A stretch of 42,809 bases of DNA from Oscillospiraceae bacterium (GTDB lineage: Bacteria > Bacillota > Clostridia > Oscillospirales > Oscillospiraceae), in contig JAISJC010000062.1 of assembly GCA_031261745.1 (NCBI GenBank), positions 1-42,809 on the forward strand. Direction: 5' to 3'. Position numbers and translations under genes: made by a program. Positions 1 to 42,809 of this stretch are shown here, one piece after another. The first letter of the stretch is position 1. Each line of letters begins with the position of its first letter. Below the pieces are notes generated by a model. It ran no database searches. It was not told where the DNA came from and saw nothing but the letters and a program-made list of their open reading frames with translations.

Positions 1-741
1 GCGGAGCTTGACGTTCCCGCCTCGCGCCCCGTGGATTTCGGCGTGTGCGACGACGGCAAAAGCGTCTATCAACTGCTGACGTGGATTGACGGCGAGGACG
101 CGGCGGAGGTTTTGCCGACACTTAATGAGGCGGAGCAATACGCGCTCGGCATAAAATCCGGCGAGATTTTGCGGAAAATCCACTCAATTCCCGCACCTGT
201 TACGATTGAACCGTGGGCGACGAGGTTTCAGCGCAAAATCGATGATTGGGTTGAAAAATACAACTCGAATCCGGCTGTGCATTCCGATATAGGAGCGGTG
301 ATTATAGAATATCTGCGTAAAAACTGCCGCATATTGGAAAATCGCGAGCAGACTTTTATTCACGGCGATTTTAATACCGAAAATATAATTATTTGCAATG
401 GCGAGCTTGGCTTAATTGATTTCAACAGTTATAATTCACCGTATGGCGACCCGTGGTGGGAATTTTACTCAATCGCTTGGACGAATACAGAACCGATTCA
501 TTATTTCAGAGGACAAATTAACGGATATTTCAGTAGCAATCCGCCGGAAGAATTTTTCGCAGTGTTAGCGTATTATTGCGCTTACTGCGCTTTGACGGCA
601 ATCGCCGACACCGAAGAATTGAATGGTCAGTCCAACGGCGTTGATGTAGCTAATATGATTTTGCGGTGGTACGACAATTTCAACAGCGTTGTGCCGTCGT
701 GGTATCTGCAAGATTGGAGTATAGAAAATGACCAAACTTAA
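1..741 (+). CDS. APH-like small-molecule phosphotransferase, 5' end outside window
   Basis: The open frame runs in from the window edge (it reads AELDVPASRPVDFG before the GTG that the track uses as start), so the gene is truncated on the left and that GTG is not the true start. The kinase-like core is visible: HGDFNTENII fits the catalytic loop of aminoglycoside/choline/homoserine kinase-type phosphotransferases and LIDFNSYNSPYGDPWWEF fits their metal-binding DFxxxxxGDPxxD/E region. The family transfers a phosphate from ATP to a small hydroxyl compound; the substrate cannot be read from sequence. The last 14 bases overlap the start of the downstream nucleotidyltransferase, suggesting translational coupling and perhaps a joint kinase plus nucleotidyltransferase activation route (inference). 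Confidence 0.8.
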   Translation, partial: AELDVPASRPVDFGVCDDGKSVYQLLTWIDGEDAAEVLPTLNEAEQYALGIKSGEILRKIHSIPAPVTIEPWATRFQRKIDDWVEKYNSNPAVHSDIGAVIIEYLRKNCRILENREQTFIHGDFNTENIIICNGELGLIDFNSYNSPYGDPWWEFYSIAWTNTEPIHYFRGQINGYFSSNPPEEFFAVLAYYCAYCALTAIADTEELNGQSNGVDVANMILRWYDNFNSVVPSWYLQDWSIENDQT

Positions 742-1459
742 AGCGATAATTCTCGCGGCGGGGCGCGGAAAGCGGCTCGGCGGCGACGCGCCGAAGGTGA
801 TGCAGAGTGCGGGCGGAAGCCCGCTTTTGACGCACGTTTTGGACGCGCTGGACTTCGTTCCGCGCGACGATATCATAATTGTGGTCGGGTACAAAAAGGA
901 CGACGTAATCACGGCGTTCCCCGATTTTGACTTTGCGGAGCAGACGGAACAGCTCGGCACGGGCCACGCGGCGTTGTCGGCGGAGCCGAAGCTGCGCGGC
1001 TATGACGGCGCGGTGCTTGTCTGCTGCGGCGATATGCCGCTTTTGACGCGCGAAACGTATACCGCGCTCGTCGAGCGACACTTCGCTGACGGCAACGATT
1101 GCACGGTGCTGTCGGGCGTTGCCGATAAGCCGTTCGGGTTCGGGCGGATTGCGCGGGCGGCGGGCGGAAATTTCGCCGCGATTGTCGAAGAAAAGGATTG
1201 CACGCCCGAAGAGCGTGCAATCACTGAAATTAATGCGGGAGTGTATGTTTTCGGCGCGCGGGCTATGCTCGGCGCGCTGCGCGGACTGTCGAACGAAAAC
1301 GCGCAGGGCGAATACTATCTGACCGACGCGCCCGCGCTCATTCTGAAAAGCGGCGGAAAAGTCGGCGTACTCAAACGCGACCTCGGCGATGAGATTATCG
1401 GCGTTAACACGCCGGAACAGCTCGCGCAGGTCGAGGCAATACTCAAATCACGCGGGTAA
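728..1459 (+). CDS. GlmU-type sugar-1-phosphate nucleotidyltransferase without acetyltransferase domain
   Basis: The N-terminus has the nucleotide-binding signature LAAGRGKRLGGDAPKVM, followed by EQLGTGHA, which is the Q-x-GTxHA loop of UDP-N-acetylglucosamine pyrophosphorylases, and CCGDMPLL, the metal-binding GDxP motif. At 243 residues it covers only the uridylyltransferase domain; the left-handed beta-helix acetyltransferase half of bifunctional GlmU is absent. It probably makes a UDP- or other NDP-activated sugar (or alcohol) from NTP and the phosphate ester. It overlaps the upstream phosphotransferase gene by 14 bases and its last bases overlap the end of the opposite-strand membrane protein gene. 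The substrate is uncertain because single-domain relatives act on several sugars. Confidence 0.85.
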   Translation: MTKLKAIILAAGRGKRLGGDAPKVMQSAGGSPLLTHVLDALDFVPRDDIIIVVGYKKDDVITAFPDFDFAEQTEQLGTGHAALSAEPKLRGYDGAVLVCCGDMPLLTRETYTALVERHFADGNDCTVLSGVADKPFGFGRIARAAGGNFAAIVEEKDCTPEERAITEINAGVYVFGARAMLGALRGLSNENAQGEYYLTDAPALILKSGGKVGVLKRDLGDEIIGVNTPEQLAQVEAILKSRG

Positions 1460-2662
1460 ACGTGAGTCGGTAAAGCAGACAAAGGTTTGGATTGTTCTGT
1501 CCGGGGGCATTGCCCACGCGCCGCCATCGCTGTCCGTGAACAGAGTCATATTCGGCAGAACGGTGAAATCGGTAACATTTTCTGCGAGCAATTTGCTCGT
1601 TTTTCCGTCGTACACATAGAAACCGCCGCCGCTCGTGAGGTAGTACACGCCCTTGTCGCGCGCGGGCGTGACCTCGGTGACGTTAAAATCGACGACGCGC
1701 GAGGAACTCTTGCCCTTTAAGGTGCGCAGCTCCCCCGCCGCGTTGATGAAATACAGCCGTTTGCGGACCGCGTCCAGACAGACGCTTTCGGGAACGATGT
1801 CGCTGTCGAGAGCGTTGTTGCCGACCTCGGTGGCGGAATTCTGCATCAGATATATTGTGCTGTCCTTGACGTAATACGCGCTGCCGTTATTGGAGCGCAT
1901 CAGGAGCGGCACGTCCGAAAGGCTGCCGTAACGGGACGAGGTTCCGTCGGCACCCACGCCGTAGAGCGCAAACTTGCCGTTGTTCTCGTTGATGTAGGCG
2001 ATCTCGAAGAGCGATGTGCCGCGATAGACGACGGTTTCGCCGCGCTTCTCGTTGTTGTCCGCAAAGTTATACGGGTAGTTCAGACCGTCGCCGCCGATGG
2101 GAACCGGCTCCGCGCCGGCTTGACAGATGTACGCGCCGAATTCCGTCTGGACGAGAACCTGCGTCCCGTCGGCGTTCGTGACGAGCGGGAAAGACTCGTT
2201 GATGTCCTCAATTCCCGCGAGCCAACCGCTGTAATCGCGTTCGGTCTGCATATCGGTACCGTCCGTCGGCTTCACGCCGGTCGGCGTGACCGCGTAGTAC
2301 GACTCGGAAGTGTCCCGATCCCGCGCATAGGCGAGCGAGCCGTCCAGTTCCGTGTAAACTATCTCGGCGTTGCCGTCGATAGTTTGAATAATGCTGCCGT
2401 CGGCGACAAACACGGTTTCGTTCGTCTGCGCGTTATAGAACGCAGCAAAGGTGTGTTCCGGCAGGATAAGCTCCTGCGGCACGGGGCGTTTGGTGAAAAT
2501 GAACGCGACGATAATGACGACGATACAAATCGGCGCGACGAGTTTCAGTTTCTTTTTCGCCTTGGCGTATTCCTCGTCCATTTCCGCCGCGGTTTTCTGG
2601 TGCAGAGGCTTTTTTTGAGGCGGTGTGCGGTCCTCCGGCTTGTAATTTTTATTTTTCGGCAT
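1448..2662 (-). CDS. Single-pass membrane-anchored beta-rich protein of unknown function
   Basis: I choose ATG at 2662 (MPKNKNYKPED) over the longer track start because AGAGGA lies about five bases upstream. The 404-residue product has a Lys/Pro/Glu-rich cytoplasmic N-terminus, one membrane helix at about residues 40-57 (LVAPICIVVIIVAFIF), and then a long outside part made of short repeated beta-type segments (YYVKDSTIYLM, RLYFINAAGELRTLKG, GVYYLTSGGGFYVYDG). This spacing resembles a beta-propeller such as the DUF5050 or prolow-density-type repeats of Firmicutes, though I do not recognise the family for sure. No catalytic motif is evident. Its end overlaps the nucleotidyltransferase gene tail to tail by 12 bases. 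Confidence 0.7.
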   Translation of the reverse strand: MPKNKNYKPEDRTPPQKKPLHQKTAAEMDEEYAKAKKKLKLVAPICIVVIIVAFIFTKRPVPQELILPEHTFAAFYNAQTNETVFVADGSIIQTIDGNAEIVYTELDGSLAYARDRDTSESYYAVTPTGVKPTDGTDMQTERDYSGWLAGIEDINESFPLVTNADGTQVLVQTEFGAYICQAGAEPVPIGGDGLNYPYNFADNNEKRGETVVYRGTSLFEIAYINENNGKFALYGVGADGTSSRYGSLSDVPLLMRSNNGSAYYVKDSTIYLMQNSATEVGNNALDSDIVPESVCLDAVRKRLYFINAAGELRTLKGKSSSRVVDFNVTEVTPARDKGVYYLTSGGGFYVYDGKTSKLLAENVTDFTVLPNMTLFTDSDGGAWAMPPDRTIQTFVCFTDSRLPA

Positions 2663-2731
2663 AATATCCTCTTCTGTGTTTTTGATAGTTGCACCATTAT
2701 AACACAAAATAAAAATAATACAAGAATATTC

Positions 2732-2760
2732 TTGACAAGCCGTATAATTTGTGCTAATCT
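2732..2760 (+). promoter_or_regulatory. Sigma-A promoter of rplJL
   Basis: TTGACA at 2732-2737 and TAATCT at 2755-2760 with a 17-base spacer. Transcription would start near 2767, right at the beginning of the L10 leader. Confidence 0.75.
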
Positions 2761-2764
2761 ATTC

Positions 2765-2862
2765 AAGCGTTCCAAAGACAGCGGGCATTTGTAAGCCCCG
2801 CCGAGGGCTGCTATCGTTATGATTGTAGTTTCCTGTGTCTTTGACACAGGAATTTTTATTTG
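2765..2862 (+). ncRNA. Ribosomal protein L10 leader (autoregulatory mRNA element) with attenuator
   Basis: The stretch between promoter and rplJ carries the typical L10-binding elements (CCAAAGACAGCGGGC and CCGCCGAGGGCTGCTATC) followed by a hairpin, TCCTGTGTC-ttt-GACACAGGA, running into TTTTTATT at 2830-2860. In Firmicutes the L10(L12)4 complex binds this leader and favours the terminator when ribosomal protein is in excess. The element is called from sequence similarity to the known leader and its position; exact ends are approximate. Confidence 0.82.
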
Positions 2863-2892
2863 GACGTGATTTGAATTTCGGAGGTGAAAAGT

Positions 2893-3546
2893 ATGCCTAA
2901 CGCAAAAGTTTTAAGTGAAAAGCAGGCGGTCGTCGAAACGCTGACCGAAAAGCTGCGCGGAATCTCCGGCGTTTTCGTTGATTATTCCGGTATCACCGTC
3001 GCCGAGGACACGGAAATGCGCGCGAAGCTGCGCGCGGAGAACGTCGATTACTCGGTCGTCAAGAACACGCTGATGCGGTTCGCGGCGAAGAACGTCGGTC
3101 TCGACGCGCTCGACCCGATCCTCAACGGCACGACGAGCCTTGCGGTTTCCAAGGACGACGCGGTCGCTCCCGCGCGGATTATCAAGGAGTATGCCGGTAA
3201 GTTCACGGAGCATTTCACGATCAAGGGCGGTTTCTACGACGGAAAGGTTCTGTCCGCCGCGGAGGTCGAAAGTCTTGCGTCTATCCCCGCCCTGCCGGTG
3301 TTGCAGGCGCAGGTCCTCGGAACGATGCTCGCGCCGATTACGGCTCTGGCAATCGTCATCAAGGCGATTGCCGAGAAGGACGGCGGCTCCGTCGATGTCG
3401 CGCAGGCGGTCGAAGTAGTTGAAGCCGTTATTGAGGCCGCTCCCGCAGTTGAGGAAGCCCCTGTTGAAGCGGCTCCCGCAGTTGAAGAAACACCCGCAGA
3501 ACCCGAAGCCCCGGCAGAAGAAGCTGCTCCCGAAGCGGCGGAATAA
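2893..3546 (+). CDS. rplJ: 50S ribosomal protein L10 with long acidic tail
   Basis: The start is taken as ATG 2893 (MPNAKVLSEKQ), with GGAGGTG six to seven bases upstream; the track's earlier GTG falls inside that ribosome binding site. Residues 1 to about 165 are a standard L10: N-terminal rRNA-binding domain with FVDYSGITVAEDTEMRAKLR and a C-terminal helix that carries L12 dimers. The protein then continues for about 50 residues in an Ala/Glu/Pro/Val-rich low-complexity tail (VEAAPAVEE repeats), making it 217 residues rather than the usual 165-180. It forms the ribosomal stalk base with L12, encoded next, and is controlled by the leader upstream. Confidence 0.95.
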   Translation: MPNAKVLSEKQAVVETLTEKLRGISGVFVDYSGITVAEDTEMRAKLRAENVDYSVVKNTLMRFAAKNVGLDALDPILNGTTSLAVSKDDAVAPARIIKEYAGKFTEHFTIKGGFYDGKVLSAAEVESLASIPALPVLQAQVLGTMLAPITALAIVIKAIAEKDGGSVDVAQAVEVVEAVIEAAPAVEEAPVEAAPAVEETPAEPEAPAEEAAPEAAE

Positions 3547-3581
3547 TTAATAAAACAATACATTAAAGGAGAAATATTATT

Positions 3582-3962
3582 ATGGCAAGCGAAAAAATCG
3601 CCGCTTTGATTGAAGAAGTCAAGGCTTTAACAGTAATCGAGCTGTCCGACCTTGTCCACGCGCTTGAAGAGGAATTCGGCGTTTCCGCGGCCGCTATGGC
3701 GGCACCCGCAGGCGGCGGCGCGGCGGCTCCCGCGGCTGCGGCTGAGGAGCAGACGGAGTTTGACGTCATTATGACGGACTTCGGCGGCGAGAAAATTAAG
3801 GTCATCAAGGAAGTCCGCGGTATCACCGGTCTCGGACTTGCCGAAGCGAAGGCTCTCGTCGAGGGCGTTCCCGCGAAGATTAAGGAAGGCGTCAACAAGG
3901 ACGAAGCCGCCGAAATCAAGGGCAAGCTCGAAGAAGCCGGCGCGAAAGTCGAAATTAAGTAA
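3582..3962 (+). CDS. rplL: 50S ribosomal protein L7/L12
   Basis: 126 residues with the N-terminal dimerisation helices ([29 protein letters not shown]), an Ala/Gly/Pro hinge ([16 protein letters not shown]) and the globular C-terminal domain ([25 protein letters not shown]), which recruits translational GTPases. AAAGGAG precedes the ATG. It follows rplJ by 35 bases in the usual rplJ-rplL order and ends in a strong terminator. Confidence 0.97.
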
Positions 3963-3988
3963 GGACATACTTCACGTTTGTCCGCACG

Positions 3989-4020
3989 CAGCGCGCCCGA
4001 AAGGGCGCGTTGTTTTTTTG
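3989..4020 (+). terminator. Rho-independent terminator of rplJL
   Basis: GC-rich hairpin CAGCGCGCCC-gaaa-GGGCGCGTTG followed by a run of seven T. Confidence 0.9.
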
Positions 4021-4021
4021 C

Positions 4022-4049
4022 TTGTTTTATTGTAAATATGTGATATAAT
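4022..4049 (+). promoter_or_regulatory. Promoter of the rhomboid-like gene
   Basis: TTGTTT at 4022-4027 and TATAAT at 4044-4049, 16-base spacer, just after the rplJL terminator and before the TTG start at 4077. Confidence 0.6.
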
Positions 4050-4076
4050 AATGGAAAACATTGTGGGGGTTTTGCC

Positions 4077-4970
4077 TTGAAATTTATCTCCGATAAAATC
4101 GACAAATTTTGCCTGACGCACAGGCGGTTCGGGATTCCGAGCCTGATGCGTTATATCGTTACGATTTCCGCAGTGGTTCTGGTTGTCAGCTGGCTGGATA
4201 AGACCGGCGGCGGGTTCCGCGAACTGCTGACGTTCTATCCGGACAGAATCGCGCGCGGCGAGCTTTGGCGGATTATCACGTGGGTTTTCATTCCGAGCGG
4301 CGGCGGAACGGGATTTACGGATCTGCTTTGGGGCGCGGTTTCGCTGTACTTTTATTACTTCATCGGCAAGACGCTTGAACACGAGTGGGGCGCGGGAAAA
4401 TTCACGATTTTCTATGCCTCCGGCGTGGTTCTGAATATCGTTTACGGCCTCATCGTCTGGTTTGTGTTTTACAGCCAAATCGGTCCGGCGGCAAAGTTCC
4501 TGTTTGTAGGTTTCGGTCCCGCGTACATCAATCTGTCGATGTTCTTCGCGTTTGCGGTGCTGTATCCGGATATGAAGATTATGCTGTTTTTCATCATTCC
4601 CGTGAAGATGAAGTGGCTCGCGCTGGTGGACGCGGCATTGTTCCTGTACACCGTTATCGCCGCGCTCGCGGCGGGGCAGTTCTTATTGGCGTTCCTCCCC
4701 GTCGTCGCAATCGCGAATTTCCTGTTGTTTTGCGGCATTCCGAATTTCCGCTTATTCAGGGCGCGCGCGAAGTCAAACGTAATCCACTTCAAGTCCGCCG
4801 CAAAAAAGATTCAGAAGCGCGCCGCCGCCGAGGGTTACCGCCATAAGTGCGAGGTTTGCGGCAGAACGGATGTTACGAATCCGGAGCTGCAATTCCGCTA
4901 CTGCTCACGGTGCGAGGGGTTCCACTGCTTCTGCGAAGAGCACATCGAAAACCATCAGCACAGAAATTAA
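4077..4970 (+). CDS. Rhomboid-fold membrane protein, apparently non-catalytic, with Cys-rich tail
   Basis: A TTG start after GGGGGT is used; the next in-frame ATG (4146) would remove the conserved-looking N-terminus. About six membrane helices are visible. The order ELWRIITWVFIP, then LYFYYFIGKTLEHEWG, then YASGVVLNIVYG, then FVGFGPAYINLSMFFAFAVLYPD follows the rhomboid family layout. The usual catalytic GxSG serine is replaced (GFGP) and the last helix (VVAIANFLLF) shows no histidine, so proteolysis is unlikely (inference). The C-terminus adds CEVCGRTD ... RYCSRCEGFHCFCEEHIENHQH, a cluster of Cys and His that probably binds zinc. Function is unknown; such proteins may bind membrane substrates or quality-control partners. 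Confidence 0.75.
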   Translation: MKFISDKIDKFCLTHRRFGIPSLMRYIVTISAVVLVVSWLDKTGGGFRELLTFYPDRIARGELWRIITWVFIPSGGGTGFTDLLWGAVSLYFYYFIGKTLEHEWGAGKFTIFYASGVVLNIVYGLIVWFVFYSQIGPAAKFLFVGFGPAYINLSMFFAFAVLYPDMKIMLFFIIPVKMKWLALVDAALFLYTVIAALAAGQFLLAFLPVVAIANFLLFCGIPNFRLFRARAKSNVIHFKSAAKKIQKRAAAEGYRHKCEVCGRTDVTNPELQFRYCSRCEGFHCFCEEHIENHQHRN

Positions 4971-4989
4971 AATTTTTACAAAATCCCTA

Positions 4990-5018
4990 TTGCAATTACG
5001 GTAAACCTATGGTATACT
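4990..5018 (+). promoter_or_regulatory. Promoter of the Rrf2 regulator gene
   Basis: TTGCAA at 4990-4995 and TATACT at 5013-5018, 17-base spacer. The spacer contains ACCTATG, also found in the loop of the nifH-like operator near 26028, and the leader has GCATACTAA, matching the leader of the YezD-like gene near 38858. Autoregulation is plausible but untested. Confidence 0.65.
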
Positions 5019-5066
5019 GTGTTTCAGTAGGGATTAAAGCATACTAAGTTCAAGGAGGCGAGAAAT

Positions 5067-5504
5067 ATCAAGATAAGTACAAAAGGCAGGTATTCCCTGC
5101 GGATGCTGCTGGATTTGGCGGAGCATAAGGACGACGGTTTCGTCGCGCTGCGCGATATTGCGGAGCGGCAGGGCATATCGAAAAAGTATTTGGAGCAGAT
5201 TGTCACGTTGTTTAACAACACGGATTTCCTGCGCACAAACCGCGGTTATCAGGGCGGTTACCAGCTGGCGAAAGAGCCGCGGCATTATTCCGTCGGCGAG
5301 ATTCTGCGCGTGACGGAGGGCGGACTGTCCCCTGTCGCGTGTCTTGACGGCGATCCGAGCGAGTGCGAGCGCAGCGCGTTCTGCAAGACACTTCCCATTT
5401 GGAAAGGTCTCGGCGAGGTGATGAGCAATTACCTCGACAACATCTCTCTTCAAACGATTATCGACGAGTACGGGAACGTCGGTGCGGACGAATACTACAT
5501 TTAA
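5067..5504 (+). CDS. Rrf2-family transcription regulator (IscR/CymR-like), probable ATC start
   Basis: The track starts at ATG 5103, but the frame continues upstream through KISTKGRYSLR, the conserved N-terminus of Rrf2 proteins. No ATG, GTG or TTG precedes it; the codon in the expected start position is ATC at 5067, with a perfect GGAGG at 5054-5058 eight bases away. The 145-residue protein has a winged helix-turn-helix (LRDIAERQGISKKYLEQIV ... GYQGGYQLAK) and three cysteines (ACLDGDPSECERSAFC) where IscR-type members bind an Fe-S cluster. The family controls Fe-S assembly (IscR) or cysteine metabolism (CymR). Its neighbours RidA and cysteine synthase favour the sulfur or cysteine role. It may also control the nitrogenase-like operons (inference). 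Confidence 0.88.
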   Translation: MKISTKGRYSLRMLLDLAEHKDDGFVALRDIAERQGISKKYLEQIVTLFNNTDFLRTNRGYQGGYQLAKEPRHYSVGEILRVTEGGLSPVACLDGDPSECERSAFCKTLPIWKGLGEVMSNYLDNISLQTIIDEYGNVGADEYYI

Positions 5505-5519
5505 CGGAGGAGGAATTAT

Positions 5520-5891
5520 ATGGCGGTCATAGCAACGGATAAGGCTCCTGCCGCAATCGGCCCGTATTCGCAGGCGATTACGGCAAACGGTTTTGTGTAC
5601 CTGTCGGGACAGCTCGGACTTGTGCCGGAGACGGGAAAGCTCGCGGAGGGCGGGACGCTTGAACAGGCGAAGCGGATTTTCAGGAACATCGCGGCGGTAC
5701 TGGACGCGGCGGGTTCAAAACCGGAGAATGTCGTCAAGACGACGTGCTTCCTCACGGATTTGGGCGACTTTGCGGCGTTCAACGCGCTTTACGCGGAGTT
5801 TTTCACGGGGAAACCGGCGCGGAGCTGCGTCGAAGTTTCAAAGCTCCCTCTCGGCGGCAGCGTCGAGGTTGAAGTTATAGCGACAATATAA
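5520..5891 (+). CDS. ridA: RidA family enamine/imine deaminase
   Basis: 123 residues, full length for the YjgF/YER057c/UK114 family. GPYSQAITANGFVYLSGQ and the late PARSCVEV (with the arginine that holds the substrate carboxylate) and GGSVEVEVIATI are diagnostic. RidA hydrolyses the reactive 2-aminoacrylate released by PLP enzymes acting on serine or cysteine, so its place between a cysteine-type regulator and a PLP-dependent cysteine synthase makes sense. GGAGGAGG precedes the start and the gene follows the regulator by 15 bases, so they are likely co-transcribed. Confidence 0.95.
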   Translation: MAVIATDKAPAAIGPYSQAITANGFVYLSGQLGLVPETGKLAEGGTLEQAKRIFRNIAAVLDAAGSKPENVVKTTCFLTDLGDFAAFNALYAEFFTGKPARSCVEVSKLPLGGSVEVEVIATI

Positions 5892-5922
5892 TTAAACATT
5901 ATTTTATTAAGGAGTCAACACT

Positions 5923-6852
5923 ATGAAAACCTACAAGAAACTCACGGAACTCATCGGCGGAACCCCCCTGCTTGAACTCACGAATTACTCGGCAAAAGCG
6001 GGACTGAAAGCGACCGTTCTCGGCAAACTGGAATACTTCAATCCGGCCGGATCGGTTAAAGACCGTATCGCAAAGGCGATGATTGACGACGCGGAAGCCA
6101 AAGGGCTGCTTAAAACCGGCTCCGTCATCATCGAGCCGACGTCCGGCAACACCGGTATCGGTCTCGCCGCCGTCGCGGCTTCGCGCGGGTATCGCATTAT
6201 CCTCACGATGCCGGAAACGATGTCCGTTGAGCGTCGCAACCTGTTGAAGGCCTACGGTGCGGAGCTTGTTCTGACCGACGGGTCCAAGGGTATGAAGGGC
6301 GCGATCGCGCGCGCGACGGAGCTTGCCGAAGAGATCCCCGGTGGCTTCATCCCGTCGCAGTTCACGAACCCCGCGAATCCCGCGGTTCACAAGGCGACGA
6401 CCGGTCCCGAAATCTGGGACGACACGGACGGCAAGGTTGACATTCTCGTCGGCGGCGTCGGCACGGGCGGCACGATTACGGGCGCGGGCGAATACCTGAA
6501 ATCCAAGAACCCGAACATCAAGGTCATCGCGGTCGAGCCGACCTCCTCCCCCGTTTTGTCCACCGGCACGGCGGGCGCGCACAAGATTCAGGGTATCGGC
6601 GCGGGCTTCGTGCCTGACGTTCTGAACACGAGCATTTACGACGAAATTATCACCGTGTCCAATGAGGACGCGTTCGCGACGGGTCGCGAGCTTGCCCACA
6701 GCGAGGGATTACTCGTCGGAATTTCCTCCGGCGCGGCGGCCTGGGCGGCCGGCGAACTCGCCAAACGTCCTGAGAACGCGGGTAAGATTATCGTCGCGAT
6801 TCTCCCCGACACGGGTGAGCGTTATCTGTCCACCCCGATGTTCGCGGACTAA
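5923..6852 (+). CDS. cysK: Cysteine synthase A (O-acetylserine sulfhydrylase), housekeeping copy
   Basis: 309 residues. The PLP lysine is in AGSVKDRIA, the substrate loop in [12 protein letters not shown], the phosphate-binding loop in [12 protein letters not shown] and the C-terminal [10 protein letters not shown] is typical of fold-type II cysteine synthases. It makes cysteine from O-acetylserine and sulfide. AAGGAG lies upstream and the gene is the last in the Rrf2-ridA-cysK unit, ending at a strong hairpin. A second, clearly different copy sits inside the nitrogenase-like operon at 30937-31908; the two share the core motifs but diverge in N-terminus and C-terminal tail. Confidence 0.95.
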
Positions 6853-6865
6853 TCAAAAATAATAG

Positions 6866-6900
6866 AACAGCCCCCACTGAAAAAGTGGGGGCTGTTTGCG
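6866..6900. terminator. Bidirectional terminator between cysK and the SDR gene
   Basis: Arms AACAGCCCCCACT (6866-6878) and AGTGGGGGCTGTT (6884-6896), a perfect 13-base stem with a five-base loop, between two converging genes. Confidence 0.88.
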
Positions 6901-6901
6901 T

Positions 6902-7786
6902 TTATGATACGTACATCTCATAGAATATTCTGAACGTGTCCTCCATTCCCTCGACGAAGGGGGTGTAGCGGAAATCAAAGGTGTCGGCGAACTTCGCGCC
7001 GCTGATAAGACGGTCGTCGCGCAGCGGAAACGGGAACGCAATCTCTTCCTCCTCCGCTTCGCGCACGGTCAGTTCGCGCGTATCAAAGCTGCCGCCGTTA
7101 TATCGCTCAAAGTCGGAGATAAGGCGCGTATACGTGACGGATTCCGCCCCCGCGAGGTTGTAAACCGCGTCATAGGCGCGCTCGTCGCCGATTATAGTCA
7201 TCAGCGCGCGCGCAACATCGCGGACATAGACGAAATTAAAGCTCGCAGTCGCGTCAATCGGTATCGGCACCGTGTGGCGGCGCGCAATCATCTCAATGAA
7301 CCACGGTTCCCGCGGCATATAGTTCAGCGGACCGTAAATCATCGCGGGGCGCAGAATCGTGTAGCGCACGTCGCTGCGCTGCGCCGCCTTGATGAGTTCC
7401 GCTTCAAGCGTGGTCTTTGTGTTGTCGGGTGTCAGCACGTCGCCCTCAAAGAGAATCTTGCGCGCAGAACCGTCGTATGCCGCCGCGTCGGAGATGAAGA
7501 TATACTGCCTGACGCGGGACGCGAGCGCGGCGAGAACCGGAGCGATGTCGTTGCGCTTTTCGGCGCAGAAGTCGATTACCGCGTCAAATGGGAGATTGGG
7601 TATTACGCGCTGCAAGACAGGCACGGAATGCCTGTCGCATTTGTATTCGGTGACGTTCGGCAGCTCGCCGAGCGGGAACCTACCGCGATTGACGACGTGA
7701 ATCTCAAATTCGCCGGACTGTGAGGCGAGAATTGAGAATACGCGCCCGACGAACATACTGCCGCCGATAATCAATATACGTTTCAT
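6902..7786 (-). CDS. Extended-SDR NAD-dependent epimerase/reductase-like protein
   Basis: 294 residues. The N-terminal Rossmann motif MKRILIIGGSMFVGR is a GGxxFxG variant found in atypical extended SDRs. DAVIDFCAEKRND, YIFISDAAAY, and RYTILRPAMIYGP follow the family order, and VYVRDVARAL plus YDAVYNLAGAESVTY are typical of the later part. The usual YxxxK pair is not clear (the segment between AAAYD and ILRP lacks it), so activity as a classical epimerase is doubtful; related proteins act as isoflavone-reductase or CSP41-like enzymes. It is the last gene of the uvrC operon, overlapping the TPR gene by four bases. Confidence 0.8.
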   Translation of the reverse strand: MKRILIIGGSMFVGRVFSILASQSGEFEIHVVNRGRFPLGELPNVTEYKCDRHSVPVLQRVIPNLPFDAVIDFCAEKRNDIAPVLAALASRVRQYIFISDAAAYDGSARKILFEGDVLTPDNTKTTLEAELIKAAQRSDVRYTILRPAMIYGPLNYMPREPWFIEMIARRHTVPIPIDATASFNFVYVRDVARALMTIIGDERAYDAVYNLAGAESVTYTRLISDFERYNGGSFDTRELTVREAEEEEIAFPFPLRDDRLISGAKFADTFDFRYTPFVEGMEDTFRIFYEMYVS

Positions 7787-8715
7787 TTGAATCTCCGGGT
7801 TTTCAGGGCGGTGATATTTTCTTTGAGCGCGCGGGTCTGCTCGTGTTCCGCGCCGAGGTTGCCCTTGGACGCTTTGAACGCGGGTTTCAGGTAGGTCAGC
7901 GCGGTTTTTGTGTCGCCCTGCGCCTCATAAATCTTGGCGATGCTCTCATATATAGAGATGACCTGAGAGTTTTTCCCGAAAAAGCTCTCAATCAACTGCG
8001 CCGCTTTGATATACGCCTCGCGCGCGCCGTCAAGGTCGCCCTTGATGTAGCGGATTGCGGCGAAAGTGGACAACGCGGCACCGTGGCGGGCTTCGACGTG
8101 TTCAAGTCCCTCAAACAGCTTTACGGCCTCGTTCACGAGGGCTTCCGCAGCGTCATAATCGCGCAGCGAGTGTTTGATAATCGCCGCGCCGGAGAGTGCG
8201 GCCGCGAGGTCGTTTGCTTCGCCGGCCCCGTCGCGCAGCAGCGCGATTTCGCGGTCGGCATATCCGGCGGCTTTTTTCAGATCGCCGGAGGCGCGTGCGA
8301 CGAGTGAAAGACTGCGCAAAAGTGCGGCCTGATCATTAGGCTTGTCGTTATTTTCGGCGATTTTAAGTGCCTGCGCAAAAATTTCCGACGCCGCGCCGTA
8401 GTCGCCGGTCTGACGCAGCAACTCGCCGTAGGCGTTGTAAACCATCAGAAAGTCCTGCGACTCCTCCATATGGAAATCGCGCATCTTTGATAACGCCTTT
8501 TTATACGTCTCCGTTGCTTTTTCGGGGTTTGGCAGTCCGCGGTAGAAATTCGCGAGTTCCCACAAGAGCGCGAAATATTCCGGCATTTCGTCCTCTTTGT
8601 TTTTCTCCATCATTTCGACCCCGCCGGTAATCAGCTTTTCTATGTCCTCGTTGCCGGCGGAGGTGTACATTGCCGCGAGCTGCGCGAAAATCGGGTTCTC
8701 TTTTGTTTTAGCCAT
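7783..8715 (-). CDS. Tetratricopeptide-repeat protein
   Basis: 310 residues, almost wholly alpha-helical repeats of the TPR kind, for example EYFALLWELANFYRGLPNPE, DFLMVYNAYGELLRQTGDY, AALLRSLSLVARASGDLKKA, ISIYESIAKIYEAQGDTKTA. There is no signal peptide, so it should be cytoplasmic and act through protein binding; no enzymatic domain is seen. It sits five bases after the coiled-coil gene and overlaps the SDR gene, so it belongs to the same operon. Partner unknown. Confidence 0.85.
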   Translation of the reverse strand: MAKTKENPIFAQLAAMYTSAGNEDIEKLITGGVEMMEKNKEDEMPEYFALLWELANFYRGLPNPEKATETYKKALSKMRDFHMEESQDFLMVYNAYGELLRQTGDYGAASEIFAQALKIAENNDKPNDQAALLRSLSLVARASGDLKKAAGYADREIALLRDGAGEANDLAAALSGAAIIKHSLRDYDAAEALVNEAVKLFEGLEHVEARHGAALSTFAAIRYIKGDLDGAREAYIKAAQLIESFFGKNSQVISIYESIAKIYEAQGDTKTALTYLKPAFKASKGNLGAEHEQTRALKENITALKTRRFK

Positions 8716-8720
8716 AACCG

Positions 8721-9299
8721 CTAATCCTCAATGTCGATATTAAAATCGTCATCGTATTCTTCATATTCCGGCTCCGCGTATTGCGTATCCTCGTACTGCG
8801 AATCCGGTTCAGGTTCGCGGGTTTCGCCGCTTCTGCCGCCCGTGGCTTCCGTAAACCTTGCGCGGGTGTTCTGCATCTCGTCAAGCGCGGTTGACAACGC
8901 GGAAACGCTGCTGCGCAACATTTCATCGACGTACTCCGTGACGGAATGGCGCAGATTGTCCGCCTTGGTTTCGGCGGAAACAAGCAAATCGCGGCTCTCC
9001 GCGCGGGCTGTACGCAGAACCTCCTGCTCATCCACGAGCTGACGCGAGCGTTCCTCGGCCGCGTGGCGAATGGCCTCCGCCTCGCGCTTGGCGTTGGCGA
9101 TGAAATCGCTGCGCGCCGAGACAAGACGCTGCGCCTCGGAAAGCTCCTGCGGGAACACCGAACGCGCCTCGTCGATCAGGTCCAGCGCGGCTCCCCTGTC
9201 GATTACGCATTTGTCGGAGCCTATCGGAATCCATCGCGCGCTCTGAATCATCGCGCGCAGCTGTTCGAGCAGATCTGCTGCTCTTTCTCCACCTGACAT
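8721..9299 (-). CDS. Cytoplasmic coiled-coil protein of unknown function, next to coaD
   Basis: I take ATG 9299 (MSGGERAADLL), with AGAGGT seven bases upstream, rather than the TTG of the track. Residues of about 35-140 form a long charged helix with heptad pattern (SEAQRLVSARSDFIANAKREAEAIRHAAEE...) resembling ATP synthase subunit b or DivIVA-type rods; automated pipelines often mislabel such proteins as ATPase. The C-terminus is an acidic Tyr/Glu/Asp-rich tail (EPEYEEYDDDFNIDIED). It lies between coaD and a TPR gene, a position where Clostridia often carry such a protein. It could be a scaffold at the division site or membrane; this is speculation. Confidence 0.75.
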   Translation of the reverse strand: MSGGERAADLLEQLRAMIQSARWIPIGSDKCVIDRGAALDLIDEARSVFPQELSEAQRLVSARSDFIANAKREAEAIRHAAEERSRQLVDEQEVLRTARAESRDLLVSAETKADNLRHSVTEYVDEMLRSSVSALSTALDEMQNTRARFTEATGGRSGETREPEPDSQYEDTQYAEPEYEEYDDDFNIDIED

Positions 9300-9328
9300 A
9301 TGCAATACCTCTTTCGTTGTTTTCGTTG

Positions 9329-9817
9329 TTATTTCTGATTAACTTTGTTAAGAATATCCTGAATGATTTCCCGCGGGACGAACTCATCTATACTCGCGTC
9401 GTGCCGCGCCATTTCGCGCACGACGGTTGAACTGAGATAGGTGTATTTGCTGCTCGAAGTCATAAAGAGCGTTTCAATCTCCGGTTCGATCACCTTGTTG
9501 GCGAGTGCCATCTGAAACTCCCAGTCGAAATCGGAAACGGCCCGTAAGCCCTTAATGATAACATTCGCGCCGACTTCCTTGGCGTGCTTGACGAGCAGCC
9601 CGTCGCTGGATTCGACTTCGACGTTGCCGAGCCGGCTTACTGTACGCTCAATTAGTTCCACGCGTTCCTCCAACGTGAACAGCGGTGTCTTAGAGGAATT
9701 GACCATTACGCAGACAATAATCTTGTCGAACACGCGAGCGGCGCGGCGGATAATGTTCAGATGTCCGAGCGTAATCGGGTCAAAGCTCCCCGGATATAAA
9801 GCGATTCTTGTACTCAT
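9329..9817 (-). CDS. coaD: Phosphopantetheine adenylyltransferase
   Basis: 162 residues, family length. The nucleotidyltransferase motif YPGSFDPITLGHLNII contains the TxGH histidine, and the late TSSSKYTYLSSTVVREMA matches the ISSTxVRE motif. The enzyme transfers AMP from ATP to 4'-phosphopantetheine, the penultimate step of coenzyme A synthesis. Its start codon overlaps the rsmD stop (TAATG), so translation is coupled; rsmD-coaD is a widely conserved pair. Confidence 0.97.
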   Translation of the reverse strand: MSTRIALYPGSFDPITLGHLNIIRRAARVFDKIIVCVMVNSSKTPLFTLEERVELIERTVSRLGNVEVESSDGLLVKHAKEVGANVIIKGLRAVSDFDWEFQMALANKVIEPEIETLFMTSSSKYTYLSSTVVREMARHDASIDEFVPREIIQDILNKVNQK

Positions 9818-10362
9818 TAATCTGTTTCCTTAATATAGGTTGTTATTTTTATCTTGCCGTAGCGGTACTCGCGCGTTTTGCGGTACGGCGCGTCAAGCTC
9901 CGGCAGGCTGCGTTCAACGCGTGATTCGCAAACTATTATACCACGTTCGTTGAGAATGTCAAATGCTGTTATTTTTTCGAGCGCAACATTAATCAAATCG
10001 GTCTCATACGGCGGATCGACGAAGATGATGTCGAATTTTCCGGCGCGGGAGAGATACGACGCGGCGTCGCTGCGAAAAACCTCCGAAACGTCGGAAAATC
10101 CGGATATTGCAATGTTTTTCTTCGCGAGCAGCAATGAGTCCTGCGACGCGTCCACAAATACGCAGGACTTTGCCCCGCGCGACAACGCTTCAATACCGAG
10201 CTGTCCCGTCCCCGCGAATAAATCGAGGACGCGCGCGGATTGCACGTCGAACTGGATGATGTTGAATATGGATTCCTTGACCATATCGCTTGTCGGGCGA
10301 ATGTCGTCACCTTTCGGGGTTTCGAGCTTGCGCCCGCGCGCGGAACCGGAAATAATACGCAT
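9817..10362 (-). CDS. rsmD: 16S rRNA (guanine966-N2) methyltransferase
   Basis: 181 residues. RIISGSARGRKLETPKG and RPTSDMVKESIFNII are family hallmarks, LDLFAGTGQLGIEALSRGA binds S-adenosylmethionine, and FVDPPYE is the catalytic DPPY motif for N2 methylation of guanine. It starts directly after the uvrC stop codon and overlaps coaD by one base, so the three are co-translated from one message. Confidence 0.96.
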   Translation of the reverse strand: MRIISGSARGRKLETPKGDDIRPTSDMVKESIFNIIQFDVQSARVLDLFAGTGQLGIEALSRGAKSCVFVDASQDSLLLAKKNIAISGFSDVSEVFRSDAASYLSRAGKFDIIFVDPPYETDLINVALEKITAFDILNERGIIVCESRVERSLPELDAPYRKTREYRYGKIKITTYIKETD

Positions 10363-12180
10363 TTACTTATCCTCCGTACGGAAAAATTCATATACCGCCG
10401 ATGCGGCGTTTTTCGGAACTATGCGCTCCAACTCTTCGAGCGATGCGGACTGAATCTTCGTCAGACTGCCGAATGCCTTTATCAGCGCGCGGCGGCGGAC
10501 CTCGCCGACGCCCGGAATCTCGTCGAGCTTGGACTTCTTGACACTTTTCCCCCGCTTTTCGCGGTGGAACTCAATCGCAAAGCGGTGCGTCTCCTCCTGA
10601 ATGGTGCCTATCAGCGCGAACGCGGCGGGATTTGTGTCGATGCCGATTTCCGCGCCGTCGGGCGTGACGAGGGCGCGCGTGCGGTGCCTGTCGTCCTTGA
10701 CCATTCCGAACACGGGCGCGAAAATCCCAAGCGCGTTCAGCGCGCTCTTCGCGATGCTTGCGTGGTTCGCGCCGCCGTCAATCAGAAACACGTCGGGCAG
10801 CGGAGAAAACTTCTCGTCGCCGTCGAGAAAACGTTTCGCGCGGCGCGTGATTACCTCCTCCATTGAGTGGTAATCGTCCTGCGACTCCAAGGATTTTATC
10901 GTGAAACGGCGGTAAGACGCGCGGCGCGGGCTGCCGTTCTCGAACACGGTCATTGACGCGACGATGTTATCGGAGCCGGTGTTGGAAATATCGTACGCCT
11001 CCATTCGCACGGGCGGAGCGTCCAGTCCCATAGCCTTTTGGAGCCATTCGATAGTTTTGCGGATTTTCTCCTCACGCGTGCTGGCGCGCTCGGCCTCCTC
11101 CTGCGCATTGATTGCGGCGGTCTCGACGAGCTTGCGCTTGTCGCCGCGGCGCGGCGCGGCAAGCTCCACGCGGCGTTCAGCGGCTTCGGTGAACAGCAGT
11201 TCGATGACCTCCGCGTCCTGCGGCATCTCCGGCAAGAGGATTGAGCGCGGAAAGACCTCGCGCCGCAGATAGTATTGCCGAAGCAGGCTCGATAACGCGT
11301 CTCCGTCGTCTTCAAGCGGCGTGTCTAAGATTTCGTAATCCTTGTCGAGGAGCTTCCCTTCGATATGGTGCAGAACCACGAAGCAAGACTTCGCCGTGCC
11401 GCGATACCAGCCGATTACGTCCGTGTCGGCTTTCGCGCCGGACACGACAAACTGACGCCGCGTGAGTTCCCTGACCGCTTTCAGCCTGTCGCGCAGGCGC
11501 GCGGCCTGTTCAAATTTCAGTTCACCGGCGGCGGTCTCCATTTCGGCGGCGGTCTCGGCAATCAGCCGCTCCGCGTGTCCGTCGAACACGGCGAGCGCGC
11601 TTTGCAGAGCGGACGCGTATTGCTCCGACGTGCTTTCCGCGAGGCACCAGCCGCGGCACAGTCCGAGCTGGTGATTGAGGCACGGCCGCTCGCGTCCGAT
11701 ATCCCGCGGGAATTTGCGCGTGCAGGTCGGCAGACCGAACGCCTTGGAGACGGCGTCAATCGCGGCGTAGGCGATGCTTCGCCCCGAATACGGGCCGAGA
11801 TATCTCGCGCCGTCCGTGCGCCGCTTGGAAACGACCGTGAAGCGCGGATAAGGTTCGCGAGTGTCGAGACGGATGAACGGATGACCCTTGTCGTCGCGCA
11901 GACGGATGTTGTACTTCGGCATATGGTGCTTTATGAGCTGGTTTTCAAGCACAAGGGCTTCAAATTCCGAGTTTGCGGCGATAACGTCAAAGGTCGCGAC
12001 CTTTGAGACCATCATCTCCGTTTTCGGCGTGTGGGAGCCGTGGAAGTAACTGGACACGCGGTTTTTGAGCGCGATCGCCTTGCCGACGTAAATCACCTCG
12101 CCGGTTTTGTCCATCATTATATAAACGCCGGGCGATTTAGGGAGTTTATTCGCGCGCTCCGCCAGTTCTTTTATGTCCAT
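10363..12180 (-). CDS. uvrC: Excinuclease ABC subunit C
   Basis: 605 residues. Domains in order: GIY-YIG nuclease (GVYIMMDKTGEVIYVGKA, residues about 18-95), the cysteine-containing linker (NHQLGLCRGWC), UVR motif that contacts UvrB (AAGELKFEQAARLRDRL, about 205-240), the RNase H-like second nuclease (RMEAYDISNTGSDNIVASM and DVFLIDGGANHASIAKSAL) and a helix-hairpin-helix end (LDEIPGVGEVRRRALIKAFG). The protein makes the 3' and 5' incisions in nucleotide excision repair. It is the first gene of the minus-strand operon that also holds rsmD and coaD. Confidence 0.97.
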   Translation of the reverse strand: MDIKELAERANKLPKSPGVYIMMDKTGEVIYVGKAIALKNRVSSYFHGSHTPKTEMMVSKVATFDVIAANSEFEALVLENQLIKHHMPKYNIRLRDDKGHPFIRLDTREPYPRFTVVSKRRTDGARYLGPYSGRSIAYAAIDAVSKAFGLPTCTRKFPRDIGRERPCLNHQLGLCRGWCLAESTSEQYASALQSALAVFDGHAERLIAETAAEMETAAGELKFEQAARLRDRLKAVRELTRRQFVVSGAKADTDVIGWYRGTAKSCFVVLHHIEGKLLDKDYEILDTPLEDDGDALSSLLRQYYLRREVFPRSILLPEMPQDAEVIELLFTEAAERRVELAAPRRGDKRKLVETAAINAQEEAERASTREEKIRKTIEWLQKAMGLDAPPVRMEAYDISNTGSDNIVASMTVFENGSPRRASYRRFTIKSLESQDDYHSMEEVITRRAKRFLDGDEKFSPLPDVFLIDGGANHASIAKSALNALGIFAPVFGMVKDDRHRTRALVTPDGAEIGIDTNPAAFALIGTIQEETHRFAIEFHREKRGKSVKKSKLDEIPGVGEVRRRALIKAFGSLTKIQSASLEELERIVPKNAASAVYEFFRTEDK

Positions 12181-12263
12181 ATTTACGCGCCCCTCTCACG
12201 ACGATTTATAAGATAAATCATTATCGCACATTTTAACAATAAAAAAAAGAGAAAATTTTATAA

Positions 12264-12313
12264 ATTTGTGATTGCATTATTTTATAATTCTGGTATACTA
12301 ATGCTAATTAGCA
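12264..12313 (+). promoter_or_regulatory. Promoter and palindrome upstream of the HPt gene
   Basis: TTGCAT and TATACT are separated by 16 bases, and TGCTAATTAGCA, a perfect 12-base palindrome at 12302-12313, lies just downstream where a repressor could block initiation. The 170-base gap between uvrC and the HPt gene otherwise holds only AT-rich sequence and presumably the uvrC promoter. Confidence 0.6.
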
Positions 12314-12350
12314 ATGTTCTAACAACAAGATTCAAAGGAGTAGTTCATCT

Positions 12351-12671
12351 ATGCCCAATTATATTGATATGGAAAGCGGATTGAAACGCGTCGGCGGAAG
12401 CGAGGCACTTTTCAAAAAACTCCTCGGTAAATTCGTAGACGGCAATTATCAGGATCAGCTTGAAGCACTGATTGCCGAGGGGAAAACTGAGGAAGCTACC
12501 GCTATGGCGCATACAATTAAAGGCGTCGCGGCAAATTTATCGTTAATGGAAGTCAACGCGCTCGCGCTTCAAATTGAGCAGGCTCTCAAAAACGGCACGG
12601 AACACGCGTCCTTGGTGCCGCAGCTGCGTGAAGTGACCGACGCGACGATCGTTGAAATCCAGAAGCTGTAA
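12351..12671 (+). CDS. Free-standing histidine phosphotransfer (HPt) protein
   Basis: 106 residues forming one HPt four-helix bundle. The phospho-accepting histidine is in MAHTIKGVAANLSL, the standard HxxKG motif. Such proteins shuttle phosphate between the receiver of a hybrid kinase and that of a response regulator. AAAGGAG precedes the ATG and the response-regulator gene follows after 35 bases. The convergent hybrid kinase at 13848-17036 is the obvious partner, though that kinase also has its own HPt domain. Confidence 0.92.
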   Translation: MPNYIDMESGLKRVGGSEALFKKLLGKFVDGNYQDQLEALIAEGKTEEATAMAHTIKGVAANLSLMEVNALALQIEQALKNGTEHASLVPQLREVTDATIVEIQKL

Positions 12672-12706
12672 ATTAAGCGTTATGACGCAAAACGGAGGTG
12701 ACTTGT

Positions 12707-13795
12707 ATGCGTGAGGTAGTTCAAAAAGACATTGTTCTTATCGTCGACGACGATGAGATTAACCGTATGATTCTCGCCGATATTCTTGAAGAGGATTATC
12801 GGATTGTTGAAGCCGAGGACGGTTTTAAGGCGTTGGACATTGTCCATACGCGTGAGACGCGCCCAAGAGCTATTCTGCTTGATATTATGATGCCGGGTAT
12901 GGACGGGTTTGAGGTGCTCGAAAAGCTCAAATCCGATCCGGAAACCGCTAAAATCCCCGTGTTGCTTATTACGGCGTCCGACTCGGATGAAAATGAGTCC
13001 CGCGGACTGAAAGCCGGCGCGGCGGATTTCCTGCCCAAGCCGTTTAACCGCGACATCGGCAAGGCGCGCCTCGCCAACCATATCGACCTCGCACGGTATC
13101 AGAACGAGCTTGAAAGCCTTGTGGAGGAAAAAACGGCGGAGCTGATGCGTACCTACGAGCAAACACTCGAAGTTCTCGCAACCGTCGTCGAGTACCGGAG
13201 CCTCGAATCCGGCGAACACATCAAACGCACGAGTATGCTGTCCGAAGTTCTTATCAGCCACCTGATGACCGACCCGAAATACGCGGATTACGTCAAGAAA
13301 AACGAGCTTGATTCCAAGAAAGCGTATTCGATTGTCCGCGCGACGAGCCTGCACGATATCGGTAAAATCGGTATCTCCGATACGATTTTGCTCAAACCGG
13401 AACGGCTTACCGATGACGAGTTTGAGCTGATGAAGACGCACACGCTCCTCGGAAGTCAGATTATCGACGAAATCCTTACGACGCTCGGCGACAGCGCGGG
13501 GTTCCTCACCTACTGTCGCGAGATTTGTTACTATCACCACGAGCGTTGGGACGGGCTTGGCTATCCGACGCGGCTCGCGGCCGAGGAAATTCCGTTTTCG
13601 GCGCGTATGCTGTCAATCGTCGACGTCTACGACGCGCTCGTCAATCAGCGGTGCTACAAGCCGGCGTTCTCGCACGATGAGGCGATGGACATCATCACCG
13701 AATCGAAGAGCAAGCAGTTCGACCCGACCCTCGTGGAGGCGTTTGTTGAGGTCTCGTCGAAGTTCGCGGAGCTGGAAGTGAAACTTAAAGACTAA
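12707..13795 (+). CDS. Response regulator with HD-GYP cyclic-di-GMP phosphodiesterase output
   Basis: ATG 12707 is chosen; the track's GTG at 12698 lies within the ribosome binding site GGAGGTG. Residues 1-125 are a receiver domain with acidic pocket DDD, phospho-acceptor Asp59 (LLDIMMPG) and lysine in PKPF. After a coiled-coil linker comes an HD-GYP domain: ATSLHDIGKIGISD contains the HD pair and YHHERWDGLGYP the GYP signature. HD-GYP proteins hydrolyse cyclic-di-GMP (some act on other cyclic dinucleotides). With the neighbouring HPt and hybrid kinase this makes a phosphorelay controlling second-messenger breakdown. Confidence 0.93.
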   Translation: MREVVQKDIVLIVDDDEINRMILADILEEDYRIVEAEDGFKALDIVHTRETRPRAILLDIMMPGMDGFEVLEKLKSDPETAKIPVLLITASDSDENESRGLKAGAADFLPKPFNRDIGKARLANHIDLARYQNELESLVEEKTAELMRTYEQTLEVLATVVEYRSLESGEHIKRTSMLSEVLISHLMTDPKYADYVKKNELDSKKAYSIVRATSLHDIGKIGISDTILLKPERLTDDEFELMKTHTLLGSQIIDEILTTLGDSAGFLTYCREICYYHHERWDGLGYPTRLAAEEIPFSARMLSIVDVYDALVNQRCYKPAFSHDEAMDIITESKSKQFDPTLVEAFVEVSSKFAELEVKLKD

Positions 13796-13805
13796 ATCAA
13801 GGTTA

Positions 13806-13836
13806 ACCGCCCCGATAATATCGGGGCGGTTTTTGC
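13806..13836. terminator. Terminator between the HD-GYP gene and the hybrid kinase
   Basis: Hairpin ACCGCCCCGAT-at-ATCGGGGCGGT followed by TTTTG on the plus strand, located between two converging genes. Confidence 0.85.
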
Positions 13837-13847
13837 GTCCGTAAATT

Positions 13848-16800
13848 CTACACGTCGGAGAGGCGTTCCGCAATCTGCCGGAAAGCCAGAGACGTCAGCT
13901 GCTCGTGTATCCACTCAATAAGTTCCGCGCCGTCGTCGTAGTCAAATTTGTCGAGCTTTGCCACGGCGGCGTCCGCGCCGTCAATGTCGAAGCTAAGGCA
14001 GGCTTCCGCAAGCTCGCGGAGCGTCGCGGGGTTGGGAGACGCTGCGCGCGGCTTCGGATTCGCGTCCGCAACCTCCGCGAGGAAAGTCGCTAACGCGGAA
14101 AGCAGCGTCTCCGCCTGCGCGAGGAATTGCCTGTTTTCTTTTAATACAAAAGGCGCGTCTCCCCGCTTACCCGCGAATTCGAGCTTCTCGGCAAAATCGC
14201 CGAGATCCGCCGCGCCGATACTGCGGCTGCCGGATTTTATGCCGTGGACGATGATCGTGTAGTCTGCGAGTGTCGCCTCCGTGACATCGGCGAGCGTGAC
14301 GAGCAGTCCGGGCGTGTTCTTTACAAAGGAGCGCAGCACGTCAATGTACGAGTCCTCGTCGCCGCCAAAGCGTTGCAGCCCGTGCGCCAAGTCGAGACCG
14401 TCAATCACACGGTCGAAAACCGGAGACGGCTGACGCTCCTCCGCGGGCTGCGCGCTCGGCTCCGCAGTCTCGGCACTGCGCTCTTGCGACTTGTCGCGAA
14501 CCCACTGACGAATGGCGTTGTCCATCGCGAGAATGTCAATCGGCTTTGACAAAAACGCCTGAAAACCGTGTTCAAGGAACATTTTATCGTTTCCGGAGAT
14601 CGCGTTCGCGGTGAGCGCGAGAATCGGAACCGTTTTTGCGTACTCGGTGCCTATCTCCTCGCGGATTATGCGCGTGGCCTCAATGCCGTCCATTTCGGGC
14701 ATCATATGGTCCATAAATATCGCGTTATAGCGCGGTTCGCCCGCGCGGATGAGCTCGACGGCGCGGCGGCCGCTTGTCACGTAGTCAATCTGCATTTCAT
14801 ACGGTTTCAATATGCCTTTCGCGACGTCGAGGTTCGTCTGAACGTCGTCAACGACAAGGACGCGCGCGTACGGGAGTTTGATGCGCACAAGACTCGTGTT
14901 GCGTTTGCGCTTGGAGTCGGCGTAGTTGAAGTCCATAATGTTCTTTGAGACCTGCTCGCCGATTATCACATCGCTGACGAAACCCTGACGAATTACGGCG
15001 GTGAACGTGCTGCCGACGCCATACTCGCTTTCGACGCTGACCTCGCCGTCCATCATCTCAACCATACCTTTTGCGATTGAAAGGCCGAGACCGGTTCCCT
15101 CAATCTTGCGGTTGCTCTTCGTGTCCACCTGACCGTACTTTGAGAAGAGCATCTGAACCCCCTCAGGCTTGATGCCGATCCCGGTGTCGGAAACGCGGAA
15201 CGTGAGCCAGACGGAATCCCCGTCGCGGCGGCTGCTGACGTACCAGTCAACCGTACCCTCCATAGTATACTTGAACGCGTTTGAGAGAAAATTGTTGAGA
15301 ACCTGTTTGATACGCAGCTCATCACCGCAGAGCGACGACGGCAGTTGCGGCGATATGTGCAGACGGAAATCAATCGGTTTTGAGCCGATGCGCATAATAT
15401 TCAGCATAATGGTGTCGTTAATAAGGCTCGGCACATCATACTCGGAATTGATGAGTTCGAGCTTGCCGGCCTCGATTTTTGACAGGTCGAGAATGTCGTT
15501 CACAATCCCAAGGAGCGTCATTCCTGAGGTGCTGATTTTCTCGATGCTGCTCCGCGTGTCCTCGTCAAGATCGTTGTTGCCGAGCGCAAGCTCCGACAGA
15601 CCGATGACGGCGTTTAGCGGCGTGCGCATTTCGTGCGACATATTCGCGAGGAAGTTGCTTTTCGTCTCGCTGGCGTTTACGGCGTCCTGACGCGCTTCAT
15701 TGAGGTGGTTGAACATCTCTTTCAGGCTGTACGCCATTTTTTGCAGCTCGATATTCAGCAAATCGCGGTCGCTTGCGGGGACAATCTCGAAATCGTACTC
15801 GCCGGACCCGATAAGCCGCACCTCGTCAACCTGCTTTTGCATTGAGCGTACGAGCGCGTCCGCCGCGAGCTTTATCTTGTCGATTTCATTTCTCGTGGAC
15901 GGATCCGGCAACTCGCCGATTGTGATGTCAATGTCGCCGACGGCGAGCAGCTGCGCGACGGAGGTAATCATCGGCAGCTCGCGCAGGCTGTGAGTTGTAA
16001 TCAGCAAAACGGTGACGGTGCTGATAAGCACGAGCGCGAGACTGGTGATTGTAATCATTGTGGTAATCCGTACGGACGGGGCGGCAACCTCTTCCTCGGT
16101 AACGAAGCTGCCTACGACCCAAACCTCGTCGGAATTTGCGAAATTGAACCGGATTCCCGTAAACTGAACCTCTTCGTTGCTGTCGCGGTTAGAACCCCAC
16201 GTCTGAATAAAGGAAATGCCGTTGTCCTCGGATATGGTGTCTATGCTCGGCTTGAATTCGGAAATCCAGGTGTCGGTATACGGCGTCATCAAATACTCTT
16301 CCGACGGGTAAACGATGAACATACCATCGGGACTGATTGCGAAAAACTGTCCGGTTTCAAACGTCAAATCAGAGTTCACTTTCTCCGCGAGGAAATCGAG
16401 CGCGATGTCGATGCCGACTATGCCGACGACCTCACCGTTGCGAAAAACCGGAGCTGAAATCGCGATGGCGCGCACCATTTCCCCGTCCAGCTGAAATGTC
16501 TCCGGCTCGGACACGGATATGGGTTTCGCCGCCTTTTTCGGCGTCTGGTAAAACGCGCCTTTAACGGGGTCGTCGTAACCGCTGAGCGACGTGTATTCCA
16601 CTTCCCCTGTCGCGGCGTCGCGGTAGACATAAGGGGCAAAGCGTCCCTCCGCGTTGTCGTACGGGGTCTTGTTTATGTGGTCCGCGTCGCTGCCGTCAAA
16701 TGCGTCCGGCTCCCAACAGGTCCAAATACCCCTCACGTTATAGCTCGCGCCGAGAGCCTGCGCCATAACGGCCACGACCTTTTCGCGCCCGTTTTCCGTG

Positions 16801-17036
16801 CCGGAAAACCGCTCCGCCGCCGCTTCGATAGTAACCGCGAGATCGTATGCCGCAAGACCGATGCCTTCAAGCTCGTTTGCGTGCCGCCGCGTAACCTCGC
16901 TCGCGAGGCGCAGAGACAGATCCCCTGTGGCGTCGGTTGATGTGGAGGACATAATAACGGTCTGCGCGATAACACCGAGAATTAAGATAACAAGCAGCGG
17001 AATAACAAGTCTGTACCTGATGCTCATATTTTTCAT
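13848..17036 (-). CDS. Hybrid sensor histidine kinase with dCache sensor, receiver and HPt domains
   Basis: 1062 residues. Order: N-terminal membrane helix (LVIPLLVILILGVIAQTVIM), extracellular double-Cache sensor (about 35-310; PISVSEPETFQLDGEMVRAIAISAP region), second helix (ITITSLALVLISTVTVLLI), linker, HisKA with SHEMRTPLNAVIGL, ATPase domain with NNFLSNAFKYT, DTGIGIKPEG and GTGLGLSI, receiver with VVDD, DHMMPEMDG and SKP, and a C-terminal HPt (IIVHGIKSGSRSIGA). Cache domains usually bind small ligands such as amino acids or carboxylates. GGGGAGG precedes the start. It faces the HPt/HD-GYP pair tail to tail and is likely its kinase. Confidence 0.94.
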   Translation of the reverse strand: MKNMSIRYRLVIPLLVILILGVIAQTVIMSSTSTDATGDLSLRLASEVTRRHANELEGIGLAAYDLAVTIEAAAERFSGTENGREKVVAVMAQALGASYNVRGIWTCWEPDAFDGSDADHINKTPYDNAEGRFAPYVYRDAATGEVEYTSLSGYDDPVKGAFYQTPKKAAKPISVSEPETFQLDGEMVRAIAISAPVFRNGEVVGIVGIDIALDFLAEKVNSDLTFETGQFFAISPDGMFIVYPSEEYLMTPYTDTWISEFKPSIDTISEDNGISFIQTWGSNRDSNEEVQFTGIRFNFANSDEVWVVGSFVTEEEVAAPSVRITTMITITSLALVLISTVTVLLITTHSLRELPMITSVAQLLAVGDIDITIGELPDPSTRNEIDKIKLAADALVRSMQKQVDEVRLIGSGEYDFEIVPASDRDLLNIELQKMAYSLKEMFNHLNEARQDAVNASETKSNFLANMSHEMRTPLNAVIGLSELALGNNDLDEDTRSSIEKISTSGMTLLGIVNDILDLSKIEAGKLELINSEYDVPSLINDTIMLNIMRIGSKPIDFRLHISPQLPSSLCGDELRIKQVLNNFLSNAFKYTMEGTVDWYVSSRRDGDSVWLTFRVSDTGIGIKPEGVQMLFSKYGQVDTKSNRKIEGTGLGLSIAKGMVEMMDGEVSVESEYGVGSTFTAVIRQGFVSDVIIGEQVSKNIMDFNYADSKRKRNTSLVRIKLPYARVLVVDDVQTNLDVAKGILKPYEMQIDYVTSGRRAVELIRAGEPRYNAIFMDHMMPEMDGIEATRIIREEIGTEYAKTVPILALTANAISGNDKMFLEHGFQAFLSKPIDILAMDNAIRQWVRDKSQERSAETAEPSAQPAEERQPSPVFDRVIDGLDLAHGLQRFGGDEDSYIDVLRSFVKNTPGLLVTLADVTEATLADYTIIVHGIKSGSRSIGAADLGDFAEKLEFAGKRGDAPFVLKENRQFLAQAETLLSALATFLAEVADANPKPRAASPNPATLRELAEACLSFDIDGADAAVAKLDKFDYDDGAELIEWIHEQLTSLAFRQIAERLSDV

Positions 17037-17061
17037 TGCGCCACCTCCCCGTTTGGCTTAC

Positions 17062-17090
17062 AATATACCACTTTTTTCGACAAATTTCAA
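17062..17090 (-). promoter_or_regulatory. Promoter of the hybrid kinase gene
   Basis: On the minus strand TTGAAA (17085-17090) and TATATT (17062-17067), 17-base spacer, upstream of the kinase start at 17036. Confidence 0.65.
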
Positions 17091-17113
17091 TATGGAAAAA
17101 AACAATTTTTCTA

Positions 17114-17142
17114 TTGACTTTATCGTCCGGACGGCTTATAAT
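17114..17142 (+). promoter_or_regulatory. Promoter of tRNA-Ser
   Basis: TTGACT (17114-17119) and TATAAT (17137-17142) with a 17-base spacer; initiation near 17149, about 13 bases before the tRNA. Confidence 0.8.
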
Positions 17143-17161
17143 ATAACGGCTGTGAATAAAT

Positions 17162-17254
17162 GGAGAAGTCGCCTAGCTTGGTCGAGGGCGCACGATTGGA
17201 AATCGTGTAGGCGTCAAAAGCGTCTCGAGGGTTCGAATCCCTCCTTCTCCGCCA
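17162..17254 (+). tRNA. tRNA-Ser (anticodon GGA)
   Basis: Acceptor arms GGAGAAG and CTTCTCC pair over seven bases, the anticodon stem CACGA/TCGTG encloses loop TTGGAAA with anticodon GGA (reads UCC/UCU), the T arm contains GGTTCGAATCC, and the long variable arm (TAGGCGTCAAAAGCGTCTC) is the class II feature of serine tRNAs. The 3' end GCCA is encoded. Confidence 0.96.
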
Positions 17255-17323
17255 CGGTTTCCTTTCCGCTGGGAAAATAAGCAAATTCGCCCTATGGTTG
17301 ATTTTTTATCGCCTATTGGGATA

Positions 17324-17373
17324 TTGAATATTAGCGCGGTTGCGATTATAATAATCTCAAGCGCGCTAATATT
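17324..17373 (+). promoter_or_regulatory. Operator-flanked promoter of the XRE regulator gene
   Basis: TTGAAT (17324-17329) and TATAAT (17347-17352) with a 17-base spacer. Perfect inverted 12-base arms AATATTAGCGCG (17327-17338) and CGCGCTAATATT (17362-17373) flank the -10 box, one overlapping the -35 and one the start point. This is what an autoregulatory operator looks like. The right arm also runs into TTTTTT, so it could act as the tRNA terminator as well. Confidence 0.65.
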
Positions 17374-17391
17374 TTTTCTGGAGGAATAAAA

Positions 17392-18309
17392 ATGCTGTAT
17401 CTCGCTGAAAACTTGAAATCCTTACGCAAAGGCAAAGACCTCACGCAAGAAGAAATTTCGGAAATCCTCGGAGTCTCCCCGCAAAGCGTCAGCAAATGGG
17501 AACGCGGCGAAACTTTTCCAGACATCACATTGCTTCCTGCGCTCGCTAATCTGTACAAAGTGAGTGTTGACGCGCTGATTGGGATGGATAAAATCAATGA
17601 CTGGCAAACAAGAACGGCTATCTTTACCACCGCACACAAACATTGGCGAAACGGCGACATCAATTCTGCCATTGATGTTTTTTCCGACGCATTAAAGACT
17701 TTCCCGAATGACGAGGGTATTATGTCGGACTTGGCTATGGCGCTTGCTCTTTGTGATGATACTGATAAATTATCTCAAGCTGTCGCGTTGTGTGAACGTG
17801 TATTGTCAGGCAGCCAAGGCGATAAAGTCCATCACACGACCCGCGCCGCGTTATGTTTTATTTATCTGAAAGTTAGCGAACGGGATAAAGCAATCGCGGC
17901 GGCGAGAAAACTACCTCATCTTCGCGAAAGCCGTGAAATGATTCTGACGCAGATGGAAAAGGATTTGAGTGCTGATGAAATTAACTCTTATCTGAAATTC
18001 ATCGCCATCGGTGAAAACGACGAGCAAGATGTTATTGAGGTTGATTTTGGAATTGATATGGTAGCTGTCTGCACAGAGTATGATTTACTCGGAAAAATAG
18101 AAGCGTTGCGTGTTGAAGTCGGAGCACCAAAAACCACCGAGGGATTTCGCGTTCTCCCTCAAATTCGGATTAGGGACAAAGTGGAGCTTGCCCCCTATCA
18201 AGTACGAGTTCGCCGCTATGCGGATTATCTTCTTGACAAGACGTTTGACAATCAACTCAATGCCGCGAACGAAATTATTGAGGTTTTACGCAGTATAGTG
18301 CAAGGTTAA
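17392..18309 (+). CDS. XRE-family regulator with TPR-like C-terminal region
   Basis: 305 residues; GGAGGAA precedes the ATG. Residues about 4-60 are an XRE helix-turn-helix (LKSLRKGKDLTQEEISEILGVSPQSVSKWERG ... ITLLPALANLYKVSVDALIG). The rest is helical and TPR-like (TTAHKHWRNGDINSAIDVFSDALKTFPND and LCFIYLKVSERDKAIAAARKL). Such proteins are common in Firmicutes as regulators that sense peptides or other ligands through the helical part. It is more AT-rich than its neighbours and sits just behind a tRNA, a usual acquisition point. The inverted repeat over its promoter suggests autoregulation. Confidence 0.88.
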   Translation: MLYLAENLKSLRKGKDLTQEEISEILGVSPQSVSKWERGETFPDITLLPALANLYKVSVDALIGMDKINDWQTRTAIFTTAHKHWRNGDINSAIDVFSDALKTFPNDEGIMSDLAMALALCDDTDKLSQAVALCERVLSGSQGDKVHHTTRAALCFIYLKVSERDKAIAAARKLPHLRESREMILTQMEKDLSADEINSYLKFIAIGENDEQDVIEVDFGIDMVAVCTEYDLLGKIEALRVEVGAPKTTEGFRVLPQIRIRDKVELAPYQVRVRRYADYLLDKTFDNQLNAANEIIEVLRSIVQG

Positions 18310-18338
18310 TTATTGACGGCAGAAAAACAACTATGAGA

Positions 18339-18375
18339 AACGCCGCACGGATATAATAATCCGCGCGGCGTTTTG
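18339..18375. terminator. Bidirectional terminator between the XRE gene and the esterase gene
   Basis: Near-perfect hairpin AACGCCGCaCGGAT / ATCCGcGCGGCGTT flanked by T-rich sequence on both sides, between converging genes. Confidence 0.8.
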
Positions 18376-18381
18376 TCGCAA

Positions 18382-20847
18382 CTATTTGTGTTTCCGTTTC
18401 CGCACGAGCGCGAGGGCAACCGCGAGGGCAACGGCACCGACGCCGAGGGTTGCAAAACCGATGACGGCAAAGACCGACAGGCTTTTCTCCTTTGCGGCGG
18501 GCGCGTCGTCCGGCGTTTCAGTCGCTGTCGGCTCCGCCTCCGCCTCCGCTGTCAATGCGGCGTGGTAATACCAGCCGTCGTTTTCGGCGGTGCCGCCGGT
18601 TATCGCGGAAAAACCGCCGTAATAGTAGTCGTAAGGCGTCGCGCCGCTTGACACCGCGTACATAAACGGATTGTCGCGCAGCGACGCGTCTGCCGCTGCG
18701 TCAAGCGTTTCACCGTAGAAATAGTGCCGCAGATACGCCGCGACATTCGCCGCCGCGCCGACCTGTCCGTGCGGGTCGCCGAACGCGGCGTATTTGCCGT
18801 AGTTAAAGCGCAGCAGCTCATCGCCGTCGTATCCGAGCGCGCGGTACACGCTCTTCACAAGCTCCATAGAGAGCGCGTCGGACTCGGAGCCGTCGTTGTA
18901 GTCGTTCACCGTGTTTTCGAGGATTACGGCGCGGGGCGCGAGCGTCGCGAGCAGGTCATTCTGGTCATAGGGCAGACGCGTGCCGTAGCCGAACGCGCCC
19001 TCCTCCTGCTCGTACATATGCCCTGGGTTCAGGAAGCGGCGGAACAGCTCGGTTTCGCGCACGCGGTTGTGGCGAATGCTGTTGCCCATAAACTCGGTAC
19101 CCGTCGCGACGGCCTTTGCCGAAGCGTCTGTGTTATAAAACGGCGTACCCGTCCAGTCGTACTCGTGTCCGACATAGGTATAACGCCACGGGCTGACGCC
19201 GCTCGCGCCCGACGCGCCGGGAATGCACACGCCGACGCGCTCGTCAAACACCGCGGCGACGAACGTGTATTTGCCGTTGATTGAGAAGCCGCGCGCCGCG
19301 ATTTTTGACGCGTCGAGCGCGACGGGAAGCCGCGAATCTGACGCAATCAGCTCCAATGCGTCAATCACGCGCGACAAGCCGTAGGCGTAAGCCATCTCCG
19401 CGCTGACCTCGGACGTTGAATTGCGCGAGTACGGGAACAGCTTGTAGAACAGACCCATTTCGCGCATCGCGAACGTGCCGAAATCGAAGCCGTAGGCGTT
19501 GCGGTTGCCCCACGCAACGGCGTCGGAGCGGTCGTCCGTCGTCCACTCGGTCGGCGCGGTCACGCCCGCAATCCCTTGCGCCATAAAGCTCTGGTCGCCG
19601 ATGATGATCGCCGCGCCACCCGCCTGCGCCGTCGCCGGCAGCTTAATATTGAAGTATGTTTCGACGGTTTTGCCGTTCGCCGTGACGGCGTAGGTGACCT
19701 TGTAGCTGCCCGCCGCGTCGGCGGCGATATCGCGAATCTCGACAGTCCCCTCCTGCGGCTTGTAGCCGTATTCGTAGAATTGTGCGAGGTCGAGAAGCTC
19801 CGCGCGGCGTTCCTCCCAGTCGGCGAGGGTCGTGACCTCGCGGTCGGAATCGAAAAATTTATACGGGTTCGGGAGCGTATTTGAGCGCGGCAAATCCAGC
19901 GGGTCGGGGTACTTCGTGTCCGCCCAGCGCAAGCCGAGATACGCGTTCCACACGCGGTCGATAATATCCGCGTTCCACACGCCGACATAGCCCGGCGCGG
20001 TGACGGCTTCGTACTCCGCCAGAGCGGCTGAAAACTCAGCGAGTGTGTCCGCGCGCCAGACGTTATCGCCGGGGTTCGACTTAGAGTTGTACCACCGTTT
20101 CGCTTCATCGGATCGCCACGTCGAAACGGGGACGTTCGCGTCGTCGGGTTTTCCCGCGAGTGTAATCAAGCCCCAATCCGCGGCACGGGCGCGCTCGTGG
20201 TCGGGTACTGCGTAGAGCGACGCGTCGCTGTGGCTCCAAAACGCCCAGCCGTCGTCCGCGCCGTCGTGAATCGCGACCTCAACCGCGCAGACGTCACCGT
20301 CAGCGGGATATTTACGCCCGACGGCTTCGAGTTGCAGCGTAATATCGTACACGCGCTCGCCGCCGCCTGCCGTTGCGGACGCGGAAACGCGGTCGCTGTA
20401 CTCAGGGCTGTTCGGGTTCCACGGCGACGAAAGCGACGGAATCATCGCGTTTGAAAACATCTTTACGGTGCCGTCGCCGAGGACGAGGAACCAGCCCGCC
20501 GTGTCCGTTTCAAAGTTGAAGCGGTCGCCGTACACGTCAAAGCCGACGGCGAGGAAGTCCTGCGCGCGCGGATAATCCGTGCCGCCCGCGAAGCTAAACG
20601 GCGCGGCGGCATCCGTTGTGACGTTTGCGCGGACGCGTAAATGCAGCGTGACGCCGTCCCACAGCAGCTTAAAGCTGCCGCGCTCCCCTACTTTGTACGA
20701 CGGCGCGTTTTCCCAAGCCGCGTCGTCAATAACGGCGGCAAATTGCGCCGTTGCGGCCTCGGCGGCTACGTTTGCGGGGTACGAAATCCACGTCGGAACG
20801 GTCAGCGCGGTCACGGCCGCAAGTGTGAGCGCAATAATGTTTTTCAT
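18382..20847 (-). CDS. Secreted glucuronoyl esterase-like (CE15) protein with N-terminal CBM9-like domain
   Basis: The start is ATG 20847 (MKNIIALTLAAVTALTV), with GGGGAGA upstream, not the longer track start. The 821-residue product has a signal peptide, a domain resembling CBM9/DOMON-like carbohydrate-binding modules (FAAVIDDAAWENAPSYKVGE...), then an alpha/beta-hydrolase region like CE15 4-O-methyl-glucuronoyl methylesterases: the nucleophile serine lies in RGFSINGKYTF, equivalent to the GCSRxGK motif, and the catalytic histidine in FGDPHGQV. The C-terminus is a Pro/Thr/Glu linker, a membrane helix and RKRKHK, so it is anchored to the cell surface. CE15 enzymes cut ester links between glucuronoxylan and lignin. 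It ends the minus-strand cluster 23244-18382. Confidence 0.8.
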   Translation of the reverse strand: MKNIIALTLAAVTALTVPTWISYPANVAAEAATAQFAAVIDDAAWENAPSYKVGERGSFKLLWDGVTLHLRVRANVTTDAAAPFSFAGGTDYPRAQDFLAVGFDVYGDRFNFETDTAGWFLVLGDGTVKMFSNAMIPSLSSPWNPNSPEYSDRVSASATAGGGERVYDITLQLEAVGRKYPADGDVCAVEVAIHDGADDGWAFWSHSDASLYAVPDHERARAADWGLITLAGKPDDANVPVSTWRSDEAKRWYNSKSNPGDNVWRADTLAEFSAALAEYEAVTAPGYVGVWNADIIDRVWNAYLGLRWADTKYPDPLDLPRSNTLPNPYKFFDSDREVTTLADWEERRAELLDLAQFYEYGYKPQEGTVEIRDIAADAAGSYKVTYAVTANGKTVETYFNIKLPATAQAGGAAIIIGDQSFMAQGIAGVTAPTEWTTDDRSDAVAWGNRNAYGFDFGTFAMREMGLFYKLFPYSRNSTSEVSAEMAYAYGLSRVIDALELIASDSRLPVALDASKIAARGFSINGKYTFVAAVFDERVGVCIPGASGASGVSPWRYTYVGHEYDWTGTPFYNTDASAKAVATGTEFMGNSIRHNRVRETELFRRFLNPGHMYEQEEGAFGYGTRLPYDQNDLLATLAPRAVILENTVNDYNDGSESDALSMELVKSVYRALGYDGDELLRFNYGKYAAFGDPHGQVGAAANVAAYLRHYFYGETLDAAADASLRDNPFMYAVSSGATPYDYYYGGFSAITGGTAENDGWYYHAALTAEAEAEPTATETPDDAPAAKEKSLSVFAVIGFATLGVGAVALAVALALVRKRKHK

Positions 20848-20869
20848 AAACAATCTCCCCGATTCATAT

Positions 20870-21871
20870 TCAGATTGCTCCCGCCGTCCGCCGCCGGATA
20901 TCGTCAACCAGCTCGAACGCGGCGTCGCGGAGCCGCTTCGGATGCTTCTCAAAAAACGTCACGACCGGCTCGTTTTTCTTGATGTTCCAGATGCCCGCGA
21001 CCTTTCCGTCCACAGCGATTGTCGGGTTGCAAATCCCCGATTTCAGTACGACCGCGCTCCTGTATTCGGGCGGCAAAACCGCGCCGCGCTCCGTGTAGGA
21101 CACGATCAGCGGGTCGAAGCCCGAAAGCAGCGTCAGCCCCGGAATGTCGCCCGAATCCTCGCCGGCGTCAACGTAATAGTATGTGCTTCTGCCGCATTCA
21201 AGCCGTGAAAATTCGTCTAAATTCAGCGCGGACAGCCGTTTCCTGTCGTCCTTCAAAAACCCCAGAAACCAGGCCGCGTCCGCGAGCGTCGCGGGACCGT
21301 ACGCCGCGAAGTATCTGCTTAGCAGCTCCGGAAGAGCCTCGTCAGAAGTCAGCGTCGGCTCCGCGCTTATCAGGTCGAAGTCGCGGCTCGTCATATCGCG
21401 GAACGCGACTCTGCCCTGACGCGCCAGATAGACGAAAATCCCGCCCCACGAGGAAAACACCGCTTCGATTGTCTGCGCGTCGTATTCGGGCGCGAAAATC
21501 CGCCGCATTTCGGCGCGCGAATATACGCCGTCCTCCATCAGGCGGACGACCTCTGCCGCAATCGTTTCCATTCGCTCCCCGCCGAGGAAATCTCTCAGGT
21601 ACGATTCACCGGGGTGCAGAGCGAGCAGCAGCGGCAAATCCTCAAAGACGACGCCGTGCAGCGTGCCGCGGTAGAGCCACGTCTTGGTGAGCGCGGTTTT
21701 CCAGCCCGAAATACCCGCGCCGCGAATGAGCGCGGAGAACGGGACGTTGCGGTGGAACCAACAATGCAGACCGAGCAGCTCACGCGAGAGCCGCGTAATA
21801 TCCCCGCATTGCCGCGACAAATACAGCCCGTGCATTCGCTTGCGTAAAATAAACTCCGTGGTTTTATCCAT
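20870..21871 (-). CDS. Winged-helix DNA-binding domain protein of the HTH_42 (AlkX/YcaQ-related) group
   Basis: 333 residues from ATG 21871 (MDKTTEFILRKRMHGLYLS); the ribosome binding site is weak, and a GTG nine bases upstream is an alternative. KTWLYRGTLHGVVFEDLPLLLAL fits the family core in which a conserved RGT(L/W)H segment appears, and SRYFAAYGPATLADAAWFLGFL and LLSGFDPLIVSYTERGAVLPPEYR are further hallmarks of the HTH_42 family. Relatives bind damaged or cross-linked DNA and some are base glycosylases (YcaQ, AZL); whether this one is active is not known. It lies 15 bases after the EFR1 gene and 22 before the esterase gene. Confidence 0.8.
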   Translation of the reverse strand: MDKTTEFILRKRMHGLYLSRQCGDITRLSRELLGLHCWFHRNVPFSALIRGAGISGWKTALTKTWLYRGTLHGVVFEDLPLLLALHPGESYLRDFLGGERMETIAAEVVRLMEDGVYSRAEMRRIFAPEYDAQTIEAVFSSWGGIFVYLARQGRVAFRDMTSRDFDLISAEPTLTSDEALPELLSRYFAAYGPATLADAAWFLGFLKDDRKRLSALNLDEFSRLECGRSTYYYVDAGEDSGDIPGLTLLSGFDPLIVSYTERGAVLPPEYRSAVVLKSGICNPTIAVDGKVAGIWNIKKNEPVVTFFEKHPKRLRDAAFELVDDIRRRTAGAI

Positions 21872-21886
21872 TTGTAACACGACCTA

Positions 21887-22633
21887 TCAAAATTTCTGCT
21901 CGTTCGCCGCGATAATTTCCGAAAGCGTGACGTTCGGGTTGCGATAGCGGTATCGTGTCGGCTCGTTCGGCATATGCAGCGCGGCGGCGGGACAGTTTTG
22001 CAGGCACGCCATACAGCCCTCGCAGCGGGCGGAGAATTTGAAAAGCGGCACGCCGTTCTCGTCGCGTTCGTCCTCGCTAATCGTGTAATTCGCGACGGGA
22101 CAGACCCGCATACACGTCCCGCAGGCCGTGCAATCCTTGCGCCAACGGTAGTCGAGAGCTTGCAGACGCCACGGAGCCGCGTCGAACGGCTCACCGCCGT
22201 CGGGCTTGAATTTCTGCGTCTTTCGTGCGCGAATCGTCTCTGCGATTTGCTCAATGTCGCCCGAAATGTCGGTCGCGACAGGCGGAATATCCGGATTGAA
22301 CGGCAGGTAATTCGACCACGTTTCAACGTCAAATACGTTGTCGAAATCCGAGATTCTCGCCAGAACGCCGCCGATGGGTCCGGGGTCGCCGCCGTGAACC
22401 GCGACGGCGAATTTGTAATTCGCTTTGAGGTTGACGCGGCGCAGAAAGCGCGTCACAATAGCCGGAATATTCGCCGCGAACACGGGAAATACCACGCCGA
22501 TTGCGTCCTCCGAAGCACCGATAGTATCGCGCTCCTGCGGGATTGAGCGCAGCTGCGCGTTCGGGAATTTCGCGCCGAGCTGTTTTGCGGCGTCAAGGCT
22601 GTTGCCCGTCGCCGTGAAGTAGAATATTGTCAT
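21887..22633 (-). CDS. EFR1-family flavodoxin/ferredoxin protein
   Basis: 248 residues. Residues 1-150 are a flavodoxin-like fold with the FMN loop FYFTATGNSLDAA. The C-terminal part has two 4Fe-4S motifs, CTACGTCMRVCPV and CEGCMACLQNCPA. EFR1 proteins are common in anaerobic Clostridia and carry electrons between unknown partners. It overlaps the metallo-hydrolase gene by four bases and so is co-translated with it. It could supply electrons to local redox enzymes, but nothing in the sequence links it to the nitrogenase-like system. Confidence 0.9.
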   Translation of the reverse strand: MTIFYFTATGNSLDAAKQLGAKFPNAQLRSIPQERDTIGASEDAIGVVFPVFAANIPAIVTRFLRRVNLKANYKFAVAVHGGDPGPIGGVLARISDFDNVFDVETWSNYLPFNPDIPPVATDISGDIEQIAETIRARKTQKFKPDGGEPFDAAPWRLQALDYRWRKDCTACGTCMRVCPVANYTISEDERDENGVPLFKFSARCEGCMACLQNCPAAALHMPNEPTRYRYRNPNVTLSEIIAANEQKF

Positions 22634-23244
22634 ACGCCCACCTCGGCTTGCGCGAGTTCAATCTCCTGCCCCGGCTCGACAATAAGTTTGTTCGGCGCGT
22701 CCCATTTGTCGGCTTTCTTGCGGTCAAATAATGCGCCGGGTTTGAGGTGAATCGGTATGTTGTGCTTCGCTCCGACAAGCCTCGCGCACTCCGCGCCCTC
22801 TTTCTGGCTCATATTGAAAACGCCGTCAAGCGGGAACAGCGCGTAGTCGAGTTCCCTCGCCGCAAACGAATTCATCTGCTCGGTTTTCGATGTGTCACCG
22901 GAGGCGTAAAGCGTTATGCCGTCGATTGTGACGATGTAACCGACGCACTTTTTCGGGCTATGGTTGAGGTTTTTCGCTTCAACTGCTTCGGCGGTAATGC
23001 CGCCGCCGAGGTCAAACGCGTTGTGTTTGCCGCCCGCAAGTGCCTCGGTATTTGTGATGACGCGGCAGTCCTGCTTCTGCGAAACAAGCTGAATTTGGTT
23101 GTGGTCGCCGTGGTCGTGGGTGACGAGTATCACATCGGCGGCAAGGTCGTAACCGTCGCCGGCGTACGGGTCGATGTAGACGATGCGCCCGTCGTTTGCG
23201 GTCAGGCGGTACGACCCGTGACCCTGGTAGTAAAGTTTCGGCAT
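22630..23244 (-). CDS. Metallo-beta-lactamase-fold hydrolase (UlaG/UPF0173-like)
   Basis: ATG 23244 (MPKLYYQGHGSYRLT) is preceded by GGAGG at the right distance; the longer track start has none. The 204-residue protein has the metal-binding VTHDHGDHNQ motif, further ligands in FDLGGGITAEAVEA and LYASGDTSKTEQM, and a final histidine in KHNIPIHLKPG. The group includes UPF0173 and UlaG-type hydrolases acting on small substrates. It is the first gene of the minus-strand cluster leading to the EFR1, winged-helix and esterase genes. Substrate unknown. Confidence 0.88.
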   Translation of the reverse strand: MPKLYYQGHGSYRLTANDGRIVYIDPYAGDGYDLAADVILVTHDHGDHNQIQLVSQKQDCRVITNTEALAGGKHNAFDLGGGITAEAVEAKNLNHSPKKCVGYIVTIDGITLYASGDTSKTEQMNSFAARELDYALFPLDGVFNMSQKEGAECARLVGAKHNIPIHLKPGALFDRKKADKWDAPNKLIVEPGQEIELAQAEVGV

Positions 23245-23325
23245 AAGCGGCCTCCATATTTGTTTTAGTATTTCAGCCATTTTAACATATCCGCGCCTGT
23301 TACACAAGAACAAAGTATTTTTAAC

Positions 23326-23354
23326 TTTACATTCAGTATAAAAAGGGATATAAT
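23326..23354 (+). promoter_or_regulatory. Promoter of the retron operon
   Basis: TTTACA (23326-23331) and TATAAT (23349-23354) with a 17-base spacer, 50 bases before the phosphoribosyltransferase-like start. AGGAGG precedes the ATG at 23408. Confidence 0.7.
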
Positions 23355-23407
23355 GACACAGAAACATTTTGTCGATATTTGGGTGGAGAACAGGAGGTAA
23401 TTGAAAT

Positions 23408-24376
23408 ATGGATAAAGATGAAGCCCTTGAAAGTTTTTACCGCCTGAATAAAATCGACAAATTGCGGGTACACAATCCGGATTCCGCCGATTATGATAAA
23501 CGCATTGAGGAACTGCCGGAAAAGTTAGACAAATGGCTGGCGTCCGTTGCGTGTGATGACCGTGAAATATTTCTTCGGCTTTTCAGCAGATATACATATA
23601 TTACTCCCGCGGTTGCGCAGGAGCGTTATGAGCGCGCCGTCGTACTGTTAAAAGACAAGCTGGCGGCTCAAAGTCTGTCGCTATCCGACGTCCTTTTCAT
23701 TACCGTTGAGGCACCCGGTGCCGCGAAAAGCGGCAGTGACAATGTAAGAACGGATTTGCACAGGAGGACACTGGATGAAATAGACAAAGAGCAAATTATC
23801 GCCTCTTGCGGGAAATTAAAATCGGATGTTTGGACCGGTTACAAAGCGATTGTTTTTGTTGATGATATAGTCGGAACCGGATTTACTTTGAGCGGGGAAA
23901 TCAAACGTGTAGCTGAAAATTATTCGCTTGATAATAAATTGCTGTACTATATTTGTTTGATTCCTACGCGATCGGGAATTAGATTTATAAAGAAAAAATG
24001 CAAAGAAATCAATATAATTATTACACCGACTTTTGAAAAACCGTGGATTTTACCATCCGCATTCAAAGAAAACTTCACTGCTGCGGAAGAGGAAAGAGTT
24101 CGGTGTTATGAAGAAATAATTGATGCCTATATGAAGGAGCCGGATAAAACTTTTGTTATGGGTTTTTATGAAAGCAAACAGCTGATCTCATTTTATTATA
24201 ATACTCCCAACAATACGCTGTGCTGTTTTTGGAAAGAGTCAGACATCCATACACCGCTCTTCAAACGGCAGGGACAGCGACCGACACTGTCAGATCTTAA
24301 AGATGCAAAAACGGGAAATGTTGAAAATGCGTATGCCATAGCTGCTGAAAAGAGAAGAAAAGGTGTGGCTCGATAA
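23408..24376 (+). CDS. Retron accessory protein, phosphoribosyltransferase-like
   Basis: 322 residues. IVFVDDIVGTGFTLSGEI is the PRPP-binding loop of type I phosphoribosyltransferases. The first 120 residues are helical and the region after the loop (LLYYICLIPTRSGIRFIKK ... IIITPTFEKPWILPSAF) resembles the so-called PRTase-CE proteins linked to conflict systems. Its stop overlaps the next start (TAATG). In known retrons a protein of this type is part of the toxic effector held in check by the reverse transcriptase and its RNA-DNA product; I recall this pairing with a winged-helix partner from the type III retrons, but cannot confirm the type here. The substrate is unknown. The gene is AT-richer than the flanks. 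Confidence 0.82.
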   Translation: MDKDEALESFYRLNKIDKLRVHNPDSADYDKRIEELPEKLDKWLASVACDDREIFLRLFSRYTYITPAVAQERYERAVVLLKDKLAAQSLSLSDVLFITVEAPGAAKSGSDNVRTDLHRRTLDEIDKEQIIASCGKLKSDVWTGYKAIVFVDDIVGTGFTLSGEIKRVAENYSLDNKLLYYICLIPTRSGIRFIKKKCKEINIIITPTFEKPWILPSAFKENFTAAEEERVRCYEEIIDAYMKEPDKTFVMGFYESKQLISFYYNTPNNTLCCFWKESDIHTPLFKRQGQRPTLSDLKDAKTGNVENAYAIAAEKRRKGVAR

Positions 24377-24666
24377 TGCATATATATGTTTATGACCGTT
24401 TAATACTGGGTTATTTATATGAACATTCGGATTTTTCTTATGACCGGTTATCACAGCTCCTGAATTGTTCAAAGGTCTTTATTGACGAGCGGCTGCAACA
24501 GCTGAGGGCAAATGAATATATTGTTATAACACAGAATCATATCCGATTAACGAAAAAAGGTGAAAAGGAGAAATCAGACTATCCGGAGGCGCATCCCTAT
24601 GATATTCATACGCATTTTGAATGGGATGTTTTGTATATACCTGATGAGTTCAGATTAAACGATTAA
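24376..24666 (+). CDS. Retron accessory winged-helix protein
   Basis: 96 residues. Residues about 15-65 (SDFSYDRLSQLLNCSKVFIDERLQQLRANEYIVITQNHIRLTKKG) form a winged helix-turn-helix ending in a typical wing. The C-terminal part (DIHTHFEWDVLYIPDEFRLND) is unrelated to known DNA-binding domains that I can recognise. It overlaps the phosphoribosyltransferase-like gene by one base and is directly followed by the msr-msd RNA. It likely works with that protein as effector, or binds the reverse-transcribed DNA. Confidence 0.8.
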   Translation: MHIYVYDRLILGYLYEHSDFSYDRLSQLLNCSKVFIDERLQQLRANEYIVITQNHIRLTKKGEKEKSDYPEAHPYDIHTHFEWDVLYIPDEFRLND

Positions 24667-24667
24667 T

Positions 24668-24842
24668 AAAGTCGGGAACGGTTAGAATGGGGTGTATTCG
24701 CCCCCTTGCAAAAAGGCACTAACTCGTGTGCGTGATACACACATTTCGCTCGCTCCCCGTGGGTATCCGCTCGCTTCACGTGTGTATCACGCACACGGTG
24801 CAGCAATAACGAATAGGGTTTACCGTAACCGTTTCCGGCTTT
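24668..24842 (+). ncRNA. Retron msr-msd RNA
   Basis: Arms a1 (24668-24684, AAAGTCGGGAACGGTTA) and a2 (24826-24842, TAACCGTTTCCGGCTTT) pair over 17 bases with two G-U pairs, the closing stem of retron RNAs. G24685 directly after a1 is the candidate branching guanosine. The msr part has a hairpin GGGGTG-tatt-CGCCCC (24689-24704). The msd part is a perfect 18-base stem, CGTGTGCGTGATACACAC (24725-24742) with its complement at 24780-24797, closing a 37-base loop that holds the direct repeat CGCTCGCT twice (24747 and 24768). It lies between the winged-helix gene and the reverse transcriptase, 30 bases before the ATG. Confidence 0.88.
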
Positions 24843-24871
24843 GTTATATATTATCGGAGAGTAAAGGCATT

Positions 24872-25867
24872 ATGGAACAACAAGAATATATCACGCGTCT
24901 TCGGCAAGCGATGGAGAAAAAACAATATCCGGCTCAATATATTCAGTTGTGCTGTACATATGCTCAGACGCTTATAAACAAGAATTTACCTGTGTTTTTC
25001 GATGCGCAGCATATTAACTCGGTTCTCAGATTAGGCGACATTCAAGAAGATTACTATAATAGATTTATTGTAAAAAAAGGAAAAAAACACAGACTGATTA
25101 CAGCACCGAGTAAGCCTTTGAAGTTAAGGCAGAGATGGATTCTCGACAATATCTTATCAAAAATAGAAATCTCCGAGTATGCACACGGTTTTGCAAAAAA
25201 CCGTTCAATTGTAACTAATGCCGTAACGCATATTTCGCAGCCGGTTGCTTTCTGTTTTGATATTAAGGACTTTTTTCCGTCAATTAAAGAGAAATCTGTT
25301 GCCGATATATTCAAAAATGCGGGTTATTCAGACAGTGTGTCGGCAAAATTTGCTTCGCTGTGTTGTTATGAAGGCGTTGTGCCGCAGGGGGCTCCGACCA
25401 GCCCCTATATTGCGAATGTTGTATGCGTAACGATGGACGAGGAATTGGCGGCGATGTCACAACAGTTAGGTGCCCGCTATACCAGATATGCTGACGACAT
25501 AACCATTTCCTGCGACAGGGATATTACGCCGCATATGCGGGATATTGAAAACATAATTAATGCATACGGCTTTCAATTAAATGCGGATAAAACCCGCGTG
25601 TTCGGTGAGAACAGACCGAAATTTATTACCGGATTAGTGGTCGGCGAGGATATACGAATAAGAAAAGCCTTCAAAAGAAAACTCAAACAAGAAATTCATT
25701 TCTGCAAAAAATTCGGCGTGACAGTTCATCTGGAAAATTCAAATAATGCAAAATCTATTAATTACAAAGAGCATTTGTACGGTAAAGCCTATTACGTAAA
25801 AATGGTCGAACCCGAATTGGGAATACATTTTCTAAAAGAATTGGACGAAATAGTTTGGCCGATCTGA
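24872..25867 (+). CDS. Retron reverse transcriptase
   Basis: The ATG at 24872 (MEQQEYITRL) is chosen, with GGAGA upstream; the longer track start would run through the msr-msd RNA. The 331-residue protein has the retron-specific NAxxH motif (TNAVTHIS), catalytic FCFDIKDFFPS, PQGAPTSPYIANV, YTRYADDITIS with the YADD box, NADKTRV, and ITGLVVGE, which stands for the VTG motif that recognises the msr RNA. It copies the msd template to a branched RNA-DNA. No maturase or endonuclease domain is present, so it is not a group II intron enzyme. A strong terminator follows. Confidence 0.95.
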   Translation: MEQQEYITRLRQAMEKKQYPAQYIQLCCTYAQTLINKNLPVFFDAQHINSVLRLGDIQEDYYNRFIVKKGKKHRLITAPSKPLKLRQRWILDNILSKIEISEYAHGFAKNRSIVTNAVTHISQPVAFCFDIKDFFPSIKEKSVADIFKNAGYSDSVSAKFASLCCYEGVVPQGAPTSPYIANVVCVTMDEELAAMSQQLGARYTRYADDITISCDRDITPHMRDIENIINAYGFQLNADKTRVFGENRPKFITGLVVGEDIRIRKAFKRKLKQEIHFCKKFGVTVHLENSNNAKSINYKEHLYGKAYYVKMVEPELGIHFLKELDEIVWPI

Positions 25868-25898
25868 GCCTTTTTTGCCAAACCAAGCACATCGGAAA

Positions 25899-25950
25899 CA
25901 AAAGCGAACACGCGCCGTATATCCGGCTCGTGTTCGCTTTTGTTTTATTT
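25899..25950 (+). terminator. Terminator of the retron operon
   Basis: Perfect 14-base arms CAAAAGCGAACACG (25899-25912) and CGTGTTCGCTTTTG (25929-25942), followed by TTTTATTT. Confidence 0.9.
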
Positions 25951-25982
25951 GCAATTAAATTGAAATTTATCGCAAACAGCTA

Positions 25983-26046
25983 TTGACAAACGCGCTGTAA
26001 TGAGGTATCATATAAAACATATCGAATACCTATGTTTTATATGATA
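25983..26046 (+). promoter_or_regulatory. Promoter and palindromic operator of the nifH-like operon
   Basis: Consensus TTGACA (25983-25988), 17-base spacer, TATCAT (26006-26011). The -10 box is the first part of a perfect inverted repeat: TATCATATAAAACATA (26006-26021), nine bases, TATGTTTTATATGATA (26031-26046). A protein bound here would block the promoter, so repression is expected. The inner half AAAACATAT recurs behind the promoter of the opposing operon near 38875. Candidate binders are the Rrf2 regulator in this window or another, unseen factor. Confidence 0.8.
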
Positions 26047-26064
26047 ATAAGTGAGGTCAAAACA

Positions 26065-26943
26065 GTGGCAAAGAAAATAAAGCAAATCGCAATTTACGGC
26101 AAGGGCGGCATCGGCAAATCGACGACCACCTCAAATCTCTCCGCCGCGCTTTCAAAGCTCGGCTTCAAAGTTATGCAGTTCGGGTGCGACCCGAAGAGCG
26201 ACTCGACGAACACGCTGCGCGACGGCGAGTACATACCGACCGTGCTCGACACGCTGCGCGAGAAAAGCGTAGTCAAGGCGAACGACGTTATCTTCCAAGG
26301 GTTCAACGGCATATACTGCGTCGAGGCGGGCGGTCCCGCACCCGGCGTCGGCTGTGCGGGCCGCGGAATCATCACCGCCGTTGAGTTATTCAAGCAGCAG
26401 AAAGCGTTTGAGGCACTCGACCTCGATTACGTCATCTACGACGTCCTCGGCGACGTGGTTTGCGGCGGGTTTGCAATGCCGATTCGCGAGGGCATCGCGG
26501 AACACGTTTTTACCGTCTCCTCGTCGGACTTTATGAGCATTTACGCGTCGAACAACCTGTTTAAGGGCATCCAGAAGTATTCCAACGCCGGCGGCGCGCT
26601 CCTCGGCGGCGTAATCGCCAACTCAATCAGCGCGGGCTATTCCAAGGAGATTGTCGACGACTTCGCGGAGCGCACAAAGACACAGATTATGGAGTACATT
26701 CCGCGCTCGATAACCGTCACGCAGTCCGAGCTTCGCGGCAAAACCACAATCGAAGCCGCACCCGATTCCGCGCAGGCGAAGGTCTATATGTCGCTCGCGG
26801 AGAAAATGGCGGCGCACGAGATTTCACACACACCGGCTCCGCTTGAACTCACCGACCTGCGCGCCTGGGCCTCGTCGTGGAGCGACCAGTTGATCGCGCT
26901 TGAAACAGGCGTCGTCGTCGGCGGTGGTGCGGCCGGCATTTAA
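26065..26943 (+). CDS. NifH-like ATP-dependent reductase of a nitrogenase-like system
   Basis: The start is GTG 26065 ([20 protein letters not shown]), with GTGAGGT upstream; earlier ATGs lie within the operator. The 292-residue protein has Walker [10 protein letters not shown], cluster-binding cysteines C97 in GVGCAGRGI and C133 in [16 protein letters not shown], and R100, the residue of the ADP-ribosylation site in nitrogenases, at the same number as in Azotobacter NifH. It forms a dimer bridged by one 4Fe-4S cluster and passes electrons to the catalytic partner with ATP hydrolysis. The catalytic subunits are encoded in the opposing operon at 31926-34818. The sequence is close to true NifH, closer than to BchL/ChlL. 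Confidence 0.93.
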
Positions 26944-26968
26944 TTTTCAGTAAATGAGTTGATTAATT

Positions 26969-28195
26969 ATGAGGGTAGCCTTAGCTTCAAGGGATTCCGA
27001 CTTTGTGGCACAGCACTTCGGACGCGCTCCCGCGTTCCTGATTGCCGATGTTTCGGAAGCCGACGGCAGCTGGAAAATCGTCGAACAGCGTGCGAACGCG
27101 CCCGCGTGTACCGGTGACGAGCAGGGGCATTCCTCTGCGCAGTTCGCCGAGACGTTCAAGATTATCGAGGACTGCGGCGCGGTCATAGCTGTGAAAATCG
27201 GCAACTACGCGCAGGTTGAACTACAACGGCGAGGAATCTCCGCGCTCGAAAAATCCGGTGTCGTAGACGAAATTCTTGACAGCTACGGTAAGTACCTGAC
27301 GCGGGCAAAAAAGCCGCTGATTAACGCTGTCGTCGCGAAGAAAGCCGATTTAAGCGACCACCCCTGCTTCGCGGAGAGCGCGGAAAACCGCCACGGGCGG
27401 CTCCACCTCCCGACGAGCGCGGCGTGCAATATTCAGTGCCGCTTTTGCCAGCGCAGCTGCAACACCGATGAGGAGCGTCCCGGCGTTTCGCAGGGCATCG
27501 TCTCCCCTGACGAAGCCGTTAGTATTGTCGCGCGCGCCTTGGAGCTGTCTCCGAATATCGCGGTCGTCGGTATCGCGGGGCCGGGTGACACGCTCGCTTC
27601 GCCGTACGCGCTCGAAGCGTTCCGCCGCGTCAACGAGGTTTATCCGGAACTCATAAAATGTATGTCCACGAACGGACTCGCCCTCCCCGGCCGCGCGCGC
27701 GACCTTTATGATGCGGGCGTTCGTGCGCTTACGGTCACGGTGAACGCCGTGAAGCCGGAGATTACGGCGCAGATCGTCTCGCAAATTGTCTATCAGGGCA
27801 AAATCTACACCGGTGAGACCGCGGGTGCGATACTGATTTCCAATCAGCTTGCGGGAATACGCGAGGCCGTCGCGCAGGGCATCACAGTCAAGGTCAATTC
27901 CGTGCTGATCCCCGGCGTGAACGATGAACACGTCGCCGAGATTGCGAAAGCAGTTGCGGAGGCGGGAGCGGAGCGGCACAACATCATTCCGCTGATACCG
28001 CAGTACGAATTTGCTGATACGCCCGCGCCGACGTGCGAACAGACGGAGAAAGCCCGCGCGGAAGCCGGCAAGTACATAAATCAGTTTCTGCATTGTGCGC
28101 ACTGCCGTGCGGACGCCTGCGGAGTGCCGGGCGAGTCCGACTTTTCGGAGCAATTGTACTCAGGGAAGGTTTTGGAGACGTTCAGTCACGGTTGA
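26969..28195 (+). CDS. NifB-like radical SAM cofactor synthase with NifX-like domain at the N-terminus
   Basis: 408 residues. Residues 1 to about 110 (MRVALASRDSDFVAQHFGRAP ... ) resemble the NifX/NafY cofactor-binding domain. Then comes a NifB core: DHPCFAESAENRHGRLHLP, the radical SAM cysteines C153, C157 and C160 (ACNIQCRFC), RPGVSQGIVSP, and GIAGPGDTLASP. The end has HCAHCRADACGVPG, typical of NifB. NifB makes the carbon-centred Fe-S precursor of nitrogenase cofactors. In usual NifB the NifX-like part, when present, is at the C-terminus; here the order is reversed. It is downstream of the nifH-like gene by 25 bases and in the same operon. Confidence 0.93.
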   Translation: MRVALASRDSDFVAQHFGRAPAFLIADVSEADGSWKIVEQRANAPACTGDEQGHSSAQFAETFKIIEDCGAVIAVKIGNYAQVELQRRGISALEKSGVVDEILDSYGKYLTRAKKPLINAVVAKKADLSDHPCFAESAENRHGRLHLPTSAACNIQCRFCQRSCNTDEERPGVSQGIVSPDEAVSIVARALELSPNIAVVGIAGPGDTLASPYALEAFRRVNEVYPELIKCMSTNGLALPGRARDLYDAGVRALTVTVNAVKPEITAQIVSQIVYQGKIYTGETAGAILISNQLAGIREAVAQGITVKVNSVLIPGVNDEHVAEIAKAVAEAGAERHNIIPLIPQYEFADTPAPTCEQTEKARAEAGKYINQFLHCAHCRADACGVPGESDFSEQLYSGKVLETFSHG

Positions 28196-28219
28196 TCAAA
28201 TTGATTGCAGATGATGCAA

Positions 28220-28248
28220 ATCCCCGCTCTTACGAGCGGGGATTTTTA
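28220..28248. terminator. Bidirectional terminator where the two nitrogenase-like operons meet
   Basis: Hairpin ATCCCCGCTC-ttac-GAGCGGGGAT followed by TTTTTA on the plus strand and TTTG on the minus strand. Confidence 0.88.
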
Positions 28249-28908
28249 TGTGAGTTTTCCGTTTTCCATCTGCAAATGGCGGTCGCAGTATCGCAGACTC
28301 TCGGTCTCGTGCGTGACTACAAGGACTGCGGTTCCGGATTTTGCGACGGCAGAGAACAGTTCCATAACCCCGTCGGAGTTGCGCCGGTCGAGGTCGCCCG
28401 TCGGCTCGTCCGCAATCAGCAGACGCGGGGCGTTAACCAGCCCGCGCGCGATTGAGACGCGCCGCAGTTCCCCGCCGGACAGCTCCGCGGGATAGGAGTG
28501 CGCGAGATGCGCGATTCCGACCTCGGCGAGCAGCTCCCCCGCGCGGTCCGCCGGGTTCCCGACACGCGGATAGAGGTAGAACGGCAGGCAGACGTTTTCG
28601 AGGACTGTCAGGTTCGCGAGGACGCTGTGGCCCTGCGGAATGTAGCCGATTTGCGTGTTGCGCAGATATGACAGCTCGGCGTCGCCGAGCGAAGTCAGTT
28701 CGGTCGCGTCGAACGTGACCGCACCCGCGCTCGGCGGCAGCAGCCCCGCGATAATATTCAGCAGCGTGGACTTCCCGCTCCCCGAATGGCCGGTGACGCA
28801 GACAAATTCACCCGCGCCGAGCGCGAGGCTCGCGTTCTCCACCGCAAAAAAGTGCGCCGCGCCGCGCTGATAGCGTTTTGATACACTTTTGACATCTAAC
28901 AGCGTCAC
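28246..28908 (-). CDS. LolD/MacB-type ABC transporter ATPase
   Basis: The track frame extends upstream into the permease gene; the true start is GTG 28908 (MTLLDVKSVSKRYQ), preceded by GGAGGG and sharing one base with the permease stop. The 220-residue protein has Walker A GHSGSGKSTLL, signature LSGGELRRVSIARGL, Walker B RLLIADEPTGDLDRR and the switch histidine in VVTHE. It pairs with the FtsX-type permease upstream. LolD/MacB systems extract or drive transport of lipoproteins, peptides or small molecules rather than import; the substrate is unknown. It is the last gene of the 38832-28246 operon. Confidence 0.92.
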   Translation of the reverse strand: MTLLDVKSVSKRYQRGAAHFFAVENASLALGAGEFVCVTGHSGSGKSTLLNIIAGLLPPSAGAVTFDATELTSLGDAELSYLRNTQIGYIPQGHSVLANLTVLENVCLPFYLYPRVGNPADRAGELLAEVGIAHLAHSYPAELSGGELRRVSIARGLVNAPRLLIADEPTGDLDRRNSDGVMELFSAVAKSGTAVLVVTHETESLRYCDRHLQMENGKLT

Positions 28909-30119
28909 TATTCGCCCTCCCGCATTATCGAATTTGTGGCGATACTTCCGATTTTCACGGCGGAGCGGAGCGCGGCGAGCGGACCCGTGAGCATCGACAA
29001 CGCCAGTCCCCCGCCGAGAATTGCCGCGAGTGTTCCCGCGTCCGGCTGCAAATACGGCAGGTCGATCGACAGTCCGATCAACCTTGAAAACGGGAAAAAC
29101 GCGAGGCACAGCAACGCTGTGCCGATTACCGCGCCGGAAAGGCTGATAATCACCGATTCCGTGATGATGATTTGTGCGAGCTTGCGCCGCGTCGCGCCGA
29201 GCGCGCGGTAAATCCCGAATTCGCGCTTGCGCTCGCCGAGCGTCACGGAGAAGAGAATCGCGAGGACGCCGACGGTCAGCAGCCATAGAAACACAATCAG
29301 CGCGGTGATAATCGTGAGAAATGTGTTCAGATTGCCGGCAACGCTTCCGAGCATAGACTGCGTGAGCAAAACGCCGACGTTTTCGTCGCGAAAGCCGTAA
29401 CGAATCCCGCGTGCGAAGTCGTTTTCGCTCACGTTTTGCGCAATATTCACGGCGATGGACGAGACCGCGCCGTCACCGTCGGGGACATTCTCGCCGCCGA
29501 GCTTCGCGTAGTCGCGTAATGCGGCCTGAGCCGTGTCCAAGTTGATGAAAACAGATGTGTCGAAGCCCATTCCCGTCTCGTCGAGCTTGCCGACGACGTT
29601 GTATTTCGACCCCAAAAGTGTAAGCACTTCGCCGATTTTCCCGTCAACGGACGCGCCGATGATGATCTCGCTGTCGCGCGGACCTCCCGGCACGGCTTCG
29701 GCGAGCCACGGCGCGACGACAAAGTCGGTAGACGGGTCGTAACCTATCATCTGCACGGCGAAGTCGCAATGCTCCGACTCGAATGACGCGATAAAGAGCT
29801 GCGGTGACGCCTGACTTATTCCGTCCGCGTTCAGCAAGCGTGACGCAAGTTCGCCGTCGAAGAAAAACGCCGACGGTTCCCCGCGCAGCAACGCGCCCTC
29901 CGCTTTCGTCTCGTACCCCGCGGGGACGAGCATTGCGTCCGCGCCGAGGCGGTCAGACATACTCGCCGTGCCGGTTTTCAGGCTTGACGCGAGCAATGAG
30001 CCGCCGATCAGTGCGAACGAAAGCAGCGCGACGAGCGCGATTAAGCATACGCTCCGTCCCGCCCGCCGCCGAATATTACGCGTAGACAGATTAAGCGCGG
30101 TTAACTGCTGCGTGCGCAT
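28908..30119 (-). CDS. FtsX/MacB-type ABC transporter permease
   Basis: 403 residues. One N-terminal membrane helix (VCLIALVALLSFALIGGSLLA), a large extracellular domain of about 200 residues, and three C-terminal helices (TIITALIVFLWLLTVGVLAILFSV, IIISLSGAVIGTALLCLAFF, TLAAILGGGLALSMLTGPLAAL). The LGERKREFGIYRALGATRRKL segment is the usual cytoplasmic loop contacting the ATPase. It overlaps the DUF4418-like gene by 29 bases and the ATPase gene by one, so all three are coupled. Confidence 0.9.
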   Translation of the reverse strand: MRTQQLTALNLSTRNIRRRAGRSVCLIALVALLSFALIGGSLLASSLKTGTASMSDRLGADAMLVPAGYETKAEGALLRGEPSAFFFDGELASRLLNADGISQASPQLFIASFESEHCDFAVQMIGYDPSTDFVVAPWLAEAVPGGPRDSEIIIGASVDGKIGEVLTLLGSKYNVVGKLDETGMGFDTSVFINLDTAQAALRDYAKLGGENVPDGDGAVSSIAVNIAQNVSENDFARGIRYGFRDENVGVLLTQSMLGSVAGNLNTFLTIITALIVFLWLLTVGVLAILFSVTLGERKREFGIYRALGATRRKLAQIIITESVIISLSGAVIGTALLCLAFFPFSRLIGLSIDLPYLQPDAGTLAAILGGGLALSMLTGPLAALRSAVKIGSIATNSIMREGE

Positions 30120-30534
30120 TTTTCGTGTCCTTTCCGCTCTTCACAAGAAGGTATACAGTGTTGCCGATTGCGAGCGCGAACGATAGAATGCTGATGACAT
30201 TGAGCGCGGGCAGCGTCTTTACGCGGCACGCCATCATCGCCATATCGTCCATTCCGATAAGTACGTTCGCGAGCAGGAATGTCAAGACGCTCGTCGCCGC
30301 GACGGAAAGGCTGATACCGGCGCGCGTCTGCTCCGACGCGAAAATGAGATACGCGACGCCGAGCAGCGCAACAATAATACCGACGCCGATTGTCGCCTGA
30401 CCGGTCCAGAAGCAGACCGAATGTCCCTCGTGATGACCCTGATCGCAAATCTTGAAGATTGTGTGCGGACCGACTGCGGTCAGCGCGCCCGTTACGACGG
30501 TTGCGACTCCGCCGATAATACGATTTTTGCTCAT
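30091..30534 (-). CDS. DUF4418-like four-helix membrane protein
   Basis: ATG 30534 is used, with GGAGG eight bases away. The 147-residue protein has four membrane helices, a His/Cys-bearing first outer loop (KICDQGHHEGHSVCFWTGQ) and a second one with MACRVKT. I recognise the DUF4418 pattern, a family often encoded with LolD- and FtsX-like proteins in anaerobes. The Cys and His in the outer loops could bind a metal or heme (speculation). It overlaps the FtsX-type gene and probably forms part of the same transporter. Confidence 0.75.
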   Translation of the reverse strand: MSKNRIIGGVATVVTGALTAVGPHTIFKICDQGHHEGHSVCFWTGQATIGVGIIVALLGVAYLIFASEQTRAGISLSVAATSVLTFLLANVLIGMDDMAMMACRVKTLPALNVISILSFALAIGNTVYLLVKSGKDTKNAHAAVNRA

Positions 30535-30558
30535 AATATTTGCCTCCAAAACCCTGCG

Positions 30559-30933
30559 TTATGTGAACTGCCGGTGCTTGTATGATTTTTTAATTTTTAC
30601 GAACGCGTCCTCAATCGTGCCGTTGAACTGCAACGGCACGATATGTTTCAGCGTCACCTGCTTCTCGGACTTCCCGCCGATTTTCTGCACGAGTATAATC
30701 TGCACATCGCCCAGCGCGTCGAGTTTGGACGTGACGGCGGTTTCGTCGTGTCCGCCGCCGCACCCGCAGTCTTCGCCGCCATCGGCGTCTTCATCTACGA
30801 AGCTGCGTCGCTCGACGAGGATGGTTTCGTCAGAGTCCTGGTCAATTTCGTAGATGAAAAAGCCTTTGGCCTGACCGAAATGCTCAGTCACATTCACGCC
30901 GTCCGTCGTTCCGACGGCAATCTTGTACCTCAT
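30559..30933 (-). CDS. NifX-like cofactor-binding protein with Cys/Gly-rich insert
   Basis: 124 residues. The N-terminus MRYKIAVGTTDGVNVTEHFGQAKGFFIYEI is the NifX/NafY fold, in which the histidine of the HFG motif and nearby residues hold iron-molybdenum or precursor clusters. A loop at about residues 50-60 contains CGCGGGH, a possible metal or cluster site not usual for the family. The likely role is holding the NifB product on its way to the D/K complex. It is placed directly after the cysteine synthase gene, with only three bases between, and its ribosome binding site is weak, so it depends on coupling. Confidence 0.85.
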   Translation of the reverse strand: MRYKIAVGTTDGVNVTEHFGQAKGFFIYEIDQDSDETILVERRSFVDEDADGGEDCGCGGGHDETAVTSKLDALGDVQIILVQKIGGKSEKQVTLKHIVPLQFNGTIEDAFVKIKKSYKHRQFT

Positions 30934-30936
30934 CGC

Positions 30937-31908
30937 TTAATACCAGAAGCGGCTCTTTTCGTCCGCGACGTTCTTAAACAGGTCGGTGGAGAGATAACGC
31001 TCGCCCGTGTCGGGAAGAATTGCGACGACGGTTTTCCCTTTGTTTTCGGGGCGGCGGGCGATGCGAGCCGCGGCGAACGCTGCGGCACCGGACGAGATTC
31101 CGACGAGCAGCCCCTCCTCGCGCGCGAGGACGCGCGCCGTGTCAACGGCTTCCTCGTCCAGAACCTTGTAAATATCGCTGATCAGCGACAGATCCAAGAC
31201 CTGCGGCACGAAGCCTGCGCCGATGCCCTGAATTTTATGCGGTGACGGATTGCCGCCCGACAAAACGGGAGAAGCGGACGGCTCGACCGCGATAATCTCC
31301 ACGGACGGTTTCTTTTCCTTTAAGAACGCACCCGCACCGGTGATGGTTCCGCCCGTTCCGACGCCGCCGACAAGAATATCGACTTTGCCGCCCGTGGCGT
31401 CCCAGATCTCCGGACCCGTTGTCGCCTTGTGAATACGCGGGTTCGCGGGGTTATTGAACTGTTGCAGGATTACGCCGTGCGCGACCTGCGTTTGAAGTTC
31501 CTCCGCCTTGCGAATCGCGCCTTTCATCCCCGCTGCGCCTGGCGTGAGGACAAGTTCCGCACCGAGCGCGGCGACGAGACCGCGACGCTCCTGCGTCATT
31601 GTGTCGGGCATTACGATTACGATTTTGTACCCGCGCGCCGCCGCGACGAACGCGAGTCCGACGCCGGTGTTGCCGCTCGACGGCTCGATGATTACGCTCT
31701 CAGGCGTGAGAATCCCCTGCTCCTCCGCGTCGGTGATCATCGCGTAGGCGATGCGGTCCTTGACCGAGCCGAGCGGATTGAAGTATTCGAGTTTCAGAAG
31801 CAGCTCCGAGTGGTCTGCGAGTCCGGCGAGTGCGGAGAATTTCTTCGGGCGCAGAATCGGCGTGTTGCCGATAAGCTCCGTGAGGTTATTCACGATTTGA
31901 TTGCTCAT
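30937..31908 (-). CDS. cysK: Cysteine synthase, second copy, in the nitrogenase-like operon
   Basis: 323 residues with PLP lysine in [36 protein letters not shown] and [11 protein letters not shown]. It differs from the other copy in its N-terminal insertion ([15 protein letters not shown]) and its longer C-terminus ([11 protein letters not shown]). The reaction would be O-acetylserine plus sulfide giving cysteine. Placement between the catalytic subunits and the NifX-like carrier suggests that the nitrogenase-like enzyme produces sulfide, or that cysteine is needed for cluster assembly (inference). AAGGAG precedes the ATG. Confidence 0.94.
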
Positions 31909-31925
31909 TTTAATTCAGCTCCTTC

Positions 31926-33461
31926 TTATACTAAATCGTTTTCTTTGATGTTGTCTTTCACGTCGGTGTCGAACCATTCCTTGCGGAGCGGCAGATTTAC
32001 GTTCGCTGAAATGTTTTTCACGAAGTTTGTGTTTTTCAGGACCTTCACGGCCTTGCGCGCCAGTTCGTACGCACCCGAATAGCCCATAAAGTTCAGGCCC
32101 ATTCCGAACAGCGGGAGGTTCGGCACGCCGAGTCTCGCCACCCAGCCGTTCGCGCCCATATGACCGCAATAGAGGTCGGGTTTGAGCTTGTTGATGATAT
32201 TCAACTCCTCGGCAGGCTGACCCGCCGCGACTTCGATTACGAGTTCGGGACCGGTCACGTCTTCGAGAATCTCTTCGACGAAGCGGTCAACATTGTGCGC
32301 CTTGACGCCGACGAGTTCCATTCCGAGCGTTGACGAGAAGAATTCCGCCGTCGTGAGAATGCGCGTCTCGCCGCCGCCGACGAAGATTTTCTTGCCTTTC
32401 AGCTCTTTTTTCAGCGGTTCAAGTGCTTCAAGCAGCTGATCGTTTTCGAGCTTAATCACGCGCGCGGCTTCGTCTTCAAGTCCGAAGAATTCCGCGACTT
32501 TCCACAGCCAGCGGTTCGTGTTCTTGATGCCGATCGGCAGCGTGTCAATGATGTACGGCGTGCCGAAAAGCTCTTTGAGGTGACCGAGAAGATAGTCGTC
32601 GTGCGTCGCGCAGATGGACACGTTCAGCGCGGCGTCGCCGAGCCGGGCGAGGTCGTCAAGCGAATTGTGCAGCGGCACGACCTTCGGGAACAGACCGAGT
32701 GCGGATACGAGACGCGAGAGTTCGTTTTCATCTCCGGGCGAGTTGGAGCCGACGTTGAAGATGTTGACCGTGCGGCTGTTTTTGTAGCGTTCGAGCGCGT
32801 CCTGTCCCTCGTCTGGGAACACGCGGTCATACTGCTTAATCGGCTCTAACAGGCTGCGCAGGAAGCCGTGATATGCGGCATCGTAGCCGGACGCGACGTA
32901 ACGGCTTTTGAAGCCCTCGCAGTGTACCGGTACGAGCTTCGCGGAAAGACGTCCGTTGAGTTCATTCACGAGCGAGTCAATATCGTCGCCGATAATTCCG
33001 GGGACGCAACCGTTGGCGATGACAATCGCTTCGGGATTGTATTCCTTTTCGGCGTACAAAATCGCCTCGCGCAGCTTGTCGATGCCGCCGTTTACGACGT
33101 CGAGCTGATCCATATTCGTGTGGAGCCACACGAAATCTTCGTTGCGCTTGCCGCGCGTTTCGCGCTGCGTCTTACGCATTCCCGCCTGTCCGCCGAAGCC
33201 GGAGCAGCAACCGAGCGGAGAGTGAATAATCGTAACGACGTTCGTAATGCTCGAAGCAATGCCGACGGCGAGACCGAGCTGGCAACCGCCCGACTGCGCA
33301 AATTTGCGGCTCTGCACCTGCGCGCAGCCGCTTTTCACGTCCTCGTTCAGGTCGCCGCAGGTTCCGCAGTACGCCGAACAAACGCCGATACGCGTTTCAC
33401 GAACCGGAGGCGCAATGCCCTTCGTAAAATTATAGGTCAGTTCATCACTGTATTTTGACAT
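31926..33461 (-). CDS. NifD-like catalytic subunit of a nitrogenase-like reductase
   Basis: 511 residues. Cys60, Cys86 and Cys152 match the P-cluster ligands of NifD (62, 88 and 154 in Azotobacter) in both spacing and context (HSPLGCCSG, ANGCVPGIIGDD). Cys283 in NVSICATHDDYLLGHL matches the cofactor cysteine (275). HCEGFKSR aligns with the NifD CEGFRG helix, but the residues equal to Arg96, Gln191 and His195 read as Gly, Val and Tyr by this alignment, and no His442 equivalent is visible near LFGMGLNFMGYSGAYELA. The enzyme is thus unlikely to reduce N2. The N-terminus adds C28, C32, C35 and C46, a possible extra Fe-S site. AGAGGAG precedes the ATG. Confidence 0.88.
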   Translation of the reverse strand: MSKYSDELTYNFTKGIAPPVRETRIGVCSAYCGTCGDLNEDVKSGCAQVQSRKFAQSGGCQLGLAVGIASSITNVVTIIHSPLGCCSGFGGQAGMRKTQRETRGKRNEDFVWLHTNMDQLDVVNGGIDKLREAILYAEKEYNPEAIVIANGCVPGIIGDDIDSLVNELNGRLSAKLVPVHCEGFKSRYVASGYDAAYHGFLRSLLEPIKQYDRVFPDEGQDALERYKNSRTVNIFNVGSNSPGDENELSRLVSALGLFPKVVPLHNSLDDLARLGDAALNVSICATHDDYLLGHLKELFGTPYIIDTLPIGIKNTNRWLWKVAEFFGLEDEAARVIKLENDQLLEALEPLKKELKGKKIFVGGGETRILTTAEFFSSTLGMELVGVKAHNVDRFVEEILEDVTGPELVIEVAAGQPAEELNIINKLKPDLYCGHMGANGWVARLGVPNLPLFGMGLNFMGYSGAYELARKAVKVLKNTNFVKNISANVNLPLRKEWFDTDVKDNIKENDLV

Positions 33462-33477
33462 AATATTTTCTCCTCTC

Positions 33478-34818
33478 TTATCGCGCGGCTATCAAGCCGG
33501 TAAGCAAATCTTCGACAAAGCTCAACGCGCCTTTGTAGCCCGCGTAACCCTTGTTCAGCACCACGCGGTTACTGACCGGATACGCCACGGCGAGGAAGCC
33601 CGCGCCGAGCTTTTCGGCGAGGCTGCGCTCAATGCCGCTGCCGATTACAAACGCGGGATTTAACGCGTCGTAATACTTGTTGTTTGCGTTCAATTCCCAG
33701 CTGTCGCGGACGTGTTTGAGCAATTGCCCCGCGTTCTGCTCGAATATAATCTTCGGTTTCGTTTCGGACGTGATGTCCGCAAACTTAGCCTCATAGTCCG
33801 CCTGACGCTCCGCGTCGTCCGCCTCGATGTCGTTAATCGCCGTGAGGTGCGGAATCCAGCCGAGGTCATTCGCGAGGAAGCGCGTGACCGCGTGGGCGTA
33901 ATACGTGTCCGCCGCGACGATCGCGAAGCGTTGAAGATCTATATCGGAGTAAATATCGACGATGCGCTCCAAAAACGAGTAGTACGAAACGCGCTCGTAT
34001 CTCAGAACCGACTCGACGAGTGCGATGTCGAGGTTCAGCGCGTCGCCGATCTGACGCAGGAAAATATCCGTACCCGTGGGACCGATCGGAATCTCGGAGA
34101 CGATATACGGCGTGCCGTGAATGTCCTCAAACGTCTTTGCGGGTTCCACGCCGACGTACGGAGACAGGACGACATTCAGTGCCGCGTCGCCGTAGCCGCG
34201 AATGGTCTCGACGGATTCGTCCGTCCCGAAGAACGTGTTGGCTTTTACGCCGACAAGGCGGAGCAGACGCTTCAACTCATCGAGGTTGCCGCGGTACTGA
34301 ACGTCGTGTCCCGGCACGACGCCGAGAATGTTCACTGTGCGGGCGTCTTTCGTGTCCGACTTGCGGATTACATCCTTGATTATCGCGTTGAGAACCGCGA
34401 CGTAGCCTTTTAGCGTGTTGCCGAGGAAACCGGGGCTGGACACGCCGATGACGTTTTGTTCGCGGAAGCGGTTCGCTATGGAAACCGCGTCGTCGCCGAT
34501 GATTTCAACCTGGCAGCCCGTAAGAACGACGTACAGGTCGCCGTCGAGAGCTTTAACGGTGTGTTCAATCTGCTCCGCAAGACGATCCTCGCCGCCGAAA
34601 ACGATGTTGTTTTCCGCGATGTTCGTCGTCGGAATCATATTTCCGCCGCAGTAACCGACGCCGCGATAGCCCGCCGCGACATTGTACGCGCCCGACAGCG
34701 ACGACGCACAGCCGCCGGCTGCGTGGACAATCGGCACGACGCGCGGAATACCCGCGACCGTCGTGAGCGCGCCGCCGAGCGCGCACGAGAATTTTGCTCG
34801 TTCAATAAAATCTGACAT
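33478..34818 (-). CDS. NifK-like subunit of a nitrogenase-like reductase
   Basis: 446 residues. Cys12, Cys37 and Cys101 (SCALGG, AAGGCASSL, LTGCQVEIIGDD) have the spacing of the NifK P-cluster cysteines (70, 95, 153; the first gap is 25 in both), and the protein lacks the about 58-residue N-terminal extension of NifK. C57 (VGYCGGN) is an extra cysteine. SSPGFLGNTLKGYVAVLNA and NILGVVPGHDVQYRGNLDELKRLL match the family core. It forms the D2K2 complex with the NifD-like subunit encoded 16 bases downstream. NifEN-like assembly proteins are not found in the window, and the retained cysteines make a catalytic role more likely than a scaffold. Confidence 0.87.
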   Translation of the reverse strand: MSDFIERAKFSCALGGALTTVAGIPRVVPIVHAAGGCASSLSGAYNVAAGYRGVGYCGGNMIPTTNIAENNIVFGGEDRLAEQIEHTVKALDGDLYVVLTGCQVEIIGDDAVSIANRFREQNVIGVSSPGFLGNTLKGYVAVLNAIIKDVIRKSDTKDARTVNILGVVPGHDVQYRGNLDELKRLLRLVGVKANTFFGTDESVETIRGYGDAALNVVLSPYVGVEPAKTFEDIHGTPYIVSEIPIGPTGTDIFLRQIGDALNLDIALVESVLRYERVSYYSFLERIVDIYSDIDLQRFAIVAADTYYAHAVTRFLANDLGWIPHLTAINDIEADDAERQADYEAKFADITSETKPKIIFEQNAGQLLKHVRDSWELNANNKYYDALNPAFVIGSGIERSLAEKLGAGFLAVAYPVSNRVVLNKGYAGYKGALSFVEDLLTGLIAAR

Positions 34819-34851
34819 TAAATTTACTCCTTATTTTTTGCTTAACCAAAA

Positions 34852-35733
34852 TTAAATAACTGTATCCGGTAAAATTTCTTCGCCGATGTCGATTTGCGCG
34901 CGCGGTGTTTTTTCCTCCGGGGCCTTGTCTTGAAGTAATTCCCAGACGTGGTGCGAAACAAGGCTGAAATCCGGCGTGTTGCGCACGTCGCCGATTCTGC
35001 GCGGGCGCGGCAGCTTGACGTCCACGACCTCTTTAACGGAGCCGGGAGAGCGGCAGATAACCGCGACGCGGTCCGCCAGACCGACGGCCTCCTCGATGCT
35101 GTGCGTGACGAAGATGATCGTCTTGCCTGTTTTCTCCCAGATCGTCAGCAGTTCGTCCTGCATTGTCTCGCGCGTCTGCGCGTCCACCGCCGCGAACGGT
35201 TCGTCCATAAGCAGCACCTCCGGGTCGTACGCGAGCGCGCGCGCGATTGCGACGCGCTGCTGCATCCCTCCGGAAAGCTCATACGGATAGTGGTTCTCGA
35301 ACCCGACCAGATCAACGAGCTTAATAAACTTGTCGCTTATCTCCGCGCGTTCCTTTGCGGGAATGCCCTTGATTTCAAGCCCGAACTCAATATTGCGCCG
35401 AACCGTGCGCCACGGGAAGAGCGCGTAGCCCTGCAAGACAATGCCACGGTCCAAATCGGGACCCTTAATCGCCTTGCCGTCGATGAGAATCTGCCCCTCG
35501 TCGGCTTTTGAAAGCCCGACAAGCAAATCCAAGAGAGTGGATTTGCCGCAGCCGGACGGCCCGACGATGGCGACAAATTCACCCTTATTAATAGCGAGAT
35601 TGAAGTCCTTCAACGCGAAGAACTTCTCCTTGGTTTTTGTGCCGGGCACATTCGATTTCTTGTTGAACGAGCGTCCCAAGCCGCGTATTTCAATCTTCGG
35701 CGTTCCTTCAAGCACCGCCGCCGTTGCCGCCAT
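34852..35733 (-). CDS. ABC transporter ATPase, nitrate/sulfonate/taurine type
   Basis: ATG 35733 (MAATAAVLEGTPKIEIRGLGRSF) is chosen over the GTG upstream, since AAGGAAGTGA lies upstream of it. The 293-residue protein has Walker A GPSGCGKSTLL, Q-loop LQGYALFPW, signature LSGGMQQRVAIARAL, Walker B EVLLMDEPFAAVD and the H-loop FVTHSIEEA. The pattern fits SsuB/TauB/NrtD. It powers the paired permeases encoded upstream and follows the solute-binding protein gene. Confidence 0.93.
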   Translation of the reverse strand: MAATAAVLEGTPKIEIRGLGRSFNKKSNVPGTKTKEKFFALKDFNLAINKGEFVAIVGPSGCGKSTLLDLLVGLSKADEGQILIDGKAIKGPDLDRGIVLQGYALFPWRTVRRNIEFGLEIKGIPAKERAEISDKFIKLVDLVGFENHYPYELSGGMQQRVAIARALAYDPEVLLMDEPFAAVDAQTRETMQDELLTIWEKTGKTIIFVTHSIEEAVGLADRVAVICRSPGSVKEVVDVKLPRPRRIGDVRNTPDFSLVSHHVWELLQDKAPEEKTPRAQIDIGEEILPDTVI

Positions 35734-35764
35734 AAAAATCACTTCCTTAATACATATCTCGGTG

Positions 35765-35791
35765 CCGGCGGCGGTAAAACACCGCCGCCGG
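35765..35791 (-). repeat. Strong hairpin between the binding-protein and ATPase genes
   Basis: Perfect 11-base arms CCGGCGGCGGT and ACCGCCGCCGG with a five-base loop. There is no T run, so it is probably a stabilising or processing hairpin at the 3' end of the binding-protein message rather than a terminator. Confidence 0.75.
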
Positions 35792-35805
35792 ACACTGCAT
35801 TAAAC

Positions 35806-36942
35806 TTATTTGAATTGCGGGGCCGTCAGGTCAGCTACCGTTATCGCCCCTACGGGCAGCGCGCCGGACTCTTCAAGGTCCTTGATCCACGGGTCGATTA
35901 ATTCAACGGGGAATCCGTCGCCGGAGTAGTAATAGTGAACCGCGTTGATTGCCTTTTCGATGTAGGCTTCGGTCAGCGCGATAGCCTCTTCCTCGTTGTC
36001 GAGCGTCCACTTTGACGCCTCTTTGATCGCGGTCACGAAACGCTGAACCGCGACGGGGTTGGATTCGATGAACTCATCGGTGAAGTAGAAAACCGAGGTG
36101 CCGGACGCGGCTCCGAGGCCGGAATCCGCAGAATCGGCGAGGAGGATAAGCCCCTCTTCCTCCGCGAGGTAGTAGAACGGCGGGTGAATGCCCGCGATAA
36201 TCAGATTGTCGGGTCCGAGCTGGACGGCCTGAATCGCCGCGATATCGGAGTCAAACGCCACAAAGCTGAGTTTCTTCGAGTCAAGTCCGTTGTTCTTGAA
36301 GATTTGGTTCGGGATGAACGAGGAGCAGGACGGAGCGCGCCCGCTGATTGTAATCTCGCCGTTTTTGTACAGGTCGGAATTTTTCAGCTCTTCGAGCGTC
36401 GTGATGCCGAGCTTCGGTGAGACGTAGAAGCGCATATGACGGAATTTCGGGTCAACGTCCGCAGGGGGGTCAACCTGGTTCAGCGTGACCGCCTTGATTG
36501 CCGCGCCCTCGCCCTCGTCGCCGTAGACATACGTCGCGAGCGCGTTCGGGAGCGTTCCGTCAAAGTCGTTCGTGCCTTGCAGGACTGCGGAGAGCGCGTC
36601 GGTCGTTTCGCCGGTGTACTCAATCTTTATGCCGTTTTTCTCGAAGAAGCCTTTGGCCTCCGCGACGACGAAAGGCGTCGATGTGCAATTCTTCTTCGTG
36701 CTGGTGTGCAGGGTGATGATCTGCGTGAGGTCGCCGACGTCAATTATGTCATCTCCGCTTACGGTAGATGCGTTTGAGCCGGTATCGGCCGTTACGACGG
36801 GGCTTTTGTCCGCCGAGGACGGATCCTTGGGTCCGATATTCGCTTTGGTCTTACCGACCGTGGAGCCGATTGTAATTCCGGCTGCGACTACCACAACCGC
36901 GGCGACGATAGCGCCGATTTTTCCGTTTTTACCGAGTGCCAT
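35806..36942 (-). CDS. ABC transporter solute-binding protein, SsuA/NMT1-like, membrane-anchored
   Basis: 378 residues; GGAGGAA precedes the ATG. The first 30 residues (GAIVAAVVVVAAGITIGSTVG) form a hydrophobic helix without lipobox cysteine, so the protein is likely held by an uncleaved N-terminal anchor or released by signal peptidase I, unlike most Gram-positive binding proteins. The mature part has the NMT1/SsuA pattern: FVVAEAKGFFEKNGIKIEY, DALSAVLQGTNDFDGTLPNALATYVYG and YFTDEFIESNPVAVQRFVTAI. The family binds aliphatic sulfonates, taurine, nitrate or thiamine precursors. The ligand is probably an organosulfur compound, by context. CTSTPF and APSCSSF place unusual cysteines in the binding-protein body. 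Confidence 0.88.
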   Translation of the reverse strand: MALGKNGKIGAIVAAVVVVAAGITIGSTVGKTKANIGPKDPSSADKSPVVTADTGSNASTVSGDDIIDVGDLTQIITLHTSTKKNCTSTPFVVAEAKGFFEKNGIKIEYTGETTDALSAVLQGTNDFDGTLPNALATYVYGDEGEGAAIKAVTLNQVDPPADVDPKFRHMRFYVSPKLGITTLEELKNSDLYKNGEITISGRAPSCSSFIPNQIFKNNGLDSKKLSFVAFDSDIAAIQAVQLGPDNLIIAGIHPPFYYLAEEEGLILLADSADSGLGAASGTSVFYFTDEFIESNPVAVQRFVTAIKEASKWTLDNEEEAIALTEAYIEKAINAVHYYYSGDGFPVELIDPWIKDLEESGALPVGAITVADLTAPQFK

Positions 36943-36991
36943 TGTTTATTCCTCCGTTTTAATGTTGTTTTGTTGACTGTCCTTTTTTAGC

Positions 36992-37009
36992 ATCTGCTAC
37001 ATCGCAGAT
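36992..37009 (-). repeat. Small hairpin before the binding-protein gene
   Basis: On the minus strand ATCTGC-gatgta-GCAGAT lies in the 91-base gap between the permease and binding-protein genes, followed by an A-rich stretch. It may mark a processing or stability point, or just a spacer. Confidence 0.45.
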
Positions 37010-37033
37010 TGTTTCCTATGCGGTACCTGTTTC

Positions 37034-37810
37034 TCATTTCAGCGCGGCCTCCTTCCATACGAGGAAGTGTTTCTCCAAGCGCACGAACAGGAAGTTCACC
37101 AAAATCGCGAGGACCGTTATGAAGAGAATTGAGCCGTAAATCAGCGAGAGTTTATGTACAATTCTCTGTTGCGCGTAGTACCAGCCGAGGCCGTTAATCG
37201 CGCCCAGCGTCTCCGACGCGACCATCATAAAGAACGCCACGCGGCTCGACAGCCGCAGCCCCGTGAATATACTCGGCAGCGTGTACGGGAAGATTACGCC
37301 CGTGAAAACCTTGAACCGGTTCGCGCCCATACTACGCGCGGAGCGGACGAGGGAGAGGTCAACGCTCTTCGCGCCCTCCTGCGTGTTGAAGAAAATCGGC
37401 CAGAACGCCGCCCAGAACACGACCGCGATTTTTTCCTTGTCGCCCACCCCGAAGAGAATCATAAACACGGGGATAATCGCGAACGGATTGAGCTTTTCGC
37501 ACACGCGGAAGAACGGCAGGAAGAGCTTTTCCAGCGAGCGGAAATACGTTCCGAGGGCGAATCCGAGTACGATTCCGACGACCGACGCGAGCAGATAGCC
37601 GCGTAATATTCTCGACAGGCTCTGTCCCGTGTGCCATAGCAGAACGTGTTCGGGGTCGATAAACGCCTTCCACATCGCCTTTGCAATCTTCTCAGGCGAG
37701 GAGATTACGCCGCGCGGAACGTGCGACGAGCCGATTTGCCACAGAACAAAGAACGCGATAATCGGCAGAGCCGCAATAAGGAAACGCTTTACAAAATTCA
37801 GTGCTTTCAT
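37034..37810 (-). CDS. ABC transporter permease, nitrate/sulfonate/taurine type, second of a pair
   Basis: 258 residues with about six membrane helices. The EAA loop EGAKSVDLSLVRSARSMGANRFKVFTGVIFPYTLPSIFTGLR contacts the ATPase. It overlaps the upstream permease gene by four bases (ATGA). The sister permease at 37807-38589 is similar but distinct, so the channel is likely a heterodimer. C-terminal LVWKEAALK and the sister's DWKEVPEDVII are alike. Confidence 0.9.
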   Translation of the reverse strand: MKALNFVKRFLIAALPIIAFFVLWQIGSSHVPRGVISSPEKIAKAMWKAFIDPEHVLLWHTGQSLSRILRGYLLASVVGIVLGFALGTYFRSLEKLFLPFFRVCEKLNPFAIIPVFMILFGVGDKEKIAVVFWAAFWPIFFNTQEGAKSVDLSLVRSARSMGANRFKVFTGVIFPYTLPSIFTGLRLSSRVAFFMMVASETLGAINGLGWYYAQQRIVHKLSLIYGSILFITVLAILVNFLFVRLEKHFLVWKEAALK

Positions 37811-38589
37811 ATAATCACGTCCTCCGGTACCTCTTTCCAGTCCACAAACGTCTTTTCAACCGCGCCGAGGGCTCCGTTGAGCAGAAATCCGACCACGCAG
37901 ACAATCAGTGCGCCGAGATAGATGCGCGGTATCCAGCCGAGACCCTGCGCGTTGTGTATCATCCAGCCGATTCCGCTGTCCGCGCCCATACTCTCGGAGC
38001 CGATTAGCATCAGAAATCCCATTGTCAGACCGGAGCGTATGCCGCGCATAACATTCGGGAAGATTGCGGGGAAAATAACCTTGAACAGGACGTCTCCCGT
38101 GCTCGCCCGCATTGACTTCGCGGCGCGGATTAAACGGGGGTCGATATCGTTGACGCCCTGCATTGTTGTAAAAAGTACGGGCCAGAACACAGACCAGAAT
38201 ATTACTATGTAAATTCCGTTCTCCCCCGGCCCGATAACCAAGAGAAAGAGAGGATACAGGATGAACGGCGGTATCTGCGACAGAAATTGCATCAACGGCC
38301 GCAGGAACGCCGCGAGTTTCGGCGCACCGTCCGCGAGGACGAAGCCGAGCGGGAGCGCGATTACCGTGCTGAGCGCGAAGCCGAACACAACACGTTTGAG
38401 CGAGATTGCGATATGCACGAGGATCCGCGCAAGACCGAGATCCGCGCCCTCCGTGAGAACCGTCGTGAACGGCGGCACGAACGTCGCGTTCGTCCAGCCG
38501 AACTTCGACGAGAACTGCCAAACGAGAATAAAAGCAATAATCAGGTAAAAGCTCATCAGGCGTTTATGTATTGCCAATAGAATTTTCAT
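37807..38589 (-). CDS. ABC transporter permease, nitrate/sulfonate/taurine type, first of a pair
   Basis: 260 residues, about six membrane helices, EAA loop NDIDPRLIRAAKSMRASTGDVLFKVIFPAIFPNVMRGIR. GGAGGGTAA precedes the ATG. It follows a terminator-like hairpin at 38613-38640 and is the first transporter gene of the operon. SsuC/TauC-type channels are usually homodimers, so having two permease genes is unusual for this family. Confidence 0.9.
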   Translation of the reverse strand: MKILLAIHKRLMSFYLIIAFILVWQFSSKFGWTNATFVPPFTTVLTEGADLGLARILVHIAISLKRVVFGFALSTVIALPLGFVLADGAPKLAAFLRPLMQFLSQIPPFILYPLFLLVIGPGENGIYIVIFWSVFWPVLFTTMQGVNDIDPRLIRAAKSMRASTGDVLFKVIFPAIFPNVMRGIRSGLTMGFLMLIGSESMGADSGIGWMIHNAQGLGWIPRIYLGALIVCVVGFLLNGALGAVEKTFVDWKEVPEDVII

Positions 38590-38612
38590 TTCTTACCCTC
38601 CATTAAGGTAAC

Positions 38613-38657
38613 AAAAAAGCAGAGACGATATTCTCTGCTCTCCGGTTGACCGGTCAA
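38613..38657 (-). terminator. Terminator hairpin and palindrome between the YezD-like gene and the transporter genes
   Basis: On the minus strand AGCAGAGA-atatcg-TCTCTGCT is followed by TTTTTT, a typical intrinsic terminator. Just upstream is TTGACCGGTCAA (38646-38657), a perfect 12-base palindrome. Since the rest of the operon has no obvious promoter of its own after this, the terminator is probably partial or conditional. Confidence 0.75.
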
Positions 38658-38670
38658 ACATTTTCAGTTG

Positions 38671-38832
38671 TTATTTGATGCGTATTTTTTCGAGCTTCTC
38701 GACCTGCACCACTTTGCCGTCCTGGATGACAAGCGTGATAGTTCCGTGCGTAGTCTCTTTAATGTACTCGAAAACCTTTGCGAGATTTTCTTCCGAAATT
38801 ACCTTCTCAATCTCTTTCGGGATTTCTGCCAC
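38671..38832 (-). CDS. Small YezD-like (DUF2292) protein, not in the ORF track
   Basis: The gene is 53 codons long (MAEIPKEIEKVISEENLAKV...) with GTG start at 38832 and a GTGAGGT ribosome binding site nine bases upstream. The end GTITLVIQDGKVVQVEKLEKIRIK is the hallmark of DUF2292/YezD proteins, which have the GxI/VTIVVQDGKVVQIEK pattern. From memory, these small proteins are often encoded next to sulfur uptake genes, but their function is not known. It is the first gene of the transporter/nitrogenase-like operon and shares a leader design with the nifH-like gene. Confidence 0.85.
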   Translation of the reverse strand: MAEIPKEIEKVISEENLAKVFEYIKETTHGTITLVIQDGKVVQVEKLEKIRIK

Positions 38833-38866
38833 TTGTCACGCACCTCACTTTTATAATGCATACTAA

Positions 38867-38932
38867 TTACATATGTTTTGTATGTCTTATTTTTCTATAC
38901 TATACGCTGTGGATTTGGATTTGTCAAGCATA
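38867..38932 (-). promoter_or_regulatory. Promoter and candidate operator of the transporter/nitrogenase-like operon
   Basis: On the minus strand a consensus TTGACA is followed after 17 bases by TATAGT. Downstream lies CATACAAAACATATG ... TTAGTATG, with AAAACATAT in common with the nifH-like operator near 26014. The plus-strand sequence GCATACTAA at 38858 also occurs in the leader of the Rrf2 gene (5039). Confidence 0.75.
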
Positions 38933-38970
38933 AATTTTAATTTTTTTGAAAAATATATTATTTACGGCAA

Positions 38971-39003
38971 AACCCCCTGCAACCGCAACGGTTACAGGGG
39001 GTT
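38971..39003 (-). terminator. Terminator after livF
   Basis: Hairpin AACCCCCTG-t-AACC/GGTT-g-CAGGGGGTT followed on the minus strand by TTTTGCC, 23 bases after the livF stop. Confidence 0.82.
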
Positions 39004-39025
39004 AAAAATAGCTGGAAATTGTGTA

Positions 39026-39724
39026 TTAAGTGCCGAGATACGCGGCTTTTACTGCCGGATTGTTCAATAATTCGTTACCGGTGCCTGACATCGTAATGCG
39101 TCCGGTCTCCATTACATACGCGAAATCCGCCGCCTGTAACGCCATATTCGCGTTCTGCTCGACGAGCAGGATTGTAACGCCGCGCTTGTTTATCTCGCGC
39201 ATAATATCGAATATCCCGCGCACAATCAGCGGAGCGAGGCCGAGTGACGGCTCGTCCATCATAATCAACTTCGGGCGGCTCATCAGTGCGCGCGCGACCG
39301 CGAGCATCTGCTGCTCGCCGCCGGACAGGGTTCCGCCGGCCTGCCAGGCGCGCTCTTTCAGACGCGGAAACAGTCCGTAAACCCAGTCCAAATCCTCGGT
39401 GAGGTCGTCGCGCCGCATATACGCGCCGATGCGCAGGTTTTCCAGTACGGTTAAATCGGGGAATATCTTTCGCCCCTCCGGTACGAGCGTTACGCCCTTG
39501 CCGACGATAAACGCCGCGTCCTTGCTTGTGATGTCGGTGCCGAGGAACTCAATCCTGCCGGAACTCGGCTTCACGATGCCGGAAATGGATTTCAGGATTG
39601 TGCTTTTTCCCGCGCCGTTCGCGCCGATCAGCGTGACGATTTTGCCCTCAGGCACGTCGAACGATATGCCTTTAACGGCTTCAATACCGCCGTAATTGAC
39701 CTTCAAGTCGGTGATTTTAAGCAT
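39026..39724 (-). CDS. livF: Branched-chain amino-acid type ABC transporter ATPase LivF
   Basis: ATG 39724 (MLKITDLKVNYGGIEAVKG) is the true start; the track frame runs on into livG. The 232-residue protein has Walker A GANGAGKSTI, signature LSGGEQQMLAVARAL, Walker B KLIMMDEPSLGLAP and H-loop LLVEQNANMAL. GIEAVKGISFDVPEGKIVTLIG and the short length are typical of LivF. It overlaps livG by eight bases. The substrate of the whole transporter may be a branched-chain amino acid, urea or another amide. Confidence 0.95.
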   Translation of the reverse strand: MLKITDLKVNYGGIEAVKGISFDVPEGKIVTLIGANGAGKSTILKSISGIVKPSSGRIEFLGTDITSKDAAFIVGKGVTLVPEGRKIFPDLTVLENLRIGAYMRRDDLTEDLDWVYGLFPRLKERAWQAGGTLSGGEQQMLAVARALMSRPKLIMMDEPSLGLAPLIVRGIFDIMREINKRGVTILLVEQNANMALQAADFAYVMETGRITMSGTGNELLNNPAVKAAYLGT

Positions 39725-40490
39725 CCTCAACCACCCCCAGATACGCGTCGATGACGCGCTGATTCGACTGCACTTCGGCGGGAGAGCCGGACGCGATAAG
39801 CGCGCCGAAATCCAGCACATATATGCGGTCGGAGATTTGCATAATCAAATCCATATGATGCTCGATGATGAAAACCGTCAGCTTGTACTCATCGCGAATC
39901 TGCTGAATAAACCCGGCAAGCTCCTGCGTCTCCTGCGGGTTCATTCCGGCGGCAGGCTCGTCCAAGAGAATAATCTGCGGGTCGGTGGCGAGCGCGCGGG
40001 CGATTTCAAGGTGCCGCTGTAAGCCGTACGGCAGGTTTGACGCCACTTCGTCTTTGAGGTGCAGAAGCCCCTGCTTGTCGAGTAGCTCCTCCGTCTCGCG
40101 CCGGACGCGTTTTTCCTCGTTGCGGTTGAACCGCAGCGTGGCGGAGAACACGTTTTGTTTTGTGCGCATATGTTTGGCGACCAGGACGTTTTCAAACACG
40201 GTCATTGACTTGAAAAGCCGGATATTCTGGAATGTTCTCGCAATGCCGAGTTTCGTAATCTTGTCCGGCGTGGTGCCGCGCTTGATGTCTTTGCCGAGGA
40301 ATCTTATTTTGCCGTCCGTCTGCTCATACACGCCGGTAATGCAGTTGAACGCGGTCGTCTTACCCGCGCCGTTCGGTCCGATAAGCGCGACAATCTCGCC
40401 GCGGTTCACGTCGAGTGAAAGCGCGTCCACCGCGGTAACGCCGCCGAAACGCATTGTTAAATTTTCGATGCGCAGTACATTTTCACTCAT
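39717..40490 (-). CDS. livG: Branched-chain amino-acid type ABC transporter ATPase LivG
   Basis: 257 residues with Walker A GPNGAGKTTAF, LPYGLQRHLEIARALATDPQ as the LivG-type signature (the usual LSGGQ is changed to LPYGLQR), Walker B IILLDEPAAGMNPQE and IIEHHMDL as the H-loop. It overlaps livM by four bases and livF by eight. It forms the second ATPase in the heteromeric import complex. Confidence 0.95.
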   Translation of the reverse strand: MSENVLRIENLTMRFGGVTAVDALSLDVNRGEIVALIGPNGAGKTTAFNCITGVYEQTDGKIRFLGKDIKRGTTPDKITKLGIARTFQNIRLFKSMTVFENVLVAKHMRTKQNVFSATLRFNRNEEKRVRRETEELLDKQGLLHLKDEVASNLPYGLQRHLEIARALATDPQIILLDEPAAGMNPQETQELAGFIQQIRDEYKLTVFIIEHHMDLIMQISDRIYVLDFGALIASGSPAEVQSNQRVIDAYLGVVEDA

Positions 40491-41611
40491 TTTGTCGCCC
40501 CCTTTTCCGCGGGAGCGCGGCGGCGGAACAATCGTCGGAATCGGCCGGCAATCCGCGCAACCGAGAATTCTTTATCGCCCATCAAACCCTTGCGGTAGAA
40601 CAGCACAATAACCATTATTATCACCGCAAACACGACCTTGCGGAAGCCGGAGCGGAAAATCGTCGGCGCGGTGATTCCGAGGAACGTGCCGCTGTCGAGT
40701 CCGCGCAGCCACCATTCCGACGCGGCGATGAACAGGAACGAGCCGATGCAGCTGCCCGTAACGGAGCCGATGCCGCCGATGACGACAATCAGTAGGATTT
40801 CATACGTCATTGCGGACTTGAACGCGCTCGCCTGAATCGTCATCTGGTACATCGCGAGCAGTGCGCCGCCGATTCCCGCGAAAAACGAACTGACGACGAA
40901 CGATATTTCCTTGTGCGCGAACAGGTTTACGCCCATTGCTTCCGCGGCGCGCTCGTCGTCGCGAATCGCGCGGAACACGCGCCCGTAGCTCGAATTAATC
41001 AGCAGAACTATCAGGAATATACACACGCCGACTATCAAAAACGGAACGAGCGTGGACAGATATATGACGACATCTCCGTCCGCGTTTGTGATGTTGAAGT
41101 CATTAAACGTCGGGAATTTGCGGAGCAGGTTCGAGCCGTTGGTGACGGGACCGAGCTTGTCCCACTGGAAGATTGCGCGGAGAATTTCCGCAAAACCAAG
41201 CGTAGCAATCGCGAGATAATCGCTTTTCAGTCGCAGTGCAGGAAAGCCGATCAGCGCGGCGGCGATTGCCGCCGCGACGCCCGCGAGGACGATTGCGAGC
41301 AGAACCGGAACGGTGAACTGAATAACACCGCCGTCGAAATACTGATAAACGCTTGTGCGCATTTCCGTGGGAATCGTGAAGATACCGTATACATACGCGC
41401 CGATGAGCATAAATCCCGCCTGACCGAGGGAAAACAGACCGGTAAAGCCGTTCAGCAGATTCATCGACACGGCGACGAGGGCGTAAATCGCACCTTTTTT
41501 CAGAACGGTGAAGAGCATTGCCTGCGCGGGAATCACCTGCTCCATTACAAACACAGCGGCGTATACAAGCGCGAGCAGTATGACGGATATGATTTTCTGT
41601 CTTTTTGTCAT
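40487..41611 (-). CDS. livM: Branched-chain amino-acid type ABC transporter permease LivM
   Basis: 374 residues, about nine or ten membrane helices. NGFTGLFSLGQAGFMLIGAYVYGI and FSGIGG-like YEILLIVVIGGIGSVTGSCIGSFLF are family motifs. RDDERAAEAMGVN is the EAA-like cytoplasmic loop. The last 30 residues are basic (RRLFRRRAPAEKG). It is spaced four bases from livH and overlaps livG by four. Confidence 0.94.
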   Translation of the reverse strand: MTKRQKIISVILLALVYAAVFVMEQVIPAQAMLFTVLKKGAIYALVAVSMNLLNGFTGLFSLGQAGFMLIGAYVYGIFTIPTEMRTSVYQYFDGGVIQFTVPVLLAIVLAGVAAAIAAALIGFPALRLKSDYLAIATLGFAEILRAIFQWDKLGPVTNGSNLLRKFPTFNDFNITNADGDVVIYLSTLVPFLIVGVCIFLIVLLINSSYGRVFRAIRDDERAAEAMGVNLFAHKEISFVVSSFFAGIGGALLAMYQMTIQASAFKSAMTYEILLIVVIGGIGSVTGSCIGSFLFIAASEWWLRGLDSGTFLGITAPTIFRSGFRKVVFAVIIMVIVLFYRKGLMGDKEFSVARIAGRFRRLFRRRAPAEKGATK

Positions 41612-41615
41612 AATT

Positions 41616-42494
41616 CTACACCTTATCCGTCTGCTTCTCGCCGAAAAGACCGGTGGGCTTGACAGCGAGAATAATAATCAGCAGCACGAACGTGAACGCG
41701 TCGGAGAAGGTCGTCCAGCTCGAACCGCCGCTTTTGATGATGTTTTCCGACAGCCCGATGAGAAACGCGCCGATAACCGCGCCGGGAATCGAGCCGATTC
41801 CGCCGAATACAGCCGCGACAAACGCCTTCAAGCCGGGCATCGCGCCGGAGGTCGGCACAATAGCCGTGTAGTTGGCAAAGTAAAGCAGCGAACCGACTGC
41901 CGCGAGGAGCGAGCCGATTAAGAACGTAACGCTGATAACCGTATTTATTTTTATGCCCATCAGGCGGCTTGTCTCGAAGTCGCGTGAGACCGCGCGCATA
42001 GCCATTCCGATTTTTGTTTTTTTAATCAGAATTACAAGCCCGACAATAAGTACAACCGTCAAAACCGGTGTAATTACGGTTACGCGCTTAGTCGTCGCGC
42101 CGAGAATTGTAATCGTGTCGCTGATCCACGGGAGCGAGGGATATGTCTTGGCGAGACCGCCCGTGACATAGAGCGCGACGTTCTGAACGAGATAGCTCAC
42201 GCCGATTGCGCTGATCATTACGCTCATACGCGGCGCGTCACGCAGAGGCTTATACGCCGCGCGCTCAACGGCAAATCCGAGTACCGCCGTAAATAAAATA
42301 ACCAGAGGAACCGCCAACCACAGCGTCAGCGGATTTGCGAGATATATCATCATAAGTCCCGCCGCCATAAAAATATCGCCGTGCGCAAAATTGATCAGGC
42401 GCAATATGCCGTATACCATCGTATAGCCGATGGCGATCAGCGCATACTGCCCCCCGACCGAAATTCCCGCTAGTAAATAGGGTACATACTGCAT
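41616..42494 (-). CDS. livH: Branched-chain amino-acid type ABC transporter permease LivH
   Basis: 292 residues, about eight membrane helices. GQYALIAIGYTMVYGILRLINFAHGDIFM and AFVAAVFGGIGSIPGAVIGAFLIGLSENI are the LivH hallmarks, and RAVSRDFETSRLMGI is its EAA-like loop. GGAGGG precedes the ATG. It is the first gene of the livHMGF operon; the binding-protein gene lies upstream behind its own terminator. Confidence 0.95.
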   Translation of the reverse strand: MQYVPYLLAGISVGGQYALIAIGYTMVYGILRLINFAHGDIFMAAGLMMIYLANPLTLWLAVPLVILFTAVLGFAVERAAYKPLRDAPRMSVMISAIGVSYLVQNVALYVTGGLAKTYPSLPWISDTITILGATTKRVTVITPVLTVVLIVGLVILIKKTKIGMAMRAVSRDFETSRLMGIKINTVISVTFLIGSLLAAVGSLLYFANYTAIVPTSGAMPGLKAFVAAVFGGIGSIPGAVIGAFLIGLSENIIKSGGSSWTTFSDAFTFVLLIIILAVKPTGLFGEKQTDKV

Positions 42495-42560
42495 TTTCTG
42501 CCCTCCGATGCTTTGAATTAGAAAGCGCGGAACATTGCGGAAACAGTGACTAGTTTTTAC

Positions 42561-42588
42561 ATTATATCACAAATTCCCGCCCGGTCAA
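42561..42588 (-). promoter_or_regulatory. Promoter of livHMGF
   Basis: On the minus strand TTGACC and TATAAT with a 16-base spacer, just after the binding-protein terminator. Confidence 0.72.
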
Positions 42589-42598
42589 CACGAAAAGC

Positions 42599-42634
42599 CG
42601 AAAAAAGCGCGGAACTGTTAAAGTCCCGCGCTCT
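42599..42634 (-). terminator. Terminator of the binding-protein gene
   Basis: On the minus strand GCGCGGGACT-ttaac-AGTTCCGCGC is followed by TTTTTT, 13 bases after the stop codon. Confidence 0.88.
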
Positions 42635-42646
42635 TGCGGTTTCATT

Positions 42647-42809
42647 CTATTTTACGCCCTGAATCGCCACGAAGTCCCACAGGCCGTTCGCTGTGTTCGC
42701 CTGCTTGACGACCGCGTCGCTGCGGACGGCGTCGCCGATTTCGTCAAACTCGATGTGACCTGTGACGCCGTCGTACTGAACCTTCCACAGCGCCTCGTTG
42801 ATTGCCACG
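42647..42809 (-). CDS. C-terminal end of a Liv-type substrate-binding protein, gene runs off the window
   Basis: The frame gives VAINEALWKVQYDGVTGHIEFD ... SDAVVKQANTANGLWDFVAIQGVK and then TAG. YDGVTGHIEFDEIGD is typical of the end of LivJ/LivK-type binding proteins (family 5-like, amino acids, urea or short amides). Only 54 residues are inside the window. A strong terminator and a new promoter separate it from livH, so the binding protein can be made in excess. Confidence 0.88.
   Translation of the reverse strand, partial: VAINEALWKVQYDGVTGHIEFDEIGDAVRSDAVVKQANTANGLWDFVAIQGVK

Follow-up and report, generated by a model that had tools for sequence, protein, structure and literature searches.

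NflD and NflK, the two nitrogenase-like subunits encoded in the 42,809-nucleotide Oscillospiraceae contig analysed here (the window), most likely strip sulfur from organic compounds to supply cysteine synthesis. Judged from its sequence, NflDK is a group IV nitrogenase-like reductase whose clade is close to, and separate from, methylthio-alkane reductase (Mar); no member of the NflDK branch has been characterised so far. NflDK very probably keeps nitrogenase-type iron–sulfur clusters, and its predicted active site is unlike one for N2 chemistry, the equivalents of Gln191, His195, Arg96 and His442 all being replaced. What is new here is a large CysK-linked clade with an active-site signature of its own, of which a literature search found no published description. 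The cysK link itself has been known since 2012, when Dos Santos et al. reported that Cys275-bearing nitrogenase-like proteins adjoin cysteine synthase or O-acetylhomoserine sulfhydrylase (PMC3464626), and a 2026 paper describes, from a spirochete of the termite gut, a nifK-nifD operon of group IV that goes together with cysteine synthase (PMC13067680).

The nflDK locus and its host

The genes at and around the locus are as follows.

26032–26943, plus strand: nflH, NifH-like ATP-dependent reductase (TIGR01287, 393.4 bits against a cut-off of 394.35)
26969–28195, plus strand: nflB, NifB-like radical SAM protein with an N-terminal NifX-like domain (TIGR01290, 306 bits, below the cut-off of 343.65; PF04055, PF02579)
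28246–30549, minus strand: DUF4418 protein, FtsX/MacB-type permease and ABC ATPase (Pfam), possibly accessory, downstream of the NifX-like gene
30559–30933, minus strand: NifX-like protein (Nitro_FeMo-Co domain), possible cluster carrier (PF02579, 51.3 bits)
30937–31908, minus strand: cysK, cysteine synthase A, directly downstream of nflD (TIGR01139, 432.7 bits, cut-off 350.95)
31926–33461, minus strand: nflD, NifD-like catalytic D subunit, 511 aa; P-cluster cysteines C60/C85/C152; C284 and H434, predicted [Fe8S9C] ligands; H287-D288, clade-specific; also Y193, V189, R367 and F452
33478–34818, minus strand: nflK, NifK-like K subunit, 446 aa; P-cluster cysteines C12/C37/C102
34852–38589, minus strand: four-gene ABC importer upstream of nflK (Pfam/NCBIfam), also present in close relatives; ATPase 34852–35742, NMT1/SsuA-type binding protein 35806–36942, permeases 37034–37810 and 37807–38589

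The nflH and nflB genes (26032–28195) are divergent from the nflK-nflD-cysK-NifX-like run. The P-loop GKGGIGKST and both [4Fe-4S] cysteines of NflH are intact, the motifs HPCF, CNIQCRFC and CAHCRADA are found in NflB, and both the PLP and the substrate-loop motifs are present in CysK. The SsuA-type match of the importer's binding protein is weak, below the family cut-off, and the importer family points weakly to an anionic organosulfur compound as cargo. The DUF4418 and FtsX/MacB-type transporter genes recur near the same type of operon at five other loci (L052, L055, L057, L071 and L100). A second strong cysteine synthase gene (5923–6852, 456.8 bits) lies elsewhere in the window, with no adjoining nitrogenase-like gene, and a retron-type reverse transcriptase (24692–25867) together with a PRTase-CE family protein (23408–24376) likely forms a retron defence system at 23408–25867.

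The host genome (2.46 Mb in 155 contigs, 91% complete) also has a complete ordinary Mo-type nif set on contig C33, in which nifN is fused to nifB. Another cysK-K-D operon, likewise belonging to the NflDK clade, is apparently split at the ends of contigs C4 (7662–10222) and C153 (14696–16063).

Predicted cluster ligands and active-site residues

The first-pass annotation had fixed the cysteine register of NflD at 60/86/152 against 62/88/154 of NifD. Profile and multiple alignments bear out the outer two positions, C60 and C152 matching NifD 62 and 154, but the middle P-cluster cysteine is C85, the first Cys of a 'CC' pair and a cysteine in 95 of 95 relatives, rather than C86. The position of NifD Arg96 therefore moves from Gly94 to Ala93: the arginine is absent, as had been claimed, while the glycine given in its place came from the one-residue slip via C86. 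A numbering error of the same size affects the cofactor cysteine, which is kept at 284 and not at 283, an isoleucine; C284 aligns with NifD Cys275. This residue and the three P-cluster cysteines are kept in every sequence with a letter at those columns, and the three NflK cysteines are conserved in 131–134 of 134 homologues.

Alignment with NifD by both MAFFT and hhalign confirmed the replacement of Gln191 by Val189 and of His195 by Tyr193. The column of His442 is occupied by Phe452 and holds Phe or Tyr in all 95 relatives. In addition, Lys426, the homocitrate anchor, is replaced by Gly436 and Ser278 by His287. Arg367, an arginine across the same 95 sequences, probably corresponds to Arg359. 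Compared with NifD of Mo nitrogenase, NflD shares the fold, the P-cluster cysteines, Cys275 and probably Arg359, and differs at the equivalents of Arg96, Gln191, His195, Lys426 and His442.

The earlier reading that the motif around His442 is absent holds for the 442 position itself, which carries no histidine, but it overlooked a substitute elsewhere, His434. In MarD of Rhodospirillum rubrum, [Fe8S9C] is held by Cys270 and His429, the latter taking over the ligand role of His442; His429 sits in Loop I and not in the loop of His442, which is why earlier sequence analysis missed the ligand (PMC12552129). NflD His434 lies five residues past the Asp of a KPD motif, and phmmer, MAFFT and hhalign all pair it with MarD His429 (MarD numbering was verified on C66, C91, C158, C270, W195, F199, H375, R428 and H429). 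A conserved Gly follows this histidine at a spacing of 11 residues in 95 of 95 window-type relatives, 25 of 26 Mar-type sequences and 6 of 8 Nif/E sequences. Among 127 non-Nif D sequences collected by overall similarity, 121 have a Loop-I histidine, and so do all members of the tree-defined window clade; these two results are non-circular, whereas the 95/95 for His434 is partly circular, the sequences having been sorted by that residue. The presence of His434 exceeds chance, and the residue is predicted to be an [Fe8S9C] ligand together with Cys284.

Arg428 of MarD has no counterpart in NflD, which makes Loop I before His434 shorter by one residue, so that His434 may not reach Fe8. A simple register would place His434 at NifD Gly424, and His287, invariant and three residues from Cys284, offers another candidate; a further clade without the Loop-I His indicates that the family tolerates other arrangements. 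The cluster might then be held by Cys284 and another residue such as His287, or by a non-protein ligand. We regard this as distinctly unlikely, given that His434 is invariant in the clade, that three aligners place it on a proven MarD ligand and that its downstream spacing is identical to MarD's. The first-pass suggestion that the cofactor is bound in a different manner therefore holds in comparison with NifD. The mode of binding itself is not new: the predicted Cys and Loop-I His pair is a non-nitrogenase arrangement with a solved precedent in MarD (PMC12552129).

The AlphaFold2 model of NflD, built on a 65-sequence alignment, has a pLDDT of 90.3 and was used in place of an earlier 12-sequence model (pLDDT 71.5, low confidence at the active site). 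Its best PDB match is MarD 9fmg_A, which superposes on 457 residues with an rmsd of 2.2 and Z 40.2; the family ranked next reaches Z 32.2. A Foldseek search agrees with this match. In the model, His434 directly follows strand 430–433 and Cys284 lies just past strand 279–282. By sequence, the best solved relatives are again MarD for NflD and, for NflK, MarK 9d9u_C (253 bits).

MarDK (9fmg, 9d9u; PMC12552129) resembles NflDK in fold (Z 40.2), in the six P-cluster cysteines, in the cofactor cysteine (270 in MarD, 284 in NflD) and Loop-I histidine (429 and 434), in the loss of Gln191, His195, His442 and Lys426, in the linked NifB- and NifH-like genes and in a tie to sulfur assimilation. On the other hand, NflD lacks Arg428, with the shorter Loop I; has Val189 for Trp195, Tyr193 for Phe199, Tyr188 for His194 and Asn390 for His375; and carries an invariant His287-Asp288 and a NifD-like Arg367. 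The partner gene is cysK, in contrast to MetY in Mar.

Clade, sulfur linkage and cofactor supply

Of the 127 non-Nif D sequences, 26 have Arg-His as in MarD, 95 have the His without the Arg and 6 lack the His; the groups are defined by this trait, and the tree gives the same split. The window clade separates from R. rubrum MarD with support of 99 and 95 in two trees, and the Mar-side clade has support of 100 and 99. The Arg428 column is a gap in all 95 window-type sequences and an Arg in all 26 Mar-type ones. His287 and Asp288 occur throughout the window set (95/95), whereas the Mar set has Leu and Gly/Ser/Ala there; Tyr193 is likewise found in 95/95, against Phe in 25 of 26 Mar-type sequences, and Trp at the position of MarD Trp195 in only 3 of 95. 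Most residues lining the S2B site of MarD thus differ in the window set, and a substrate different from Mar's is likely on these grounds.

The window-type clade is hosted by Clostridia, Sporomusa, Treponema, Geobacter and other anaerobes, the closest D sequences coming mostly from Oscillospiraceae and other Clostridiales assemblies and from Sporobacter termitidis. Cultured carriers are Sporobacter termitidis DSM 10068, Anaerocolumna aminovalerica DSM 1283 and Sporomusa silvacetica DSM 10669, which makes NflDK function experimentally accessible. We also observed a third Cys275-bearing clade of four sequences (L035:8901-10343, L036:14330-15769, L037:3505-4983 and L038:9127-10587), in which all the cysteines are kept, the Loop-I His is deleted and an invariant His lies two residues before the NifD 442 position, a possible third way to hold the cluster.

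At 53 of the 65 usable clade loci a cysK gene is found no more than 3 kb from DK, where gene density and position would predict about 1%; about one fifth of the loci have none inside that distance. The nearest sulfur-amino-acid gene is cysK at 50 loci and MetY-type at 3 in the window clade; the corresponding counts for the Mar clade are 4 and 6 (Fisher p = 0.0002, too strong a value, since it ignores the kinship of the loci). At the Sporomusa silvacetica locus L079, a window-type DK and its cysK come first, then a MetY-type gene and a DK of the Mar side. Among eight carrier genomes tested, several of them incomplete, no ATP sulfurylase was found in any and no sulfite/nitrite reductase (NIR_SIR family) in seven. 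The cysK linkage, taken with the missing sulfite reductase and ATP sulfurylase, favours the release of sulfide, used by CysK, over sulfite or methanethiol. CysK may use a thiol or sulfite in place of sulfide, and the link may instead reflect general sulfur regulation.

The cofactor of NflDK is probably the plain [Fe8S9C] NifB product, as the first-pass annotation had considered; our results support this without proving it. A NifB homologue related to NflB of the window occurs in 17 of 17 carrier genomes, and the homocitrate anchor is lost. At an E-value threshold of 1e-60, NifE had no match in G009 (94% complete), G017 (88%), G289 (100%), G354 (96%) or G198 (99%), and only G198 of these five has a match to NifV (homocitrate synthase), with none in G009, G017, G289 and G354. 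These missing matches make a NifEN- or homocitrate-dependent cluster unlikely, at least in G009, G289 and G354.

Proposed function and alternatives

On balance we favour, with modest confidence, an ATP-dependent C–S reductase that uses a P-cluster and [Fe8S9C] and yields sulfide for cysteine synthesis. The NifH-like protein would hydrolyse ATP and hand electrons to a P-cluster bound by D cysteines 60, 85 and 152 and K cysteines 12, 37 and 102. From there the electrons would pass to an iron-only [Fe8S9C], which the NifB-like protein would supply and D Cys284 and His434 would bind. This cluster would reductively cleave a C–S bond in an organosulfur compound taken up by the cell. The sulfur set free, in the simplest case as sulfide, would go to the neighbouring cysteine synthase. 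More tentatively, we propose as a serious possibility that the clade is a second, widespread kind of C–S reductase, distinct from Mar in its active site (His without Arg, His287-Asp288) and in its product (sulfide to cysteine synthase), and that it would serve sulfur scavenging in anaerobes unable to reduce sulfate or sulfite.

NflDK could simply be a methylthio-alkane reductase with sequence drift, converting dimethyl sulfide or 2-methylthioethanol to methanethiol. MarDK is the closest solved structure for both subunits, the P-cluster cysteines, cofactor Cys and Loop-I His are common to the two enzymes, and formation of methanethiol or dimethyl sulfide has been reported for Sporobacter termitidis, one of the carriers in culture (PMC8359953). 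This is unlikely, as NflD is just about 27–30% identical to MarD and falls in a separate clade, Mar residues are missing (Arg428 in 0 of 95, Trp195 in 3 of 95, His375 often), His287-Asp288 never occurs in Mar-type sequences, and the partner gene is cysK and not MetY; the two types side by side in Sporomusa suggest different jobs. The NMT1/SsuA-type importer adjoining nflK recalls the isethionate reductase Isr (IsrBHDK) from Rhodobacter capsulatus. Isr is characterised as a nitrogenase-like enzyme of sulfonates and likewise combines DK, H and a radical SAM protein with an SsuABC importer and sulfur assimilation; its IsrB is only a distant NifB relative (PMC11423573). We consider it quite improbable that NflDK similarly imports a sulfonate such as isethionate or taurine and sets sulfite free, since IsrD lacks two of the three P-cluster cysteines and Cys275 (PMC11423573), all present in NflD, and sulfite would be a dead end in seven of eight carriers (no NIR_SIR match), and CysK requires sulfide. 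Identity with Isr itself was rejected: IsrD has one P-cluster Cys and no Cys275, whereas NflD keeps three and C284.

Two further readings carry very little probability. A cofactor scaffold like NifEN, with no enzyme activity, would fit the NifX-like neighbour, which is able to carry clusters, and the top NCBIfam match of NflD, the NifE family profile (146 bits, far under its cut-off of 505). It is extremely unlikely, given that the structure is nearer to MarD than to NifEN (Z 40.2 against 32.2), that all six P-cluster cysteines are kept while several carriers have no NifE match, and that the genes are linked to import and cysteine synthesis. A functional group IV-A (Nfa) nitrogenase, to which N2 fixation is credited in termite-gut Endomicrobium proavitum (PMC9147875, PMC11257099), finds some encouragement in the similar habitat. 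It is very unlikely too: another contig of the host already carries a full Mo-type nif set, the equivalents of Arg96, Gln191, His195, His442 and Lys426 are lost, MarDK has the same cluster without N2 reduction (PMC12552129), and Heliophilum NflDK1, which groups with NfaDK in PMC9147875, falls on the Mar side, the window type matching NflDK2 and NflDK4.

Mar was described in 2025 as the sole known nitrogenase-like enzyme with large nitrogenase clusters that is unable to fix N2; the window clade is very probably a second, beside it. If so, the P-cluster and [Fe8S9C] together would be used in a wider range of sulfur chemistry, the Loop-I histidine would exceed the Arg-His hallmark (PMC12552129) in age or generality, and surveys that infer nitrogen fixation from genes of this kind may be overcounting.

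In our tree, Heliophilum fasciatum NflDK2 and NflDK4 (PMC9147875) group with the window clade, their D subunits being about 38–39% identical to NflD (assignment by coordinates and gene order). An assignment of the window clade to group IV-A through the 40% Heliophilum match was rejected, because gene order shows that the match is NflDK2 and not NflDK1. NflDK1 itself falls in the Arg-His Mar-side clade, in a tree built without the Endomicrobium proavitum sequence; it has been proposed as that organism's nitrogenase and was grouped with E. proavitum NfaDK (PMC9147875). In NflDK1 (L160:7092-8570), MarD-like Arg-His, Trp and Phe replace Gln191, His195 and His442, which is awkward for N2 fixation.
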